A stretch of DNA of 64,000 nucleotides from an uncultured Thiohalocapsa sp. (GTDB lineage Bacteria; Pseudomonadota; Gammaproteobacteria; Chromatiales; Chromatiaceae), in NCBI RefSeq assembly GCF_913063425.1, contig NZ_CAJXYK010000030.1, positions 1-64,000 of the forward strand. The letters run 5' to 3'. Both the position numbers and the translations under genes were made by a program. Shown here piece by piece: positions 1 to 64,000 of this stretch. Within the stretch, counting starts at the first letter, position 1, and each line of letters opens with the position of its first letter. Under the pieces are notes generated by a model that ran no database searches, was not told the DNA's origin, and saw only the letters and a program-made list of their open reading frames with translations.

Positions 1-291
1 CGCCATCCCTGGGTGGTGGCCTTCGGCTTCGGTCTGCTGCACGGCTTCGGCTTCGCCAGCGGACTGTCCACGGTGGGTATGCCCCACGCCGAGATCCCGC
101 TGGCGCTCCTGATGTTCAACGTCGGCGTGGAGCTGGGGCAGCTGGCCTTCGTGGCGCTGATGCTGCTGTGCCATCGGGCCGCCCGCACGCTGGAATTCCG
201 CTGGCCGCGGCCGGCGGAGCTGGCACCGGCGTATCTGATCGGCACGCTGGGCGCCTACTGGACCATCCAGCGCACGGTGATGATGCTGTGA
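1..291 (+). CDS. HupE/UreJ type 2 membrane protein, C-terminal part (5' end outside window)
   Basis: This is the last 96 codons of a polytopic inner-membrane protein whose start lies upstream of the window. It is co-linear with, and very similar to, residues 246-341 of the complete paralogue at 19352-20377, including the LLHGFGFASGLSTVGMP segment and the ending QRTVMML. HupE/UreJ proteins are associated with nickel or cobalt uptake, but this two-domain subfamily has no firmly assigned substrate. The stop codon overlaps the GTG start of the next gene (GTGA), as in the second copy, which implies translational coupling. The family assignment is solid; transport function is inferred. Confidence 0.85.
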   Translation, partial: RHPWVVAFGFGLLHGFGFASGLSTVGMPHAEIPLALLMFNVGVELGQLAFVALMLLCHRAARTLEFRWPRPAELAPAYLIGTLGAYWTIQRTVMML

Positions 292-1403
292 CGAGGGCCG
301 CGGGAATCCGCTGGATTGGGCTCGTGCTGGGGCTGGTCGCGGGCACGGCCGGCGCGTGCCAGGTCTGCATCCCGCTGCCGACCTCGACACTGGCGGATCG
401 GTTGCTCGGCGCCAATGCCGTGGTACTGGCGCGCGAGGACCCGGCACGGCCGTTTCATTATCGCCCCACCGAGGTCCTCGCGGGCAGTCCGGGTGACGCG
501 CCCATCGAGCTGTTCCTGAACAGCCACGCCCGCCGCAGCCTTGCCGCCGATCCGAACCGCGCCATGGTGCTGGCGCAGCGTCCGAACGATGGGCGCTGGT
601 CCGCGCTCGGGATCACCCGCCCCGAGTACGAGCGCGTCGTGCGCGCCATCCTGGCACGCAGAGACATCTGGAAACCGCGCGAGACGGACAACGCAGAGCG
701 TCTGGATTGGTTCGCGCCGCTGCTCGGCCATCCTGATGAACGGCTGCATCAGTTGGCCTATCTGGAGATCGGTCGTGCACCCTATGCGGAGATTCGGCGG
801 CTGGCTCCGCGCATCCCGGTGGAGACGCTCTCGGTGATGCTCGATCATCCGCGCTACCTGGAATGGCGCAGCCTCGCGATCCTGATGCTGGGCGAATCCG
901 GCCGGCCCGCGGACCGGGAACGGGTGCGCGACAACCTGGCAGCAACGGCACGCCTCGGCACCAGTCGGGACCTTGCCGCCTGGGCAACCGCTCTGGTCGC
1001 CATCGACGGCGTCGATGGTATCCGCCGGCTCCAGTCCTTGTATCTGTCCGACGCCGGCCGCGGTCGCGAGGAGCTGGACGCGGTGGTTCAGGCCCTCTCG
1101 CTCCACGCCGCGGCCGAACCCGATCTGCGCGACCCGGTAGCCGAGGCCTACTCGGCGCTGCTTAAGGCGCATCCCGGCATGGCGCCGAGTCTGGTACACG
1201 ACCTCATGGCCTGGCGGCGCTGGGACTTTGCCGAGCGCATCCAGCAGGTGAGTGACCGTCTGGCTGAGGATCCGCTCGCACGCTATGCCCTCGGTCTCTA
1301 CCTGCGCCTGGCTCGGGGCCAACGGGCCTTGCGACGCGCGACCACGGCCGGCCCATCCTCTGTCAGAGGGCCCGCTCAACCTGAAGAGGAAAACGCGAGA
1401 TGA
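288..1403 (+). CDS. Secreted CQxCIPLP-motif protein of unknown function
   Basis: I do not recognise a named family. The GTG start at 288 is chosen because it overlaps the upstream stop and matches the arrangement of the paralogue at 20374-21483. The 371-residue product has a short hydrophobic signal sequence, then CQVCIPLP as a possible CxxC redox or metal site just after the cleavage region. A long, mostly alpha-helical body follows, with HEAT-like periodicity (for example LAYLEIGRAPYAEIRRLAPRI). It is probably periplasmic. It sits between two different HupE/UreJ genes in both cassette copies, so it may work with those transporters, for instance in metal capture. The gene overlaps the next one by ATGA. 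The function is not known. Confidence 0.7.
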   Translation: MTRAAGIRWIGLVLGLVAGTAGACQVCIPLPTSTLADRLLGANAVVLAREDPARPFHYRPTEVLAGSPGDAPIELFLNSHARRSLAADPNRAMVLAQRPNDGRWSALGITRPEYERVVRAILARRDIWKPRETDNAERLDWFAPLLGHPDERLHQLAYLEIGRAPYAEIRRLAPRIPVETLSVMLDHPRYLEWRSLAILMLGESGRPADRERVRDNLAATARLGTSRDLAAWATALVAIDGVDGIRRLQSLYLSDAGRGREELDAVVQALSLHAAAEPDLRDPVAEAYSALLKAHPGMAPSLVHDLMAWRRWDFAERIQQVSDRLAEDPLARYALGLYLRLARGQRALRRATTAGPSSVRGPAQPEEENAR

Positions 1404-2038
1404 ACCGATCCCGTGAGCGCATGACGACATCCGCAAACCGCATCCTACCGGCCTGTTCCGGCCTCGCGATCCTATGCGCCGCCATGCTGCTCCTACCGCT
1501 GCCCGCGTTGGCCCATGTCGAGGCCGGTGCCGCCGGCGGCTTCCTGAGCGGCCTCAGCCATCCGATCTCTGGTCTGGATCACATACTGGCCATGGTGGCG
1601 GTGGGTATCTGGGGCGCCCAACTGGGCCGACCGGCCATTTGGCTGCTGCCGGTGGTGTTCCCGCTGCTAATGGCCTTCGGCGGCTTCGCCGGGCTCGTGG
1701 GCTGGGAGCTGCCGGCCATCGAGGTGGGCATCGCCCTCTCGGCCGTGGTGCTGGGTGCGCTGATCCTGGGCCAGGCCCGGCTGCCGCTGGGCCTGGCCAT
1801 CCTGATCGTCGCGTTCTTCGCGGTCTTCCACGGCCACGCCCACGGGACCGAAATGGCTGATGGCGACAGCGCGCTGCTATACAGCATCGGTTTCGTCATC
1901 GCCACAGGGCTGCTGCACGCCGCCGGCATCGCGCTCGGGCTGATCCACCACTGGGAGACCGGCCGCGTGCTGCTGCGCGCCGCCGGGTCGGTGGTGCTGG
2001 CCGGCGGGCTCTACTTTCTGTGGGGGGCGCTGGCTTGA
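1400..2038 (+). CDS. hupE: HupE/UreJ family protein
   Basis: This is a 212-residue integral membrane protein with an N-terminal signal or first helix ending PALAHVEAG. The family's conserved HPISGLDH motif follows (about residues 53-60), then about six hydrophobic segments and an FHGHAHGTE motif in the middle. HupE and UreJ are accessory proteins of hydrogenase or urease loci and are proposed nickel permeases. No hydrogenase or urease gene is visible here, so the substrate is open. The start overlaps the previous stop (ATGA). The length and motif set match the paralogue at 21489-22127 almost residue for residue. The gene symbol is by family only. Confidence 0.85.
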   Translation: MNRSRERMTTSANRILPACSGLAILCAAMLLLPLPALAHVEAGAAGGFLSGLSHPISGLDHILAMVAVGIWGAQLGRPAIWLLPVVFPLLMAFGGFAGLVGWELPAIEVGIALSAVVLGALILGQARLPLGLAILIVAFFAVFHGHAHGTEMADGDSALLYSIGFVIATGLLHAAGIALGLIHHWETGRVLLRAAGSVVLAGGLYFLWGALA

Positions 2039-2055
2039 CGACCTGGCCATCGTCG

Positions 2056-2721
2056 ATGCCGTCAGGGAGGCGGTTATGCGCACCCGGCGGGCAGTCCCGG
2101 CGGCAGGGGCGGTGCGCATCCTGCGGACCTCTAGCGGTGGCCCTGCTCCTGTTACCGGCCGCCGCACAGGCCCACCTCGTCAGCTCCGGACTCGGTCCCT
2201 TTTACGATGGCGCGCTGCACCTGCTGCTTTCGCCGCTGGACCTGCTGGTGCTGCTCTCGGTGGTGTTGTTGGCAGGGCAGAGCGGCAAGGCGCCGGCCCG
2301 CTGGACGGTGGTCATTCTGCCCATCGCCTGGGGCCTTGCCTGGCTCGGCGCGATCTGGGTCAGTGATGGGGCGCCCGAGGCCATCCCCGCCCTGGACGCG
2401 CTCAAGATCGGGTTGCTCACCCTGTCGGGTATCGCGGTGGCGTCCGGCTTGCGGGTCCCTGCGCCGGTGCTGGCGGCCATCGCTGCGGCGGTCGGGATGA
2501 TCTGTGGGCTCGGCGGCGAGCTCGCCGCCGCCGATCCCGAAGGCAGGGCCGCCGCCTTCGCCGGCCGCTGGACGGCGGTGCTCATCCTCGGCCTGCTGGT
2601 CGCGGCACTGACGGTCTCGCTCAAGCGCCCCTGGATGCGTATCGCCCTGCGAGTCGCCGGCAGCTGGATAGCCGCCATCGGCGTGCTGACGGCGGGCTGG
2701 GTCTTGCAGGGTTTCGCTTGA
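2056..2721 (+). CDS. Small polytopic membrane protein, last gene of cassette; probable N-terminal frameshift
   Basis: The product is a membrane protein of about 200 residues with several hydrophobic helices, homologous to 22127-22726 (HLVNSGLGPFYNGTLHLLLSP there, HLVSSGLGPFYDGALHLLLSP here). The reading frame used for the body has only weak starts (2020 or 2056). A good Shine-Dalgarno (AGGGAGG, about 2061-2067) instead serves an ATG at 2076, whose first residues (MRT) match the start of the paralogue but lie in a different frame. One extra base between 2076 and about 2140 would explain this. The start at 2056 is therefore provisional. The function is unknown; it always follows hupE in the two cassettes. 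Confidence 0.65.
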   Translation: MPSGRRLCAPGGQSRRQGRCASCGPLAVALLLLPAAAQAHLVSSGLGPFYDGALHLLLSPLDLLVLLSVVLLAGQSGKAPARWTVVILPIAWGLAWLGAIWVSDGAPEAIPALDALKIGLLTLSGIAVASGLRVPAPVLAAIAAAVGMICGLGGELAAADPEGRAAAFAGRWTAVLILGLLVAALTVSLKRPWMRIALRVAGSWIAAIGVLTAGWVLQGFA

Positions 2722-2936
2722 ACCTTGGGGCTATGTGTCGAGCGTTCGCTTCTTGGTAACGATCCAGCTCTGCTGCATGGCAATGCAAGGCATGGGGCAA
2801 ACTTCGGCTGGGCTCGCTCGACGGATCGGAGCTCCTAGCCGCCCTGAGCGTCAAGATTGGCGCAAGACGGGACCCGACTCGATCGCGGCGCCTACAATGG
2901 GGTTAAGAAGGCCTGCATCGACCGTGAGAGGGCGCC
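2722..2936. other. Intergenic region between cassette and fatty-acid methyltransferase
   Basis: No convincing gene is seen. It separates the end of the HupE cassette from a new transcription unit. It should hold the promoter for the methyltransferase gene, but no confident -35/-10 pair could be picked by eye. Confidence 0.4.
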
Positions 2937-4163
2937 ATGTCGTCGATCCTCCGCCAGCGACTGGAGGCGCTCGGGCGCCGCGCCTCGGCCGCGTTCATGA
3001 TCGTCTTTGCCGATGGCTCTGAGTACCGCAATCGTCCCGAGCCGCCCACGTTCATCCTGCGCTTCAGAAACCGGGGCGCCGAGCGCCGGGCGCTGCTGTT
3101 CGGGCATGTCGGGATGCTGGACGCCTACTTCGCCGGCACATTGGATGTGGACGGGGACTTCAACGCGCTGTTTCGGATCGGCATGGAGAGCGGCTACGAC
3201 CGGCAGCCGAATCCGCTCATCCGGCTGCGGAACCACTGGCATGAGTGGCGCCACTCCAACCGGACCATCGCGCGGGCAAAGGCCAATGCCCGCTTTCACT
3301 ACGGCCTCGGCACGGATTTCTACCGCCTGTGGCTCGATGATCCGCTGATGATGTACACCTGCGCCTACTGGAAGGACGGCACCCGGACGCTGGAGGAAGC
3401 GCAGCGTAACAAGGTCGAGCACGTCTGCCGCAAGATCCGGCTCCAGCCGGACGAGACCGTGATCGACATCGGCTGCGGCTTCGGCGGTTTCCTGTTCCAT
3501 GCGGTGGAGCATTATGCCGCCCGGGCGACCGGTCTCAACACGACGACAGAGCAGGTCGATGCGGTCCGTGACATGGTCCGGGCGCGCCGCCTGACCGACC
3601 GGATCTCGTTGCGGGAGGCGGACTTCCGTGAGGTGGACCGCCAGTACGATAAGGTCGTGTCGATCGGTGTCCTCGAGCACGCCGGTCGCGACCAGCTGCG
3701 TCAGGTCGTTCAGGCACACGCCGATTTCCTCAAGCCCGGCGGTCTCGGCATGCTCCATTTCATCGGTCACGTCGGCGTCCGGGACACCGAGCTCTACATC
3801 CGCGATTATGTTTTCCCGGGCGGCTGGATCCCGAGCCTCGCCGAGGCGCTGACGGCCATGGAGGCGAGCGGACTGGAGGTCCTGGACGTCGAGAATCTGC
3901 GTCGCCACTACGCGCTGACCCTGGACGTCTGGGCCGAGCGCTTCGAGCGGCGCTGGCCGGAGATCCATGCCATCGATCCTCGGCGCTTCGACGAGCGCTT
4001 CCGGCGCATCTGGCGCACCTACCTGATCTCCTGCGCCGAGATGTTCCGCTCGCCGGCCTCGAGTACCTGCCTGTTCCAGGTCTTGTTCTCGAAGGGCAAT
4101 GTCAGCGCAGACGGCTATCCGATGAGTCGAGCGTTTCTGTACAGCGCGGGGGAGGCGGCGTGA
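2937..4163 (+). CDS. Cyclopropane-fatty-acid-synthase-like SAM methyltransferase
   Basis: This is a 408-residue class I methyltransferase of the Cfa family, which transfers a methylene or methyl group from S-adenosylmethionine to the double bond of phospholipid acyl chains at the inner membrane. The N-terminal lipid-interacting domain is followed by HYGLGTDFYRLWLD, YTCAYW, the SAM-binding glycine motif VIDIGCGFGG (residues 175-184), the catalytic-loop EHAG segment and LHFIGH. Immediately downstream, overlapping by ATGA, is a FAD-linked oxidase. That pairing is known from 10-methyl (tuberculostearic-type, tmsB/tmsA) and furan fatty acid (ufaM/ufaD) pathways. A methyl-branched or furan product is therefore at least as likely as a cyclopropane. 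Which one cannot be decided from sequence alone. Confidence 0.85.
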   Translation: MSSILRQRLEALGRRASAAFMIVFADGSEYRNRPEPPTFILRFRNRGAERRALLFGHVGMLDAYFAGTLDVDGDFNALFRIGMESGYDRQPNPLIRLRNHWHEWRHSNRTIARAKANARFHYGLGTDFYRLWLDDPLMMYTCAYWKDGTRTLEEAQRNKVEHVCRKIRLQPDETVIDIGCGFGGFLFHAVEHYAARATGLNTTTEQVDAVRDMVRARRLTDRISLREADFREVDRQYDKVVSIGVLEHAGRDQLRQVVQAHADFLKPGGLGMLHFIGHVGVRDTELYIRDYVFPGGWIPSLAEALTAMEASGLEVLDVENLRRHYALTLDVWAERFERRWPEIHAIDPRRFDERFRRIWRTYLISCAEMFRSPASSTCLFQVLFSKGNVSADGYPMSRAFLYSAGEAA

Positions 4164-4366
4164 GCACGGCGGAGTACGCGGCGCGAAGGGACCGGCTCAT
4201 CGAGCAGCTGCGGGCCGGCGGCGGCCCCGTGGGCCTTCGCAAAGGCACGTCGAACCTGTTCCGGGACCGCGCCCGGACGGGCAAGCGGCGGCTTGACGTG
4301 CGTGCCTTCCAGCATGTGCTGGCTGTGGAGCCGGCCGCCGGCGTCGTGGACAGCGAGGGCATATGA
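4160..4366 (+). CDS. FAD-linked oxidase, N-terminal fragment (split gene)
   Basis: These 68 residues match the N-terminus of FAD-binding (PCMH/FAD_binding_4) oxidases, including the GLRKGTSNLFR segment and VVDSEG, where the flavin domain should continue with an MTTYE-type segment. Instead the frame ends at TGA. The next ORF begins at an overlapping ATG with exactly the missing residues. Compared with family sequence, the DNA contains an extra AT dinucleotide (ggcATatgacg). It is either a real frameshift, a sequencing error, or a split gene coupled by the ATGA overlap. Upstream it overlaps the methyltransferase by 4 nt. Confidence 0.6.
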   Translation: MSTAEYAARRDRLIEQLRAGGGPVGLRKGTSNLFRDRARTGKRRLDVRAFQHVLAVEPAAGVVDSEGI

Positions 4367-5499
4367 CGACGTACGAGGCCCTGACCGACGCCACGCTCGC
4401 CGCCGGCGTCATGCCCGCCGTCGTGCCGCAGCTGAAGACCATCACCATCGGCGGTGCCGCCGCCGGTGTCGGTATCGAGGCATCCTCGTTCCGCTACGGC
4501 CTGGTGCACGAGACGCTGCTGGAGCTGGAGGTGCTCCTCGCCGACGGCAGCGTCGTGCTGTGCACGCCGGATAATGCGCACCGGAACCTGTTCTTCGGCT
4601 TTCCAAACTCCTACGGCACCCTGGGCTATGCACTACGGGTGAAGGCCGGCACGATCCCCGTAAAGCCCTATGTGCGGCTGGAGCATCGCCACCATGCCGA
4701 TCCCGCTGCCTTCTTCGCCGACCTGGAAGCACAATGCGCGGGCGATGCGGACTTCGTCGACGGCGTCTGTTTCGGCCCGCGCGAGCTGGTGCTGACCAAC
4801 GCCCGCTTCGTCGATGATGCGCCTTACACCAGCGACTACGGCTTCGAGCACATTTACTACCGCTCGCTGCGGGAGCGCGGTGAGGACTATCTCCGCGTCC
4901 GCGACTTCATCTGGCGTTGGGACACGGACTGGTTCTGGTGCTCGAAGAATCTGTTGGCCCAGCATCCACTGATCCGCCGTCTCTATGGCCGCCGCCGGCT
5001 GGGCTCGCGGACGTATACGAGGCTGATGCGCCTGAACAGCAAGTGGGGCCTGACGAAGGGGCTGGACCGCCTCATGGGGCGCCATCCGGAATCGGTGATC
5101 CAGGACGTGGACATCCCACTGGAGCACGCGCCGGAATTCCTCGCCTTCCTGCTGCGGGAGATCGGCATCCTGCCCATCTGGACCTGCCCGGTGCGGGCTC
5201 GTGACCCGAACGCCCGCTTCGACCTCTATCCCCTGTACCCCGGCGTCCTCTACGTCAACTTCGGCTTCTGGGACGTCGTGCGCAGCCGCGAACACCATCC
5301 CCCGGGCCATTTCAACCGGCTCGTCGAGCGGAAGGTCGGCGAGTTGGGCGGCCTCAAGTCGCTTTACTCCGACAGCTATTACCCGCAAGACGAGTTTTGG
5401 TCGGTCTTCGACCGCGACGCCTACCGCCGGCTCAAGGCCAAATACGATCCGGATCGGGTCTTCGGCGATCTCTATGAGAAATGCGTACTGCGGCACTGA
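4363..5499 (+). CDS. FAD-linked oxidase, main part (methyl- or furan-fatty-acid locus)
   Basis: This 378-residue product is the bulk of a FAD-binding oxidoreductase. Early residues MTTYEALTDATL, PQLKTITIGGAAAGVGIEASSFRYG and LLELEVLLADG form the flavin-binding fold. The C-terminal half has the family's NFGFWDVV segment and the ending FDRDAYRRLKAKYDPD. With the 68-residue upstream piece the protein would be about 446 residues, normal for the family. Relatives next to Cfa-like methyltransferases are TmsA, which reduces a methylene to a methyl branch, and UfaD, which introduces a further double bond towards furan fatty acids. GAGGG just before the ATG could support re-initiation. Without the N-terminal fragment, flavin binding would probably be incomplete. 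Confidence 0.7.
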   Translation: MTTYEALTDATLAAGVMPAVVPQLKTITIGGAAAGVGIEASSFRYGLVHETLLELEVLLADGSVVLCTPDNAHRNLFFGFPNSYGTLGYALRVKAGTIPVKPYVRLEHRHHADPAAFFADLEAQCAGDADFVDGVCFGPRELVLTNARFVDDAPYTSDYGFEHIYYRSLRERGEDYLRVRDFIWRWDTDWFWCSKNLLAQHPLIRRLYGRRRLGSRTYTRLMRLNSKWGLTKGLDRLMGRHPESVIQDVDIPLEHAPEFLAFLLREIGILPIWTCPVRARDPNARFDLYPLYPGVLYVNFGFWDVVRSREHHPPGHFNRLVERKVGELGGLKSLYSDSYYPQDEFWSVFDRDAYRRLKAKYDPDRVFGDLYEKCVLRH

Positions 5500-5836
5500 G
5501 GTCGCCTGTCGTCGGTCCATCCGACCGGCGCTGTCCAGTCTCCCCTGCCGGGGGGCAAAGCCGCGAGACTGAACCGCGACGGATGGCAGCTTCACTCGCC
5601 GGCTTCAACATTCTGCTTTGACATGGTGGAGAATCGATACAGCATGGCGGCGGTAAGCGTTTGGTGGCAGGCGAGGCCCCCATCCTGAGCTGCGGGAAAT
5701 GGGTTCGCAAGGCCGGTGCAGTGATGCGGGCGGAGCGCGCAGCCGAAGACCCGATGTCAACACTGCCGGGGAGCTGTACTTGTGCAAGCGGTTGCGCCGT
5801 CCGCCGGAATCCAGAGCCAATCTCAGAGGGGTTATC
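5500..5836. other. Intergenic region upstream of sor, with a hairpin at 5533-5572
   Basis: No gene is seen in 337 bases. A nested inverted repeat lies at about 5533-5572: outer arms CAGTCTC/GAGACTG, inner TGCC/GGCA. It could end the fatty-acid operon, although no clear T-run follows. The sor promoter should lie in the second half. A ribosome-binding site AGAGGGG is at about 5825-5831. Confidence 0.4.
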
Positions 5837-6781
5837 ATGACCATTGATCTGAAGGCCGCCTATGAGGCCGAACCTGAATCCCTGCTCTATGTTGCCATCA
5901 ATAAGGTGTTGGTGGAGAACGATCCGAACCTGATGCGGCTGATGCAGGAAGCCAGCTCGAAGATGTGTCTGGCCACGGCTCTGACCCCGGGGTTCAAGGG
6001 CTTTAATCTGATGCGCCAGATCGGCAGCTGTCCGATGGGTTTGCGCTGGGGAGCGGCCTCGGACATGGGGGCGGATCTCTCGCACATCTGGATCGATCAA
6101 TTCACCTACTGGGACTCGGTCGAGGCGCACGAAGACTTCCATGAGACTTTCGAGGACGTGGTGGTCGACTCCTGCGCCAAGTGCGGCTCGGTGCTGCTCG
6201 ACGGCCCCGAGGAGCCGGTCTACCGCATCGTCGAGAGCACGCTGCCGAAGCTGATCTCAATGAACCAGATGTGGAGACGCAGCCAATCCGGCGCCGGGAC
6301 CGAAGGTTATGCAATCGACTCCGGCGAGGCCGTGATGGTGCTCGCCAGCCATATTGTTCGCCCGGGCAAAGAGGCCGAATTCGAAGCCGGCGAGATCAAG
6401 ACCATGGCGATGCTGATGGAGACGGCCGGGATGCTTGGATACCAGATCCTGAAACGCATCGGCATGTCCACCCTGGGGTCGGGTCACGCCACGGTCGAGT
6501 CGATGATGGAGGATCTGAAGGACAGCTCCGGCAACAAATTGAAGCGCACTGCCGAGGTCTGGGAGGGCTATACGGCGCCGGCCGAGTATCTGGTGATGGT
6601 CGAGTTTGAGAACCTTGCCGCGGCCCAGCGCGGCATGCCGCACGTCAATGTCAAGCCGGAGATCCTCTTCGTGCACGGCAGCGAGGTGCTGAACAAATTG
6701 CTGCGGATCCCGTCCGTTCGGATCTCGAGCTCGATGTTCAGCGAGCACACTTACCGGGAGGTTCTCCAGGGTAACAAGTGA
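5837..6781 (+). CDS. sor: Sulfur oxygenase reductase
   Basis: This cytoplasmic enzyme disproportionates elemental sulfur with oxygen to sulfite, thiosulfate and sulfide without external cofactors. The archaeal enzyme is a 24-subunit hollow sphere with a mononuclear iron site. The 314-residue length fits the family (about 310). Visible landmarks match the archaeal enzyme: essential cysteine C44 in SKMCLATA, iron ligands H98 and H102 in EAHEDFHETF, the conserved pair C113/C116 (SCAKCG), and ligand E126 in GPEEPVY. The ATG at 5837 is chosen over upstream starts because of the AGAGGGG ribosome-binding site and family length. The gene is apparently monocistronic. It is the clearest sign that the host oxidises sulfur. 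Confidence 0.95.
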   Translation: MTIDLKAAYEAEPESLLYVAINKVLVENDPNLMRLMQEASSKMCLATALTPGFKGFNLMRQIGSCPMGLRWGAASDMGADLSHIWIDQFTYWDSVEAHEDFHETFEDVVVDSCAKCGSVLLDGPEEPVYRIVESTLPKLISMNQMWRRSQSGAGTEGYAIDSGEAVMVLASHIVRPGKEAEFEAGEIKTMAMLMETAGMLGYQILKRIGMSTLGSGHATVESMMEDLKDSSGNKLKRTAEVWEGYTAPAEYLVMVEFENLAAAQRGMPHVNVKPEILFVHGSEVLNKLLRIPSVRISSSMFSEHTYREVLQGNK

Positions 6782-7154
6782 CGGCGCCGCTGCTTTGCTG
6801 CCGTTGTTGATCGGTGGGCCGGCGACTATCCTGGGTCGCACGCAGGCACCGCCGGCAGTGTGCAAGGGTGGGCGGCGGGGGGCTGGAGACCTCGCCGCCC
6901 GAGGCACCACCTCAGAGAGGCGGGAGATCAACCGTGGCGGTGCTGAGGTGGACTGTACGAGCCAGGTAGGCCGACGGCAACCTATCGCCTGTGATGGGTC
7001 GTGATCACCCCGCCTACCTCCACTGTTCTCACTGACGTTCCCACGATCGCCCCCGGCTGGAGCTAGACTTTGCCGCAACCCCGGTTGCCGTCGCGGTTTC
7101 CATGTCCGTTCCTCTTGAGTATTCGCCCCGCCCCGCGGGGCATTCTGTTGCGTC
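6782..7154. other. Convergent intergenic region between sor and hns
   Basis: No gene is supported in these 373 bases between two convergent genes. A perfect GC palindrome (gccccgcggggc, about 7131-7142) lies just beyond the hns stop and may act as its terminator, although no T-run is present. A weaker ACGGC/GCCGT stem follows the sor stop (6781-6804). Confidence 0.35.
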
Positions 7155-7559
7155 TTAGGCCGCCAATCGCAGGTAGTTCGCCTTGAACTCGTCACGCTGC
7201 GACCTGTCCGCAGGGTCATAACCCGCGGATTCCATTTTCTCCCGTAGCCAGGCGGGCAGCGGTCCGCGTGAGTAGGTCTGTGCCGGGTTCTCCGGATCGA
7301 CGTACCGCGGGTATCCGTCCGAAGCGCCTTTGGTGGACCGTCCGCGACGACCCTTTCCCAAGGAGGCAACCACATCGTCGAGGCTGTAGCCCCGCGCATC
7401 GATCTGCTCGCGAAGCTCGCCGATAAAGGCCGCGAACTCGGCGGCGTGTTGTTCCCGCAATGCCTGTCGCAACGCCGCCTCGTCGGCTTCGAGCTGCGCA
7501 AGTTGTGCCTGGATTTCTTCAACGGATTGGGGTTCGGATGTTGGCTTGTTGTTCGGCAT
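7155..7559 (-). CDS. H-NS family nucleoid-associated protein
   Basis: This is a 134-residue DNA-binding protein. The N-terminal half is a coiled-coil oligomerisation region (about residues 12-60, rich in A, L, E and Q). The C-terminal domain has the H-NS/Bv3F-type signature RYVDPENPAQTYSRGPLPAWL. Such proteins bind AT-rich DNA and silence horizontally acquired genes. Here the central linker carries GKGRRGRS, an AT-hook-like basic stretch. The ATG at 7559 is preferred over an upstream TTG at 7574. The gene stands alone and converges with sor. Confidence 0.9.
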   Translation of the reverse strand: MPNNKPTSEPQSVEEIQAQLAQLEADEAALRQALREQHAAEFAAFIGELREQIDARGYSLDDVVASLGKGRRGRSTKGASDGYPRYVDPENPAQTYSRGPLPAWLREKMESAGYDPADRSQRDEFKANYLRLAA

Positions 7560-7778
7560 GGTTGATCTTGTCAAAGTTCGATTGTTGGAACAGCGCAGAT
7601 CGCGCGCGCTGTACGAACAGCAGGTCGGTCGTCTGCACTCAGCTTGTCATCAGGGGCTGGAGCAACCGGATGCTCGGATGGCTTGAGGTCGCAACCGATG
7701 CGGCCACGTTGTCTCGGCGCCTAAGCAGCGGCTTCGGTCGCCCCGCTGGCTTGTTACGCATAGACAACGATACGGTAT

Positions 7779-8655
7779 ATGACGAATTGCTGTCAAAGAA
7801 AGCCGCTTCCAACGGTGGGCTTCTGCCGCAGTCTGCCGGTGTTGATCGGCAACATCATGGCGGCTGGGCGTTCCGTCGGAGTCGGTGCAGCCGAAACGCC
7901 CGATCTGACGATGACCGTGGGTCCCGCTGCTGAGCTGAAGCGCGCCGACGAACCACCCGTCGCTGTCCCCGAACCTTCGGCGGAGACGTTACCCTACTAC
8001 CGTAACGGGAATGTCCTTGGGGTCCTCGCGACGCTCTGGGGCCTACTCCCCCCGGCGGTGATCCTCTTCTCCGGCTTTTCGGCGCGGCCACGGGATTGGG
8101 CGCGGGCCGACGGCAGAAGCTGGTTCTTCACCATCGCCGTCTACGTGCTCCTGTATCTGGCACTCGTCTCCCTCATCGACCTGCCGCTCAACTGGTATCA
8201 GGACTTTGTACGTGCGCATGCCTATGGGCTGTCGAGCCAAACCCTCGGACAGGGGCTCGCCGACTCGCTGAAGGCACTGGCGGTGACCATGGTCATCGGC
8301 GTGTTGGTGCTCTGGGTGCCGTATCTGCTGCGGCACTTCTCAAGGCGTTGGTGGCTGTGGACAAGCCTTGCGGCGGTACCCTTTCTGATCCCGATGCTGT
8401 TCATGCAGCCGGTGCTGATTGGACCGCTGTTCGATGACGTCGGCTCCTGGCAGGACAAGGCGCTGGAGGCGCGGCTTCTGGCCCTGGCCGAGCGCGCCGG
8501 CATCGATGGCGGGCAGGTCTTCGTTCTCGGGCATATCTGGGTCCTGCTGGCGTGACTCTGCGCCCTCGTCTTGGCGATGCTGTACGCGGTGCACTGCAGT
8601 CTCGGCTTCCTGATCGCGCGCTTCGGTCACCGCTTCGGCTTCACCGTCCACTTAA
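7779..8655 (+). pseudogene. M48 (Ste24/CAAX-type) metalloprotease, internally deleted
   Basis: The N-terminal membrane domain of a Ste24-like zinc protease is recognisable: several hydrophobic helices, then PLFDDVGSWQDKALEARL and AERAGIDGGQVF. In intact proteins about 60-70 residues follow, ending in the zinc motif HELGHY and then VLGHIW. Here GGQVF joins directly to VLGHIW (junction about 8519-8525), so the HExxH motif is gone. A TGA follows at 8553-8555. The same frame then continues with more family sequence (ALVLAMLYAV, then GFLIARFGHRFGF) to about 8650, where homology stops short of the AraC gene end. An in-frame deletion plus a nonsense codon plus a lost tail makes this a clear pseudogene. 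Confidence 0.8.
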
Positions 8656-8669
8656 GACTTCCTACTGCC

Positions 8670-9698
8670 TCAGCTCTTGCCGAGGAGCAGGGGACTTACC
8701 ACCTGCGGCGGCGGCCGCGACAACGTCTGTGATGGCCTCTCGCCGAATAAACTGCCGTATTCGGCTGCGAAACGGCTATGGTGCAGAAGCCCGAAGCGAT
8801 CGGCAATGTCCGCGACCGTGGTGGATCCACCTTGTGCCGCGGCAAGCTCACGGCGCGCCATGTGAAGTCGCAGGAGTCGCAGAAACCGCAAGGGACTGAG
8901 CCCTAGTTCCTCGCGGAAACCATATTCCAACGTACGCGGTGACACGATCGCCGCCCGACACAGATCGCCGACATCGACCGATGCAATGTCGGCATTGCGC
9001 AGAAACTCCATCGCCCGGTCGAGGGCTCGGCGCCTTGCGGGAACCTCCCTTCGCGATATGCAAGAGCTATCCACGAGGCAGGCACGTGCCAGCCGCCAGG
9101 GAAACTCCTCCTCAACGGCCCGCGAAAAAGCGCTGAGAGAAGCCGGGTCCCCTTGGCGTTTCGCCATATCGATCACGGTCAAGAGCCAACGGCCGAGGGC
9201 GGCGGACTCGTGGCCGAGAACCGGCAGCTGGCGCAGCACAGCGCCCTTTTCCAGGGAGTCCGCAACGTCGTCCGGCAGGCTGCGCCGCAGCAGCTCCAGG
9301 GCGACCAGGACCACCAGCTGCTCCTGTCCGGCATCCAGGACCACGTCGAGGCCACCCGGCAGGGTGGCCGGAAGGGTACTGCCTGCCGGCGATGTACCCC
9401 AGTATCTGGACTTGTCCCCGACGCGCATCGGCAGCGCCACGGCCAACATGCCCTGCGGCGACATGCCTCTGACATGGATCGGTCCGCTAAAGTCCTCTCG
9501 GTAGATGATCAGAGACGAGGTGACCAAAAAGTCCTTCCGGTTCGCGAACGACCCACGAGCGATCGGCTCCGCCAGGATCTCCCAGGGCGCGGAGGCGAAC
9601 TCATACGCACAGGGATCATCGATCTCGAAGCGCCCTGCCGCTGCGGCAGCGGCGGGCGCGCGTTCGGCTGCATCGCTCTGTTCCGGCTTGAACATCAT
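8670..9698 (-). CDS. AraC/XylS family transcriptional regulator
   Basis: This is a 342-residue regulator. The N-terminal part (about 35-200) looks like the AraC_binding_2-type effector domain. The C-terminal 100 residues form the double helix-turn-helix, with the recognisable SPRTLEYGFREELGLSPLRFLRLLRL and ADRFGLLHHSRFAAEYGSLFGERPSQTL. It diverges from the DUF3604 operon across 131 bases that contain an element also found upstream of the sulfatase gene (9714-9731 and 15813-15830). This suggests it controls both operons and perhaps itself. The effector is unknown; a sulfate ester or other substrate of the neighbouring secreted enzymes is a reasonable guess. Confidence 0.9.
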   Translation of the reverse strand: MMFKPEQSDAAERAPAAAAAAGRFEIDDPCAYEFASAPWEILAEPIARGSFANRKDFLVTSSLIIYREDFSGPIHVRGMSPQGMLAVALPMRVGDKSRYWGTSPAGSTLPATLPGGLDVVLDAGQEQLVVLVALELLRRSLPDDVADSLEKGAVLRQLPVLGHESAALGRWLLTVIDMAKRQGDPASLSAFSRAVEEEFPWRLARACLVDSSCISRREVPARRRALDRAMEFLRNADIASVDVGDLCRAAIVSPRTLEYGFREELGLSPLRFLRLLRLHMARRELAAAQGGSTTVADIADRFGLLHHSRFAAEYGSLFGERPSQTLSRPPPQVVSPLLLGKS

Positions 9699-9710
9699 TT
9701 GCTGCCTAGT

Positions 9711-9765
9711 TTGGTGCGGAAACTGGCTAACCCCGACTACAGCAGTCAGCTATGTTTGCCAGTGA
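9711..9765. promoter_or_regulatory. Candidate AraC operator, copy 1
   Basis: The element GTGCGGAAACTGG (9714-9726) followed by N and TAAC recurs identically upstream of the sulfatase gene at 15813-15830. Weaker similarity (TCAG, CTAT) continues for about 30 further bases in both places. It sits between the divergent AraC gene (15 bases from its start) and the DUF3604 gene (about 100 bases from its start). Binding by the AraC protein is inference. Confidence 0.5.
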
Positions 9766-9829
9766 GATCGAGAAGGTTGTGGCCGAAGTCTAGCAGCCAC
9801 ATCAACCGATGCCGGAGGCGTAGACACCA

Positions 9830-11815
9830 ATGAAACACCTTCCCAAGGCTGCTGCCATCTTGTTTGGTCTGCTTGCCGCGACCGTCGTCGTCGCCCAAGA
9901 CGCACCCGGTCCAACCGATAAGAGGGTCGAGTATTCGCCCTATCTGCAAGAAAATTACCCGAACCGCGTCTTCTTCGGCGATACCCACCTGCATACCGCC
10001 TACTCGGCCGACGCCGGCATGGTCGGCTGTACGCTCGGTCCGGACGACGCCTACCGCTTCGCCAAGGGCGAGCAGGTAACGTCATCGCAGGGCGTCCCGG
10101 CGCGCCTGCAGCGGCCGCTCGATTTTCTCGTGGTCTCGGACCATGCCGAGAACCTCGGGCTGGCCGTCGCGTTGGCGGAGGACAGCCCGGTGCTCAAGGA
10201 GAACAACTGGGGTCGGGAGATCGCTGAGATCTATGCGTCGAAGACCACCGAGGCACAGATCAAGTCCTACGAGTTCTGGATGGAAGCGACGTACGGCGGC
10301 GAAGACCCGCTAGCGGGCACACCCTTCGGGCAGACGATGTGGCGGCGCGTCACCGAGGCGGCCGAGCGACACAACCAGCCGGGTGCTTTCACGGCCTTCA
10401 TCGGCTTCGAGTGGACCTCTCAGCCAAACGGCACCAACATGCACCGCAACGTCATCTATCGCGACGGCAAGGATCTGGCGGACCAAGTCGTCCCGATCAG
10501 TTCCTACGACACGGATGATCCCGAAAAGCTGTGGGCGTGGATGCAGGACTACGAAGACAAGACAGGCGGCAAGCTGTTGGCTATCCCGCATGGCGGGAAC
10601 CTCTCCAACGGCCTGATGTTCGACGACACGACGCTGTCCGGCAAGGCGCTGACCGAAGACTACGCCAAGCGCCGGATGAATTATGAGCCGCTCTACGAAA
10701 TCACCCAGATCAAAGGTGACGGCGAAGCCCATCCGCTGCTGGCATCCAACGACGAGTTCGCGGACTACGGCACCTGGGACAAGGGGAGTTTCGGCCCGGA
10801 ACCGAAGACCCCGGATATGCTGCCGAAAGAGTATGCGCGCTCGGCCTGGAAGCGCGGGCTCGCCTACGACGCCGAGCTCGGAGCCAACCCGTTCAAGTTC
10901 GGCGTCATCGGCTCCACCGATGCGCACACGGGGCTCTCGACGGCCGCCGAGAACAACTTCTTCGGCAAAGTCAGCCTGGTCGAGCCGACGGCGGACCCGA
11001 TCCGCTTCGAGGAGGCGATCACCGGGCGCTTCACCCCGGACGACCCGAGCGACGACCTGACCCACTCGGACGCGATCGCGGCCGGCCTGGCAGCCGTCTG
11101 GGCACGCGAGAACACCCGCGAGGCGCTGTGGAATGCCATGAAGCGCAAGGAGGTATACGCGACCACCGGGACACGTATGCGCGTCCGGGTGTTCGGCGGC
11201 TTCGACTTCAGCGAAGAGGACATGGAGCGCTCCGACTTCGCCGAGCGCGGCTATGCCCAGGGCGTGCCGATGGGTGGCGATCTCGCGAATGCGCCAGAAG
11301 GGAAGGTGCCCACCTTTATGATTCGCGCCCTTCGGGACCCCGATGGGGCCAATCTGGATCGAATCCAGGTCATCAAGGGCTGGACCACGCAAGATGGCGA
11401 GCCGATGGAGAAGATCTACGATGTCGCCTGGTCGGGTGAGCGCAAGCCCGGACCCGATGGCAAGCTCCCGCCGGTCGGCGATACCGTCAATGTGGAGGAA
11501 GCCACCTACACCAACGCGATCGGCGCCCCCTATCTCGAAGCCTTCTGGGTCGATCCGGATTTCGATCCCGCCGAGCGGGCCTTCTACTACGTCCGTGTGC
11601 TCGAGATCCCTACGCCGCGTTGGACCACCTATGACGCCAAGGTCTTCGGTGTGGAGCGTCCCAAGGACCAACCCGCTTCTCAGCGGGAGCGCGCCTACAC
11701 CTCGCCAATCTGGTACACGCCCGTGGCCAAGACCGGTGCCGCCGCGAGCGACAGGATTCGGCCATCGCCGACGGTGGCATTGGACCGCACCACCCCGGAG
11801 AGATCAGCGCTATGA
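9830..11815 (+). CDS. DUF3604 secreted protein, first copy
   Basis: This is a 661-residue exported protein with a cleavable signal peptide (residues 1-22, ending VVAQ). The DUF3604 family has PHP-phosphoesterase-like metal motifs: GDTHLHTAYSADAG (D51, H53, H55) and SDHAEN (D104, H105, E107), later GSTDAHTG. A metal-dependent hydrolase acting in the periplasm is likely, but no substrate is established. The C-terminal third (FMIRALRDPDGANLDRIQVIKGW) is the family's conserved beta domain. It overlaps the next DUF3604 gene by ATGA, and the two are clearly paralogous throughout. The regulator gene upstream is divergent. Confidence 0.9.
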   Translation: MKHLPKAAAILFGLLAATVVVAQDAPGPTDKRVEYSPYLQENYPNRVFFGDTHLHTAYSADAGMVGCTLGPDDAYRFAKGEQVTSSQGVPARLQRPLDFLVVSDHAENLGLAVALAEDSPVLKENNWGREIAEIYASKTTEAQIKSYEFWMEATYGGEDPLAGTPFGQTMWRRVTEAAERHNQPGAFTAFIGFEWTSQPNGTNMHRNVIYRDGKDLADQVVPISSYDTDDPEKLWAWMQDYEDKTGGKLLAIPHGGNLSNGLMFDDTTLSGKALTEDYAKRRMNYEPLYEITQIKGDGEAHPLLASNDEFADYGTWDKGSFGPEPKTPDMLPKEYARSAWKRGLAYDAELGANPFKFGVIGSTDAHTGLSTAAENNFFGKVSLVEPTADPIRFEEAITGRFTPDDPSDDLTHSDAIAAGLAAVWARENTREALWNAMKRKEVYATTGTRMRVRVFGGFDFSEEDMERSDFAERGYAQGVPMGGDLANAPEGKVPTFMIRALRDPDGANLDRIQVIKGWTTQDGEPMEKIYDVAWSGERKPGPDGKLPPVGDTVNVEEATYTNAIGAPYLEAFWVDPDFDPAERAFYYVRVLEIPTPRWTTYDAKVFGVERPKDQPASQRERAYTSPIWYTPVAKTGAAASDRIRPSPTVALDRTTPERSAL

Positions 11816-13743
11816 GACCATACGGGATCATCGCGATTGCCGGCGCCCTCACGGTTTCGCCGTGCCTGGCGCAGGAATTCACGCTGCACGAAGACGACTA
11901 TGCGGAAAGGGGCAGGAAGTATTCGCCCTACGTCGATGAGCACTTCCCGCAGAATGTCTACTTCGGCGATACGCACCTGCATACCTCATGGTCCGCGGAC
12001 GCGGGGCTAGCCGGAGCCACGCTGGGACCGGAATTCGCCTACCGCGTCTCGCGTGGCGAGACGGTCACGAGCCAGACTGGGCTGCCTTTCAAGCTGGTCC
12101 GCCCGCTGGATTTCCTGGTCGTGGCCGACCACGCGGAGAACATCGGGATCTACGACTACCTCGACCGCGCCGATCCAATCCTCGAGCAGAGCGAGAACGG
12201 ACGGAAGTGGCTCGAGTATTTCAGGAAGGGAGAGGGCATCAAGGCGGCCTACGAGTGGAGCGCGTTCAACGCCAAGGGGCAGGACCCTATCGACAGCCCC
12301 GAGATGAGGTCCCGGGTTTGGGAGCGCGTGATCGAGAACGCGGAGAAATACAACGAGCCGGGCGTCTTCACCACCTTCATCGGCTACGAGTGGACGTCCG
12401 GCCCCGGCAGCAACAACCTCCACCGTAACGTCATCTTCCGCGACGGCGGGGAGCGCGCCCGGCAGGTCGTGCCGTTCTCGGCCTTCGACAGCGATGACCC
12501 GGAGGACCTCTGGGCCTACCTCAAGGCCTACGAGGACAAGACCGGCGGAAGAGTGTTCGCCATCCCCCATAACGGCAACCTGTCGAACGGCATGATGTTC
12601 ATGCTCGAGACCTTCGACGGGGAACCCTTCGACAAGGACTACGCAGAGCGGCGCCAACGCTTCGAGCGCGTCGTCGAAGTCACCCAGCCGAAGGGCACCG
12701 GCGAGGCCCACCCGCTGCTGTCGCTCGACGATGAGTTCGCCGACTTCGAGCTGATGGACAAGTCGAACCTCACCGGCACCGTCGCCAAGACACCGGAGAT
12801 GATCAAGACCGAGTATGCCCGCGAGGCGCTGAAGCTGGGGCTGGCCGAGGAGGCCCGTCTCGGCGTCAACCCGTTCAAATTCGGCATGATCGGCTCGACC
12901 GACAGCCACAACGCGATCCCCTGGACGCGCGAGGAGAACTGGTTCGGCAAGATCCACTTCGTCGAGCCCTCCCCGCACCGCCGTGACGGCTATTTCATCG
13001 AAAGCGCGGTCGACCCCGCATATTCGATCCGCGATGTGGACCTGGGCGCCTCGGGTCTCGCTGCCGTGTGGGCGCCCGAGAACACGCGCGAGGCGATCTG
13101 GGACGCCTTTGCCAGACGTGAGGTCTTCGCGACCACAGGCAGCCGGCTCCGGGTGCGTGTCTTCGCCGGCTGGGACTTTGAGGAGTCGGAGGTTCAGCGA
13201 CCCGACTTCGCCCGACAGGGCTACGCCCGCGGCGTACCTATGGGCGGCGATCTGCGTCCCGGCCCCGAGGGTGCAGCGCCCAGGTTCATGGTCCGCGCCC
13301 TGCGAGACCCCGACGGCGCCAATCTCGATCGTATTCAGATCATCAAGGGATGGCTCAATGCCGACGGCAAGACGCGCGAGCGGATCTATGACGTGGCCGT
13401 TTCGGGAGACCGAAGCATCGGCGCCGACGGCCGTTGCAAGGAGCCGGTGGGCAACACCGTTGATCTGGCCAATGCGACCTATACCAACGACATCGGGGCG
13501 GCCGTCCTTTCTGCGTACTGGAAGGACCCGGACTTCGATCCCACCCGCTCGGCCTTCTACTACGTCCGCGTGATCGAGATCCCCACGCCGCGCTGGACGG
13601 CTTACGACGCAAAGTTCTTCGGCATCGACATGCCCGAGGGCGCGGCCATGGAGGTCACCGACCGCGCTTACACGAGTCCCATCTGGTATACGCCCAAGGC
13701 GAAAAGTACGGCTGCAGCCCAAGGGGCGATCAGCAACGGCTGA
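11812..13743 (+). CDS. DUF3604 secreted protein, second copy
   Basis: This is a 643-residue paralogue of the preceding gene with the same order of motifs: signal peptide ending PCLAQ, GDTHLHTSWSADAG, ADHAEN, IPHNGNLSNG, GSTDSHNA and a C-terminal FMVRALRDPDGANLDRIQIIKGW domain. Metal-binding residues are intact in both copies, so both are probably active and may form a heteromer or act on related substrates. The start overlaps the previous stop by 4 nt. The same secreted family is found near sulfatases in other proteobacteria, and a sulfatase operon lies 2 kb downstream. The exact reaction is unknown. Confidence 0.9.
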   Translation: MRPYGIIAIAGALTVSPCLAQEFTLHEDDYAERGRKYSPYVDEHFPQNVYFGDTHLHTSWSADAGLAGATLGPEFAYRVSRGETVTSQTGLPFKLVRPLDFLVVADHAENIGIYDYLDRADPILEQSENGRKWLEYFRKGEGIKAAYEWSAFNAKGQDPIDSPEMRSRVWERVIENAEKYNEPGVFTTFIGYEWTSGPGSNNLHRNVIFRDGGERARQVVPFSAFDSDDPEDLWAYLKAYEDKTGGRVFAIPHNGNLSNGMMFMLETFDGEPFDKDYAERRQRFERVVEVTQPKGTGEAHPLLSLDDEFADFELMDKSNLTGTVAKTPEMIKTEYAREALKLGLAEEARLGVNPFKFGMIGSTDSHNAIPWTREENWFGKIHFVEPSPHRRDGYFIESAVDPAYSIRDVDLGASGLAAVWAPENTREAIWDAFARREVFATTGSRLRVRVFAGWDFEESEVQRPDFARQGYARGVPMGGDLRPGPEGAAPRFMVRALRDPDGANLDRIQIIKGWLNADGKTRERIYDVAVSGDRSIGADGRCKEPVGNTVDLANATYTNDIGAAVLSAYWKDPDFDPTRSAFYYVRVIEIPTPRWTAYDAKFFGIDMPEGAAMEVTDRAYTSPIWYTPKAKSTAAAQGAISNG

Positions 13744-13936
13744 TGGATGACGCTGCGCGCCGTTACTGCGCAAGCCGCTGCAATAAGTCTGGTCCCCGGC
13801 AGCCCCGTACGCCAGGGTCGGGATCTGCTCCTGCGCCCAGGGATCCTTCCAACGATGTCCTCACCAACAACCGTGGTTGGCTAAATGAATGTGCGCTCGA
13901 CAGCCTGATAGCGATGCGTCTTGGACTCGCCACCTG

Positions 13937-14894
13937 ATGAGTGCGCAGCTCCGCTGGATAGGTGTCAGCCCGGTCTCGACCGTCCTTTTCTCCGCGGGCT
14001 GCGCGAGCGTGCCGAAGGACTATCCGCGGAGCCAATCGGCAGCCTTCCAGGATCATCAGAACACCACGATCGGCGCTTATGTCGCCAAGGCCGCCGCACG
14101 TTACCCAGGCGAGTCGGGCTTCGCGATCCTTCGCGATGGGCGTCCGGCCTTCACGGTACGGGTAGCCCTTGCCGAGCTTGCCGAGAAGAGCCTGGACCTG
14201 CAGTACTACATCTGGGAGCCGGACGCGACGGGACGCATCCTCGCCGAGCGCCTGGTGCAGGCCGCCGACCGCGGCGTGCGCGTGCGGATTCTGCTCGACG
14301 ACATCAATATCGAGGGGCGCGACACGGTGGTGGCCGCGCTGGATGCCCATCCGAACATCGAGATTCGCCTGTTCAACCCCTTCGCAAATCCCTCTGCGCG
14401 CGCGCTTGATTTCATCGCCTATTTCAATCGCGTCAATCACCGCATGCACAACAAAGTGATGGTAATGGACAACGCCGTGGCGATCGTCGGCGGGCGCAAC
14501 ATCGGCAATCACTACTTTGGCGTTGCGACCGACACAAGCTACCGGGACCTGGATATCGCCGCCGGCGGCCCCGTGGTGCGGGAGGTCTCCGAGGTCTTCG
14601 ACCGGTTCTGGAACGGCAAGTGGGCACTACCCGTCAGCGCCCTGATGGACCGCCCCTACACCCGGGCTCTATGTGGAGAGTCCGGAGCTTGCCCGTCAAG
14701 TCATCGCCTGGATGGACGAAGGCGTGCTCCCCGAGAACAGTTACCGCGTCCTCGTCGACGAGGATGGCGACCTCCAGTGGGTGACCGAAGTTGACGGTCA
14801 GGAGGTGCGCTTCGACACCGACCCAGAGAGCACCGGATGGCAGCGATTCAAGGCTGGCTTTATCGGCATTCTCCCAGTCGAGAATCAACTGTGA
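13937..14894 (+). pseudogene. Phospholipase D family lipoprotein, internally deleted
   Basis: The first part (13937 to about 14660) encodes a lipoprotein signal (box FSAGC), then a phospholipase D-like domain with one complete HKD motif, HNKVMVMD followed by GGRN. At about 14660-14667 the homology jumps to the extreme C-terminus of the same family (LYVESPELARQVIAWMDEG to GFIGILPVENQL) in another frame. The missing middle would contain the second HKD motif that completes the active site. Read as DNA, the N-terminal frame runs on into an unrelated arginine-rich tail until 14794. The gene is therefore non-functional unless the assembly is wrong here. It follows the DUF3604 operon after 193 bases. 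Confidence 0.8.
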
Positions 14895-15028
14895 GCCAGA
14901 ACGTGTCACACAATGCGTCACCCAGGCGCTTTTTGAAGCGAATGAATGGCTTCGTCATGCATCGAGCGACCGACCGGTGGGGGTCGTCGATGCCTTGTAC
15001 CTACCGCAACCACTGAGGAGAGAGACCT

Positions 15029-15610
15029 ATGTTCAATCGAGTGATCAATGCCGGCCTAATGGGGGCGGCCTTAACCTTCGGTCTGATGCTGTCCGGGCAG
15101 GCCTTTGCGGACCTGACGGACATCTCGGCAGAGAAGGCGGCCGAGCTAGAGGCCGAGGCGAAGGCGACCGTCTCGCAATTCCTCGCGGAAACCCAAGGCG
15201 CCAAGGAAGTGCTCGCCGATGCCAAGGGCGTTCTGGTATGTCCCAAGATCCGCAAAGGTGGCTTTGGCGTTGGCGCGGAGGGCGGCAAGTGTGTCCTGAC
15301 CTCCGGGGCACCGGAGCCCCTCTATTACGGCTTGATCGCGCTCAAAGGCGGTTTCATCGTTGGGGTGGAGTCGCACTCGATGATCCTGGCGCTCAACACC
15401 GACACGGCGCTGGCCAAGTTCACGAAGGACAAACGGGAGTGGGAGATCGGTGTCGATGCCTCGGTGGCCGTGGCGAAGATCGGTGCCGGCGGTGATCTGG
15501 ACACCACCAACCTCAAGAAGGACATCGTCTCGTTTATCTTCGGCTCCAAAGGCCTGATTGCGGATGCGACCTGGGAAGGCTCGCGGTTCAAGAAGCTGGA
15601 TATCAAGTAA
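15029..15610 (+). CDS. SYLF-domain (Ysc84/DUF500) secreted lipid-binding protein
   Basis: This is a 193-residue protein with an N-terminal signal peptide (to about residue 28, GQAFA). The SYLF domain has the signatures VLVCPKIRKGGFGVGAEGGK, ALKGGFIVGVESHSMILAL and the terminal SFIFGSKGLIADATWEGSRF. SYLF proteins bind phosphoinositides or other lipids in eukaryotes. The bacterial ones are periplasmic or outer-membrane-associated with unclear roles. A GGAGAG ribosome-binding site (about 15016-15021) supports the ATG at 15029. It probably has its own promoter, since 134 bases separate it from the broken phospholipase gene. Confidence 0.88.
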   Translation: MFNRVINAGLMGAALTFGLMLSGQAFADLTDISAEKAAELEAEAKATVSQFLAETQGAKEVLADAKGVLVCPKIRKGGFGVGAEGGKCVLTSGAPEPLYYGLIALKGGFIVGVESHSMILALNTDTALAKFTKDKREWEIGVDASVAVAKIGAGGDLDTTNLKKDIVSFIFGSKGLIADATWEGSRFKKLDIK

Positions 15611-15973
15611 CCGCGCGAAATTCGATCTGGAGCAGCCATGCCTGAGCATCGGAGGCCGGCTTATACGGCTTCGCGATGCTCCGGGACGCCCACGAATTGA
15701 CCCAGGCGATGTCTGTCTATTAGGGCGGCGAGCGAACTGCGTCTCGCCTGCTCTGACTCGCCGTTGCGCTGGCGGCGTGTCCTTCTACGGTTTGCGCATG
15801 GTCTGCGGCTTTGTGCGGAAACTGGATAACGACCAGTACCACACTCAGGCTATCTTCTGCGGCACATCCTCTGGTGTGCATTGCGTTCGATGAAGGGCAA
15901 TGACGCGACGCTTCGAAGCTGCCCGTGGATTTCGGCGCAACTTTTCTCTATCCGTCCAAAAAGGTACTAACGA
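15611..15973. other. Intergenic region upstream of sulfatase operon
   Basis: No gene is seen in 363 bases. It contains the second copy of the candidate AraC element (about 15810-15865) and should carry the sulfatase promoter downstream of it. Confidence 0.45.
15810..15865. promoter_or_regulatory. Candidate AraC operator, copy 2
   Basis: It has the same 13-base core GTGCGGAAACTGG (15813-15825) plus N-TAAC as the site between the AraC and DUF3604 genes. TCAGGCTAT lies further on, where copy 1 has TCAGCTAT. It lies about 150 bases before the sulfatase start. Confidence 0.5.
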
Positions 15974-17527
15974 ATGGTTCAGCCGTGCTTCGCGAAAGGC
16001 CTGAGTATTGCTGCGCTGCTGTTGGCCGGCCTGTGCTTGGGCGTACCTGCCAGCGCTCAGCCCGACAAGCCGAACATCCTGATCATTTGGGGCGACGATG
16101 TCGGCATGTGGAACATCAGCGCCTACCATCGCGGCATGATGGGTGGCACGACGCCCAACATCGACCGCATCGCCAACGACGGCATGATCTTCATGGATCA
16201 CTATGCGCAGGCGTCTTGCACCGCCGGACGCGCCGCCTTCATCACCGGCCAATACCCGCTGCGCACGGGGCTGAGCACGGTCGGCCTTCCGGGCGCGAAG
16301 GAGGGCATTCAGGAAAGCGACCCGACGCTGGCGAGCATGCTCAAGGCGCAGGGTTATGCGACCGGACAGTTCGGCAAGAATCACCTCGGCGACCGCGACG
16401 AGCACCTGCCGACCAACCACGGCTTCGACGAGTTCTACGGCATCCTCTACCACCTGAACGCCGGCGAGTATCCCGAGCAGTACGACTTCCCCAAGGACGA
16501 AGAGGTGCAGAAGAACCTCAAGCTCAAGCAGCGGGGCGTGATCCACTCGAAGGCGCTGGCCGACGGCTCTCAGCAGATCGAGGATCACGGGCCCTGGGGC
16601 CGGGAGCGCCAGCGCAACCTCGACCAAGAGGTGCTGGTGGAGTCGAAGCGCTTCATCACCGATGCGGTCAAGGCCGGAACGCCCTTCTTCGTCTGGCACA
16701 ACACCACCCGCATGCACTACCGCACCAACCTCAATGAGGAGTACGACGGCAAGAGCGGCTACGGCCTCTACGCCGATGGCATGATGGAGCTCGACGACGA
16801 CGTCGGCGAGCTGCTCGCGCTGCTCGACGAGCTTGGCGTCGCCGACAGCACCATCGTCATGTTCTCCACTGACAACGGCGCGGCCTCCAACAGCTGGCCC
16901 GACGGCGGCAACCAGCCGTTCCACGGCGAGAAGGGCGTCGGCGGCTGGGAAGGCGGTTTCCGCGTGCCGATGCTCGTGCGCTGGCCGGGCAAGATTCCTG
17001 CCGGCACCACGACGGGCGAGTTCATGACCATGGAGGACTGGTTGCCGACCCTGATGTCATGGGTCGGGGAGAAGAACATCAAGGAGGAGCTACTCACCGG
17101 CAAGACGATCGGCGGGCGTGAGTACAAGGTTCACCTGGACGGCTACGACCAGAGCGACCTGCTCCTGAACCAAGGCAAGTCCAAGCGCAAGGAGTTCTAC
17201 TACTTCACGGAAACCAAGTTCCACGGGCTGCGCTACGGGGACTGGAAACTGCTATTCGTGGATCAGGAGAAATGGTTCCGCGCGCCGCAGCTGTCGTTGT
17301 CCACGCCGATCATCACCAACCTGAAGCTCGACCCGTTCGAACGTTTCCACGAGGCTCGCGGCTACGATGAATGGGCCGAGAATCGCAGTTGGATTTTGGG
17401 TCAGGTCGGGCCGAAGATGGCGCAGTTCGTACAGAGCTTCCAGGAGTTCCCGCCCAGCCAGAAAAGTATGTCGGTGCAGCTGGATGACGTCAGCAGCATG
17501 ATCAATTCCCAGTCCATTGGCCGATGA
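15974..17527 (+). CDS. Arylsulfatase, secreted (type I, Cys-type)
   Basis: This 517-residue sulfatase hydrolyses sulfate esters in the periplasm. The signal peptide ends at PASAQ (residue 29). Calcium-binding aspartates are in WGDDVG (D41, D42), and the formylglycine site is C82 in SCTAGRAAF. That motif is C-x-A-G-R rather than the more common C-x-P/A-S-R, but it keeps the essential Cys and Arg. Further family motifs are GKNHLGD, HNTTRMH and STDNGAA with the downstream HGEKG lysine. Activity needs a formylglycine-generating enzyme, which is not in this window. It heads an operon (ATGA overlap with the next gene), preceded by the candidate AraC element. Confidence 0.93.
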   Translation: MVQPCFAKGLSIAALLLAGLCLGVPASAQPDKPNILIIWGDDVGMWNISAYHRGMMGGTTPNIDRIANDGMIFMDHYAQASCTAGRAAFITGQYPLRTGLSTVGLPGAKEGIQESDPTLASMLKAQGYATGQFGKNHLGDRDEHLPTNHGFDEFYGILYHLNAGEYPEQYDFPKDEEVQKNLKLKQRGVIHSKALADGSQQIEDHGPWGRERQRNLDQEVLVESKRFITDAVKAGTPFFVWHNTTRMHYRTNLNEEYDGKSGYGLYADGMMELDDDVGELLALLDELGVADSTIVMFSTDNGAASNSWPDGGNQPFHGEKGVGGWEGGFRVPMLVRWPGKIPAGTTTGEFMTMEDWLPTLMSWVGEKNIKEELLTGKTIGGREYKVHLDGYDQSDLLLNQGKSKRKEFYYFTETKFHGLRYGDWKLLFVDQEKWFRAPQLSLSTPIITNLKLDPFERFHEARGYDEWAENRSWILGQVGPKMAQFVQSFQEFPPSQKSMSVQLDDVSSMINSQSIGR

Positions 17528-18360
17528 GAGCGACGATGACTGAGACAGTGCTGCGGCCTGGCACTGTATTCCGTCGTTGGCTTCTGGCGGTCACCGTGAC
17601 CTTGGCGGGCGTTGTGCCTGCCGCGGGGCCTGGCAGCAGCAATGCGCAGACCATTGACGGGAGCATCTGGTACCGGGATCGCTTTGCGCTGCCGCCGAGC
17701 GCCGAGATCCGCGTCTTGCTGGAGGATGTGGCGCGGATGGATGTCCCAGCGGACGTCATTGCCAGCACGCGCGTCGAACCCAAGGGCGGACCGCCTTGGT
17801 CTTTCAGCCTGCCCTACGACCCGGACAAGCTCCAGGAACGCGGTCGCTATGTCGTGCGTGTGAGGATCGAGGACGCCGGGCGCTTGCTGTTCGTCAACAC
17901 GCAGAGCACGCCGGCGTTCGGCCGTGACCCCGAGACGCCTTTGGACATTCGCGTCTCGCGGGTGCCCTCGAATCGGCCTGACGACGGTAAGGGTTCAGGG
18001 ATGTCCGATGTTAGTCTGACGGACACCTATTGGAAGCTGGTCGAGCTCGGCAGCCAGGGGGCCGAGCTCGGGGCAGGTAAGCGAGAACTACAAATGGTGC
18101 TTACGACCGGCGAGCGACGCGTGCGCGGCTTTTCGGGGTGCAATCGCTTCACGGGCAGCTACCAGCGAGATAGGGGTCGGCTACAGTTCGAACAGCTTGC
18201 GTCAACCCGGATGGCCTGTGCGGAAGGCATGGCGCAGGAGCAACGCTTCCTCAGTGCGCTCCGTGAAGCCCACCGGTACACGATCGATGCCGACGAGCTG
18301 GCCCTATACACTGGCGACGAGCGCCTCCTGATGCGCTTCGTCGCGGTTGCGTTGCCGTAG
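17524..18360 (+). CDS. YbaY-META two-domain secreted protein
   Basis: This 278-residue protein has an N-terminal hydrophobic signal (about 18-40) and two recognisable domains. The first (about 45-150) is YbaY/YscW-like (DGSIWYRDRFALPPSAEIRVLLEDVA and following). The second (about 165-278) is a META/HslJ domain, with TYWKLVELG, FSGCNRFTGSYQRD and STRMACAEGMAQEQRFL. Both domains occur in envelope proteins that tune surface or stress properties, and their molecular role is unclear. It overlaps the sulfatase gene by ATGA and so is co-translated with it. Confidence 0.85.
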   Translation: MRATMTETVLRPGTVFRRWLLAVTVTLAGVVPAAGPGSSNAQTIDGSIWYRDRFALPPSAEIRVLLEDVARMDVPADVIASTRVEPKGGPPWSFSLPYDPDKLQERGRYVVRVRIEDAGRLLFVNTQSTPAFGRDPETPLDIRVSRVPSNRPDDGKGSGMSDVSLTDTYWKLVELGSQGAELGAGKRELQMVLTTGERRVRGFSGCNRFTGSYQRDRGRLQFEQLASTRMACAEGMAQEQRFLSALREAHRYTIDADELALYTGDERLLMRFVAVALP

Positions 18361-18458
18361 TCGTGTCGCCGCACTTGTTCTCTAAGACATCGACTGACAT
18401 CGCAAACGCCTTGGCGATTGACGTTTCCCCTGCCGCTTTCAAAAGCAGGTGCAGGCTA

Positions 18459-19355
18459 GTGGCCGTGCGCACGGTGCTGCGTGAGCCGCTGCTGCACTTC
18501 CTGGTGCTGGGTGCCGGGCTGTTCCTGCTATTCGGTCTGACGCAGCAACTAGACCGGGAAACCACCCGCCAGATCCGCGTTACGGCGGCGCAGGTCGAGC
18601 AGCTCGCAGCCCAGTTCTCGCGCACTTGGATGCGCCCGCCGACCGAGGAGGAGCTTGCGGGCCTGATCGAGCGGCACATCCGCGGCGAGGTCTTCTACCG
18701 GGAGGCGCTGGCTATGGGCCTGGATCAGGACGACCCCTACGTACGCAATCGCCTGGGGCAGAAGCTCGAATTCCTGCTCGATGACCTGTCCGCCGAGACC
18801 GCGCCGAGCGACGAGACGCTGGCGCGCTATCTCCAGGAGCACGGAGAGCGCTACCAGGCGCCGGCGCGGGTCTCGTTCCAACAGGTCTACCTGAATCCGG
18901 ATCGACATCCGCGGCTGGAGGCCGATGCGACTCGCCTGCTTCAGCAACTGCGCGGCGGCGCCGACCCGGCCGCGCTGGGTGATGTCAGCCTGCTCGGCCA
19001 GACCTTCGACGGCCTGAGTCAGCCGGAGGTCGCTCGGCAGTTCGGCGACGCCTTCGCCGAGGCCCTGCTGAACCTGGAGCAGGGCCGCTGGCTCGGGCCG
19101 ATCCCCTCCGGTCTCGGTGCCCACCTGGTGCAGGTCGGTGGTCGGCAGCCGGCCCGGCGCCCGACGCTCGACGAGGTGCGGCCCCTCGTGCTGCGGGACT
19201 GGCAGGATCAACAGCGCCGGGCGCAGAAGGAGCAGGCCTATGCGCGGCTTCGGCAACGCTACGCGATCACGGTGGAGCCCGCCCCGGGGCTGGAGAATCT
19301 GTCCTCCAGCTCGCCGCCCAATTCGCCACCAGACCCGGTCGCCGACGCGCGATGA
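18459..19355 (+). CDS. PpiC-type (parvulin) peptidyl-prolyl isomerase, membrane-anchored
   Basis: This is a periplasm-facing foldase. One membrane anchor (REPLLHFLVLGAGLFLLFGL) is followed by a SurA/PpiC-type helical N domain (EELAGLIERHIRGEVFYREALAMGLDQDDPYVRNRL) and a short parvulin domain ending GPIPSGLGAHLVQV. The frame is open from a GTG at 18363, but that start lacks a ribosome-binding site. The GTG at 18459 gives the usual short N-terminus before LREPLLHFL, so it is preferred with moderate certainty. The C-terminus is proline- and serine-rich. Its place between the sulfatase and the HupE cassette suggests it helps fold the secreted products of this operon. It overlaps the next gene (ATGA). 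Confidence 0.85.
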   Translation: MAVRTVLREPLLHFLVLGAGLFLLFGLTQQLDRETTRQIRVTAAQVEQLAAQFSRTWMRPPTEEELAGLIERHIRGEVFYREALAMGLDQDDPYVRNRLGQKLEFLLDDLSAETAPSDETLARYLQEHGERYQAPARVSFQQVYLNPDRHPRLEADATRLLQQLRGGADPAALGDVSLLGQTFDGLSQPEVARQFGDAFAEALLNLEQGRWLGPIPSGLGAHLVQVGGRQPARRPTLDEVRPLVLRDWQDQQRRAQKEQAYARLRQRYAITVEPAPGLENLSSSSPPNSPPDPVADAR

Positions 19356-20377
19356 AATCCGCCTCTCGGCCCCTCGTCCTCTGGCTAGCCTGCGCTCTGT
19401 TGCTGATCGGGCTCGGCCCGGCGCCGGCGCTCGCCCATGAATCGCAGCCCGGTCTGCTGGAGCTGCGCCAGCTCACGGCAGGGTCTTCGGAGCAGACCTG
19501 GGAGGTCCTCTGGCGGGCGCCGATCTACTACGGCCAGCCGCACCCGGCACGGTTGCAACTGCCCGCCGCGTGGCAGCCGGTCGCCGAGCCGACGCTACAA
19601 CGGCTGCTGAGCAGCGAGCTGCACCGGCAGCTGGTCCGCATCGGGCCCGAGACGCTGGATGGGAGCAGCATCGGCTTCCCGGGCCTGGAGCAGACCATCA
19701 CCGACGTCTTCGTGCGAGTCACACGTCTCGACGGCACCGAGTCCTCCCAGTTGGTCCGGCCCACCAAGCCGCAGGCGACGCTCCGTGGCGAGCGGCCCTG
19801 GTCCCAGAGCGCCGTCGAATACTTGGCGCTCGGCTTCCATCACATTCTGCTCGGTATCGATCACCTGCTGTTCGTGCTGGGGCTCTTGGTCATCGTGCGC
19901 GGCGTGCGGGCGCTGGTCCAGACCATCACCGCCTTCACCGTCGCCCACAGCATCACGCTGGCGCTGGCAACGCTGGGCTATGCCAGCATTCCGGCCCCAC
20001 CGCTGAATGCCGCCATTGCGCTGTCGATCCTGTTCCTGGGGCCGGAGATCGTGCGCGTCTGGCGCGGGCAGACCAGCTTCACCATTCGCCATCCCTGGGT
20101 CGTCGCCTTCGGCTTCGGACTGCTGCACGGCTTCGGCTTTGCAAGCGGGCTCTCCACGGTCGGTATGCCGCGGGCCGAAATCCCACTGGCGCTGCTGATG
20201 TTCAATGTCGGCGTCGAGCTCGGTCAGCTCGCCTTCGTCGGCCTGATTCTGCTGCTGCACCGGGCCTTGCGGGTGCTGGAGTTCCGCTGGCCGCGCTGGG
20301 CCGAGCTCGGGCCGGCCTACCTGATCGGGACGCTCGGTGCCTACTGGACCCTTCAGCGCACGGTGATGATGCTGTGA
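19352..20377 (+). CDS. HupE/UreJ type 2 membrane protein
   Basis: This 341-residue protein has a signal peptide (ending ALAHE), a periplasmic beta-rich domain (about 30-145) and about six membrane helices of the HupE/UreJ_2 fold. Motifs are LGFHHILLGIDHLLFVLGLL (the HxxxGxDH metal-site signature), TAFTVAHSITLALATLG and GLLHGFGFASGL. The family is thought to move nickel, cobalt or another metal, but no experiment ties this form to a substrate. It is the complete version of the gene cut off at the window start. The stop overlaps the GTG of the next gene. It is the first gene of cassette copy 2. Confidence 0.88.
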   Translation: MKSASRPLVLWLACALLLIGLGPAPALAHESQPGLLELRQLTAGSSEQTWEVLWRAPIYYGQPHPARLQLPAAWQPVAEPTLQRLLSSELHRQLVRIGPETLDGSSIGFPGLEQTITDVFVRVTRLDGTESSQLVRPTKPQATLRGERPWSQSAVEYLALGFHHILLGIDHLLFVLGLLVIVRGVRALVQTITAFTVAHSITLALATLGYASIPAPPLNAAIALSILFLGPEIVRVWRGQTSFTIRHPWVVAFGFGLLHGFGFASGLSTVGMPRAEIPLALLMFNVGVELGQLAFVGLILLLHRALRVLEFRWPRWAELGPAYLIGTLGAYWTLQRTVMML

Positions 20378-21483
20378 TTGCGGCCATCCGATGCCTTTGG
20401 CCGGCATTGCTGCCGCTCCTCTGGGCCGGTGCGGCCAATGCCTGCCAGATCTGCATTCCCCTGCCGGAGCGAACCCTTGCCGACAAGTTGCTCGCCAGTG
20501 ATGCCGTGGTGCTCGCACGTGAGGACGCGTCGCGCCCGTTCCACTATCAGGTGATCGAGACGCTGTTCGGCAAGCCAGGCAACGCACCGATTGAACTCTT
20601 TCTGCACAGCCAGGCCCGCCGCATGCTTGCGGCGGACTCGCAACGGGCGATGGTGCTGACGCACAGCGCCCGGGACGGCAGCTGGTCAACGCTCGGATTC
20701 ACGACGCCTGAGTTCGATCGCGTCCTGCGCGGGGTCCTGGCGCAGGTCGGCCGCTGGCGGCCGCATGAAACCGAGAATCGGGAGCGCCTGGAATGGTTCG
20801 CACCACTGCTCGGCCACCCCGACAAACGCCTGCACGAGTTGGCCTATCTGGAGATTGGCCGTGCGCCCTACGCCGAGATACGTCGGCTTGCCCCGCGTAT
20901 CGATGCCAAGAACCTGCGCCGAATGCTCGATGATCCGCGCTACCTGGAGTGGCGCAGCTTGGCCATTCTGATGCTCGGCGAGTCCGGCCGACCGCAGGAC
21001 CAGATCCGGGTCCGCCAAACACTCGCGGACAAGGCTCGGGTCGCGAGCACGACCAACCTCACCGCCTGGGCGACGGCTTTGGTGGCGGTCGATGGCGTCG
21101 CGGGCATCGAGCAGCTCGGGCACCTGTATGCGTCCAAACCGGGACGCAGCCGCGACGAGTTGGATGCGGTGCTTCAGGCGTTGTCCATCCACGCCAAGGC
21201 CGACCCCGAGCTGCGCGGCGCGGTGGCAGATCTGTACCGGCGCATCCTGGCCCACGAACCCTCAATGGCGCCGGCGATGGTGCACGACCTCATCGCTTGG
21301 CGACGCTGGGACTTTCTCGAACCCATCCGACAGAGCCAGCAGGACCTGGCAGATGATCCGCTCGCCGCCTATGCGCTCGGCCTCTATCTGCGCTTAGCCA
21401 TTTCCAACGAGTCACTTGGGCGCTCGCCCAAGGACCGCGCAACCACAGACAGGTCAGTGGCCGGAAATCCGGCTCAGGAGTAA
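20374..21483 (+). CDS. Secreted CQxCIPLP-motif protein of unknown function, copy 2
   Basis: This 369-residue paralogue of 288-1403 has the same layout: a GTG start overlapping the HupE stop, a signal peptide ending ANA, CQICIPLP at the mature N-terminus, then a helical body with the shared blocks RPFHY, WFAPLLGHPD, LAYLEIGRAPYAEIRRLAPRI and SLAILMLGESGRP. The two copies differ mostly by conservative changes, so both are under selection. The Cys pair near the mature end could bind a metal or a thiol partner. No family name is recognised. Confidence 0.7.
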   Translation: MIAAIRCLWPALLPLLWAGAANACQICIPLPERTLADKLLASDAVVLAREDASRPFHYQVIETLFGKPGNAPIELFLHSQARRMLAADSQRAMVLTHSARDGSWSTLGFTTPEFDRVLRGVLAQVGRWRPHETENRERLEWFAPLLGHPDKRLHELAYLEIGRAPYAEIRRLAPRIDAKNLRRMLDDPRYLEWRSLAILMLGESGRPQDQIRVRQTLADKARVASTTNLTAWATALVAVDGVAGIEQLGHLYASKPGRSRDELDAVLQALSIHAKADPELRGAVADLYRRILAHEPSMAPAMVHDLIAWRRWDFLEPIRQSQQDLADDPLAAYALGLYLRLAISNESLGRSPKDRATTDRSVAGNPAQE

Positions 21484-21488
21484 CGTCG

Positions 21489-22127
21489 ATGACAGACAGA
21501 CCAAGGCTTTTGCCGATTCACGCAAGCCGTCACCAACTGTCGATGGCCGTGCAGATTGTCCTGACCACCTGGCTGTTGCTTATTCCGCTGATCGCGCTGG
21601 CGCATGTCGAGGGCGGCGCGGCCGGCGGCTTCTTGAGCGGATTCGGCCACCCGATCTCAGGGCTCGACCACGTGCTGGCGATGGTCGCGGTCGGGCTCTG
21701 GGGCGCCCAGCTCAGCGCCCCAGCCATCTGGCTGCTGCCGGTGGCCTTTCCGATCATGATGGCCTTCGGCGGCCTGCTCGGTCTGTCGGGCGTCGAGCTG
21801 CCCGCCGTGGAAGTGGCCATCGCGCTGTCGGCGGTGATCCTCGGCGCGCTGATCCTTGGGGCGATCCGGGTACCGCTTGCTGCCGCTTTGCTGCTGGTCG
21901 GCTTCTTTGCCGTCTTCCACGGGCACGCCCACGGCACCGAGATGACCGCGGGTCAGAGCGCGATCCTCTACAGCATCGGCTTCGTCATCGCGACCGGCCT
22001 GCTGCACGCCGCCGGCATCGGCATCGGCTTCATCCACCGCTGGGAGCCCGGCCGTGTCGCGCTGCGCGGTGCCGGCGGGGTGGTCATGGCCGGAGGCGTC
22101 TTCTTCCTGTGGAACGCGCTCGCGTGA
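21489..22127 (+). CDS. hupE: HupE/UreJ family protein, copy 2
   Basis: This 212-residue membrane protein is homologous to 1400-2038, with identical length and motifs: LAHVEGGAAGGFLSG, HPISGLDHVLAMVAVGLWGAQ and FHGHAHGTEM, with six or so helices. It is a likely metal permease or metal-binding membrane protein. It follows the CQxCIPLP gene after 5 bases and overlaps the next start (TGATG), so the cassette is tightly coupled. Two structurally different HupE-like proteins per cassette suggest they work together rather than redundantly. Confidence 0.87.
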   Translation: MTDRPRLLPIHASRHQLSMAVQIVLTTWLLLIPLIALAHVEGGAAGGFLSGFGHPISGLDHVLAMVAVGLWGAQLSAPAIWLLPVAFPIMMAFGGLLGLSGVELPAVEVAIALSAVILGALILGAIRVPLAAALLLVGFFAVFHGHAHGTEMTAGQSAILYSIGFVIATGLLHAAGIGIGFIHRWEPGRVALRGAGGVVMAGGVFFLWNALA

Positions 22128-22726
22128 TGCGCACCACCGCCTGGATCGCGTCGCTTGCACTGCTCGCGGGCGCGCCGGGTGCTGCCCACGCGCACCTGGT
22201 CAACTCCGGGCTGGGTCCCTTCTACAACGGCACGCTGCACCTGCTGCTGTCGCCCTCGGATTGCCTCGCCGTGCTCGCGGTCGGCCTGCTGGCGGGGCAG
22301 GGCGGCAAGGCGAGCGCGCGTGCAGCGGCAATCACGCTGCCGCTCGCCTGGGGTGGTGCCGTGCTCGCCGGCCTCACGCTTGAGCGCGCCGCCGAGCCGG
22401 GCTGGCTCGAGGTCGCGCTCCTGATCCTGCTCGGCGTCTCGGTCGCGGCCGGGGTTCGGCTACCTGCCTGGGTCCTGGCCCCGGTTGCCGTACTGATCGG
22501 CATCGTGCATGGCCTGGAGACCGCCGGCGCCCTGGTCGACAGTGACGGCGCGCTGGTTGCCGTCGCCGGTATTGCCACAGCCGTAGCGGTGCTGACCTTG
22601 CTTACCGGGGCACTGGCGGTTTCGCTGCAGGCCGCCTGGACCCGCGTTGCGCTGCAAGTGGGCGGTAGCTGGATCGCGGCCGTGGAGATGCTGATGCTGG
22701 GCTGGATACTTCAGGGGATCAGCTGA
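22127..22726 (+). CDS. Small polytopic membrane protein, last gene of cassette copy 2
   Basis: The product is a 199-residue membrane protein: a signal-like N-terminus (MRTTAWIASLALLAGAPGAAHA), HLVNSGLGPFYNGTLHLLLSP, then four or five hydrophobic helices. The pattern (His near the mature start, compact helices) recalls HupE/UreJ relatives, but the family is not certain. The start at 22127 overlaps the HupE stop by one base. It is the intact counterpart of the apparently frameshifted gene at 2056-2721. Confidence 0.75.
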   Translation: MRTTAWIASLALLAGAPGAAHAHLVNSGLGPFYNGTLHLLLSPSDCLAVLAVGLLAGQGGKASARAAAITLPLAWGGAVLAGLTLERAAEPGWLEVALLILLGVSVAAGVRLPAWVLAPVAVLIGIVHGLETAGALVDSDGALVAVAGIATAVAVLTLLTGALAVSLQAAWTRVALQVGGSWIAAVEMLMLGWILQGIS

Positions 22727-22795
22727 CCTTAGGACATCCTGTCGCTCTTTCTTTCGACCTCTTACCAACTTTTGGACTATGCAGAGACCAACTCG

Positions 22796-23617
22796 ATGAT
22801 TAATTTGACCAGATTCGCTTGCCTCATGACGGCCGCCATCGTGCTCGGGTGGTCGGGTTCGGGGTTGGCAGAAGATCTCGCCAAGGCGTCGCAGAACCCG
22901 GTGGGAGACCTGATCAGCGTCCCCTTCGAGTTCTCCTACTACGGCGGCCTGCCAGGTGAGTCATCAGCGTCCGTGCTGCTGGCGAAGCCGGTGTTTCCGG
23001 TCAACCTCGGCGGCGTAAACCTGGTCAACCGGCTCATTGTTCCTGGTGCTTGGGTCGATGCAAACCTGAGCCGTTTGACGCTGGGTGGCGATTCGGTTCC
23101 AGCCGACGACGTCAACCGCAGTGGCTTCGCCAACGTTCAGTATCAGGGCTTTCTCACGCCGGCCAAGCCAGGAAAGGTCATCTGGGGCCTAGGTCCCGTC
23201 CTGGAGATGCCCACCAACACCAGCGACCTGGGGCCCGACAAATGGTCCGCGGGACCCGCCGCGGTACTTCTGGCGATGCCGGGCAACTGGGTGTTCGGCG
23301 TTCTGGCCCAGAACCTGTGGTCTTTCGCCGGCTCTGACCGCGCCGATGAGATCAACAAGCTCACGTTGCAGTACTTCATCAATTACAATCTGCCGAACGG
23401 CTGGTTCCTGACCTCCTCCCCCATCATCACGGCGGACTGGACTGAGCCAAGAGACAATCGCTGGACCGTCCCGGTCGGTGGCGGTATCGGAAAGCTGACT
23501 CGCTTCGGCAAGCAGCCCGTGAATTTGACCCTCAAGGCTTACAACAACGTGATTCATCCCGACGCGGGTCCTGAGTGGTCCGTCTTCGCTGGCGTGAGCT
23601 TCCTGTTCCCCAAATAA
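22796..23617 (+). CDS. Outer-membrane beta-barrel protein (neuromedin U-like transporter family)
   Basis: This 273-residue secreted protein has a signal peptide (to about GLAED). The early segment LAKASQNPVGDLISVPFEFSY and the ending GPEWSVFAGVSFLFPK, with alternating hydrophobic strands and a C-terminal phenylalanine, fit an outer-membrane barrel. Databases usually label this type a putative transporter. The ATG at 22796 is preferred over a TTG at 22772. It follows cassette copy 2 by 69 bases and precedes another barrel gene, so both may serve uptake or export of the compounds handled by the sulfatase operon. Confidence 0.75.
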   Translation: MINLTRFACLMTAAIVLGWSGSGLAEDLAKASQNPVGDLISVPFEFSYYGGLPGESSASVLLAKPVFPVNLGGVNLVNRLIVPGAWVDANLSRLTLGGDSVPADDVNRSGFANVQYQGFLTPAKPGKVIWGLGPVLEMPTNTSDLGPDKWSAGPAAVLLAMPGNWVFGVLAQNLWSFAGSDRADEINKLTLQYFINYNLPNGWFLTSSPIITADWTEPRDNRWTVPVGGGIGKLTRFGKQPVNLTLKAYNNVIHPDAGPEWSVFAGVSFLFPK

Positions 23618-23658
23618 CGAACGACTGCACTCCTCGAGCAACGGCGGAAACGCTAACC

Positions 23659-24627
23659 ATGAGATCACCCAGAGACTCGGGCTTCATGCACAGGATGGCT
23701 GGCCTCGCCATCATCGGTTGTTCCCTCATCTCCCAGGGCGCTGTCGCCGCCGAGGGCGGCACCACTCATTACCTGCCGGGCGCGGTCGCGACGATGATCG
23801 ACCTCGCGCCCACCCAGCCGGGCTGGGTGATCGAGCCGATCTACCTACACTACGAGGGCGATGCGGACACGAACAAGGAGATCCCGATCGCGGGCCTGAA
23901 TGCACTGGGCCTAAAGGCGACCACCGACGTAGCGTTGCTTGGCGGCTTCTACACGTTCAAGCAACCGGTGCTCGGCGCTGACTACAGCGTCGGTGCCATG
24001 CTGCCCCATGTGTGGCTGACGGTCGAGGGACAGGTCGAGACCGCCCTTGGCACCTTCAAACAGCGGGATTCGGCGTCCGGACTCGGCGATCTGACCCTGG
24101 TCCCGGCCATGCTCGGCTGGAAGCGTGGACCGCTCCAATACAATGCGGCCGTCACCGTCTATGCACCGACCGGAGACTACGACGTCGGCGAGCTCGCCAA
24201 TCCCGGCCTCAATTACTGGACCGTCAATCCCTGGGTCGGCGTCTCGTACAACAATGCCGAGAATGGTCTCAACGCCGCGCTGCACGGCGGCATCGCCTTC
24301 AATACCGAGAACCCGGATACCGACTACCGCAGCGGCATCATGACGCACGTGGAGGGCAGCGTGCAACAGCTGCTGCCGCTCGGCAAGGGCTTCCTCAGTC
24401 TTGGAGCCGAGGGCTTCTGGCTGGAACAGATCACCGCGGACAGCGGACAACGACCAATTCTCGTCGACTTCAAGGGGCGCACCGCCGGCATCGGGCCGGT
24501 GCTGGGCTACTTGCGGCCGCTAGGGGAGCAGAACTTCGTCGCGGAGATTCGCTGGCTACCCGAATCTGAGACCAAGAACCGGCTCCGAGGGGACTACGTT
24601 TGGCTCAAAATCGTCTATCAGTTCTGA
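23659..24627 (+). CDS. Outer-membrane protein, phenol_MetA_deg-like transporter
   Basis: This is a 322-residue barrel protein with a signal peptide ending AVAAEGG. YLPGAVATMIDLAPTQPGWVIEPIYLHYEGDA, the repeated amphipathic strands and the final VWLKIVYQF with terminal Phe are typical of the Phenol_MetA_deg family of putative outer-membrane channels. The start at 23659 is chosen because it directly precedes the signal sequence. It lies 41 bases after the previous barrel gene in the same direction, so they probably form a transcription unit. The substrate is unknown. Confidence 0.8.
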   Translation: MRSPRDSGFMHRMAGLAIIGCSLISQGAVAAEGGTTHYLPGAVATMIDLAPTQPGWVIEPIYLHYEGDADTNKEIPIAGLNALGLKATTDVALLGGFYTFKQPVLGADYSVGAMLPHVWLTVEGQVETALGTFKQRDSASGLGDLTLVPAMLGWKRGPLQYNAAVTVYAPTGDYDVGELANPGLNYWTVNPWVGVSYNNAENGLNAALHGGIAFNTENPDTDYRSGIMTHVEGSVQQLLPLGKGFLSLGAEGFWLEQITADSGQRPILVDFKGRTAGIGPVLGYLRPLGEQNFVAEIRWLPESETKNRLRGDYVWLKIVYQF

Positions 24628-24901
24628 ATACATGTTCTGCGCATGGCGGCGGTTCCCACGTTCCGACCCCTGTCACGTGAGGCCGGCGCGCGAGAAAAAC
24701 GTTACAGAAACAGGGCGAGTAATGACAGCCGTGCCTTATCTGGTGGACCTATGGCGTTCGGACGCTTGCTCAGCGATCTTTCGCTCCGAGGATAAGACGA
24801 ATACGAGTAGTGTCGCTTTCTTCGCAATAGCCCACTACCGTTACCGAAGTCCGGGTGAAACTCGGGCTGATTTCCCTGCCTGACCATTGACGGAGTCAAC
24901 G

Positions 24902-25480
24902 ATGAACATCATTTACGCCTTGATCGTTTCATTTGGTGTTGCCACCACGCTTTGTTCATTCGCGCAAATGCAGCCGGCACCGCCGCCCGTCGGCGAGGTG
25001 CAGTCGATGGAACTGACCGCGACAGTTGAAGACATCGACGCCGACGAGCGTTTGCTGACCCTTAAGGGGCCGGAGAACCGGGTCGTCATCGTCCGCGTGA
25101 GTCCGGACGTGCCGAACCTCGACCAGATCGAGCCCGGCGACCAAGTCGACGTCCTGTACTATCGTGCCGCGCTGCAAGAGGCCGAGAAACTCGACCCAAG
25201 TGTCGAGCGAAGCGGGAGGGTCATCGAGCGGGGGTCGGCGACCGGTACTGTGGCGGGCATGCCGGCCGGTATCGCAGCGCGGACAGTGAGGGAAACGGTC
25301 GAGGTACTTGGCGTCGACGAGTTCAAGAAGGCCGTTGCGTTTCGCGACATGAACGGACGGTATCGGGAGGTCTCGGTGGATGCGCCGCACCTCGCGCACT
25401 GGTTGGACGATCCCGCCGAGGGTGACAAGGTGCGTTTAGCCTATACCGAAGCGGTAGCTGTGCAGGTCGAGCCGAAATAG
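24902..25480 (+). CDS. Secreted OB-fold-like protein of unknown function
   Basis: This 192-residue secreted protein has a signal peptide of about 23 residues. Its body contains two copies of a beta pattern: ELTATVEDIDADERLLTLKGP then IEPGDQVDVLYYRA, and VLGVDEFKKAVAFRDMNGRYREVSVDAP then PAEGDKVRLAYTEA. The pattern matches the fragment at 60434-60751. The ATG at 24902 is preferred over an upstream start at 24887 because it immediately precedes the hydrophobic region. It appears to be a single gene with its own promoter. No enzyme motif is seen. Confidence 0.65.
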   Translation: MNIIYALIVSFGVATTLCSFAQMQPAPPPVGEVQSMELTATVEDIDADERLLTLKGPENRVVIVRVSPDVPNLDQIEPGDQVDVLYYRAALQEAEKLDPSVERSGRVIERGSATGTVAGMPAGIAARTVRETVEVLGVDEFKKAVAFRDMNGRYREVSVDAPHLAHWLDDPAEGDKVRLAYTEAVAVQVEPK

Positions 25481-25573
25481 CAACCCCTTCCCGAGTCGAT
25501 TAAGTCATGGCGAGGGCTCTTACCGCCCTTACCATATGACGGTTAGACTGCGAAGTTCATCAATAACTGCCAC

Positions 25574-25593
25574 GGCCCCGCGCCAGCGGGGCG
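25574..25593. terminator. GC hairpin, possible terminator
   Basis: A perfect 7-bp stem, gccccgc-gcca-gcggggc (25575-25592), lies between two co-directional genes. No clear T-run follows, so termination is uncertain. Confidence 0.3.
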
Positions 25594-25732
25594 GTGTGCG
25601 TCGCGATAGATTGGCCGGAACTTTATCTTGCCCGGCCACAAAAAAGGCGCACAGACGCCGCGTAGAATCCGGCGACGTTGCCACATAGACCGCAAAGTCC
25701 CCCTTCGACCAAACGCCGCCGAGCGAGGCAAC

Positions 25733-27055
25733 ATGAAACTTAGATATTCGATATGCCGGCTCGCTCTTGTTGTCCTTGCCGGCAGCCTGATCGGATGCGG
25801 AAGTACCAAGCCGCCTTCCGATCAGATCTTCCTCATGCCGGCCCCCGATTTGTATACGGAAGGACAGGTCGATCCTTTTTCGGATAACGCATTGATCGGG
25901 AGCGATCGCCAAACCGAGGTGCTGTTCGCAACGGATCGGAAGCCATCCGATGACACGCAGCGATTTGCGTTCTACGGGGACGACCGGGACAACGTATTGC
26001 ACCTAGGTGAGGCGCGAATCCAGCTGGGCGCAGGTGCGCCGATCACCTGGGAAGAGGCGCGCCGGATCTCGCTGCTCAAGAGCCGAACGGACAAATACCC
26101 ACTGAAGATAAAGAGTATCGAGGAATACGGCGTCCTCGAACGCACTGTGCCTCCGATTCGAACCGATGTCGAACGCAGCACGATACCCGGGCGGCAGTTC
26201 GCCGAGGCGATCAATGAGCGCTTGCGGGAGTCAGGCAGCAAGGACGTCTACATCTATGTACATGGATACAAAGTGGAGTTCGAGAACCCCATTCTGGTCG
26301 CCGCAGAACTTTGGCACTTTCTTGGCTACGAGGGTGCATTTGTCGCCTATAGTTGGCCGTCGACGCGAAAGACCCTTGCCTATTGGTCCGACTTTGATGA
26401 TGCCATCAACTCCGCCCGACGTCTTCGGGCGCTGATCCTGCACATCGCCGAAACCACCGACGCCAAGCGTATCCACGTCGTCGGCTACAGTGCGGGGACC
26501 CGTCTGGTCGCCCGCATGCTCGCGGACCTTGGGCTTTATGGGTACTTGCTGGATGCGCAAGAGTTGCACCAGCGGACCAAGCTGGGACATGTGCTCTTGG
26601 TGGGCAGTGATATTGATCGCGCGATCTTGACGGGCTATTTGTTGGATGGGGCACTGCGCGTACCCGATAGCCTGACGATCTATCAATCATCGGAGGACTC
26701 CGCGCTCAGGCTGTCGCAGCGCGTTTTCGGGCGCAATCGCACGGGTGAAATCGTTAAAGGCGACCTGACTCGTCCTGGCGTGAAGGCGTTCCTGAGGGAG
26801 CATCCTGAGTTACGCATCATCGATGTCACGCGCGCAGAGGGCGGCACCGCCGGCAGTGGTCACGGCTATTTTCGCGAGAGCCCCTGGGTCAGCAGCGATA
26901 TTTTGACGACGCTCTTGTACAACCTTGCGCCGTCGGAGCGTGGCTTGGTCCTGGAGCCCGATAGCCCCATCTGGACATTCCCGGGTGACTATATCGACCG
27001 ATTACGCCGGGCACTCGGCAAGGAGAATCCGACTTTGGCAGTCTCGCAGCATTGA
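25733..27055 (+). CDS. DUF900-type alpha/beta hydrolase lipoprotein
   Basis: This 440-residue lipoprotein (lipobox SLIGC, residue 22) has a serine-hydrolase core: YIYVHGYKVEFEN, VAYSWPSTRKTLAYWSDFDDA, the nucleophile elbow GYSAGTR, LLVGSDIDRA for the acid, and a conserved C-terminal SGHGYFRESPWVSSDI likely supplying the histidine. The DUF900 family is found in many proteobacteria, membrane-anchored, with esterase-like folds and no known substrate. The ATG at 25733 directly precedes the signal peptide. Codon usage is slightly less GC-rich than its neighbours. The next gene follows in the same direction after 125 bases. Confidence 0.88.
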   Translation: MKLRYSICRLALVVLAGSLIGCGSTKPPSDQIFLMPAPDLYTEGQVDPFSDNALIGSDRQTEVLFATDRKPSDDTQRFAFYGDDRDNVLHLGEARIQLGAGAPITWEEARRISLLKSRTDKYPLKIKSIEEYGVLERTVPPIRTDVERSTIPGRQFAEAINERLRESGSKDVYIYVHGYKVEFENPILVAAELWHFLGYEGAFVAYSWPSTRKTLAYWSDFDDAINSARRLRALILHIAETTDAKRIHVVGYSAGTRLVARMLADLGLYGYLLDAQELHQRTKLGHVLLVGSDIDRAILTGYLLDGALRVPDSLTIYQSSEDSALRLSQRVFGRNRTGEIVKGDLTRPGVKAFLREHPELRIIDVTRAEGGTAGSGHGYFRESPWVSSDILTTLLYNLAPSERGLVLEPDSPIWTFPGDYIDRLRRALGKENPTLAVSQH

Positions 27056-27180
27056 GGTGACCGGCTACACGCCCAGTTGCTGCGCCGATTTGCGGAGTTC
27101 CTTCCGCACCGTCGCCCCGCCGCCATTGGTGGCGTATACTACCGAATCTTCCGCTGCCCTATCACGAGTCGCTCATTCAG

Positions 27181-27897
27181 GTGGACGTTAATTGGCTCTA
27201 CAGTTGGCCCCTGTGGCAAGCTGGCATTGCATTCCTGGTTCTCCTACTGCTCGCCGCCGAAATCGGGTTTACGCTGGGCGCGCGCGGACACAATCTCGCA
27301 TCAGGGGATGCCAAGAAGACGCTCCGGGGGGACGTGACCTTGGGCTCCATGCTCGCGCTGCTGGGACTGCTTCTCGCCTTTACCTACGCATTCAGTCTCG
27401 GTCGGGCCGATATGCGTAAGCAGGCGATTGTCCAGGAGGCTAACGCCATCGGCACCGCCTTTTTGCGTGCCGACTTCGTCGCTCAGCCTGAGCGAAGCGA
27501 GTTGCGCCATGCGCTCCTTGAGTACGCGCGAACGCGGCTGGTGCGTGACGAGCTTATCGGGGAGGCGCAGCAGGTAGCGGTGCAGCGCTCCCTGGAAGCG
27601 CAGTCGCGACTCTGGCCCGCGACGGAACAAGCGTTGCGCGAGGACGTTCCCGGGCCGTTACAGGCGTTGCTCGTGCAAGCGATCAACGAAGTGCTGGACG
27701 CCCATGCGGTACGCATCTCGGCGGTCAACGACCGGATTCCGGGGGCCGTGCTGGCACTGTTGCTTCTCGTTGCCGGCGCATCCTTGGCACTTGCGGCGCA
27801 CAACGTGGGACTGAACGGCTCGATCAGCCGCTGGCGGATGGCTACCTTCGCTGCCATTCTGGCCGCCCTGATGCTCGTCATTGTAGACTTCGATTGA
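27181..27897 (+). CDS. DUF4239 (bestrophin-like) membrane protein
   Basis: This 238-residue protein has two N-terminal helices (WQAGIAFLVLLLLAAEIGF and LGSMLALLGLLLAFTYAFSLG), a long amphipathic helical stretch with RKQAIVQEANAIGTAFLRADF, and two C-terminal helices. This is the DUF4239 layout, distantly related to bestrophin-type anion channels. The reading frame starts with GTG at 27181, placed just before the first helix. The function is unproven; an ion-channel or stress-related role is possible. Confidence 0.8.
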   Translation: MDVNWLYSWPLWQAGIAFLVLLLLAAEIGFTLGARGHNLASGDAKKTLRGDVTLGSMLALLGLLLAFTYAFSLGRADMRKQAIVQEANAIGTAFLRADFVAQPERSELRHALLEYARTRLVRDELIGEAQQVAVQRSLEAQSRLWPATEQALREDVPGPLQALLVQAINEVLDAHAVRISAVNDRIPGAVLALLLLVAGASLALAAHNVGLNGSISRWRMATFAAILAALMLVIVDFD

Positions 27898-28359
27898 GGA
27901 CAGCGCGGCCTGATCCGCATTAGTCTCCAGCCGCTTGCAGCCGTTATCCAAGATCTGGAAGGGCGGATCAAGGAGTGAGGTCTCGCAGCAAAAGCGGCTA
28001 AGCGTGCAGCGACTGCCCGCCGCCGATGGCCACCAAGAGCGGAGATAGGGCTTTTTGTTCAGCCCTGCGGCTGCTGCAACTCGAGGCGGCGATTTGAACG
28101 GAAGATTTCGGCCCCATGGTTGTCGGAGAGCCAGGCAGTGTCTGCCCAGAGTCAGCTCCGGGTCGGAACCGGCCAGTGCGGACACCGACGCCCGATGTCT
28201 GGTTTTGATCGGCAGCGGACAAGCGAGAGATCCAAACGGCGGCTGGTGTAATGAGTGTTGGGTCTACCCTGTGTGCCCGAGCCGACGGATCAGCCGAATT
28301 CAGTCCGGGATCGGGCCGGGACCCTGGGGCCGCAGAGCATCCGGGGCCGTTGCGCCGGC
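27898..28359. other. Convergent intergenic region before the V-ATPase operon end
   Basis: Nothing convincing is found in 462 bases between the DUF4239 gene and the end of the V-ATPase operon. Several short overlapping ORFs are present but show no protein-like features. Terminators for both units are expected here, but no hairpin with a T-run was identified. Confidence 0.4.
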
Positions 28360-30291
28360 TCAGCCGGCGGCGCCCTCGACGCCCGGTGCCAGAGCCGCCG
28401 CCCCCTGGGCCTGGCTGCGGGTGGCCTGGTCCGCCAGTTGCGCGATCTCGCTGAGCAGCCGGTCGTAATCCGGGCTCTCGGGCGCGGCGTAGTTGAAGTT
28501 CTTGAACAGGCCCGTGAGCTTGGTGAAGAAGTCCCGGGCGGCGGCCTTGCTCGGGAAGTCGTAGTCGCGGTGCACCAGCCCGTAGACGCGCTCGAAGGTG
28601 AGCTGCTGGCGCTCGATGGGTGCGGCGGCGTCCACCTTGTCGAAGGCGTCCTGCTGCAGGAAGACCATGTCCACGAAGAGCGCCTTCTGGTAGGTCAGGT
28701 AATCGGCGACGGTCACGCCTTCCTCGCCGGTGACCTGCATCATCTGCTGCACGGCGTCGCCGCGGCGCAGCAGGTCCTGGATCTGCTTGACCCGCGGCAC
28801 CCAGCTCGGGTCGATGTGCCGGGCGTACCAGTCGGCGAGCTGGTCCAGATAGCGGGACCAGGAGATGAGCGGGTCGATGGCGGGGTAGAAGCGCTTGTAG
28901 GCGCGGTCGTAGGAGAGCCCGAGGAAGGTCTTGACCGTGGCCAGTGTGGACTGGGTCACCGGCTCCTCGAAATTGCCGCCGGCGGGGGAGACGGTGCCGA
29001 TGAGGGTCAGGCTGCCCTCGGTGTCGTCGGCAGTGCGGAAGACACCGGCGCGCTCGTAGACACCGCGGATGGAGGAGTCCAGGTAGGCCGGAAAGGCCTC
29101 CTCGCCCGGGATCTCCTCCAGCCGCCCGGAGGTCTCGCGCATGGCCTGGGCCCAGCGCGAGGTGGAGTCTGCAAGCAGCAGCACGTGATAGCCCATCTGG
29201 CGATAGTACTCGCCGAGGGTGATGCCGGTGTAGATGGACGCCTCGCGCGCCGCCACCGGCATGCTGGAGGTGTTGCAGATGATGATGGTGCGGTCCATGA
29301 GCGAGCCGCCGGTCATGGGGTCGGACAGACCGGGGAACTCGGTGATGGTCTCCACCACCTCGCCGGCACGCTCGCCGCAGGCGACGACGATGACGATGTC
29401 GACGGCAGAATGTTTGGCGATGAGGTGCTGGAGCACCGTCTTGCCGGCACCGAAGGGGCCGGGGATGCAGCCGGTGCCGCCGCGGGCGATGGGAAAGAAG
29501 GTATCCACCAGCCGGATGGTGGTGATCATGGGCTCGTGTGGGTAGAGCCGCTCGATGGCGCGCTCGCGCAGCATGCGCTCGGTGAGCGGCCGGCGTACCG
29601 GCCAGCGCCGGGTCAGGTCCAGCGAGCGCTCGCGGCCGTGCTCGTCGCGGATGCGCACCACCGGGGTGTCCACGGTGACGCTGCCGGCGCGAATCCAGGT
29701 CACCTCCACCTCGCCGCGCTGCTCGAAGGGCACCATGATCTTGTGCGCGAAGCTGCCCTCCTGGACGGTGCCGAGCACGCCGCCCGCCCGCAGCCGGGCG
29801 CCCGTCTGCACCGCGGGCGTGAAGGACCACTTCCGGCTCAGGTCCAGCGCCGGCATCTCCACGCCGCGGGGCAGGAAGGTGCCGTGGCGCACCGCCAGGC
29901 TCTCCAGCGGGTTCTGCAGGCCGTCGTAGACCTGCCCCAGCAGGCCCGGGCCCAGGGTTACCGAGAGCAGGTCGCTGCTCTGCACCACCGGGTCGCCGAT
30001 GGACACGCCGGCGGTGTCCTCGAACACCTGGACATCGGCGAAGCGCCCGCGCACGCGCAGCACCTCGGCCTTGAGGCGCTCCTCGACGCCGCTCTCGGAC
30101 TCCCGCCGGGGCAGGATGTAGACCACCTCGTTCTTCACCAGGGGCAACGGGGCGCCGTCGGCGCTGCCGCCCTCGATGGTGACCAGGGATTCCTGCACCG
30201 CGACCACGCGGGTCGGGACGGCGGCCGGCGCTGGCTGCGGGGCGGCGCCGTTGGTCTCGGCGGCACTCGCGGCCGGGGTTGTCTCTGCCAC
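28360..30291 (-). CDS. atpA: V-type ATP synthase subunit A (catalytic)
   Basis: This 643-residue catalytic subunit of the V/A-type rotary ATPase head couples ATP turnover to ion movement at the inner membrane. The P-loop GPFGAGKT is at residues 278-285. The A-specific inserted region (the family's non-homologous region) and the motifs GERAGEVVETITEFPGL and LLADSTSRWAQAMRE follow. An extra N-terminal stretch of about 28 residues, rich in Ala and Pro, precedes the first beta barrel. It is the last gene of the operon as read on the minus strand. The C-terminus has an Ala/Gln-rich tail. Confidence 0.97.
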   Translation of the reverse strand: MAETTPAASAAETNGAAPQPAPAAVPTRVVAVQESLVTIEGGSADGAPLPLVKNEVVYILPRRESESGVEERLKAEVLRVRGRFADVQVFEDTAGVSIGDPVVQSSDLLSVTLGPGLLGQVYDGLQNPLESLAVRHGTFLPRGVEMPALDLSRKWSFTPAVQTGARLRAGGVLGTVQEGSFAHKIMVPFEQRGEVEVTWIRAGSVTVDTPVVRIRDEHGRERSLDLTRRWPVRRPLTERMLRERAIERLYPHEPMITTIRLVDTFFPIARGGTGCIPGPFGAGKTVLQHLIAKHSAVDIVIVVACGERAGEVVETITEFPGLSDPMTGGSLMDRTIIICNTSSMPVAAREASIYTGITLGEYYRQMGYHVLLLADSTSRWAQAMRETSGRLEEIPGEEAFPAYLDSSIRGVYERAGVFRTADDTEGSLTLIGTVSPAGGNFEEPVTQSTLATVKTFLGLSYDRAYKRFYPAIDPLISWSRYLDQLADWYARHIDPSWVPRVKQIQDLLRRGDAVQQMMQVTGEEGVTVADYLTYQKALFVDMVFLQQDAFDKVDAAAPIERQQLTFERVYGLVHRDYDFPSKAAARDFFTKLTGLFKNFNYAAPESPDYDRLLSEIAQLADQATRSQAQGAAALAPGVEGAAG

Positions 30292-30332
30292 GATCAGATT
30301 CCTCTTGGTGGTAGCTTGTCAGCGCGAGAGGC

Positions 30333-31019
30333 TCACGCGGCCGGCGGCAGCTCGACGCCCGCCAACGCCGTCTCCAGCAGCTCGTCGAAGCGCGCCAGCG
30401 CCGCGTCGGCGTCGTAGCGGGTCCAGCGGGCCACCAGGTCCCAGCGGGTGACATAGACGACGACGGCCTCGAAGTCGAACTCGTGTCCGGCGCCGATGCG
30501 CTCCAGGTGCGCCCAGACGGCGCCGAGCAGCAGCCGCTCCAGGCCCAGGGCGTCGCCGTCGTCCAGGAGCTGCTTGGCCTCAGGCAGCCAGGGGTAGACC
30601 CGCTCCAGGCGAAAGTGCGGCTCGGTCCAGTGACGGGCGATGTGCGGCACCCAGCGCCCGAAGCCCCAGCGGCGACGACCGGACGGCGCGGGCTCCCCGG
30701 CGCGGCGGCGGCGCAACGCGGCGACGACGGTGCGCAGCTCAAGGCGCCAGATGACGAGCTCGCGGGCGAAGGCGTTGCTGATCCGGTCGATCTCGGCCTG
30801 CGCCTCTCGCACCACGTCCTCGTCGTCCACGTCGAAACGCTGGTGGCGCCAGTCGATGACGCTCGCGAGCCGGGCCAGGTCCTCGGCATCCTCGGGCTCG
30901 AGCCAGTTGAGGCGCATGCGCAGGCGCAGGCGCGACAGGGGCGTCTGCCTGGCGCCGAACAGCGGGCCGTGCGCCGGCAGGGACGTGAGCAGCGTCAGGT
31001 AGCGGTCTTGCGGGGCCAT
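30333..31019 (-). CDS. DUF2764 protein of the V-type ATPase operon
   Basis: This 228-residue protein matches DUF2764, found almost only inside bacterial V-ATPase operons that lack a recognisable subunit C, between E and A. Visible features are YLTLLTSLPAHGPLF at the start, RLRMRLNWLEPEDAEDL, an internal WRHQRFDVDDEDV and a helical C-terminus. It may act as the stalk or collar subunit equivalent to C, and the helical make-up fits this, but it is inference. It lies between E and A with short gaps, in the same order as chlamydial and spirochaete operons. Confidence 0.85.
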   Translation of the reverse strand: MAPQDRYLTLLTSLPAHGPLFGARQTPLSRLRLRMRLNWLEPEDAEDLARLASVIDWRHQRFDVDDEDVVREAQAEIDRISNAFARELVIWRLELRTVVAALRRRRAGEPAPSGRRRWGFGRWVPHIARHWTEPHFRLERVYPWLPEAKQLLDDGDALGLERLLLGAVWAHLERIGAGHEFDFEAVVVYVTRWDLVARWTRYDADAALARFDELLETALAGVELPPAA

Positions 31020-31038
31020 GGGCTCGCTCGGTACCTGC

Positions 31039-31743
31039 TCACTTGACGGTGCCTTCCAGGATGGCGCGGAAGCGCGGCTGCAGATGCGCCAGAATCAGTT
31101 CCGCCACCTTCTCGTCCGTCAGGTCGATCTCCAAGTGCTTGTCCTGGAGGCGGATGCGGATGCCGCTCGCGTCGTCCTCGGCCACCGTGAAGCGCACCCC
31201 GTCGCCCAGCACTTCGGACGCCACCGCCAGCACGAAATGCGACAGCGAGCCTTCCCGCAGCTCCAGCGGGTTGCGGCGCAGCGCCTCGATGCTCACCAGC
31301 TCGTGCGGCAGTACGACTTCCATGGCTTCGCCCGGCTCGACGCCGGCCTCGTCGCGACCGCGGCGGGCGACTTCCAGGATCAGCTGCTGAAGGAATTCCT
31401 CGCGCTTCAGCTCCGTGGTGATGAGCCGATGGACCTTCTCGTTGACCTCGCGTGTCAGCACGGCCTTCAGCTCCAGCACCGTGTCGCGCATGGCGAGCCG
31501 CAGGGCATCCTCGCCGGCGGTCTTGAGCGCCGCTGCCTCCTGCCGCGCCGCGGCGAGCGCCCGCTCGGCCTCAGCCTCTGCGTCGCGCTTGATGCGCGCG
31601 GCGTCCAGCTCGGCCTCGTGCTGGATACGCGCTGCTTCCTCGCGACCGCGGGTGACGCCCTCGTCGCGCAGGCGGGAGATCAGGGCCTCCACCCCGGCGG
31701 CGGTGGGCGTGTCGGCTGCCTTGTTGCGGACTGGCTGATTCAT
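31039..31743 (-). CDS. atpE: V-type ATP synthase subunit E (peripheral stalk)
   Basis: This 234-residue stalk subunit has an N-terminal half that is a long charged coiled coil (about 20-100: EEAARIQHEAELDAARIKRDAEAEAERAL). The C-terminal half is the globular head-binding domain (IRIRLQDKHLEIDLTDEKVAELILAHLQPRFRAIL). Subunit E normally pairs with G/H, which is not seen in the window. It precedes DUF2764 on the minus strand by about 20 bases and follows K. Confidence 0.92.
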   Translation of the reverse strand: MNQPVRNKAADTPTAAGVEALISRLRDEGVTRGREEAARIQHEAELDAARIKRDAEAEAERALAAARQEAAALKTAGEDALRLAMRDTVLELKAVLTREVNEKVHRLITTELKREEFLQQLILEVARRGRDEAGVEPGEAMEVVLPHELVSIEALRRNPLELREGSLSHFVLAVASEVLGDGVRFTVAEDDASGIRIRLQDKHLEIDLTDEKVAELILAHLQPRFRAILEGTVK

Positions 31744-31769
31744 GGTGCTGCCCCTCTGGTCGGGATGCT

Positions 31770-32216
31770 TCAGGCCGGAATGCTGCCGGCCAGCACCAGC
31801 GCGAAGACGAAGACGAAGACCGAGAAGCCCTCGACGATGGCCGCCGGAGCCAAGGACAGGCCGAAGATCTCGGGCTTCACCTTCATGGCCTGGATGGCGG
31901 AGGCGCAGGCACGCCCCTGAAGGATGCTGGCGTAGAGGAGCGCGATGCCCGCCAGCAGGCCGATGCCGAAGAGCCCCGGCGCGGAGCCCGCGGTGACCTC
32001 GCGTTGCAGCGTGAACATGATGACGATGCCGTAGATGACGCCGGTGGACGGCATCACCGAGACGCCCAGATAACGCCCCTGGCCGGACTCGGTGTCCACC
32101 ATGGCGCCGATGGCCGCCTGGCCGGCGATGGCGCAGCCGACGATGCTGCCGATGGCGCTCAGCGCCAGGGCGCCGAACAGCCCCGACCAGCCGAGGGCGA
32201 TGACGAACTCGTTCAT
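31770..32216 (-). CDS. atpK: V-type ATP synthase subunit K (rotor ring proteolipid)
   Basis: This 148-residue four-helix proteolipid forms the ion-carrying rotor ring. Two hairpins are visible. The second carries the ion-binding glutamate in AAIVEGFSVF, and its partner helix has ILQGRACASAIQ, whose Gln aligns with Q110 of the Enterococcus sodium pump. In the first hairpin PSTGVIYG aligns with PGTQGLYG, so the sodium ligand Thr is kept but Gln65 is replaced by Gly. The ATG at 32216 overlaps the stop of subunit I, which fixes the start. Ion specificity (proton or sodium) is therefore undecided. Confidence 0.93.
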   Translation of the reverse strand: MNEFVIALGWSGLFGALALSAIGSIVGCAIAGQAAIGAMVDTESGQGRYLGVSVMPSTGVIYGIVIMFTLQREVTAGSAPGLFGIGLLAGIALLYASILQGRACASAIQAMKVKPEIFGLSLAPAAIVEGFSVFVFVFALVLAGSIPA

Positions 32217-34057
32217 TCCGCAGTCTCCGTTTTCTTGAAGGGCCGGAAGGGATAGCCCTCGCCGGACAGTGCCCAGTTGTAGAACTCGATGTAATTGAGC
32301 CGCAGCCCGTGCACGACGCCGCTCACCAGTCCCAGTGCCATGTTCAGCCCATGGCCGATGAGCAGCAGCAGGATCTGCAGCAGCAGCCCGAGCCCCGGCA
32401 CCTGCTCGCCCACCTGCCGGGCCAGGTCGTTGAAGGTGAGCGCCAGCGAGGCCGACGCGAGCCCCAGCGCGAACAGCCGCAGATACGACAGCGTATCGCC
32501 GAAAATCTTGGTGACCTGGGTGAGGGCCATGAGCCCGTCCAGGCCGCGCATCAGCACCGAGCCGAGCCCGGTGACGGGCCGCGCGCTGCTGGCGAAGAAC
32601 ACCAACGCCAGGCCGAGGCCGATGCCGGCGTAACCGGCCGTCTGAGCGAGCAGGGCAGGGCCGGCGCCCGTGCTGCGGACAGCGTCCGTTGCACCGTCCA
32701 GCGCACTGATGGCGAGCCAGAGCGTGAAGCCCCCCAGCGCCACCAGTGTCCAACCCAGGGGCGCCAGCGCCTGGAGCCGTGGCCAGAGATTGCCCATCCG
32801 CACCAGGTTACCGAGCACCACGTGGAAGACACCGACGGCAACGGACAGCCGCATCATGGTGTCGAAGTCGTTGAGGTCGAGCACACGCAGTTGTGCCGGC
32901 AGGCTGCCCACCGGTGGCGAGAAGCCGAAATAGCTGCCCACGGCGACGCCCCAGGCGAAGGAGGCGCCGGCGATGGCGCTGGCGAGCACCCGGAAGCGGC
33001 GGCCCGCCGGCGACGAGCCGAGCTTCCCCCAAAACAAGAGCAGCCCGAGCCCAAGCAGCGCCGCATAGCCGGCGTCCGAGAGGATCATCGCGAAGAAGAT
33101 CGCGAAGGAGAAGAACAGCACCCGGCTCGGGTCAAAGCTGTCGTACGCGGGCATTTGGTAGAACTGCACCAGGTCTTCGCCGGCGCCCAGGCGCTCGGGG
33201 TTGCTGAGCAGGGTCGGCGGGGCATCGTCGGGGGCCGGGTCTTCGATGAGCAGCGCCAGGCCCTGCTCCTGGGCCAGCGCCTCCACCGCCGGCAGCCGCG
33301 AGACGCCCACCCAGCCCTGCACCGCGAACAGGCCATCCACGTCCAGGGCCTGGCTCTGGGCATGGCGCAGCACGGCCTGGTCCTCGGCGCGGGCGAAGTG
33401 CTTGGTGAGCAGGTGTATCCAGCGGGTCAGGGCGCGCCGCTCGGCCTGGGCGTCTTCCAGCGCCAGCTCGGCGGCCTCCAACTGCCGCTCCACCTCGGCG
33501 AGCGACACCGCACCGGTGTGGTCGCGCGGTACGGGCAGGGCGTCGCGCGGGGGCTCTTCGGCGGCGATGACCACCAGATACGCCTGGCGGTTGTCGCGGC
33601 GGACGATCTGCCAGGGCAGCTCCAGGTCATCGAGTGCGGTGAGCTGGCGCAGCGGCAGGCGGTAGAACCAGAGCTTCTGGCCGTCCAGGTCCTCCGGCGG
33701 CGGCAGCTTGAAGTCGCCCCACTCGGCGAGGTCCCGGGCGCGCTGGGCCAGGGCATCGCGCCGGTCGAGGGCGGCGCGCAGGCGGTCCTTGGCGGCGAGC
33801 ACCTGCTGCACGGTGGCGGCGATGTCGAAGCCGTCCTCGCCCCTGACCTGACGGCGCTTCTCGGGCTCGTCCAGCAGCCAGCGCAGGGCCTTGCGCGCGT
33901 CCTCGGCGTGTGCGGGCGGGCGCTTTTCGGGCTCCTCTGCGGGTGGCGCCAACGGCACCAGATGCGCGCAGCCGAGGGCCTGGAGGCGGTCCAGCAGCGC
34001 GTGCTTATCCGCGGCGCTGCCCACCAGCGAGATGCGCTTCAGGCGCTCGATGGTCAT
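32213..34057 (-). CDS. atpI: V-type ATP synthase subunit I (membrane stator)
   Basis: This 614-residue subunit has a cytoplasmic N-terminal half (about 1-310) with long coiled coils (LEAAELALEDAQAERRALTRWI). The membrane half has about eight helices, with the conserved arginine region LSYLRLFALGLASASLALTFNDLA in the penultimate helices and the ending NYIEFYNWALSGEGYPFRPFK. It forms the ion half-channels against the K ring. The start ATG at 34057 follows the D stop by one base. Its stop overlaps the K start by ATGA. Confidence 0.95.
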   Translation of the reverse strand: MTIERLKRISLVGSAADKHALLDRLQALGCAHLVPLAPPAEEPEKRPPAHAEDARKALRWLLDEPEKRRQVRGEDGFDIAATVQQVLAAKDRLRAALDRRDALAQRARDLAEWGDFKLPPPEDLDGQKLWFYRLPLRQLTALDDLELPWQIVRRDNRQAYLVVIAAEEPPRDALPVPRDHTGAVSLAEVERQLEAAELALEDAQAERRALTRWIHLLTKHFARAEDQAVLRHAQSQALDVDGLFAVQGWVGVSRLPAVEALAQEQGLALLIEDPAPDDAPPTLLSNPERLGAGEDLVQFYQMPAYDSFDPSRVLFFSFAIFFAMILSDAGYAALLGLGLLLFWGKLGSSPAGRRFRVLASAIAGASFAWGVAVGSYFGFSPPVGSLPAQLRVLDLNDFDTMMRLSVAVGVFHVVLGNLVRMGNLWPRLQALAPLGWTLVALGGFTLWLAISALDGATDAVRSTGAGPALLAQTAGYAGIGLGLALVFFASSARPVTGLGSVLMRGLDGLMALTQVTKIFGDTLSYLRLFALGLASASLALTFNDLARQVGEQVPGLGLLLQILLLLIGHGLNMALGLVSGVVHGLRLNYIEFYNWALSGEGYPFRPFKKTETAE

Positions 34058-34058
34058 G

Positions 34059-34676
34059 TCAGGCTTGTCCCCCGGCGAGGCCTCCGGCGGCGCGCTTCTT
34101 CTTCGCGATCTTCGAGCGCACCACCGCGGCACGCTCGGCGTCGGAGAGCGCGATGCGGATGCGCTTGATGTTGGCGCGGGTCTGCGGGATCAGCACCTTG
34201 TCGAACAGGTTGACGCGCTGGGTGACGGTGCGTACTGCGCCTTCCAGCAGGGCGACGCGCCGTGCGGCGAGCATGGCCTCGACGCGCAGGCGGGCGCTTT
34301 CGGTGAGCGCGTCCACCAGCGGCTCCAGCCAATGCGGCTTGGAGATGCAGCCATAGGGGCGCACCGCGATCTTGAGCTCCGCGAGCGTCGGCAGCCAGGT
34401 GCCCATGACGTTCTCGCGGCCGAGCGCCACCTGCTCCACCCGCACCAGGCCGGTGAGGTCCAGCTCTTCGTTGCCGAGCATCGGCAGGGTGTCGGCGACC
34501 CGTTGCCGCGCCGCCGCCAGGCGCTCGTCCAGCGCCCGCTGCTCGGCCTGGGCGCGGGCGCGCTCGCCCATCAGCTGCTTGCGCTTCAGGTCCAGCGACG
34601 GCAGGAACTGCCGATAGGCCTTCAGCTGCTGTGTCTGCTGTGACAGCGAGGATTTGCTGAGGGAGACCTTGGCCAC
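34059..34676 (-). CDS. atpD: V-type ATP synthase subunit D (central rotor shaft)
   Basis: This 205-residue rotor shaft subunit is almost entirely helical, with the two long antiparallel helices expected. KSSLSQQTQQLKAYRQFLPSLDLKRKQLM is at the start and RRVALLEGAVRTVTQRVNLFDKVLIPQTRANIKRIRIALSDAERAA at the end. A GTG at 34676 is chosen because it gives the family N-terminus (AKVSLSKSSL); the ORF is open further upstream but with no homologous residues. It is tightly packed between B and I. No separate subunit F is seen, so the rotor would lack it. Confidence 0.93.
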   Translation of the reverse strand: MAKVSLSKSSLSQQTQQLKAYRQFLPSLDLKRKQLMGERARAQAEQRALDERLAAARQRVADTLPMLGNEELDLTGLVRVEQVALGRENVMGTWLPTLAELKIAVRPYGCISKPHWLEPLVDALTESARLRVEAMLAARRVALLEGAVRTVTQRVNLFDKVLIPQTRANIKRIRIALSDAERAAVVRSKIAKKKRAAGGLAGGQA

Positions 34677-34689
34677 GTCAGCTCTGCTG

Positions 34690-36075
34690 TCAGGCGACGG
34701 CGGAGGCCGGTGCTGTCGCCTCCCCCGCATCCGTGCCGGCCTGGCGCGGATAGTAGCGGTCGATGAGCTGTTGCTTCATCAGCAGCTCCTCGGGCTCGAA
34801 GCACTCGGCCATGGTCTGCCAGCACAGATCCAGCGCATCTTCCAGCGGCAGGCTTACGTTGATGTCCATGAAGCGCTCGCGGAACAGCTCGCCGAAGCGC
34901 AGCAGCTTGTGGTCGAAGTCGCTCAGCTCGAAGGCCATGGCCTGCTTCTGTTGCGCATCCCGGGCGCCGGAATAAAAGCGGATCATGGTGTTCATGACCT
35001 GGCCGTGGTCCTCGCGCGTGACCTTGCCGATGACGTGCTGCTTGAGACGCGACAGGCTGCCGAAAGGATCCAGCACGCCGTCGTGGAGGTAGAACTGCCC
35101 CTCGGTGATGTAGCCGGTGTTGTCCGGCACCGGGTGGGTCACATCGCCGCCCGGCATGGTGGTGACCGTCAGGATGGTCAGCGAGCCGCCCTCGCGGTAG
35201 TCGGCGGCCTTCTCGTAGCGGCGGGCCATCTGCGAGTAGAGGTCGCCCATGTAGCCGCGATTGGACGGGACGGCCTCCATGGCGATGCCCACCTCTTTCA
35301 TGGCGTCGGCATAGGCGGTCATGTCCGTCAGCAGCACGAGCACGCGCTTGCCTTCTTCGAGCGCGAACTTCTCGGCGACGGCCAGGGCCGTGTCCGGCAC
35401 CAGGAGTCGCTCCACCACCGGGTCCGCGGACAGGTTCACGAACATGACCGTGCGCGGGAAGATGCCGGCGTCCTCGAACTCACGGCGGAAAAAGTAATAG
35501 TCGTCGAAAATCAGCCCGAGGCCGCCGAAGACGATGATGTCCGCATCCGCCTGAATGCCGATGCGCGCCAAGAGCTGGTTGTACGGCTCGCCGGCGACGG
35601 AGAAGATCGGGATTTTCTGGCTTTCGGCGAGCGAGTTGAAGACGTCGATCATCGGCACGTCCGTGCGGATCATCTTTGAGGCGAGCACCCGCCGGGCGGG
35701 GTTCACGGACGGACCGCCGGTGGCGATCTTCGGCTCGTCGGTGAGGTCCGGCCCTGTGTCCAGCAGCTCACCATCGCCGCGGAACACCCGGCCGAGGATG
35801 TTCTCGGAGTAGGTGGCGCGCATGGCGTGGCCCAGGAACTGCACCGTGGACGAGGTGGCCACGCCCTTGGTGCCGGAGAACACCTGCAGCGAGGCGGTGT
35901 CGCGGTCGATCCTGATCACCCGTGCGAGCGACCGGAAGCCGTCCACGCCCTCCACCAATGCGAGGTCATCATAGGCAATGGCCGGCGCGTCTTCACCCGC
36001 GGTGCCGATCCGCACCTTGAGGATGTCACCGACGATCTCGATGACATCGGTGAACCGCATCAGGGTCTGGGCCAT
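34690..36075 (-). CDS. atpB: V-type ATP synthase subunit B (non-catalytic)
   Basis: This 461-residue non-catalytic head subunit has the signatures KMIRTDVPMIDVFNSLAESQKIPIFSVAGEPYNQLLARI (no P-loop, as expected), LVLLTDMTAYADAMKEV and SNRGYMGDLYSQMARRYEKAA. An AGGAGATT ribosome-binding site just before the ATG at 36075 supports the start. It is the first gene of the minus-strand operon. The unusual point is the order: B, D, I, K, E, DUF2764, A. This is a circular permutation of the common E-DUF2764-A-B-D-I-K arrangement. Confidence 0.97.
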   Translation of the reverse strand: MAQTLMRFTDVIEIVGDILKVRIGTAGEDAPAIAYDDLALVEGVDGFRSLARVIRIDRDTASLQVFSGTKGVATSSTVQFLGHAMRATYSENILGRVFRGDGELLDTGPDLTDEPKIATGGPSVNPARRVLASKMIRTDVPMIDVFNSLAESQKIPIFSVAGEPYNQLLARIGIQADADIIVFGGLGLIFDDYYFFRREFEDAGIFPRTVMFVNLSADPVVERLLVPDTALAVAEKFALEEGKRVLVLLTDMTAYADAMKEVGIAMEAVPSNRGYMGDLYSQMARRYEKAADYREGGSLTILTVTTMPGGDVTHPVPDNTGYITEGQFYLHDGVLDPFGSLSRLKQHVIGKVTREDHGQVMNTMIRFYSGARDAQQKQAMAFELSDFDHKLLRFGELFRERFMDINVSLPLEDALDLCWQTMAECFEPEELLMKQQLIDRYYPRQAGTDAGEATAPASAVA

Positions 36076-36890
36076 GGAATCTCCTGCACCGCACTCATTC
36101 GGGACCGGATGGGGATCGCACTCGCGCTCCGACTGGCAGCGAGGGGCGTGACAGAGCAGCACGCGATCACGCTCAGGCAGACGCCCGACCGGCATGTGCC
36201 GGGCCGGTCTCCGAGGAGCGACAGCCCGTCTGAAACCGACCGGAGGAAGCGTTTTGCAAGGCGCACGCCCGCTTGCGAGGGCGCGAGACTATACAGGTCG
36301 CGCAGGGGGGTCAAGGCACCCCGAGTGCCGTCTGGCAGAAGATGTGCTCGGGTGCCGGATACTGGGGAATTCCCTTATTGCGGAGGACAGTAAGCACCGT
36401 TGACGCGCGGGCGCGGATAACCGCTTGTGCGATGGCCGATCGAGACGTGCATCCGCTCGCTGCGCACGGAGTAAGCGTGGCGTCGCTTTGCCCAGTGCCG
36501 AAGCCAGTGGCCAACCATGATTCGTTGCGTGGGTGCACAGGTCTATGCATACGCAGCTCAGTTTGGCGTTCGCCGCAGCGCACGCTGGTGGTCGAAGCTC
36601 AGACGTTGTGTCTGCCACTTGTGCAGCAACGCGTGCCGGCCTTGACAACGAGGGAATGCCGGATGACATCGCCGAGGTCCGTTGTGGTACGTTCTGCGGC
36701 GGCTCTCGGTAAACGACGGGACGACATGCGATCCAAAACTAGAGCTAGTCGGTCATGCTCACCGAATCCTTGCCCTCGCACTGTCCATGCAGGTGCCGCC
36801 TTCGCGCCGAGTAATGCAGCTGATCACTGTTTCTCCAGCAGCAGCGCCGAACCACGTCATTGTCGAGTAACCTGACACTGGAGTGCCACC
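36076..36890. other. Divergent intergenic region upstream of the V-ATPase operon
   Basis: These 815 bases have no supported gene. Several overlapping short ORFs occur on both strands but none has domain-like content or a good ribosome-binding site. It must contain the V-ATPase promoter (leftward) and that of the small Tat-exported protein (rightward). A short structured leader or small RNA cannot be excluded. Confidence 0.4.
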
Positions 36891-37220
36891 ATGTCATCGA
36901 AAACCCGCCGCGCCTTCCTCTCCGATTCGGGCAAAGTGGTCGCCGGGGCGATCGCGCTCGGCTCCGTCTCTGCGCACGCCCTGACCACCGAGCATGAACA
37001 TGGTGGAGCCGGAGACGGCCACGCCATCGATGCATCCGCGGAGAATACCTGTGCGACCTGTCAGTTCTGGGGCGGCATGCGCAAGATCTCCGACGATAAA
37101 AGCGAGGTTGTGGCTCAGAGCATGGGCTGGTGCAACAACCCGGACAGTCCCAACCACATGAAGCTGACCGCTCCAGATCACCAGAAGACCGGTATCTGGA
37201 ACAAATGGGCCGCGCTCTGA
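36891..37220 (+). CDS. Tat-exported small Cys-motif protein, HiPIP-like
   Basis: This 109-residue protein has a twin-arginine signal (TRRAFLSDSGKVVAGAIALG), so it is exported folded, typically with a cofactor. The mature part has C54 and C57 in TCATCQFWGG, C81 in MGWCNNP, and histidines H89 and H97 near the end, finishing WNKWAAL. CxxCQFW and GWC recall high-potential iron-sulfur proteins, but a fourth cysteine is missing. Either a His completes the site or it binds something else. A periplasmic electron carrier is a plausible role in a sulfur oxidiser. Certainty is moderate for export and low for the cofactor. Confidence 0.7.
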   Translation: MSSKTRRAFLSDSGKVVAGAIALGSVSAHALTTEHEHGGAGDGHAIDASAENTCATCQFWGGMRKISDDKSEVVAQSMGWCNNPDSPNHMKLTAPDHQKTGIWNKWAAL

Positions 37221-37498
37221 CCTAGCGGGAGATGTGAAGGAACGGCGTCGCTTCCCCGACACGCGTGGCGCCCGCCGATCCCGCGAAACCTCGGGACAGG
37301 CAGGGACAGGCAGACACAGGAATACTGCTTGTCCGGGGCCTGGTCTGACAGAAGTTGAGGCCGGCGAGAACGGGCTTGCCGGCCTCGTGGCTGCGCCGAC
37401 ACGGGTCCTTGTGATCGAGCGCAGCCTCCATGCGGCGCGGGCTTCGGTGCTGCGCCCTCGTGGTGGTGTGCCGCGGTGCGGGCAGCCGTTGTCCTCAG

Positions 37499-37951
37499 CT
37501 ACCAGGACAGCGTTTTGACCTGCGGGTCGAACAAGAGCCCCATCACGAGGTCCGGGTTACCCATCTGAACGCCGTCGATGAAGTCCTCCTCGGTGAGCCC
37601 GGCCGCTTGCGAGCAGGCCGCGCAGGCGATCACCACACCGCCGTCGTTCACGAACGCTTGGAGCATGTCCTGAATCGACTTGCCCCGCTCCTTCATCAGG
37701 CCGTGAATGTGTGACGGGCGCTTTTTGTCGGCGAGATAGATGGCACGCACGTTCAGCCAGATGGCCACCGGCTTGTGACCGCGCTTCAATACCTTCTCGT
37801 GCGCGAACAGAATGGCCTTGCCCGCCGCCCAGGTGTCATCCGTCGTCAGATTGACGAACAGTCCTCCCTTCTCCTCGGCAGCGGTGGCATTTGAAGCGAG
37901 GCCGCTCAAGAGCAGACTCAGCACGACAGCCAGGAATACAGCCTTCTTCAT
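37499..37951 (-). CDS. Periplasmic DsrE-like protein
   Basis: This 150-residue protein has a signal peptide (ending ATAAEEKG) followed by a DsrE/DsrF-like fold: GLFVNLTTDDTWAAGKAILFAHEKVLKRGHKPVAIWLN, then VVIACAACSQAAGL with two cysteines (CAAC) in the position used for sulfur binding by this superfamily, and a C-terminal VMGLLFDP. Cytoplasmic relatives pass persulfide sulfur. This exported form may bind sulfur or thiols in the periplasm, in keeping with the sulfur-oxidising character of the region. It is monocistronic. Confidence 0.85.
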   Translation of the reverse strand: MKKAVFLAVVLSLLLSGLASNATAAEEKGGLFVNLTTDDTWAAGKAILFAHEKVLKRGHKPVAIWLNVRAIYLADKKRPSHIHGLMKERGKSIQDMLQAFVNDGGVVIACAACSQAAGLTEEDFIDGVQMGNPDLVMGLLFDPQVKTLSW

Positions 37952-38104
37952 GGGCTCAATCTCCGGTCTTGGGTTGACGAGGCCGGGGAGAAGCTACGCG
38001 CAGTGGTCCGCGCACGCAATGACATCGTGCAGGAATGCGGTCACCTGCCTGTCAACGCAATCACAGGGTACGGGCTCGGCGCAAGCGACCCGCTGCCGCC
38101 TGCC

Positions 38105-38863
38105 TCAGTCCCGGCGTGTTGAATCGCCGCCCACGCTCGACGGCGCCGACGCTGCCGGCCCGTCGTCCGCTGTGCCGGGTGCATCCTCGTCCGCCTTGAG
38201 CTCCGGCCCGAGCATGATCGCAAGGGGGCGGGTTTGGGGGCTTGCATCGAGCGCGGCGATGAGCGCGGCGGTGAGCGGTACGGCCAGGAACATGCCCACC
38301 AGGCCGAAGATCCAGCCCCAGAAGAGCAGGGAGATGAAGACGGCGAGGGTGGAGATGCCGAGGCCGCGGCCCATGATGCGTGGCTCCACGAAGTTGCCGA
38401 TGCCGATATTCACGACCATGAAGCCGATGGCGGCGAGCACCGCCTCCTGCAGCCCCAGCTGCACCAGGGCCATCAGCACCGGCGGCACGGCGGCGATGAT
38501 GGAGCCGACGGTGGGGACGAAGTTGAGCAGGAACGCTAGCACGCCCCACAGGGGAGCGAAGTCGACGCCGAGGAAGGTGAGCCAGGCCCAGATGACGATG
38601 CCGGTGGCCAGGCTGGTGAGCGCCTTGATGGACATGTAGCGGTTGAGGCGCCCGAGCAGCTGGCTGATGCGCGCCTCGGCCTCGGGCGACGGCTTGAAGG
38701 CCACCTTGAGCTTGGTGCGCATGCTCGGCGCTTCCAGCAGGATGAACATGGTCGCGAGCAGCACCAGGAAGCCCGTCGCCATGACGCCGCTGGCGTTGGC
38801 GAGCGTGAGGCGCACCAGCGCCATCACGCGCTGGGGCGCCGAGAAGTTGACCTGAATGGACAT
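38105..38863 (-). CDS. AI-2E family transporter, N-terminally truncated
   Basis: These 252 residues match the C-terminal two thirds of the AI-2E (PerM/TqsA/YdiK-like) permease family: LLGRLNRYMSIKALTSLATGIVIWAWLTFLGVDFAPLWGVLAFLLNFVPTVGSIIAAVPPVLMAL and FVEPRIMGRGLGISTLAVFISLLFWGWIFGLVGMFLAVPL. Full-length members are about 350 residues with two or three more N-terminal helices, absent here. Just upstream on the same strand is a leftover of an AraC gene next to a repeat element, so a rearrangement probably removed the 5' end. The product may still insert in the membrane but is likely non-functional. Confidence 0.75.
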   Translation of the reverse strand: MSIQVNFSAPQRVMALVRLTLANASGVMATGFLVLLATMFILLEAPSMRTKLKVAFKPSPEAEARISQLLGRLNRYMSIKALTSLATGIVIWAWLTFLGVDFAPLWGVLAFLLNFVPTVGSIIAAVPPVLMALVQLGLQEAVLAAIGFMVVNIGIGNFVEPRIMGRGLGISTLAVFISLLFWGWIFGLVGMFLAVPLTAALIAALDASPQTRPLAIMLGPELKADEDAPGTADDGPAASAPSSVGGDSTRRD

Positions 38864-38866
38864 GCC

Positions 38867-39070
38867 TCAGCTCTCCACTGAATTGTGCTGGTCGGATTCC
38901 GGCCGCCCGCGCCGATACTGGCGGGGCGTGACGCCGAAGTGGCGCCGAAAGGCGCGGGTGAAATCGCCGGCATTGCGATACCCGACCCGGTCGGCGATGA
39001 GCTGCACCGGAATCCCGGCGGTGCAAATGTCGGCCTTCAGGCGCTCACAGATGCTGAAGCTGACGTCGCT
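38867..39070 (-). pseudogene. AraC-type regulator, C-terminal remnant
   Basis: About 60 codons encode the second half of an AraC helix-turn-helix domain (LIADRVGYRNAGDFTRAFRRHFGVTPRQYRRGR). The open frame runs on upstream to 39250, but homology begins only next to a hairpin repeat at 39074-39129, so the rest of the gene has been lost. The ORF is open, but the N-terminal 70 residues are repeat-derived and low-complexity. Confidence 0.7.
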
Positions 39071-39073
39071 GAC

Positions 39074-39129
39074 AATGGCGGGGCATCCTGCCCCGCACGG
39101 GAAGCACTGATAAATCAGCGCTTCCCTAG
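39074..39129 (-). repeat. Double-hairpin repeat element, copy C
   Basis: Two perfect or near-perfect stem-loops lie side by side: 39078-39096 (GCGGGGCA/TGCCCCGC) and 39099-39126 (GGGAAGC.CTGAT/ATCAG.GCTTCCC). The same order of elements, in opposite orientation, is found at 59231-59376 and 60278-60432. It marks the breakpoint of the AraC remnant. Confidence 0.7.
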
Positions 39130-39374
39130 ATCCAGGGCGGCTGCATGCCGGAGAGCTGCATCCGGGGGAACTGCATCCGAGCGCGCACAGCGCCGCCGGT
39201 GTGCCGTTTCCATACGCGAAGGATCGGTGCATCTGCACCGGACTCGCCATCCGTGCACCGGTTTTTGTGTACCCAAGCTCAGTCGATGGGTTTCTTCAGC
39301 TGGATGCTGTCAGCTCTCCATGCGGGGGTTCACCGTCCAATCGAGTCCGAGGGCGGAGGGGCGGTCCGGGCGAG

Positions 39375-40481
39375 TCAGTAGTCGGTTCCCAGATAGTCGC
39401 CCAGGATGCCGGGCCATTCGCTGGAGCCGATGACGCCGAGCAGCGCCACGTTGACCGGCTCCCGGATCGGGCTGCCGGCCGGCAATGCGATGCCGTAGAC
39501 CTGGCGGGTGAGGGTAAAGGGCAGGACCCGCAGCCGCTGGGCGAAGGCCTCCGAGAGCTCGTAGCGCAGAATCGGCGCATCGTGCACCACGGCATCCGCC
39601 TGGCCGTCCGCGAGCTTGCGCAGGGCCTCGGTGAGGTCGCCCACCGTGCGGTGGCGGATGCCCTCGGCGGCGAGGAAGCGGTCGCTGGTGCTGTCCGCCA
39701 GGGCCAGCACCCGCTTGAAGCGCAGGTCTTCGATGCCGTCGATGGCGCCGTCCAGCTCATTGACCGTCAGGGCCGTGGTGATGGCTGCGGTGAAGGCGGA
39801 GATCACGATGAGCCCGGCGAACATCCACACCATCGCGAGCACGCGGCCAAGCACTGTCACCGGTGCCTTGTCGCCATAGCCCACGGTGGTCAGGGTCACC
39901 GCCGACCACCAGAGCCCGGAGCTGATGCCGGCGAGGGGCTCGCGACGGAACTGCGCGTTGGCCCGGCGCTCCGCCAGCCAGATCAGCACGCCGATGACGA
40001 TCAGCAGCGCCAGCAGCGCGGCGACGATGCCCAGGAACTGCGGCGACATGAACCGCCCCAGCGCCGAGAGTAGGTTGGCGTTGCGCACCGGCACGGCAAT
40101 GGCGAGTCCGGTGGTGTGGAAGCCGTGCGAAAAGTCGAAGCGCCGCTCGCGCTCGCCGGTGATGGTGAGCGCCGCCACGGCGGCATCTACGCGGCCGGCG
40201 GCGACGGCGTCCAGCAGCTCGGTGAGGCCGAGCTCGCGGTATTGGTAGTCATAGCCGTTCTGGGCCGCGATTCGCTCCCAGAGCTCGATGGCGATGCCGG
40301 TCCACCGGCCGTCGGCGGCGTCCTGGTACGCAAACGGCGGTGCCTGGCGGGTGGCGATGACCATGGCGTCGGTGGAGCCGGGCTGACTTGTGGCCGGCGG
40401 TGCGGAGCCGCCCGCGCCGGGGGGCCCGGCGCCGAGTGGGGCAATCCAGCAAAGCAGCAGGAGCGGCAACAGGCGCTTCAT
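39375..40481 (-). CDS. GluR0-like ligand-gated potassium channel
   Basis: This 368-residue protein combines a periplasmic amino-acid-binding domain with a channel pore, the architecture of prokaryotic ionotropic glutamate receptors. A signal peptide (1-20) is followed by ligand lobe S1 (about 38-135, with IATRQAPPFAY and TITGERERRFDFSHGFHTTGLAI), the first helix (149-170), a P-loop with the potassium selectivity filter TVGYGD (199-204), a second helix (212-238), then ligand lobe S2 (about 245-368). All parts are present, so it should be functional. The ligand is probably an amino acid. Its physiological use in bacteria is little known. Confidence 0.92.
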   Translation of the reverse strand: MKRLLPLLLLCWIAPLGAGPPGAGGSAPPATSQPGSTDAMVIATRQAPPFAYQDAADGRWTGIAIELWERIAAQNGYDYQYRELGLTELLDAVAAGRVDAAVAALTITGERERRFDFSHGFHTTGLAIAVPVRNANLLSALGRFMSPQFLGIVAALLALLIVIGVLIWLAERRANAQFRREPLAGISSGLWWSAVTLTTVGYGDKAPVTVLGRVLAMVWMFAGLIVISAFTAAITTALTVNELDGAIDGIEDLRFKRVLALADSTSDRFLAAEGIRHRTVGDLTEALRKLADGQADAVVHDAPILRYELSEAFAQRLRVLPFTLTRQVYGIALPAGSPIREPVNVALLGVIGSSEWPGILGDYLGTDY

Positions 40482-40621
40482 TGCGTCAAATACGAAGACC
40501 TACAGCAGGGACGAATCATCGTTCAGGATGACACGATAGTCGCAGCGGTCGGCGGCGGATGTGCGGATTGGGCATGCTGCCCGGTGGGGCGGCCGATTGC
40601 GTGGTCAGGGCATCCCGATCT

Positions 40622-40697
40622 GCCGGGCGTGGGGTTGAAAGCCCGGTCCATGAACGCCTGGAAACCGAGGGCATGATGCCGGGCTGGAAGCCCGGCC
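40622..40697. repeat. Inverted-repeat element downstream of the RND operon
   Basis: It contains a perfect 8-bp stem GCCGGGCT-gga-AGCCCGGC (40678-40696) and a second looser one at 40623-40646 (CCGGGC/GCCCGG). Sequences of the type GGGCTGGAAGCCCGGCCCAC recur in intergenic DNA of GC-rich gammaproteobacteria. It may also act as the terminator of the RND operon, which ends at 40719. Confidence 0.5.
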
Positions 40698-40718
40698 CAC
40701 GGGCGGTTGGGCGCCGGC

Positions 40719-43700
40719 TCAGCTCTGCGCCGGTTTGGAGGCGGGGGCACCGGAGCCGGCTCCAGAGCCTTTCACCCGCTCGCGCAGGCTCTGCACAAAG
40801 ACGTACAGCGGCGGGATCACGATGATGCCGAGGATGGTCGCCGCCAGCATGCCGCCAAAGACCACCACACCGAGCGAGACCTGGCTCGCGGCGCCGGCAC
40901 CGGTGGCGAGCAGCAGCGGCAGCATGCCGAGGATGAAGCTGAAGGCCGTCATCAGCACCGCGCGGAAGCGGATGCTCGCCGCGTCGGCTGCGGCCTGCTG
41001 GATGGGCCGTCCTTCCTCGCGCAGCTGCTTGGCGAACTCGACGATGAGGATGGCGTTCTTGCTGGCGAGGCCGATCAGCATCACCAGGCCGATCTGGGTG
41101 TAGACGTTGTTGTCCAGCCCCACCGCCCAGGTGGCGGCGAGGCCGCCGGCGCCGGCGATGACCACCGATAGGATGACCGAGGTGGGTACCGTCCAGCTCT
41201 CGTACTGCGCCACCAGGAAGAGGTAGACGAACAACAGCGCCAGCGCCAGCACGACGGCCGCCTCGCCGCCCGCCTGCACCTCCTGGAAGGTCGTCCCGCT
41301 CCAGTCGATGGCATAGCCGGTGGGCAGGTTGTTGCGCTCGATCTCGCGCAGGGCAGCGATGCCCTCGCCGGTGCTGCCGGTGGGCGTGACGTTGACGCTG
41401 GCGGCGCGGAACATGTTGAACCGCCGCGTGCTCTCCGGACCGAGCACCGGCTCCACCGTCACCAGTGACGCGAGCGGCACCATCTGCCCGCGGTTGTTGC
41501 GCACATGCAGCTTGGCGAGGTTCTCCGGGCTCATCCGGAAGGGCGCGTCGGCCTGCAGGAAGACCCGGAAGGTGCGCCCGAACAGGTTGAAGTCGTTGAC
41601 GTAGAGGGAGCCCAGATTCGCCTGAAGCGTCAGGAACAGGTCCGAGATGGGCACGCCCATAGTCTCCGCCCGTTGCCGGTCGATGTCGAGGAAGAGCTGC
41701 GGCGTGCGCGCGCTGAAGGTGGAGAAGGCGCGCTGGATCTCCGGATTCTGATTGGCGTTGATGAGCAGGCCCTGGAGCGATTGCGCCAGCTCCTCCGGCG
41801 AGCGGCCGGCGAGGTCCAGCAGCTCCGCCTCGATGCCGCCGGCGGTGCCGAGGCCCTGGATGGGTGGTGCGGCGAAGGCAAACACCGTCGCCTGCGGGAT
41901 GGACAGGAGCTTCGGCTGCACCCGCGCCAGCACGGCGTCCGCGGTGGAGTCCGGTCCCGGCCGGTCGTCCCAGTGCTTGAGTACGGCGATGGCGAGGCCG
42001 CCGCTGGAGCGCACGCCGGCGAGCAGGCTGAAGCCCGCCACCGTCAGCACGTGGTCGATCTCTTCTTCCGCCGCCAGCGTCTGTTGCACCTGGTCCAGCA
42101 CCGCGCCGGTGCGCGCCACCGACGAGGCATCGGGCAGCGACACGTCGACGAAGAAGTAGCCCGTATCTTCGCTTGGGATGAAACCGGTGGGTACCTTGTC
42201 GAACAGCCAGCCGGCGGCGACGCCGCTGGCGACGATGATCAGCACCGCGACGATGGAGACCTTGCCGAGCCCGGCCACCAGCCCCTTGTAGCCCTTGCGC
42301 GTCCAGTCGAGTCCGTTGTTGAACCAGCGCAGCGGGCCGCGCGGTGTGCGGGACGGCCGCAGCAGGAGACCGCAAAGCGCGGGGCTCAGGGTCAGCGCTA
42401 CCACCGAAGACAACGTGACGGCCACCGAGATGGTCACCGCGAACTGCAGATACAGCTGGCCCGTGATGCCGGGCAGGAAGGCGGTGGGTACGAACACCGC
42501 GTACAGCACCAGGGTGGTGGCGACCACCGGCCCGGTCACCTGCTCCATGGCGCGCTTGGCGGCCTCTTTGGCACGGAGTCCTTCCTCATCGATAAGCCGC
42601 TGGGTGTTCTCCACCACGACGATGGCGTCGTCCACGACGATGCCGATGGCGAGGATGACCGCGAACATGGACACCGTGTTGATGGACAGCCCCGCGGCGA
42701 GCAGAATCGCGAAGGTCCCGACAATGGACACCGGAATGGCCAGCACCGGCACCAGGGTGGAGCGCCAGTCGCCGAGGAAGACATAGGTCACCAGGATGAC
42801 CAGCCCGAGCGCCTGGAGCAGGGTGACCACGACGTTACGCATGCTGATGCGTACGAAGTCCGTGGTGTCGTAGTAGATGGCGTATTCCAGGTCATCCGGG
42901 AAGCGCTCGGCGAGCTGGTCCAGGGTCTGGTAGACAAGGTCTGCGGTTTCCAGCGCGTTGGCACCAGGCGAGAGATAAATGCCGAGCGCCGCCGTGGGCG
43001 CGCCGTCGATCCAGGCATTGGCGTCATAGGTCTGCGCACCCAGCTCGATGCGCGCGATGTCACCCAGGCGGATGGTGGAGCCGTCGGGGTTGGTGCGCAC
43101 CAGGATCTGCTCGAACTCGGACACCTCGGTGAGCCGGCCCTGGGCCTGGAGGCTGTAGGTGAAGGCGCGCCCTTCGTTGCCGGGCGGGGCGCCGAGCCGG
43201 CCCACGGCGGCTTGGAGGTTCTGGCGGCGGATGGCGCTCACCACCTCCGCCTCGCTCACACCCAGCGCGGTCATCTCCTGCGGGTCCAGCCAGACGCGCA
43301 TGGCGTAATCCAGCGGCCCGAACTGGCTCGCCTCGCCGACGCCAGGCAGCCGTGCCAGGGCGTCGCGGAGGTTGATCTCCATGTAGTTGGAGAGGAACAG
43401 CCGGTCGAAGGTGCGGTTGGGCGACTGCAGGTTCACCGTCAGCAGCATGCTGGTGGACTGCTTGCGCACCGACACGCCCTGCTGGGTGACCTCCGCCGGC
43501 AGCGTCGGCAGCGCCAGCGCGACCCGGTTCTGCACGTTCACCGCGGCGATGTCGGGGTCCGTGCCCACCGCGAAGGTCACGTCCAGGCGATATTGCCCGG
43601 TGTTGTCGCTGGTGGAAGTCATGTACAGCATGTCGTCCACGCCATTGACCTCCGCCTCGATGGGCGCGGCGACGGTCTCGGCGACCACCTCCGCGTTGGC

Positions 43701-43856
43701 GCCCGGATAGAACCCCTGCACCGAGACCTGGGGCGGGACGATGTCCGGGAACTGCGCCACCGGCAGCACGCGGATGCCGATGGCGCCGGCGATGATGATC
43801 ACCACGGAGATCACCATCGCGAAGCGCGCGCGGTTGATGAAGAAGGCGGAGAACAT
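40719..43856 (-). CDS. RND multidrug efflux permease (HAE1 family)
   Basis: This is a 1045-residue inner-membrane pump. It has the 12-helix RND layout with two large periplasmic loops. The proton-relay aspartates are visible in helix 4 (GIVVDDAIVVVEN), with VPTAFLPGITGQLYLQFAVTIS nearby and the HAE1 features FPDIVPPQVSVQGFYPGANAEVV at the start. It exports hydrophobic drugs or dyes with the adaptor encoded just upstream and an outer-membrane channel, which is not in the window. It begins 6 bases after the adaptor stop. The C-terminus has a short Gly/Ser/Pro-rich tail. Confidence 0.96.
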   Translation of the reverse strand: MFSAFFINRARFAMVISVVIIIAGAIGIRVLPVAQFPDIVPPQVSVQGFYPGANAEVVAETVAAPIEAEVNGVDDMLYMTSTSDNTGQYRLDVTFAVGTDPDIAAVNVQNRVALALPTLPAEVTQQGVSVRKQSTSMLLTVNLQSPNRTFDRLFLSNYMEINLRDALARLPGVGEASQFGPLDYAMRVWLDPQEMTALGVSEAEVVSAIRRQNLQAAVGRLGAPPGNEGRAFTYSLQAQGRLTEVSEFEQILVRTNPDGSTIRLGDIARIELGAQTYDANAWIDGAPTAALGIYLSPGANALETADLVYQTLDQLAERFPDDLEYAIYYDTTDFVRISMRNVVVTLLQALGLVILVTYVFLGDWRSTLVPVLAIPVSIVGTFAILLAAGLSINTVSMFAVILAIGIVVDDAIVVVENTQRLIDEEGLRAKEAAKRAMEQVTGPVVATTLVLYAVFVPTAFLPGITGQLYLQFAVTISVAVTLSSVVALTLSPALCGLLLRPSRTPRGPLRWFNNGLDWTRKGYKGLVAGLGKVSIVAVLIIVASGVAAGWLFDKVPTGFIPSEDTGYFFVDVSLPDASSVARTGAVLDQVQQTLAAEEEIDHVLTVAGFSLLAGVRSSGGLAIAVLKHWDDRPGPDSTADAVLARVQPKLLSIPQATVFAFAAPPIQGLGTAGGIEAELLDLAGRSPEELAQSLQGLLINANQNPEIQRAFSTFSARTPQLFLDIDRQRAETMGVPISDLFLTLQANLGSLYVNDFNLFGRTFRVFLQADAPFRMSPENLAKLHVRNNRGQMVPLASLVTVEPVLGPESTRRFNMFRAASVNVTPTGSTGEGIAALREIERNNLPTGYAIDWSGTTFQEVQAGGEAAVVLALALLFVYLFLVAQYESWTVPTSVILSVVIAGAGGLAATWAVGLDNNVYTQIGLVMLIGLASKNAILIVEFAKQLREEGRPIQQAAADAASIRFRAVLMTAFSFILGMLPLLLATGAGAASQVSLGVVVFGGMLAATILGIIVIPPLYVFVQSLRERVKGSGAGSGAPASKPAQS

Positions 43857-43862
43857 GGCGGC

Positions 43863-44987
43863 TCAGTCCTCCGCGTCCACGGCCGCCGGCGTCGGCTGCA
43901 CCACAAGGCCGGGACGCGCCTTCTGCACCCCCTCCACGATGACGTCCTGCCCCAGCTGAAGCCCGGACTGGACGATCCAGTCCGTATCCACGCGTGCACC
44001 CAGCTCCACTCGGGCGAGCTGGACGTCGTTCTCCGGCGAGACCACCAGCACGAAGCGGCCCGCCTGGTCCTGCTGCACGGCGATCTGCGGCACCACCATG
44101 GCCATCTCGGGCTGGGTGGCGCGGGAGATGACGGTGACGAACTGGCCCGGCAGCAGCAGCTCCTGCTTGTTGTCGAAGCTGGCGCGGACACGCACCGTGT
44201 CGGTGGTCGGATCGACTTCGGGATCGAAGAACTCGAAGCGGCCGGGCTCGTCCAGCATGGAGTTGTCCGCCAGGCGGACATAGGGCCGGAATTGGTCGCT
44301 GCTGTCCTGCATGCGCCGCACCGCGAGCATGGTGCGGTCATTCACCGGGACGTTGACGTAAATGGGATCGATGCGCACCAGCCGTGCGAGCGGACCCGAC
44401 CCCGGGCCGACCACTGCGCCCTCGGCGAAGGCCACGCGGCCGATGCGCCCGGTGAAGGGCGCGCGGATCTCGGTGTAGCCAAGCTCGATCTGCGCGCGCT
44501 GGAGCGCCGCCTCGGCGGCATCCCGCGCGGCCTGGGCTTCCTGCTCAGCGGCGATGGCGGCGTCGAGCTGCGCCTGGGTGGCGCCACCGCGCTCGATGAG
44601 CGGCTCCAGGCGCTGGCGCTGAAGACGGGCGTTGGTCAGGGTCGCCGTGGTGCGCTCCACATCGGCCCGGCGCGCGGTGACACTGGCCTCGTAGGGCTCG
44701 CGCTCGATGCGGAACAGCAGGTCGCCGGCGTTGACCATGGCGCCCTCCTCGAAGGCGCGCTCTTCAAGGAAGCCCTGGACCCGCGCCACCAGGTCCACGG
44801 CGTCGATGGCCTCGACGCGGCCGACGAATTCCATGCTCGGTGTGATCTCGCGCTCGCGCACCGTGGCCACACCGACGGCCGGCGGCGGTGGTGGTGCCGC
44901 AGCGGTGCCGGCCGTCTGCGCACCGGGCTCGCAGCCGCCAAGACCGATCATGCTGGACAAGACGAGGAGACCGAGGGATCGGCGCAT
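43863..44987 (-). CDS. RND efflux periplasmic adaptor (membrane fusion protein)
   Basis: This is a 374-residue adaptor lipoprotein. The lipobox GLGGC is at residue 19, with a proline-rich linker. The barrel-sandwich and lipoyl halves (VDLVARVQGFLEERAFEEGAMVNAGDLLFRIE and YTEIRAPFTGRIGRVAFAEGAVV) flank an alpha-hairpin (RRADVERTTATLTNARLQRQRLEPLI), then a beta barrel and a membrane-proximal domain. The ATG at 44987 is chosen because it starts the signal peptide; the open frame continues further upstream. It forms an operon with the permease. No regulator is adjacent. Confidence 0.95.
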   Translation of the reverse strand: MRRSLGLLVLSSMIGLGGCEPGAQTAGTAAAPPPPPAVGVATVREREITPSMEFVGRVEAIDAVDLVARVQGFLEERAFEEGAMVNAGDLLFRIEREPYEASVTARRADVERTTATLTNARLQRQRLEPLIERGGATQAQLDAAIAAEQEAQAARDAAEAALQRAQIELGYTEIRAPFTGRIGRVAFAEGAVVGPGSGPLARLVRIDPIYVNVPVNDRTMLAVRRMQDSSDQFRPYVRLADNSMLDEPGRFEFFDPEVDPTTDTVRVRASFDNKQELLLPGQFVTVISRATQPEMAMVVPQIAVQQDQAGRFVLVVSPENDVQLARVELGARVDTDWIVQSGLQLGQDVIVEGVQKARPGLVVQPTPAAVDAED

Positions 44988-45249
44988 GACAGCTCCATGA
45001 AAAAAAGGGAAAGAGGTGTTACAGAAGCCGCCGCTGCGCCGAGGCCGCAACGCGTCTGCGTCAAGGCTGCGGCGCCGATGGTAACCCCGGCGACCCTGGC
45101 AGGACAGCGTGCGGATGCCGCGGACCTCAAGCGGGACTTCAAAGGGAGCCGCTGAAAAATGGGCTTCCTGCCCATTGTCAGCACGCGCAGCGAAAACGCG
45201 ATTTCCGCTTCGCTTCATTGTCATCGACTTTCGTCGCCCAAGGCGCATG

Positions 45250-45441
45250 TCACCGATCCAGCAGATCGATTTGAAAGGCCGCTTCCAGCTTGTCCACCTC
45301 GCCGTCTTCGTCGTCGTTCAGCGCCGTGAACAGCGGTTCGAAGGGCGCATTGTTGGTGCGGCTCTGGTAGCGCACCGGCGCGAGGTCGCGCCCTGTGCCC
45401 GGCGATGGACCACCGAGCCCGTTGGCGCGTCTGACCTGGAA
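45250..45441 (-). pseudogene. Unidentified gene fragment (C-terminal)
   Basis: In one frame the minus strand reads about 63 protein-like codons: VRRANGLGG, RDLAPVRYQSRTNNAPFEPLF and the ending EVDKLEAAFQIDLLDR before a TGA at 45250-45252. No plausible start is visible and the upstream sequence degenerates, so it looks like the tail of a lost gene. The parent family is not recognised. Confidence 0.25.
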
Positions 45442-45816
45442 CGATGTGCGCTGAAGGGGCCGCCGCGGGATCAGTGGGGGCTTCTGCGGGCAAGTGGTCC
45501 TGCCTACGCATGATGGCTGTATCGGGTTTGGGTCATTGTGAGTCGGCGCCTCGAGCGGACCGCACCTGTTTGCCGATCGTCAGCCCGCCAGAATGCCTGC
45601 GCCAGCGCCCGTTTCACTAAGCCATGACGATGAAAAACTTGGCTTGGACGACACGCGGTATCGCAAGGTGCCGAGCGCGTTGACCGCTCCGCCGGGTCGG
45701 GTGGATGATCCGGAGGTCATCCGCCTGCCGGTGCGCGGGGCAGGGGATGGCGGACGCGGGCGGCTGCCGTTGCCGGTTCGGCTGCGGCGGCTGGTGGTCG
45801 CGCAGCTCCGCCGGTA

Positions 45817-46643
45817 TTGCCCCAGTCCGTGCCCCAGTCCGTGCGCCAGTCTGTGCCACCTCTGGCCGCCACCGGCGCGGCCGCGGCGGCGGCGGGCGGC
45901 GCTGCCGAGGCCGACCTGCTGCTGCCGGTGCCCGGGCAGGGGCATCGTTATCGGCTCAGGCTGTCGGCGGACGGGCAGGGCACCGACCTCGCCGTCGCCA
46001 TCAGCGAGCAGCCCGAGGGTCCGCTTGCGGCGTAGGCTCGGTGGCCGACGCCGGCCGGCACCTGGACGACGCCAATTGCGACATCTTCATGTCGCTGCTG
46101 CCCATCGCGCCGGAGACGAGGCTCGGCTTCACCCTGACGCAGCCGGTGCTGAGCGGCGCCGTCGGCCTGGTGGTGGAGGACTGGCGCCGGCGGGCCTTCC
46201 GCACCTGGGCCGGCATCCGCGAGCAGGGCGCGCTGCGTGTCGCGGTGGCCGGCGAGCGCGCGCAACTGCGCTTTTTGTCGCAGGTGCTGCCGCAGGCGCG
46301 GCCGGTGGTGTTCGAGGATACTGCGGAGCTGAACGCGCTGTTGGCGGCAGCGCCCCCGGGCTTCGACGCGCTGATGATGTCAGCAGAGGAGGGCGCCGCC
46401 TGGAGCATCCGCTTCCCGCGCTATACCCTGGTCACGCCAGCGCCCGTGCTGTTGGCGCCCTTCGGCTATGCCGTCGCACCCGGCGATGCGCAGCTGCTGG
46501 CCTTCGTCGACGCCTGGCTCGACAACGCCCGCAGCGGCGGCATCGTCGATGGGCTTTATCGCTACTGGATGCTGGGTGAGACGAGCTCCACCCGCCCGCC
46601 GCGCTGGTCCATTGCCCGGGACTTGCTGGGGTGGCTGGACTGA
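45817..46643 (+). pseudogene. Solute-binding (SBP_bac_3-like) fragment, frameshifted
   Basis: The frame from about 46041 to 46643 encodes a substrate-binding-like domain: IFMSLLPIAPETRLGFTLTQPVL, VEDWRRRAFRTWAGIREQGALRVAV and the ending YWMLGETSSTRPPRWSIARDLLGWLD. I associate such endings with binding domains fused behind dicarboxylate symporters. Upstream, in another frame (45817-46035), ADLLLPVPGQGHRYRLRLSADGQ and AISEQPEGPLAA looks like the preceding part, so a single indel near 46035 separates them. A low-complexity three-fold repeat (ccagtccgtg type) is at the 5' end, and no symporter domain is present. It is probably a remnant. Confidence 0.45.
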
Positions 46644-46673
46644 CGCAAGCCTATCGCGACCCGGCTCGGCACA

Positions 46674-46706
46674 CGTAGGGTGGATGAAGCGAAGCGCAGC
46701 CACCAA
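46674..46706. repeat. Dispersed intergenic repeat (GTAGGGTGGATGAAGC type)
   Basis: The stretch GTAGGGTGGATGAAGCGAAG followed by CGCAGCCACC is a form of an intergenic repeat common in many proteobacterial genomes. It has an imperfect inverted repeat (GGTGG...CCACC). Confidence 0.5.
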
Positions 46707-46853
46707 TGGCAAAAAACCAAGGGCTGCGCCCAAGCGCTGAACCCAAGCGCGGAAAAGTCAGCCCGACAGCCCACGTCTCCAAATACCAAGGCAGGCCGGC
46801 AACCACTCGACCCTCGTCCCGGCCGCACACCTCAACCCGCCAGGCTCAACACC

Positions 46854-48362
46854 ATGCCAATGCTCAGGCTCGCCCAGCGCATTCTCAGCAACCTCGGCAT
46901 CGCGCTGCTCGGCGCCGTCGTCGCCGCCGTGCTGGCCTATGTGCTCTGGGCGCGCTCGCAGCCGCCGCTCCAGCGCTGGCACGAGGTGGATCTGGACACC
47001 GAATTCACGGCCGCGCAGGCGGACGCGATCGTCACCCTGGACGACTATCTCGCGCTGGAGGCACGGGTGTTCGACGAGATGGACGTCGAGGTCTATGCCA
47101 AGACGCCCACCGGCCCGGCGCAGCGCCTGAACCGCTTCAGCCCGGGCAGCGCCTCGGACCCGCGGCAACGGGAGCCCAACTGGAACCGCACCTTCGAGCT
47201 GATTCCGGACGACCCCGTCGGCGGCGTGCTGCTGCTGCACGGCATGTCCGACGGGCCCTACAGCCTGCGCGCCCTGGGCCTGGCCCTGTACGGGCGCGGC
47301 TACCGGGTGCTCGGGCTGCGCATGCCCGGCCACGGCACCGTGCCGGCTGGGCTCCTGGACGTGACCTGGGAGGCCATGGCCGCGGCGACCCGCCTGGGCG
47401 CCCGCCACCTCGCCCGCAGCCTGGACGGCAAGCCCCTTCACATGATCGGCTATTCCACCGGTGCGGCGCTGGCGCTGGACTACACGCTGGTGGCGCTGGA
47501 CGCGGCGGGGGCGCCGGACGCCGCAGATCTTGCCGTGCCGGCGAGCCTGGTGCTGGTGTCGCCCGCCATCGGCATCACGCCGCTCGCCGAGCTCACCCGT
47601 TGGTTTGCGCTGCTCGCCCACCTGCCGGGGCTGGATCGGCTCGCCTGGACCAACCTGGTGCCGGAGTTCGACCCCTTCAATTACAACGCCTTCAGTGCCA
47701 ATGCGAGCCTCCAGGTGCACCGCATGACGCGCTCCACCACGCGTCGCATCCGCCGCCGGGCCGCAGAGGCGCCCATTGCAGGTTTTCCGTCGACCCTGGT
47801 GCTGCTGAGCGTCGTGGACGCCACCGTGTCGCCGCGGGCCGCGGTGGACAATCTGCTGCGCCATCTGGCGCCGGGCCCGCATGAGCTGCTGCTCTACGAC
47901 ATCAACCGCCAGGCGGTGATCTCGCCGCTGATCGTCACCGACACGGCCGCCCTCACCGAGCAGCTGATGACCGACGCCACGCTGCCCTTCGCCATCACGC
48001 TCATCGGCAACGAGTCCGCGTCGAATCGCCGGGTCATTGCCCGCTACAAGGCGCCGCATTCAGCGGAAGCGGTCCGGGGAGACAGCCTCTCCGGCACCTG
48101 GCCCGACGACACCATCGCGCTGTCCCATGTGGATCTGCCCTTTCCGCCCGATGATCCGCTCTACGGACGCTACCCGCCAAAGGCACCGGGGCAGGTGTTC
48201 CTGGGCCAGCTCGCCATCCGCGGCGAGCGCGGCGTCTTGAAAGTCCCGGCCCAGTGGCTGCTCCGTCTGCGGCACAATCCGTTCTACGACTACCAGGAGC
48301 GGCGGGTGCTGGACTGGATCGGGCAGGCCAACGCGGCGGACGCCGGCCCGGGCGGCAACTGA
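46854..48362 (+). CDS. Membrane-anchored alpha/beta hydrolase
   Basis: This 502-residue protein has one N-terminal membrane helix (about 10-32) and a large alpha/beta-hydrolase domain: VLLLHGMSDGPYSLRALGLAL (oxyanion region), LRMPGHGTVP, the nucleophile elbow IGYSTGAALALDY, and SVVDATVSPRAAVDNLL (acid region). The histidine is probably within the C-terminal third. It resembles monoglyceride-lipase-like enzymes, but with a long C-terminal extension not seen in simple lipases. The ATG at 46854 is the only start that places the membrane helix at the N-terminus. It is not clearly linked to its neighbours. Confidence 0.85.
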   Translation: MPMLRLAQRILSNLGIALLGAVVAAVLAYVLWARSQPPLQRWHEVDLDTEFTAAQADAIVTLDDYLALEARVFDEMDVEVYAKTPTGPAQRLNRFSPGSASDPRQREPNWNRTFELIPDDPVGGVLLLHGMSDGPYSLRALGLALYGRGYRVLGLRMPGHGTVPAGLLDVTWEAMAAATRLGARHLARSLDGKPLHMIGYSTGAALALDYTLVALDAAGAPDAADLAVPASLVLVSPAIGITPLAELTRWFALLAHLPGLDRLAWTNLVPEFDPFNYNAFSANASLQVHRMTRSTTRRIRRRAAEAPIAGFPSTLVLLSVVDATVSPRAAVDNLLRHLAPGPHELLLYDINRQAVISPLIVTDTAALTEQLMTDATLPFAITLIGNESASNRRVIARYKAPHSAEAVRGDSLSGTWPDDTIALSHVDLPFPPDDPLYGRYPPKAPGQVFLGQLAIRGERGVLKVPAQWLLRLRHNPFYDYQERRVLDWIGQANAADAGPGGN

Positions 48363-48403
48363 CACCGCAGCCGACCCAAATCTTCCGACAAGAGCAGCGA
48401 GCC

Positions 48404-48523
48404 ATGCTGAGCCAGATCAAGCGATTCTTCCGGGACAACCTCGCCCCCAGCAGCGCGGGCACGGCGGTCGAAGCCGAGCACCGCTTCATTGCGGCCAAGC
48501 ATCGTGCGGAGGGCGACGTGTGA
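48404..48523 (+). CDS. Small protein of 39 residues, possible truncated TerB-like gene
   Basis: This short ORF (LSQIKRFFRDNLAPSSAG then EAEHRFIAAKHRAEGDV) starts 41 bases after the hydrolase and precedes a lipoprotein gene. The start resembles the first helix of TerB-like (tellurite-resistance type) proteins, which normally run to about 150 residues. It may therefore be an N-terminal remnant. The evidence is weak. Confidence 0.3.
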   Translation: MLSQIKRFFRDNLAPSSAGTAVEAEHRFIAAKHRAEGDV

Positions 48524-48540
48524 CTTTGAGAGGAGCCAGC

Positions 48541-49041
48541 ATGAGAACGTCATTCCATCCGGACAGCTCCGCGGGCCGGCGCGCGGCTTCGGTTGTCCTC
48601 GCCGCCATGGTGCTCTGCCTTACAGGCTGCGCACAGCAAGAGACGGCGGGCGGTGGGGATCAGTCAGGCGAGCCGCGCATCGTCCGGCAGATCGAGCGGC
48701 CTTTGCTGCCGGCCACCGGCGGCGACGCCGACCGTGCATTCCTGGGTGGCTTCGCCCGCGGCAGCCTGGACGCCGACGGCACATGGCAAGTCCGGGCGGA
48801 CATCATGCATCCGCGCCTGCGCTGCGCGACCTATTCGGTGGGGGTGCGATTCGGCAGCGGCGATGCAGCCTGTGACGAGGTTCAATGGCAGACGGACGCC
48901 GAATTCTTGCCGGCACGCCGCCAGTGCAACAACGCCAGCGCCATCCACAGCGGCCAGGGCAGGCTCGATCTCCCGCCCGAAGCCATCGCCGCCTTAAGCT
49001 GCGCGCGGGTCATGGTGCGCTGCACCGGCGCCTGCGGCTGA
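48541..49041 (+). CDS. Lipoprotein of unknown function
   Basis: This 166-residue protein has a lipobox (LCLTGC, Cys at residue 30), a disordered Gly/Gln linker and a compact beta-rich domain with several cysteines (RLRCATYSVGVRFGSGDAACDEV, ARRQCNNASA, LSCARVMVRCTGACG) that may form disulfides. No named family is recognised. A GAGAGGAG ribosome-binding site just upstream supports the ATG at 48541. It stands just before the caspase-HSP90 gene, with a 257-base gap. Confidence 0.65.
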   Translation: MRTSFHPDSSAGRRAASVVLAAMVLCLTGCAQQETAGGGDQSGEPRIVRQIERPLLPATGGDADRAFLGGFARGSLDADGTWQVRADIMHPRLRCATYSVGVRFGSGDAACDEVQWQTDAEFLPARRQCNNASAIHSGQGRLDLPPEAIAALSCARVMVRCTGACG

Positions 49042-49298
49042 CGCCACGCTCGTCAAACGCAAAGGCGCTCGTGATGCCGCGGCGTTGCATCACGACGCGA
49101 CTGGTTCAGCTGGCTCCCTTTCCGGCTCGCGCAGTGATCTCCCGATGACCTCGATCAGGCGCAGCCTCTGGTAAGCGTCTCACGGCGGCTTCGACCTCGG
49201 TGAGGTCTACATCCATCGCTGCACCGAAAAGGTTGCACTACCCTTTGCTCGGCGATAAGCATCGGTGAAACACCGAACAGTGCGAGGACGCAGACATC

Positions 49299-52247
49299 AT
49301 GACACGCAAGGCCCTGCTGCTCGGGATCGACGCCTACGAGGAGGAAACGCTGCGACTGGACGCCGTCGCACGGGATGTGCGGGAGCTGGCGAAGGCCCTG
49401 GAGCTCGCCGGATTCCGCGGGGAGCAGGTCCAGGCCATTGTCGGCAGCCACGGCCTGTATCTCAGCACCGCCAATCTGCGCAAGCGCATCAAGCGCTTCC
49501 TGGAGGATGCCCGGGCTGGCGACGAGCTGCTGGTGTACTTTTCCGGGCACGGCATCGAGCGGGCCGGTCGCCGCTTGCTGCTGCCTCAGGACGTCGACTC
49601 AAGCGAGTCCGCGGACCCTTCGCAACTGATCAGCGACACGGAGCTGTACCAGCTCGCGCGCGCGGCGGAGTGCCGGGCCGACGCGGCGGTCTTCGTCATT
49701 GACGCCTGCCGCAACGACTCGCCACTTCCGACGCTGCTTACCAAGTCACCCGCCGCGGCAGCATCCCCGGCGGCTGCTTCGGTGGCTGATTTGGGCGCCG
49801 AGACGCCCAGCATCGCCTTCCTGTTCAGCTGCGCCGCCGGGGAGGTCAGCCACGCCCTGGAAGGCGACAACGCCATGAGCTGCTTCACCCGCGCGCTATG
49901 CGAGGCGCTGACCGCCGACGACGAGGTCAGCACCCTGGGCCAGCTGAAAGCTGCACTCCAGACGCGCCTGGATATGGCCTTGCATGCCCTGGCGAAGCAG
50001 CAGACCGCGACCTTGGGCGAGCTTCAATGTGCCGGCCGCGGCGGCGAGCCGCTGGCGCTGATGCTGAAGGACAACCCCGCAACGCGGCTGCGCCAGCGCA
50101 TGGAGCGCAGCGCCTGGGTGCGTGGCATCGAACAGGGGCCGCTGATGCATCTGGTCGCCACCGCCGGAGCCGGCCTCAGCATTCAGCTCAAGACCCTGAT
50201 AACCGAAGCAGAGGACCTCTGGCGCACCCAGCGCGAGGCCCTGCCCGAGCAACGCTGGCGCGACGCGTCCATGCCGGCGCGGGCGGTGCAGCGCCTGGAG
50301 CTGTTGCTCGGGGGCGAGCCCGAGCCCTGGCTGACGCCGGCGGAGGCGGCCTGCGCCCTGGCCATCCCCCACGTCTACGAGGCCATCCTCGCCGCCGCCG
50401 AGCAGCGCCTGCAACTAGACGGTAACCCGCTGGCGCCCGACGGCTATCCGCCGGAGGCAAGCCGTATGGCGCTCGCGCTGCGCAACCGCTTTGCGTCCGA
50501 GGCCGCCCACCAGCGTCGCCGCGAGCTGCTGCGCCGCCGCGGGCTCGACGCCGCCGCGAACGACCTGGCCGCCTGGCAGTTGCTGCACTTCCTGCACGAG
50601 AGCGGGGAGGTCTGGGACTACACCGAGCCGGCCCGCCGTGAGCGACCCGGCTGGATCGGTCGGGCGCTGGACCCACTGTTCGCGCCGGCCCCCATGGCCG
50701 AGGTCGCAGCCGACCATCGCGTGCCGCGGGTGCTGGACGGCGGCCGGCTGGTGGCCCTGGCGCGGCTCGCCTTCGCCGGCTTCGACGACATCCAGCTGGA
50801 GGCCGGCCGCGAGCGCGGCCGGCAATTGCGCCGGGACCGCTGCTTCGGTGAAGGGCCGACACAGCTCTGCGTGGACGAGGTGAAGCTCGCCCACCTGATG
50901 AACCTCGCCTTCGGCTTGGCGCTGGACGCCCGCCGGCTGCCGTCGCTGCTGGCCGAGCATCTGGGCGTGGACCCGCAGGTCTCCGCCGAGTCTCTGCACG
51001 GCACGCTGCGCACCGCCGAATGGCATCGCGGTGACGACGGCCTGTCGCTGCACCTGGACTGCCCGCATGAAGCCCTCGACGCGGCGCTGGAGACCCATGT
51101 GCGCGACCTGGACGAGCAGCTAAGCCGGCTCAGCCGGGAGCAGGTGCTGGCGCAGGATCTGCTGGGTCAACTGCCGAGGCGGCTGACGGACAAGGTCTCG
51201 CCCCAGCGCGACGACGACCTGCCCCGTTTCGCCCGACCGCACCTGACCTTCACGCTGGACCAGGCGCGGGTGCGGGAGCTGCTGATGGGCGAGAACCTCT
51301 ATGGCGACCCGGCGCTGGCCCTGCGCGAGCTCTACCAGAACGCGCTGGACGCCTGCCGCTACCGCCGCACCCGCGAGCGCTGGCTGCGCCACGAGGGCCA
51401 GTTCGACAACCGGGAGCCCCACTTCAAGGGCCGCATCATCTTCCGCGCCGGCTCCGCCAGCGGACGCGCCTATATCGAATGCGAGGACAACGGCATCGGC
51501 ATGGCCGAGCGCCATCTCCGGGGCCTGTTCGCCAAAGCCGGCCGGCGCTTTGCGGACAGCCACGAGTTCCACCTGGAGCAGGCGGACTGGGACGCCGCCG
51601 GCATCCCGTTCTTCCCGAACAGTCGGTTCGGCATCGGCGTGTTCAGCTACTTCATGCTCGCCGACGAGGTGCTGGTGGAGAGCCGGCGGCTGGCGGCGGA
51701 TGGCCAGGATCGCGAGACCGGTATCCGTGCCCGGGTGGTGGGCAGCGGCAGCCTGTTTCGGCTGCAGCCCTTCAACGGTGAGCCCCGCGGGACCCGTATC
51801 CGGCTGTACCTCAACCGTGAGGACCAAGACCCCGCAGAGCTGCTCGACGGCATCACCAAATGGCTGTGGTTGCCGGAGTTCGATGTCGAGATCCAAGGTC
51901 GCAGGCTGGTCAAGATGTCTGCTGGAGAGCCTGGACCCGCGATGGTGCGCAAATGCGGGCCGCTGGTCCCGATCCCGGAAAGTGCCGGCGAAGCTGGCCA
52001 AGTGCGCGTTTGGTGGGGAGCGGGACTCCTTTCCTGGAAACAGCATTTTCATGGGAGGATCGAGGCGACAGCTCAGCTCATGAGTGACGGCATCGCAACC
52101 GAGCATCAGGAGCATGACAACGCCGCCGGATTGGTCATCAACCTCTGCGAGCAGTGGCAGGCGGGCCTGTCGGTCGAGCGCAACAAAATCATCTGCTGGA
52201 CCGAGGCGGCCAATTGGGTGCGCGACCTCCTGCGAAGCCACGGCTAG
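49299..52247 (+). CDS. Caspase-HSP90-like ATPase fusion protein
   Basis: This 982-residue protein has a caspase-family peptidase domain at the N-terminus (about 1-240, catalytic H84 in YFSGHG and C137 in VIDACRND), a helical middle (250-640), and a C-terminal GHKL/HSP90-like ATPase (about 655-980) with Bergerat motifs ELYQNALDA (E677, N681), ECEDNGIGM (D730) and SRFGIGVFSYFML. An ATP-driven HSP90-like sensor joined to a caspase is a design described for bacterial NTP-dependent conflict systems, in which a stimulus releases protease activity. The TAG at 52245 ends the frame, but coding sequence continues in the same frame (see next entry), so the original protein was probably about 1,520 residues. 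The likely role is antiphage or self-killing. Confidence 0.88.
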   Translation: MTRKALLLGIDAYEEETLRLDAVARDVRELAKALELAGFRGEQVQAIVGSHGLYLSTANLRKRIKRFLEDARAGDELLVYFSGHGIERAGRRLLLPQDVDSSESADPSQLISDTELYQLARAAECRADAAVFVIDACRNDSPLPTLLTKSPAAAASPAAASVADLGAETPSIAFLFSCAAGEVSHALEGDNAMSCFTRALCEALTADDEVSTLGQLKAALQTRLDMALHALAKQQTATLGELQCAGRGGEPLALMLKDNPATRLRQRMERSAWVRGIEQGPLMHLVATAGAGLSIQLKTLITEAEDLWRTQREALPEQRWRDASMPARAVQRLELLLGGEPEPWLTPAEAACALAIPHVYEAILAAAEQRLQLDGNPLAPDGYPPEASRMALALRNRFASEAAHQRRRELLRRRGLDAAANDLAAWQLLHFLHESGEVWDYTEPARRERPGWIGRALDPLFAPAPMAEVAADHRVPRVLDGGRLVALARLAFAGFDDIQLEAGRERGRQLRRDRCFGEGPTQLCVDEVKLAHLMNLAFGLALDARRLPSLLAEHLGVDPQVSAESLHGTLRTAEWHRGDDGLSLHLDCPHEALDAALETHVRDLDEQLSRLSREQVLAQDLLGQLPRRLTDKVSPQRDDDLPRFARPHLTFTLDQARVRELLMGENLYGDPALALRELYQNALDACRYRRTRERWLRHEGQFDNREPHFKGRIIFRAGSASGRAYIECEDNGIGMAERHLRGLFAKAGRRFADSHEFHLEQADWDAAGIPFFPNSRFGIGVFSYFMLADEVLVESRRLAADGQDRETGIRARVVGSGSLFRLQPFNGEPRGTRIRLYLNREDQDPAELLDGITKWLWLPEFDVEIQGRRLVKMSAGEPGPAMVRKCGPLVPIPESAGEAGQVRVWWGAGLLSWKQHFHGRIEATAQLMSDGIATEHQEHDNAAGLVINLCEQWQAGLSVERNKIICWTEAANWVRDLLRSHG

Positions 52248-52532
52248 CTGGCCCTGCGGGACCGCCCGGAATGCCCACTAGCCGCTCTCGGCGGCCTCTC
52301 GGAGAAGCATCCGAGCCTCGTCTACAGACTGGATCGGGACCTGCGTGGCGGTCGCGGCGTCGAAGACGGGCGCCCGTGGAGCGAGAACCGTGACAAAGTA
52401 TCGGACACGGTCGGGCTTTTCGAGGCAGACCCTCTGATTCGGTCGATCTATGAGCCAGGGGAGCGCTTCCTCAGCCCAGCGACATATCTGGGTCCGGTTG
52501 CTGCGAGACTGCTGCGGGGGCGCTCCAGTCAA

Positions 52533-53861
52533 TTGCGTAGGGGCGGGTTCGCAATGCCGCGCCCGTTCGAGTCTTTGGCGAAATTCGACAATGAGCTCGG
52601 CAACCCGGCTATCGGCGCATGGACACTGCTGACGAGATACCTGCCCCGTGTTTCCGAAACCGACGGGGGCGCGGCGACGATTGCAACCCGCAGCGATGTC
52701 TACTGCGCCGTGAACGCGATCGCGACGCACCTCGATATCAGCTGCTCGGAAGCGGCGGCAATTGCAGAATCCCTAGCGGCGTGCGGACTGCAACTTCATC
52801 ACCTCGATGAGGTAGCCGCCCTTCCGCCGCTTACCGCGAACCAGCTTCGGTTGTTGTCACTGCGCGGCGATGGTGAAGCGCCTTGGGACGAGGTCATCAC
52901 GCCCGCTCGAATCATCATCAAAGCAGTGGGGGCCAACTCAACGGTTGCAGAAATACATGAGCAGGCCGGGTTGCTAAAGGAGCTCATCGGTGAGCTGCCG
53001 GACCTGGCTGCCACGTCGGCCCTCAGGGATCGTCTGACTCAAGTGCAGGTGTTCTTGCTTCGAAACAGTCAATTTGCCCCGCTTTCTGGCGATTTATCGA
53101 TCAAATGCATCGCCAGCATCGCCAAGGAGGGGAAGATACCGATCAAAGAGGTCGTTGCAGAGGCGCGCCCGTTGCTCGGCGATGTTGTTCAGGCTGAACA
53201 GGCCGAGCGCCTGGAGCGATTGGCTGCCCTCCCGGACGCGGCGGTCGAGCTGTTGAACGAGGTGAATCTCAACCCTGACCGCTGGACCGGTCGTCTTCCA
53301 GCAGGCCGTTTGATCGGCAAGGCACGGGACTGGTCGATACCGCTCGCTGAGGCAATCGAGCAGGCGGAGCCGTTGTCGGCTCTGGGCATCAAGATTCCCC
53401 GACTGAATCCCGCCGGCGCGGTGGAATCGCTGGATGAACGTTGCCTGAAACTGCTGTCGGGGAACCTAGACACCCGCTATCTAAACCGCGACAGCGTTAG
53501 TAGGGTTCAACTGCTGCAAGCGGCCCTGGAGTGGTCCATCTCCATCGAGCGCGTCAGCGAAATTGCGGAACCACTGCGTGTCCTCGGCGTCGAGGTCGCG
53601 AAGATCGATAACCTGGACCCGTCGATGGCGCGGAATGAGGCCCTCGTGCTCGCCGCAGAAACGCTGGGGCGCTACATCGATTGGGAACGCGCCAGGCTCG
53701 ACCCCTGGTGGCTCGCAAGCTGCTGTGTCGAGCGCAACAAGTCGCCTGCCGACTTCCGCGAGTCGCTGGCGCTGTTGCAAGCCGTCGGCATCGACGCGGA
53801 GGAGTGTCTGCGCTTCGTGGACTTCTGCGCCGCAGAGGGCGGCGGCGCAGGAGGGCAGTGA
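52533..53861 (+). CDS. Tandem helical-repeat protein, probably the C-terminal part of the caspase-HSP90 gene
   Basis: This 442-residue region is in the same frame as the caspase-HSP90 gene. The 285 bases between the amber stop and this ORF's first start have no stop, and their codons end mostly in G or C like real coding DNA. A TTG start at 52533 is therefore doubtful. The protein shows about four repeats of roughly 70-75 residues: WSIPLAEAIEQAEPLSALGIKIPRL, WSISIERVSEIAEPLRVLGVEVAKI, LDISCSEAAAIAESLAACGLQL and so on. Each probably folds as a small winged-helix-like unit. Similar repeat domains accompany HSP90-like modules in conflict systems. The repeats may sense the trigger or form a scaffold. 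It converges with the minus-strand operon after 39 bases. Confidence 0.7.
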   Translation: MRRGGFAMPRPFESLAKFDNELGNPAIGAWTLLTRYLPRVSETDGGAATIATRSDVYCAVNAIATHLDISCSEAAAIAESLAACGLQLHHLDEVAALPPLTANQLRLLSLRGDGEAPWDEVITPARIIIKAVGANSTVAEIHEQAGLLKELIGELPDLAATSALRDRLTQVQVFLLRNSQFAPLSGDLSIKCIASIAKEGKIPIKEVVAEARPLLGDVVQAEQAERLERLAALPDAAVELLNEVNLNPDRWTGRLPAGRLIGKARDWSIPLAEAIEQAEPLSALGIKIPRLNPAGAVESLDERCLKLLSGNLDTRYLNRDSVSRVQLLQAALEWSISIERVSEIAEPLRVLGVEVAKIDNLDPSMARNEALVLAAETLGRYIDWERARLDPWWLASCCVERNKSPADFRESLALLQAVGIDAEECLRFVDFCAAEGGGAGGQ

Positions 53862-53900
53862 CGCCGATCGCGCGGAGTCGGTTCGGCGCGCCGGCTCCGG

Positions 53901-55598
53901 CTAGTCGCGGATGGCGCTGATCCGCGCCTCGATCACTGCCCGCGGCAGGTTGGCGGCGCGGGCGAGGCCCGCCACATCCAGATCGCGCTTGGTTCGGCGG
54001 GCGGTGTCCAGGGCCTCTTGGACCAGGCTGTCGATCCAGTCCGGTCCGCTGTCGTCGGCTGGGGCTGCCTGATCCTCCGGCAGGGCCACGGACAGGCTGG
54101 GTCCGAGGGAGGCGGGCTCGGCGTCTGCGGGGGATGCCAGAGACTTGGTGACCAGGCTGTCGAGCTGGAGCTGGTCCAGCTGCCGGCGCAGCCCTTCCAC
54201 CGGTCGGCCGACGATGGCGCCCAGCATGTCCGCGCTCGCCCAGGAACCGCTGCCGCGCAGGGCGTCCACCACACGCGATATCCGGGCCGTGCGGGTCTTC
54301 GCCTCCTGCCACGGGCGTTGCGGCGCCCTGGACAGGTCCGGGTCTTCGGCGGTTTCGAGGAAGACCAGGTCGCGCTTGCCGGGGAGCAGGTAGGGCCGGG
54401 CGGTGCGCTCCGGCCGGGGCTCGGCATGCACCTGCACCGGCGGGCTCCAGGTGGTCCAGGCACTGTCGGCGCGCTGATACAGGCTGATCCAGCTCAGAAT
54501 GCCGTCCGCCGGCACCAGACCGCCCACCTCTGCATCGGCGTCGATAACGGCGCGCAGGCCGGCACGGAGCATCGGTGGCTCGATGAAGGGCTCCTGCGGC
54601 GGCCGATCGCCACCCAGACGCTGCCAGGCGCGCCATTCCAGCGCGCGCACGTCCGGCACATCGCCGAGCAGGTTCCAGCGCAGGTTGCCGAGGACCATGT
54701 CCACGTAGTCGCGCTTCGGCTCGGCGGCCATCAGCAGCAGGTGGGCACCGATGAGCCCGAGCATCGGGTTGTGAAACTTGCCATAGAGCAGCTCGCTGCG
54801 GACCTGCCCCGGTACCAGGTCGCGGCCCAGACGCAGGCCGAGCAGACCCATGTCGGTGCTCTGCGTGTCGGAGCTGTCGGGGTCGAAGGGCTCGCCGTGG
54901 TGCGGCAGCAGGATGCTGGCGCGCTCCACCCGCGGGCGCCCGTCGAAGGGCACGAACACCTGGGTATCCCAGTCGCCGAACAGGGTGAGCGCAATGGCGC
55001 GGCTGCCGGATGGGTCCACCCAGCGCAGCCGGTAGAAGCCCGGCGGCAGCCGGCGCGAGAAGGCGAGCCAGCCGTCGACGGCATCGGCCTCGGTGTGCTC
55101 CTCGCCGAACAGGGACAGGATGGCGCCGTCGCGGTCGCAGAGCTCCAATCCGTTGCCGACCCAGGCACCGGCGGCGGCCTCGCGGGATGCGGCGCGCACG
55201 AAGATGAAGAGCCGCGGATCAGCGTCGCCGGCGGTGACCGGTAATGGACCGCTGCCGGTGTCGCTGGTGCTGTGCGCATGGGCGGGCTCGCGGTAATAGT
55301 CCGGCCCGGTGCTGCTGTCGGTGGTGGGCAGCGCGGTGTTGCGCTGCGGCGCTGGGATGACCCGGTCCACCGGCGCCTCGGCGCTGTGGCGCAGGACCAG
55401 GTCGACGATCTGGCCGCCGCGCTCGACCCGCACCGGATACAGTCCCGGCGGCAGCTCCAGCCACAGGCTGCCATCTTGCTGCGCCAATGGCCGCTCGCGG
55501 CCGTCGCTGACGTGGATGCGGCTCAGCCAATCGACCTGGCCGTCCAGCTCGACCCGGACCTGGAAGGGGTGTCGTGCGGGCTGCTCAGAAGTGGACAT
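53901..55598 (-). CDS. Unknown large protein of the caspase operon
   Basis: This 565-residue protein is not recognised as a named family. Two beta-sandwich-like regions occur at 1-85 and about 125-235 (SLWLELPPGLYPVRVERGG and RRLPPGFYRLRWVDPSG are parallel patterns). A helical core follows (about 270-345: LLYGKFHNPMLGLIGAHLLLMAA, YVDMVLGNLRWNLLGDVPDVRALEW). The C-terminal region has short helical modules that resemble winged helices (GSGSWASADMLGAIVGRPVEGLRRQL). It overlaps the caspase gene by 14 bases and so is expressed with it. As a partner it could be the substrate, activator or scaffold of the caspase. Confidence 0.65.
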   Translation of the reverse strand: MSTSEQPARHPFQVRVELDGQVDWLSRIHVSDGRERPLAQQDGSLWLELPPGLYPVRVERGGQIVDLVLRHSAEAPVDRVIPAPQRNTALPTTDSSTGPDYYREPAHAHSTSDTGSGPLPVTAGDADPRLFIFVRAASREAAAGAWVGNGLELCDRDGAILSLFGEEHTEADAVDGWLAFSRRLPPGFYRLRWVDPSGSRAIALTLFGDWDTQVFVPFDGRPRVERASILLPHHGEPFDPDSSDTQSTDMGLLGLRLGRDLVPGQVRSELLYGKFHNPMLGLIGAHLLLMAAEPKRDYVDMVLGNLRWNLLGDVPDVRALEWRAWQRLGGDRPPQEPFIEPPMLRAGLRAVIDADAEVGGLVPADGILSWISLYQRADSAWTTWSPPVQVHAEPRPERTARPYLLPGKRDLVFLETAEDPDLSRAPQRPWQEAKTRTARISRVVDALRGSGSWASADMLGAIVGRPVEGLRRQLDQLQLDSLVTKSLASPADAEPASLGPSLSVALPEDQAAPADDSGPDWIDSLVQEALDTARRTKRDLDVAGLARAANLPRAVIEARISAIRD

Positions 55599-56619
55599 CG
55601 TTGACCCCGTCCAGCGCGCGCTGCACGAAGAAATGCTCCTCGCCGGTGGCGAGATCGGCGAGGCGGTGGTAGCCGATGCCGAGCCGCAATGCCCAGGGTG
55701 CGGTGTCGACCGCGCCCTCCCGCAGGACCTGAAGCGTCGGCGCCTCGAGGCGGATGGGACCCCGCCGCCGGGCGGAGAAGCGGATGCGGCAATTGGCGGT
55801 GGCCGCAGGCTGCACACCCGGCAGCCGGGCGCCGAAGCGGGCCGGGGGCTCGGTCGGCAGGCTGGAGACGACCTCCACCTGCTGGCGCTGGCCGTTGCGG
55901 TCGGCCATCTCCGGCACGCGCCGCTCCAGGTAGGCCTTCAGCTCCGCCGCGGTGACGCCGCCGTCCGGATGCAGCGGCGCGGCCCCACGCACGGCCTCCA
56001 GCAGCGCCGCGGTGAGATGGCCACGCACGCGCTCGCCGGTCCTGCCCTCGAAAGCGGCCTGCTGGAACTCGGTGGCGTAAGCGATGAAATGGCGGCTGCC
56101 GCCGGCGGTCGCGTCGTGACGCGGGCAGTTCAGCTCGCTGCCGCGGCCGGCAGCGGCGTATTCCCGCAACCGGCAGCAGTCCAGGAAAACCACCACCTCC
56201 TGAAAGCGCAGGCAGTGGTGGATCAGGCGCCGGTACTCGCTGCTGCTGAGGGCGGCCTGGCGGCGCCGAAAAGACCAATTGGCCATGCACAGCGAGACGT
56301 CGTCGATCTGCTCCGCATGGCCGTGGCCGCTGAAATAGAAATAGAACCGCCGTGGCTGCGCCACGTCGTCCGCTGCCTGCCAGAGCCGATCCAGCGCGTC
56401 GTCCACTTGGCCCTGCTCGGGGCGCAGCGGGGAGGGGGTGGACAGGACCAGCTCGCAGTGGCTCTGGGGCAGGCCGCCGCCGGTGTCCTGATCCGTGAGC
56501 CAGGCGGCAAACTCGCGGGCGTCGTCGATGGCCCCTTCGAGGTCGTTGCCGCCGACGCCGTAGGCTGGATAGTCGTTGACGCCGATCACCAGCGCGAAGT
56601 CGTTGGACTGCTCCACCAT
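55585..56619 (-). CDS. Caspase-family peptidase, second protease of the locus
   Basis: This 344-residue peptidase C14-type protein has H99 in FYFSGHGHAEQ and C149 in VVFLDCCR, preceded by the usual first strand (FALVIGVNDYPAYG). The C-terminal 100 residues form a beta-rich domain (ANCRIRFSARRRGPIRL onward) that is not part of the minimal caspase fold. An intact catalytic dyad suggests activity. It lies 11 bases downstream of the hydrolase gene and overlaps the next gene by 14 bases, so the three form one operon, convergent with the first caspase gene. Confidence 0.88.
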   Translation of the reverse strand: MVEQSNDFALVIGVNDYPAYGVGGNDLEGAIDDAREFAAWLTDQDTGGGLPQSHCELVLSTPSPLRPEQGQVDDALDRLWQAADDVAQPRRFYFYFSGHGHAEQIDDVSLCMANWSFRRRQAALSSSEYRRLIHHCLRFQEVVVFLDCCRLREYAAAGRGSELNCPRHDATAGGSRHFIAYATEFQQAAFEGRTGERVRGHLTAALLEAVRGAAPLHPDGGVTAAELKAYLERRVPEMADRNGQRQQVEVVSSLPTEPPARFGARLPGVQPAATANCRIRFSARRRGPIRLEAPTLQVLREGAVDTAPWALRLGIGYHRLADLATGEEHFFVQRALDGVNDVHF

Positions 56620-56630
56620 GGCGCCCTGCC

Positions 56631-58091
56631 TCAGGCGTCGATGAGGCTGCGGACGCTCAGCATGGTCGCCCGGTCCTGGGCGAAGCCGCCATGCTTGATG
56701 GCTGCGGAGCGCAGTCCTGGCGGGGCCGCGTCGTCGGTGTCCGACAGCACCAGTCGGTCCGCGCCGGGAGCCTTGAGGCAGTCCGCGACAGCGACGAGGA
56801 GCTTGTCGTCGTAGGGCGCCTTGCCGCTGAGGAAGCGCTCCATACCGAGTATGGGGCAGTCCGCCTGATCCGGCTCCAGCACGCCGGAGATCAGGTACAG
56901 CAGCGAGCGGGTGTACACGAAGGGGACCAGGTTGTCTTCGCGTTCGCGGGCGTCCTGCATGGTGAAGATGCGCAGCCGCCTGCAGCGCTCCGGCGCCTGC
57001 ACCACCGCGTTGTGGAAGAGGTCGCTGCGCACCGCCGGCGCCAGGAAGATCACATTGCGGATGCGCACGCCGATGTTGCGGGCCGCATTGGCCTCGAGCA
57101 GGTGGCAGATAGCAATGGAGCCGGCGCTGTGGCCCACCAGGTCCACCTTGAAGTCGGGGCGCTCGCGCTGAAGGGCCGCCAGCTCGTCGAGGAAGAGCCT
57201 GCCCGGATGGCTGTCAGGGCCAAGCTCCGGGCCGTTCGGCAGCCACATTTGCTCGGCGACGGACTTCATATTGCCCCACATCCAGGCCCCGAAGTCGTCC
57301 AGATACAGCTCGCGCACGGCCTCTTCCATCAGCGTCGGATAGAAGCCGTGGTCGCGTCGCTGCATCCAGCGCCCAATGCAGCGGGCCAGCACGCGTGCGA
57401 GCGCGGCGGCTGCCGCGGCAGTGCTGATGATCCCTTTGGCACCGGGTGCGGCGGGCTCGGCGAGGCCCTCGCGCAGTCGCTCTGCGCCCTGATCGCGATC
57501 ATGCAGCATGCGCCGCAGCTCAGGGTCTGCGCTGAGCTCGATGTCGATCTCGTGCTCGAGCTGCTGTGCCAGCTGGCGCTCCGGCAGCGCCGCCCCGCCC
57601 CGCGCGCCGGTGGCTGCGGCCGTGTCCAGGTCCTCGAAGGGGCGCTCCTTCGCAAGCTCGCTCGCAATGTCCGCGTCGTCCGGCTCCTGCCCGACCCCTT
57701 TGGCGCCCACCGACACCCCTACGTACTTGGCCAGCTTCTTGGCCAGCAAGGCGATCAGACGCCGGAACAGCTCGGTGTCGTGAATATCGCGCAGGTTGCG
57801 CAACAGGGTCTCGATCGCGCCCGTCTCCCAGAGGAAGAACACCGGATGGGCGCGACTGGCGGCGTAGTAGTCCTGCAGCAGTTGCACTGCACCGGCGAGG
57901 CCCTGATCCTCCCCCACGAGACCGCCGTGGAAGTGCACCACCATGCGATCGGTGTCCGTGGTGCGCAGCTCAGCGAACAGGGCGCGAATGTCTTCAGGGG
58001 ACGTGTGCAGGCTGCCGCTGGCGCGAAAGCTGCCGTTGGGGCCGACGTTGACGTAGTGGCGCGGATCGAGGATCGTGGCGGTGTTGCTCAT
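56631..58091 (-). CDS. Alpha/beta hydrolase (lipase-like) of the caspase operon
   Basis: This 486-residue cytoplasmic hydrolase has an HGG oxyanion motif (residues 55-57 in VVHFHGGLVG) and the nucleophile elbow VGHSAG (S322). FLAPAVRSDLF follows. The acid and histidine are probably near residues 380 and 460 (SLLYLIS, IKHGGFAQD). No signal peptide is seen. Between the two motifs there is a long helical insertion (about 100-250). As the first gene of the operon with a caspase, it could be an effector that damages membranes once activated, or a maturation partner. Both are inference. Confidence 0.75.
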   Translation of the reverse strand: MSNTATILDPRHYVNVGPNGSFRASGSLHTSPEDIRALFAELRTTDTDRMVVHFHGGLVGEDQGLAGAVQLLQDYYAASRAHPVFFLWETGAIETLLRNLRDIHDTELFRRLIALLAKKLAKYVGVSVGAKGVGQEPDDADIASELAKERPFEDLDTAAATGARGGAALPERQLAQQLEHEIDIELSADPELRRMLHDRDQGAERLREGLAEPAAPGAKGIISTAAAAAALARVLARCIGRWMQRRDHGFYPTLMEEAVRELYLDDFGAWMWGNMKSVAEQMWLPNGPELGPDSHPGRLFLDELAALQRERPDFKVDLVGHSAGSIAICHLLEANAARNIGVRIRNVIFLAPAVRSDLFHNAVVQAPERCRRLRIFTMQDAREREDNLVPFVYTRSLLYLISGVLEPDQADCPILGMERFLSGKAPYDDKLLVAVADCLKAPGADRLVLSDTDDAAPPGLRSAAIKHGGFAQDRATMLSVRSLIDA

Positions 58092-58206
58092 GAGAGGGCT
58101 CCCTGCGGTGGATCGGATGGGCGGCTGCGCCTCGGCGCGGGCACACCCGCGGCGCCAGCTTATCCCATGTGCGCAGTCTATCCATTGACCAATGGACCCG
58201 CACGCG

Positions 58207-58563
58207 TCAGTGCAGCCGCGCGAGGGCATCATCGACTTCGGAGAACGAGAACGGCTTTGCAATGACTGCCTGAACGCCGATGGCCTCGAGCCGCGGCGAG
58301 ACTTCCTCCAGCAGCTCCGGGAAGCCGGTGATGACGATGGCCTGGGGCATGCGATGCTCCGCATGCAGCGCCTCCAGCACATCGACGCCGTAGACATCCG
58401 GCATCACCAAGTCGATCACGATGGCATCGAAATCGCGCTGCCGGCAGAAGATCGACGCGAGTCGGCCCTCGAACGCCGGCACGACATCGTGCCCCTGCGC
58501 TGCCAGGTGATCGGCGAGGATCTTGGCGAGGATATGGTTATCCTCGACGACGAGAATTCTCAC
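58207..58563 (-). CDS. Single-domain response regulator (CheY-like)
   Basis: This 118-residue receiver domain has phospho-acceptor D51 (VIDLVMPD), acidic D8, T79 (IVITG) and K103 (IAKPFS). There is no output domain, so it acts through protein contacts. The start overlaps the stop of the upstream PAS gene by ATGA, so the two are co-translated. No histidine kinase is adjacent; phosphate must come from elsewhere. The caspase operon follows after a 115-base gap, and a functional link is possible but unproven. Confidence 0.93.
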   Translation of the reverse strand: MRILVVEDNHILAKILADHLAAQGHDVVPAFEGRLASIFCRQRDFDAIVIDLVMPDVYGVDVLEALHAEHRMPQAIVITGFPELLEEVSPRLEAIGVQAVIAKPFSFSEVDDALARLH

Positions 58564-59123
58564 GGGCCACCTCCGACCTGCGTCATGCGATCACTGCAGT
58601 CAGGACAAATGCCGTGGCTCAGCTGGGGCAGTGCGGCGTCTGCAAGCAGCGCCAGCCGCTGCACGGCCTCTTCCAACGCGAGCCAGGCCGATTGCACCTG
58701 CACGGCCTTGCACCAGCCGCAGATCTGCAAGCAGTGATCGCGGCTGTGTGGCAGCGACACGTCGAGCATGCGGATCGCGTCGTGCGGCTCCACGCGCAGC
58801 ACGCGGCTGCGAAACTCCACCTGACCCAGCTCCTGCCCGACTATGCGCATCTCCATGAGGCGCCGCAACGCGGGCGAGTCGCAGCGGTACTCGAACCGCA
58901 CCGGATGCACCCCCGCCCGCGCGCGGCTCATGAGTAAGCGGTAGAGGTGTCGCGTCTCGACGTCCGCCATATGCGCCATGATGGACGTGCCCAGCACCTT
59001 GTCTGCGCTGATGTGCCAGCCGTTCTCCTCTGCGAAGGCGAGCCACTCAGCGTTGACGAAACAGAGCCTGTCGTCCGCATCAACGCGGTGTACAAATTCT
59101 CGGTTGTCGCGGAGGTCTTGCAA
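58560..59123 (-). CDS. PAS-domain-like sensor with Cys motifs
   Basis: This 187-residue protein has a PAS-like domain at about 5-125 (REFVHRVDADDRLCFVNAEWLAFAEENG; RFEYRCDSPALRRLMEMRI). CGWCKAVQ (about 134-137) and SHGICPDC near the C-terminus make two Cys pairs that could bind zinc or sense redox state. No transmembrane segment, kinase or output domain is seen. It is followed directly by the receiver-domain gene, so the pair probably forms a small signalling unit. The start is an ATG at 59123; upstream sequence is repeat-rich and non-coding. Confidence 0.78.
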   Translation of the reverse strand: MQDLRDNREFVHRVDADDRLCFVNAEWLAFAEENGWHISADKVLGTSIMAHMADVETRHLYRLLMSRARAGVHPVRFEYRCDSPALRRLMEMRIVGQELGQVEFRSRVLRVEPHDAIRMLDVSLPHSRDHCLQICGWCKAVQVQSAWLALEEAVQRLALLADAALPQLSHGICPDCSDRMTQVGGGP

Positions 59124-59636
59124 TGGTGTTGGCGCGAGGCAGTGTTGCGACGAGCGCCGTGCCCGGTACTGTCAGTCTAGCCGGTCCAGCGCAGGCCTGC
59201 CCGGGACTGTCATCCCAGGGCATCAGCCGCTGGGGAACGCCACTGATTGGCGTTTCCGGCACCGGGCAGGGTGCCTCCCATTTTGAGCGGCCTACGCCGA
59301 CAAAGGAAGGCGGAGGGAGGCTGCCCAGTATCTGAGCAGGCTGGGCTCGATCCGATGCTTGGTCAGGCAAGAGCAGCACATGGCTGTTTGCCTGGCGATC
59401 CTTGCCCCAGAGGGCTTGTCAGCTGACCGCCGGTCCCGCTACGGGCAGCGCGGATTCGGCGGCCGTCGACGTTCTCACGTTCAATCGCGGACGAAACGGC
59501 TTCTCCTCTTTCGAAGAATCAAATTGGGGAGGTGCCTCTCGGGGCGATGCCCGCAACGATAGACTGTGATTCGCTGAATGCGTACCCCATTTGTCTGCGG
59601 GGAAAGGCAGCAATTGCTTGGTAAGGAGGCATCGCA
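59124..59636. other. Intergenic region with repeat copy A
   Basis: No gene is seen in 513 bases. Repeat copy A occupies 59231-59376. The rest has no gene. A strong AAGGAGG ribosome-binding site at about 59622-59628 belongs to the next CDS. Confidence 0.5.
59231..59376 (+). repeat. Intergenic repeat element, copy A
   Basis: This is a roughly 145-base element beginning with a stem-loop (AACGCC/GGCGTT), then GGGCAGG.TGCC, CATTTTGAGC, AGG...GCCCA.TATCTGAGC and ending CCGATGCTTGGT.AGGCAAG. It aligns along its length with 60278-60432 (copy B) in the same orientation, and its first third aligns with copy C at 39074-39129 in the opposite one. Confidence 0.7.
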
Positions 59637-60281
59637 ATGCGTCAGGGAGGCAACATCGAGGGAAGCTTTCGTCACTGTGCTTCAGACATGGGCGAGATCA
59701 AGAGATTGCCAACAAAAGGGCGCATGCGTTCAACTTTCAGGAGAGCCCCGACCGACCAGTCACGAGGCTCATCGGCAGGCCTTCATGGTGAAACGAGATT
59801 GTCCAAGAGTGAGGACCCGAGTCTCAGCCTCAACACCCGGGTAACGGGTCAGGTACGTGAATGCACACTCGCTGACGGCCGTGCGCGGATCACGGTGGCC
59901 CTGGTCACCGCGAATGCCTTGGGATTCGCGCAGTCGATCGAGGAGATCATTACCAACGAATTCGATTTTGCCGGCACGGCGACGATTCTCGGCGCCAAGG
60001 CCGTGGACGTGGTCGCTGGGGCCGCGCCCGCAAAGGGTCCCGTAAAATTCACGACGAGCTTCACGATTGAGGAGCCGGGCGCGCCGTTGCCGGATTTTCT
60101 GGACGTGGTGAACACGGTTGAGTATGCGCCCGCATCGCTGGTGTTTGAATCCAAGACCATTGGGCGGCTCCCGGATGGCCAGAGAGCGTTCCTGGAGATA
60201 GAGCAGGTGGCGACGCAGGCCGAAGGCGCAGACTGGACGTACTCCGTCGAGACGGTCGAAATCGTCATTCCCGGACGCTAG
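59637..60281 (+). CDS. Hypothetical protein between two direct repeats
   Basis: This 214-residue product of unknown function has a basic N-terminus (about 1-50) followed by a mostly beta-rich domain (TGQVRECTLADGRARITVALV, PVKFTTSFTIEEPG, ASLVFESKTIG, DWTYSVETVEIVIPG). No signal peptide or named domain is visible. A strong Shine-Dalgarno (AAGGAGG) supports the ATG at 59637. The gene is bracketed by direct repeats A and B; its stop codon lies at the first bases of copy B. It may have arrived as a unit with them. Confidence 0.6.
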   Translation: MRQGGNIEGSFRHCASDMGEIKRLPTKGRMRSTFRRAPTDQSRGSSAGLHGETRLSKSEDPSLSLNTRVTGQVRECTLADGRARITVALVTANALGFAQSIEEIITNEFDFAGTATILGAKAVDVVAGAAPAKGPVKFTTSFTIEEPGAPLPDFLDVVNTVEYAPASLVFESKTIGRLPDGQRAFLEIEQVATQAEGADWTYSVETVEIVIPGR

Positions 60282-60432
60282 GGAAACGCCAATTTCGCGC
60301 CAGTCCGCGTGCGGGGCAGGATGCCCCGCCATTTTGAGCCGCGTAAGCCGCCAATAAACGAAGGTGCCGGAAGACCGCCCAATATCTGAGCCGGGCCGGC
60401 TTCAACCGATGCTTGGTGAGGCAAGGGCCAGT
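60278..60432 (+). repeat. Intergenic repeat element, copy B
   Basis: It is a direct repeat of copy A (59231-59376), offset by about 1.05 kb. Shared blocks are CATTTTGAGC, GCCCA.TATCTGAGC and CCGATGCTTGGT.AGGCAAG. It starts with CTAGGGAAACGCC, which overlaps the stop of the preceding gene, and ends at the OB-like gene fragment. Confidence 0.7.
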
Positions 60433-60433
60433 C

Positions 60434-60751
60434 TCAGCGGACGGTGATCTCGCCGGTGATGCTGTCGCGGATGGTGACGACCACGCCGTCGCCCACCCTG
60501 AGCTGGCGGAGCAGGCTCTTGTCCTCAAGCTCGAAAGTGCGGGTGTCCTGGCCGCCGCGGACCTGCACGGAGCCGGCGGATTGGTCGATGCCAACGATCT
60601 GACCGTACAGCCGAATGGCGTTGCGCATGGTGCCCGCCGGGCGGCTCCCCGCGGCGCGGTCAACGCTGCTGGTGGCCTCCATGCCCATGGCGCCGGCATC
60701 GCGCCCGCGCTGAAGCTCAAGGACCGCAGTGGTGGTCTCGGTGAGGCGCAC
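60434..60751 (-). pseudogene. OB-like secreted protein, C-terminal fragment
   Basis: These 105 residues match the latter part of a periplasmic OB-like protein family (same type as 24902-25480): YGQIVGIDQSAGSVQVRGGQDTRTFELEDKSLLRQLRVGDGVVVTIRDS. The first homologous residues (VRLTETTTAV) begin at the extreme N-terminus; the signal peptide and first domain are missing. The open frame starts only at an ATG just inside homologous sequence. It is therefore probably a truncated gene; its end abuts repeat copy B. Confidence 0.5.
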
Positions 60752-60876
60752 CTGATCACCGATGCGTACGTGGAAGCGCCTTCACCGGCGCGACGGGCAC
60801 CCAGGCGCGGCGGCGACGCTCCCACAAGGCAAGCCCTTGCACGGAGTGATGATCAAGGCCGCTCTTCACACACCGC

Positions 60877-62115
60877 TCAGCTGAAGCGCTGCAGGAAGAA
60901 CGGGATGATGAGGGCATTGGCGATGTCGATGAAGAACGCCGACACCAGCGGCACGATGATAAAAGCGCGGTGTGAGGCGCCGTACCTGTGCGTGACGGCG
61001 GCCATATTGGCCATGGCCGTCGGTGTCGACCCCAGGGTGACGCCGCCGAACCCGGCGGCCACCACCGCGGCGTCGTAGTTGCGCCCGAGCAGCGGAAAAA
61101 GCACGAACAGGGTCACCAGCACCGCGAGCAGGAATTGCGCGGCGAGGATGGTGAAGATGGGCGCCGCCAGATCGATCAGCGTCCAGAGCTGCATGCTCAT
61201 CAGAGACATGGCCAGGAAGGTGCCCAGCGCGATGTCGGCGATCAGCGCAATGGCCGGGGTGCGGGTCTGCCAATTCACACCGAGCGCCCGGTAAAGCCTG
61301 CGCGGCACCAGGTTGGACAGCAGAATGCCGGCAAATAGACAGGTGACGAAGAGCGGCAGCATGAAACCCGTCTCGGCGAGGAGCTCGTTGAGGGCCGCGC
61401 CGAAGATAATGGCGATATGGATCGCCAGCACGGCGCCAAGAAAGTCCATGTGGCCGATGCCGGCGCTCTGCTGCGTCTCGGTCAGCCCGACCTCCTGGAT
61501 CTCTTCCTGCGCCTGCGGCTGGGACGGGGTCAGCCGGTGGCGGGTGATGAGGAAGCGGGCAATGGGCCCGCCCATGAGGCTCGCCAGGATCAGGCCAAAG
61601 GTGGCGCTGGCGACGCCGATCTCCATGGCATTGGCAATGCCGTACTGCTCGGCGATGCTGGGCGCCCAGGCGATGGTGGTGCCATGCCCCCCGATGAGGG
61701 ACATCGTGCCGCCCACAACGCCCACCGCCGCGGGCAGACCGAACAATGCCGCCACCGAGATGCCGGTGAGGTTCTGCGCAAACATGAAGCCAATGGTGAG
61801 CACGAGCAGCACCACGAAGGGCCGGCCGCCGGCGAGCAGGTCAGCCGCCCGCGCGTTGATGCCGATGGTGGTGAAGAAATACACCAGCAGCACGTCACGC
61901 GCCCGCAGCTCGAACTCCACCAGGGTGCCGGATGCCGCGTAGAGCAGGGCGAAGAGCACCGAGAACAAGAGTCCGCCGGTGACGGGCTCCGGAATGCTCA
62001 GCTCCCGCAGCAGGCGCACGCGCTCATTGAGGCGCTTGCCGACGAAGAGCACAAGAATACCGATGGTGACGGCAAGGAAGGACTCGACGCGCAGTAGGCC
62101 GTCCTGTAACTCCAT
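60877..62115 (-). CDS. gltS: Sodium/glutamate symporter GltS
   Basis: This 412-residue inner-membrane sodium-coupled glutamate importer has about 10-12 helices. Family signatures are LLRELSIPEPVTGGLLFSVLFALL, the first pore loop VGGTMSLIGGHGTTIAWAP and the second GGVTLGSTPTAMANMAAVTHRYG, which form the two inverted repeats of the fold. The ATG at 62115 is preferred because residues after it match the family start; an ATG at 62124 is possible. It is a single gene. Confidence 0.93.
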   Translation of the reverse strand: MELQDGLLRVESFLAVTIGILVLFVGKRLNERVRLLRELSIPEPVTGGLLFSVLFALLYAASGTLVEFELRARDVLLVYFFTTIGINARAADLLAGGRPFVVLLVLTIGFMFAQNLTGISVAALFGLPAAVGVVGGTMSLIGGHGTTIAWAPSIAEQYGIANAMEIGVASATFGLILASLMGGPIARFLITRHRLTPSQPQAQEEIQEVGLTETQQSAGIGHMDFLGAVLAIHIAIIFGAALNELLAETGFMLPLFVTCLFAGILLSNLVPRRLYRALGVNWQTRTPAIALIADIALGTFLAMSLMSMQLWTLIDLAAPIFTILAAQFLLAVLVTLFVLFPLLGRNYDAAVVAAGFGGVTLGSTPTAMANMAAVTHRYGASHRAFIIVPLVSAFFIDIANALIIPFFLQRFS

Positions 62116-62323
62116 GGGACTCATACTCCGGCGATTGCTGCTGCGGTGGCTTGCGGCATTGCGCTTGGGGTGGGGTCTGCCGCGAGCGGTTGTGTCCGGT
62201 TGCCGCGGGCACGGTAGCATTGGTCACGGCAACGTTGGCATGATACCGGGAATTACGGGCCGCGCAACGACGGCGCATGATGCGCCCGGCTTGCGCCGGA
62301 CATTCACTCAGAGGATAACCACC

Positions 62324-62767
62324 ATGACCTACTGTGTGGGGCTGCTGTTGGATCAGGGGTTGGTGATGGCCTGCGACTCGCGCACCAACGCGGGGGTCGA
62401 TCACATCTCGTCATACAGCAAAATGCACCTGTTTCAGCCATCGCCGGACCGATACTTCGAGAGCAAATTCGGCAAGTCCTCGCTGGACCGCTTTGCCCGC
62501 TGCGGCCTGTCATTGGAAGAGGGCGCGCGTCTGTGTCTGGTGTCGCTTGAGAGCACCGCGCGGGCCAATCTCACCGTCGCGCCGCCCTATGAGGTTGTGC
62601 TCTGTCCGCGGGATTGGATGGGCCCGAGCCACCGGCTGCGGCTGGATGTCGATGATCCGGATCTGGTGGCGCTGAGCCAAAGCTGGGACGAAGGACAGCG
62701 CCGGGCGTTTGCGATGTTGCCGTCGTTTTCCTGGGAGGTGCCGGCCGACGGCAACCAGGTGGTCTGA
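62324..62767 (+). pseudogene. Proteasome-type protease (Anbu-like), internally deleted
   Basis: The start (MTYCVGLLLDQGLVMACDSRTNAGVDHISSYSKMHLF) is that of Anbu-type bacterial proteasome homologues, whose second residue Thr is the nucleophile after Met removal, with Asp and Lys in DSRTNAG and SYSKMH. The end (SKFGKSSLDR, CGLSLEEGARLCLVSLESTARANL) is the family's C-terminal part. The join PDRYFESKFGK at about 62451-62462 skips about 90 residues of the usual 240. The frame is intact (147 residues), but the core fold is broken. No ATP-grasp, alpha-E or transglutaminase partners lie nearby. Confidence 0.75.
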
Positions 62768-62856
62768 TCAGAACGCGCCGGCTGGCCCATACCGCGGGAC
62801 AACAGCCGGGTTTCGGGCCGCGAGTGCGCTGTGGCGGTGTCGCAAGATCAACCCGA

Positions 62857-63393
62857 TCAGAGCGGATTCACCGCGGTCGCGTCAAACTCCCCGCCCGACA
62901 TCTCTCCGGAAACCCGCACCCGCTGGCCGGCGCTGACCCGGCTGCGGGTGTTGTCGCCAAAGATGTCCCAGCTGTCCACGTTGACGGTGCGCTGCCCGGT
63001 ATTGAGCCGAAAGCCATCCTCCCACACCCGCTCGATGGTTCCGGTGAGGGTCTCCCGCCCCGCCTCGGCCTGCGGGCCGCTGCCGGCCGATGCGCCGCGT
63101 TGGGAGGCTGAGCCTTCACCCGCGATGGTGATGGAGCTGGCATCGAATTCGCCCCCTGACATCTCGCCGGACACATTGACACGTTGCCCGACCCGCACCT
63201 GGCTGCGGGTGTTGTCCCCGAAGACGTCCCAGGAATCCACCGTCACCGAGCGCTGCCCGGTGTTGAGCCGAAAGCCGTCCTCCCAGACCCGCTCGACCTC
63301 GCCACTCAGTGTGGTCCGGCCACTGCCCTGGGTCGCGTTACAGGCGGACACCAGGATGGCCGCCAACAGGTAATACAGATTGCGTTTTCTCAT
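62857..63393 (-). CDS. Lipoprotein with two tandem OB-like repeats
   Basis: This 178-residue lipoprotein (lipobox LVSAC) has an almost exact internal duplication: TLSGEVERVWEDGFRLNTGQR then DSWDVFGDNTR and VRVSGEMSGGEFDA, repeated about 85 residues later (TLTGTIERVWEDGFRLNTGQR, DSWDIFGDNTR, VRVSGEMSGGEFDA), separated by a Gly/Ser-rich linker. Each unit is a small beta barrel of the DUF5666/OB type. The near-identity of the repeats points to a recent duplication. Localised at the membrane, it has no known function. Confidence 0.75.
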   Translation of the reverse strand: MRKRNLYYLLAAILVSACNATQGSGRTTLSGEVERVWEDGFRLNTGQRSVTVDSWDVFGDNTRSQVRVGQRVNVSGEMSGGEFDASSITIAGEGSASQRGASAGSGPQAEAGRETLTGTIERVWEDGFRLNTGQRTVNVDSWDIFGDNTRSRVSAGQRVRVSGEMSGGEFDATAVNPL

Positions 63394-63412
63394 CAGTCAA
63401 GCCCTCGGGGAT

Positions 63413-63484
63413 TCACCAATAGGTCTTCAGCAGATAGATCCAGAGCGCGATCAGGATCAGGGACACGACGGGCTGCGGCCGCAT
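63413..63484 (-). CDS. Small single-helix membrane peptide (23 residues)
   Basis: A 24-codon ORF starts at ATG (63484), 11 bases after the stop of the upstream GntP permease gene, and reads MRPQPVVSLILIALWIYLLK then TYW. It is a single hydrophobic helix with a basic end, as in small membrane proteins that accompany transporters. A GTG one codon earlier is an alternative start. The ribosome-binding site is weak, so it is a candidate only. Confidence 0.45.
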   Translation of the reverse strand: MRPQPVVSLILIALWIYLLKTYW

Positions 63485-63495
63485 CACCCGACGGC

Positions 63496-64000
63496 TCAGA
63501 ATGACCCGAAGAGGGGGCCGAGCACAATGACCGCGGCGAGGGCCAGCAGCGCCCCGACGACGGACACCATGACAATGTCGCGATAGCTCTCGCGGTGAGT
63601 GGTGCCGCAGACCGCGAGCAGGGTCACCACGGCGCCGTTGTGGGGGAGCATGTCCAGGGTCCCGGCGCCGATCACCGAGACGCGGTGCATCAGGGCCGGA
63701 TCGAGCCCGAGATCCGCGGCCAGCGCCATGTAGGTCTCGCCCAGGGCCTCCAGTGCGATGGTGAGGCCGCCGGAGGCCGAGCCGGTGAGCGCCGCCAGCA
63801 CATTGGTGGACACCGCCAGCGACACCAGCGGGCCGCCCTGGATGCCGAGCACCCAGTCGCGCACCAGCTCGAAGGCGGGCAGGGCGGCCACCACGGTGCC
63901 GAAGCCCACCAGGCTCGCGACGCTGACGATGGGGAGCACGGAGGCGTTGACGCCGGCATCGACGCTGGCGCGCAGGTCGGTGAGCCGCCGCCGGTTCAGC
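63496..64000 (-). CDS. GntP-family permease, C-terminal part (5' end outside window)
   Basis: This is the last 167 residues of a gluconate/GntP-type symporter: LPIVSVASLVGFGTVVAALPAFELVRDWVLG, a GSASGGLTIALEALGETYMALA segment and HRVSVIGAGTLDMLPHNGAVVTLLAVCG, with alternating hydrophobic helices and loops. Members import gluconate or related sugar acids with protons. The reading frame runs off the window. A small membrane ORF follows it. Confidence 0.88.
   Translation of the reverse strand, partial: LNRRRLTDLRASVDAGVNASVLPIVSVASLVGFGTVVAALPAFELVRDWVLGIQGGPLVSLAVSTNVLAALTGSASGGLTIALEALGETYMALAADLGLDPALMHRVSVIGAGTLDMLPHNGAVVTLLAVCGTTHRESYRDIVMVSVVGALLALAAVIVLGPLFGSF

What the first reader, a model, noticed from the sequence alone, without database searches (positions are those of the whole stretch)
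49299..53861. Caspase fused to an HSP90-like ATPase and helical repeats: a candidate regulated-protease defence protein
Seen: an N-terminal caspase with intact H84 and C137, then an HSP90-type Bergerat ATPase (E677, N681, D730), then roughly four repeats of 70-75 residues in the same frame. Known: caspases coupled to HSP90-like ATPases and winged-helix repeats have been described among bacterial NTP-dependent conflict systems. Inference: ATP-dependent sensing controls caspase activation, giving antiphage or programmed-death activity. I know of no experimental work on this exact arrangement.
Basis: partly seen in the sequence, partly recalled or inferred. Interest (0 to 1): 0.88.

Follow-up and report, generated by a model that had tools for sequence, protein, structure and literature searches.

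The report
Broken caspase-HSP90 switch in mobile cassette
A genome related to purple sulfur bacteria carries a rare protein-cutting switch (caspase plus HSP90-like ATPase) that is cut short by a stop codon before its sensor-like repeats, next to three linked genes (a second caspase, a partner and a lipase-like enzyme) that look like a movable cell-suicide cassette.

Summary
The caspase (H84, C137), the HSP90-type ATPase (E677, N681, D730) and the repeats are there, but not as one 1,520-residue protein. An in-frame TAG (52245-52247, codon 983) ends the frame at 982 residues, and all repeats lie behind it. Of 14 loci of this family found (remnants included), 9 are intact and 5 broken by different lesions; the window is one of the broken ones. 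One intact relative has a trypsin-like protease in place of the caspase, so the N-terminus looks like an exchangeable protease slot. The gene faces a convergent three-gene operon (alpha/beta hydrolase, second caspase, unknown protein), and the four genes form one block with the same edges and dissimilar flanks in three genomes. In one of them the second caspase and the unknown protein are a single fused frame. Best reading: a mobile, ATP-gated protease cassette for cell suicide or antiphage defence, its sensor gene freshly broken here (or misread). The domains are already named in Pfam; I saw no experiment on them in the listings of ten literature searches. Defence is inferred, not shown.

The parts
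49299..52247 (+). ORF 1: 982-aa caspase / iHD-CE / HSP90-type ATPase protein, ended by an in-frame TAG
   Evidence: 79% identical to the corresponding part of the Rhabdochromatium marinum protein
49299..50048 (+). caspase domain (catalytic His84 at 49548-49550, Cys137 at 49707-49709)
   Evidence: Pfam C14 E 3e-23; model of residues 1-258 matches MALT1 paracaspase, Z 21.4, rmsd 3.0, 200 aligned; residues conserved
50115..51194 (+). iHD-CE domain (PF24401), inactive HD-like domain
   Evidence: E 6e-43; the HD motif is replaced in 11 of 11 iHD-CE sequences aligned and kept in 2 of 2 HD-CE sequences
51216..51833 (+). HSP90-type (GHKL) ATPase domain (E677 51327-51329, N681 51339-51341, D730 51486-51488)
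   Evidence: family profile against PDB: TRAP1/HtpG about E 1e-8; motifs 11 of 11
52245..52247 (+). in-frame TAG, codon 983; the nearest relative has a sense codon here
52248..53861 (+). continuation of the same frame after the stop (537 codons, then TGA), homologous to the C-terminal third of intact relatives
   Evidence: 63% identical to L001; dN/dS 0.31
52692..53699 (+). five diverged repeats of 66-69 aa (wHTH-HSP90_Na-assoc type), residues 1132-1467; partial sixth to 53825
   Evidence: PF24410 E 1.3e-4, 22.7 bits just under its cut-off of 23 in the window, 257 bits in relative L054
53901..55601 (-). 566-aa protein of unknown fold, third gene of the convergent operon
   Evidence: 72% identical to its counterparts in two other genomes; no Pfam, NCBIfam or PDB match; fused to the second caspase in G001
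55585..56619 (-). second caspase, 344 aa (His99; DCC motif with Cys149 at the catalytic place)
   Evidence: Pfam C14 E 1.4e-11; motifs printed; conserved in L001 and G001
56631..58091 (-). alpha/beta hydrolase (DUF900-like, GHSAGS motif), first gene of the convergent operon
   Evidence: start placed at 58091 because DNA similarity with two other genomes ends at 58071-58075
49298..58075 (.). whole four-gene cassette: block with the same edges in three genomes and dissimilar flanks

Best explanation
The window carries a recently broken copy of the sensor-protease gene of a rare protease / iHD-CE / HSP90-ATPase / wHTH-repeat family, inside a mobile four-gene convergent cassette. In intact relatives the C-terminal repeats would hold the sensor, binding a foreign or damaged nucleic acid or protein. 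The HSP90-type ATPase would be the ATP-driven clamp switch, the dead HD domain a scaffold shared with HD-enzyme relatives, and the N-terminal protease the output. Once released, the caspase would cut the second caspase, its partner or the alpha/beta hydrolase, turning on a lipase-like enzyme that harms the cell (abortive infection or cell suicide). In this strain the TAG would leave a 982-aa protein with caspase and ATPase but no repeats, so the sensor arm is most likely dead while the three other genes are open and conserved. Shown: domains, catalytic residues, stop codon, cassette edges, fusion, protease swap. Inferred: sensing, ATP gating, cascade, toxicity, defence.
For: Domains and motifs. 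Protease slot: G032 keeps iHD-CE/HSP90/wHTH but has a trypsin-like N-terminus. Output logic: in relatives G016 and G100 an HD domain with intact HD motif sits on the same kind of ATPase, while all 11 iHD-CE sequences aligned, each with an N-terminal protease, have lost the HD motif. Cassette: same edges in window, G013 and G001, flanks dissimilar; the 566-aa gene is found in 3 of the 112 genomes searched (own included), all three among the four that carry this caspase gene. Fusion of second caspase and 566-aa protein in G001. Parallel context in G032: closely spaced same-strand lipase/subtilase and subtilase frames upstream. Peptidase-associated small genes next to relatives: Pepco by Pfam in L031 and L002, by similarity in L003, L005, L053, L054; Trypco1 in L001. 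Break recent or an error: dN/dS 0.31 after the stop, 0.21-0.33 before; changes on window versus L001 branch 39:45 before and 29:35 after the stop; no further stop in 537 codons. Frequent loss: 5 of 14 loci broken.
Against: No experiment. The four-gene cassette was found in only three genomes. Around cyanobacterial and actinobacterial copies, 13 neighbour ORFs were scanned with Pfam: 7 ordinary families, 1 Fic protein, 5 without a match, and no such operon. No relative confirmed in viral contigs (0 of 98 matches to two peptide patterns); the 5 phage records found match only the ATPase part. The only PADLOC match for the two main-gene pieces is a generic caspase model. Neither Pepco nor Trypco1 was found beside the window gene. 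In L055 Pfam does not call the caspase; only the aligned His and Cys speak for it. The fold of the 566-aa protein is unknown, and the structure models are weak (mean pLDDT 48.9 and 63.4). The main gene exists without the operon in G044.
Confidence: 0.5

Rival explanations
1. Sequencing or assembly error: the gene is intact in the organism and makes the full protein of about 1,520 residues, as in Rhabdochromatium marinum.
For: One in-frame stop and otherwise an open, conserved frame with no sign of relaxed selection behind it.
Against: Breaks of the same gene occur in relatives: mobile-element insertion in G044, large deletion in G001, insertion in L005. Read data could not be inspected.
Confidence: 0.3
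2. Functional split: a 982-aa caspase/ATPase protein and a separately started repeat protein (TTG at 52533 or ATG at 52554; 442 or 435 aa) work together as two polypeptides.
For: The second ORF (52533-53861) still holds all five repeats and the constraint continues behind the stop. The frame also ends between ATPase and repeats in G044 and G699.
Against: The ATG at 52554 is not conserved in L001; the 95 or 102 codons between stop and restart would be lost although that stretch is conserved too (59% identity, dN/dS 0.35 for codons 984-1130); the G044 break is a mobile-element insertion and G699 also lacks the caspase.
Confidence: 0.1
3. Not defence: a stress-induced or developmental cell-death or proteostasis protease, with the HSP90-type ATPase sensing misfolded protein.
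For: HSP90-type ATPase; ordinary neighbours in several relatives; no phage association.
Against: No Pfam match to the HSP90 middle or C-terminal chaperone parts; patchy distribution in the genomes sampled and movement as a cassette fit an accessory conflict gene better than housekeeping.
Confidence: 0.25
4. The convergent operon and the main gene are two independent systems that merely travel side by side.
For: Convergent, hence separately transcribed; the operon stays open where the main gene is broken (window, G001); G044 has the main gene but no operon was found there; most relatives lack the operon.
Against: Same outer edges in three genomes with dissimilar flanks; similar divergence of all four genes between window and L001, 69-74% identity.
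Confidence: 0.35

Closest known systems
Pfam iHD-CE (PF24401) / wHTH-HSP90_Na-assoc (PF24410) / Pepco (PF24393) proteins
   Same: iHD-CE, ATPase and wHTH in the same order as in intact relatives; Pfam scanned on L004, L032, L046, L054, L055, alignment with L001-L004
   Different: The window copy is cut by TAG before the repeats, no Pepco gene was found next door, and it faces a three-gene operon
HD-CE / HSP90 proteins with an active HD motif (G016, G100)
   Same: Same HD-like and ATPase core
   Different: They keep the HD motif and have no N-terminal protease; the window has the protease and no HD motif
Caspase and alpha/beta-hydrolase pairs of VMAP ternary conflict systems (PMC7159879, passages seen)
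   Same: Caspase gene next to an alpha/beta-hydrolase gene
   Different: No MoxR, vWA or VMAP match among the 16 window ORFs scanned with Pfam
Canu caspase-nuclease antiphage system (PMC12799240, passages seen)
   Same: Multi-gene caspase locus in which a caspase activates a co-encoded enzyme (shown there, inferred here)
   Different: No metallo-beta-lactamase nuclease match; the possible target here is an alpha/beta hydrolase, plus a second caspase
VcSduA Shedu protein with GHKL ATPase (PMC12137116, passages seen)
   Same: GHKL ATPase proposed to gate a fused effector enzyme in an antiphage protein
   Different: Effector there is a nuclease behind an N-terminal ATPase; here a caspase is N-terminal to the ATPase

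Membership tests
Caspase family C14 | profile match and His/Cys dyad | tested here: met
   83.1 bits against cut-off 21.4; H84 and C137; MALT1 fold Z 21.4, rmsd 3.0, 200 aligned
iHD-CE (PF24401) | profile match over cut-off, HD motif lost | tested here: met
   147.9 bits against cut-off 27; motif lost in 11 of 11 aligned, window included
GHKL/HSP90-type ATPase | N-box E and N, DxGxG motif, HSP90-like sequence | tested here: met
   E677, N681, D730, G734 in 11 of 11; TRAP1/HtpG about E 1e-8; Pfam HATPase_c itself is under its cut-off (15.6 against 26.4)
HSP90/HtpG chaperone | middle and C-terminal chaperone domains | tested here: not met
   HtpG model matches residues 662-844 only, 50 bits against cut-off 371; no Pfam HSP90 family listed at E up to 1
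wHTH-HSP90_Na-assoc repeats (PF24410) | profile match over cut-off in the same protein | tested here: inconclusive
   22.7 bits against cut-off 23, and behind the stop codon; second look at fold matches of the tail gave nothing above Z 5.2 at rmsd 18
EACC1-caspase two-gene system | EACC1 domain gene plus EACC1-type caspase | tested here: not met
   EACC1 19.7 bits against cut-off 23.6 in the hydrolase gene and no EACC1 match at E up to 0.01 in its L001 counterpart; caspase_w_EACC1 about 68 bits against cut-off 140 for both caspases
VMAP ternary system | MoxR ATPase and vWA genes in the same neighbourhood | tested here: not met
   none among the 16 ORFs of 37.8-63.4 kb scanned at E up to 0.01; small ORFs at 48.5-49.0 and 58.4-59.2 kb were not scanned
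VMAP ternary system | caspase accompanied by an alpha/beta-hydrolase gene | tested here: met
   55585-56619 and 56631-58091
Canu system | MBL-fold nuclease gene | tested here: not met
   no such Pfam match in the cassette genes at E up to 0.01; the 566-aa protein has no match of any kind
Antiphage defence system | protection against phage that depends on catalytic residues | not testable with these tools
   needs experiment

The most novel reading that the evidence does not exclude
A two-step bacterial caspase cascade in one movable cassette: an HSP90-clamp-gated initiator protease (caspase or, by swap, trypsin) turns on a second caspase and its partner, which release a lipase-like alpha/beta hydrolase that opens the cell. 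An ATP-clamp protein would play the part that NLR/apoptosome proteins play in animals, and the initiator half is so costly that it is repeatedly broken while the executioner half is kept.
Probability: 0.25. Interest if true: 0.8.

Novelty: new variant of a known kind. Interest (0 to 1): 0.55.

Why it matters
HSP90-type ATPases are known as chaperones; this family seems to use one as the switch of a fused protease, with interchangeable N-terminal output (caspase, trypsin, or an active HD enzyme). If the cassette works as proposed, it would be a prokaryotic initiator-executioner caspase pair driven by a clamp ATPase rather than an NLR-type ATPase, and testable with one intact four-gene relative.

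Tried and rejected
Rejected: one continuous 1,520-aa protein as the sequence stands (stop at codon 983). Argued against: recoding of TAG; the neighbouring 566-aa gene ends with TAG (one gene only). Rejected: EACC1, VMAP and Canu membership. Considered: clustering of breaks just behind the ATPase (codon 983 in the window, codon 989 in G044, a frame change in G699); three cases, found with queries that favour intact heads, are too few to claim a hot spot. Led nowhere: viral contigs (0 confirmed of 98 pattern matches); phage records (5, ATPase part only); PDB search of the 566-aa family (0 matches at E up to 10) and of the tail (9, all E 0.35 or more); fold search of the tail (best Z 5.2 at rmsd 18); AlphaFold of residues 1-982 with five sequences (mean pLDDT 48.9); ARAGORN at 36-64 kb (no tRNA); own-genome search for Pepco (0). 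The own-genome caspase search missed the window's second caspase, so genome counts from that tool are lower bounds; the class and phylum surveys are samples. Literature: in searches I saw only the listed papers (12 to 20 of up to 9,564; one search had none; one search listed 20 of 29). None of those listed names HD-CE, iHD-CE or Pepco as a protein domain as far as titles, abstracts and term counts show; subscription papers are mostly not held.
Full report
WHAT IS THERE. The frame that starts with ATG at 49299 is closed by TAG at 52245-52247 after 982 codons. It then stays open for another 537 codons to TGA at 53859-53861. Residues 2-225 are a caspase (Pfam C14, E 3e-23), 273-632 an iHD-CE domain (PF24401, E 6e-43), and about 640-845 an HSP90-type ATPase. 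Sequence profiles of the family hit MALT1 paracaspase (E 5e-9) and TRAP1/HtpG (about E 1e-8) among solved structures. The structure model of residues 1-982 is poor overall (mean pLDDT 48.9), but its first 258 residues match MALT1 (Z 21.4, rmsd 3.0, 200 aligned). The part behind the stop holds five repeats of 66-69 residues (1132-1467) and a partial sixth; 4 of the 15 repeat pairs are reached by at most one of 500 shuffles. Pfam's wHTH-HSP90_Na-assoc scores 22.7 bits there, just below its cut-off of 23, but 257 bits in relative L054.

THE STOP. The nearest relative, Rhabdochromatium marinum (L001), has one intact 1,515-aa ORF with a sense codon at that place. Aligned codons give dN/dS of 0.33 (caspase), 0.25 (iHD-CE), 0.21 (ATPase) and 0.31 behind the stop. 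With the G032 and Azospirillum proteins as outgroups, changes assigned to the window branch versus the L001 branch are 39:45 before the stop (125 unresolved) and 29:35 behind it (132 unresolved). There is thus no sign that the tail has been drifting for long: the stop is recent, or an error.

THE FAMILY. A peptide-pattern scan of genome contigs gave 5 confirmed loci out of 37 candidate stretches. Plasmids gave 100 records with any match, one of them covering most of the query, an Azospirillum brasilense megaplasmid (L046). Sampled family searches for iHD-CE over its cut-off gave 2 of 369 genomes of the class (the window itself and a partial match in G016), 3 of 386 of the phylum of the Leptolyngbya locus L002, and 3 of 396 of the phylum of the Kineosporia locus L004; each count includes the genome used as centre. 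So the family is rare and patchy in these samples. In 11 aligned sequences (the window included; G044 only up to its break) the ATPase residues are present in 11 and the caspase dyad in 10. Pfam calls the caspase in the window, L004, L046 and L054 but not in L055, where only the aligned residues speak for it; L056 and others were not scanned. The eleventh, G032, has a trypsin-like protease in place of the caspase (Trypsin_2, E 3e-6). All 11 iHD-CE domains lack the HD motif that the HD-CE proteins of G016 and G100 keep. I read this as one regulatory chassis with an exchangeable output enzyme: an active HD enzyme in one branch, an added protease in the other.

BROKEN COPIES. Of 14 distinct loci of this family, remnants included, 9 are intact (L001, L002, L003, L004, L046, L054, L055, L056 and the trypsin form in L032) and 5 are not. 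The window has the stop. G001, of the same genus, has lost about residues 283-1465, with a frame change at the junction; its remaining caspase part still shows dN/dS of about 0.31 against both other genomes, so this loss too is recent or the caspase is still in use. G044 is split at codon 989 by a multi-copy mobile element with 12-base terminal inverted repeats and an 8-base target duplication, its tail lying on another contig. Leptolyngbya PCC 7375 (L005) has its iHD-CE split by an inserted ORF that reads like a transposase by eye. G699 lacks the caspase and changes frame before the repeats. No control set of genes was examined for its rate of breakage, so the high loss rate is suggestive only.

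THE CASSETTE. Convergent with the gene lie an alpha/beta hydrolase (58091-56631), a second caspase (56619-55585, with His99 and a DCC motif; motifs) and a 566-aa protein without any Pfam, NCBIfam or PDB match. The same four genes stand in the same order in L001. DNA similarity between window, G013 and G001 starts at the start codon of the main gene and ends within about 20 bases of that of the hydrolase (window 49298-58075). The flanks compared (the whole window, about 18 and 16 kb in G001, about 1 and 10 kb in G013) are dissimilar, apart from one 85-base match of window 60786-60867 to a distant place in G001. The 566-aa gene occurs in 3 of the 112 genomes, all of them carriers of this caspase gene; the fourth carrier, G044, has no detectable copy. 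In G001 the second caspase, shortened at its C-terminus, and the 566-aa protein form one 875-codon open frame, which argues that the two proteins work together. In G032, lipase/subtilase and subtilase frames lie closely spaced on the same strand directly upstream of the trypsin form. This is a parallel of the window's hydrolase and second protease. Around cyanobacterial and actinobacterial copies, 13 neighbour ORFs were scanned: 7 belong to ordinary families, 1 is a Fic protein, 5 have no match. A Pepco-type gene lies directly upstream in six loci, two identified by Pfam (L031, L002) and four by similarity (L003, L005, L053, L054); L001 has a divergent Trypco1 gene; in the window neither was found.

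MECHANISM. Shown: the domains, conserved catalytic residues, protease swap, loss of the HD motif, stop codon, cassette edges and gene fusion. Inferred: the repeats sense a trigger; ATP binding closes the HSP90-type clamp and frees the N-terminal protease; the freed caspase cuts the second caspase, its partner or the hydrolase; the hydrolase or wider proteolysis stops the cell. In the window the sensor arm is missing from the caspase polypeptide, so the first step should be dead, or mis-regulated if the short protein is stable.

COMPARISON WITH WHAT IS KNOWN. Passages of PMC7159879 describe caspase and alpha/beta-hydrolase pairs, Trypco1/2 and EACC1 systems, but 'Hsp90' and 'HD-CE' do not occur in its main text. 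Passages of PMC8195603 describe death-domain and TRADD-N systems with caspases, also without HSP90. Passages of PMC12799240 report Canu, where a caspase activates a nuclease and protects against T4, and list further caspase defences. Passages of PMC12137116 report a GHKL ATPase proposed to gate a nuclease in an antiphage protein. Passages of PMC10907252 report DGR-diversified targets associated with conflict systems in Thiohalocapsa, a purple sulfur bacterium. The domain names iHD-CE, HD-CE, Pepco and wHTH-HSP90_Na-assoc exist in Pfam, so the protein family has been recognised. In the listings of ten literature searches (capped lists, titles and abstracts) I saw no paper that names these domains and no experiment on them. 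What I did not see described there is the four-gene cassette, the caspase/566-aa fusion and the trypsin swap with its lipase-subtilase neighbours.

VERDICT. The cassette is the better finding.

Noticed in passing
L032 8778-17723 (+): Row of three closely spaced same-strand frames: lipase_3 plus subtilase (902 codons), subtilase (426 codons), then trypsin / iHD-CE / HSP90 / wHTH. A parallel protease-lipase locus without caspase.
   Followed up: partly
L029/L030 (G001:C12, about 79,683-82,307, minus): Second caspase and 566-aa protein fused in one 875-codon frame in the same-genus genome.
   Followed up: yes
L031 19737 to end and L073 start (G044): Main gene split at codon 989 by a multi-copy mobile element with 12-base inverted ends and an 8-base target duplication.
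   Followed up: yes
L005 9188-10555 (minus): Inserted ORF that reads like a transposase, by eye, in the iHD-CE region of the Leptolyngbya PCC 7375 copy.
   Followed up: partly
L053 4734-9252: G699 copy lacks the caspase, has a Pepco-type gene about 60 bases upstream, and changes frame between ATPase and repeats.
   Followed up: partly
L034 11541-16108 (minus): Active-motif HD-CE/HSP90 protein next to an AAA/SMC-type gene that resembles LmuB and PtuA models of PADLOC.
   Followed up: no
window 52248-53858: GC3 drops from 0.87 before the stop to 0.72 behind it; L001 shows the same drop (0.87 to 0.67), so it is a property of the C-terminal part and not of the break.
   Followed up: partly
window 39378-40481 (minus): Gene resembling an ionotropic-glutamate-receptor-type channel (SBP_bac_3 with Lig_chan).
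   Followed up: no
window 41505-45155 (+): 1,216-aa open frame without Pfam match lying antisense to AcrB and HlyD efflux genes, most likely a shadow ORF of GC-rich DNA.
   Followed up: no
G000:C31:1451-2053 (L028): Another caspase domain elsewhere in the same genome, 39.7 bits.
   Followed up: no
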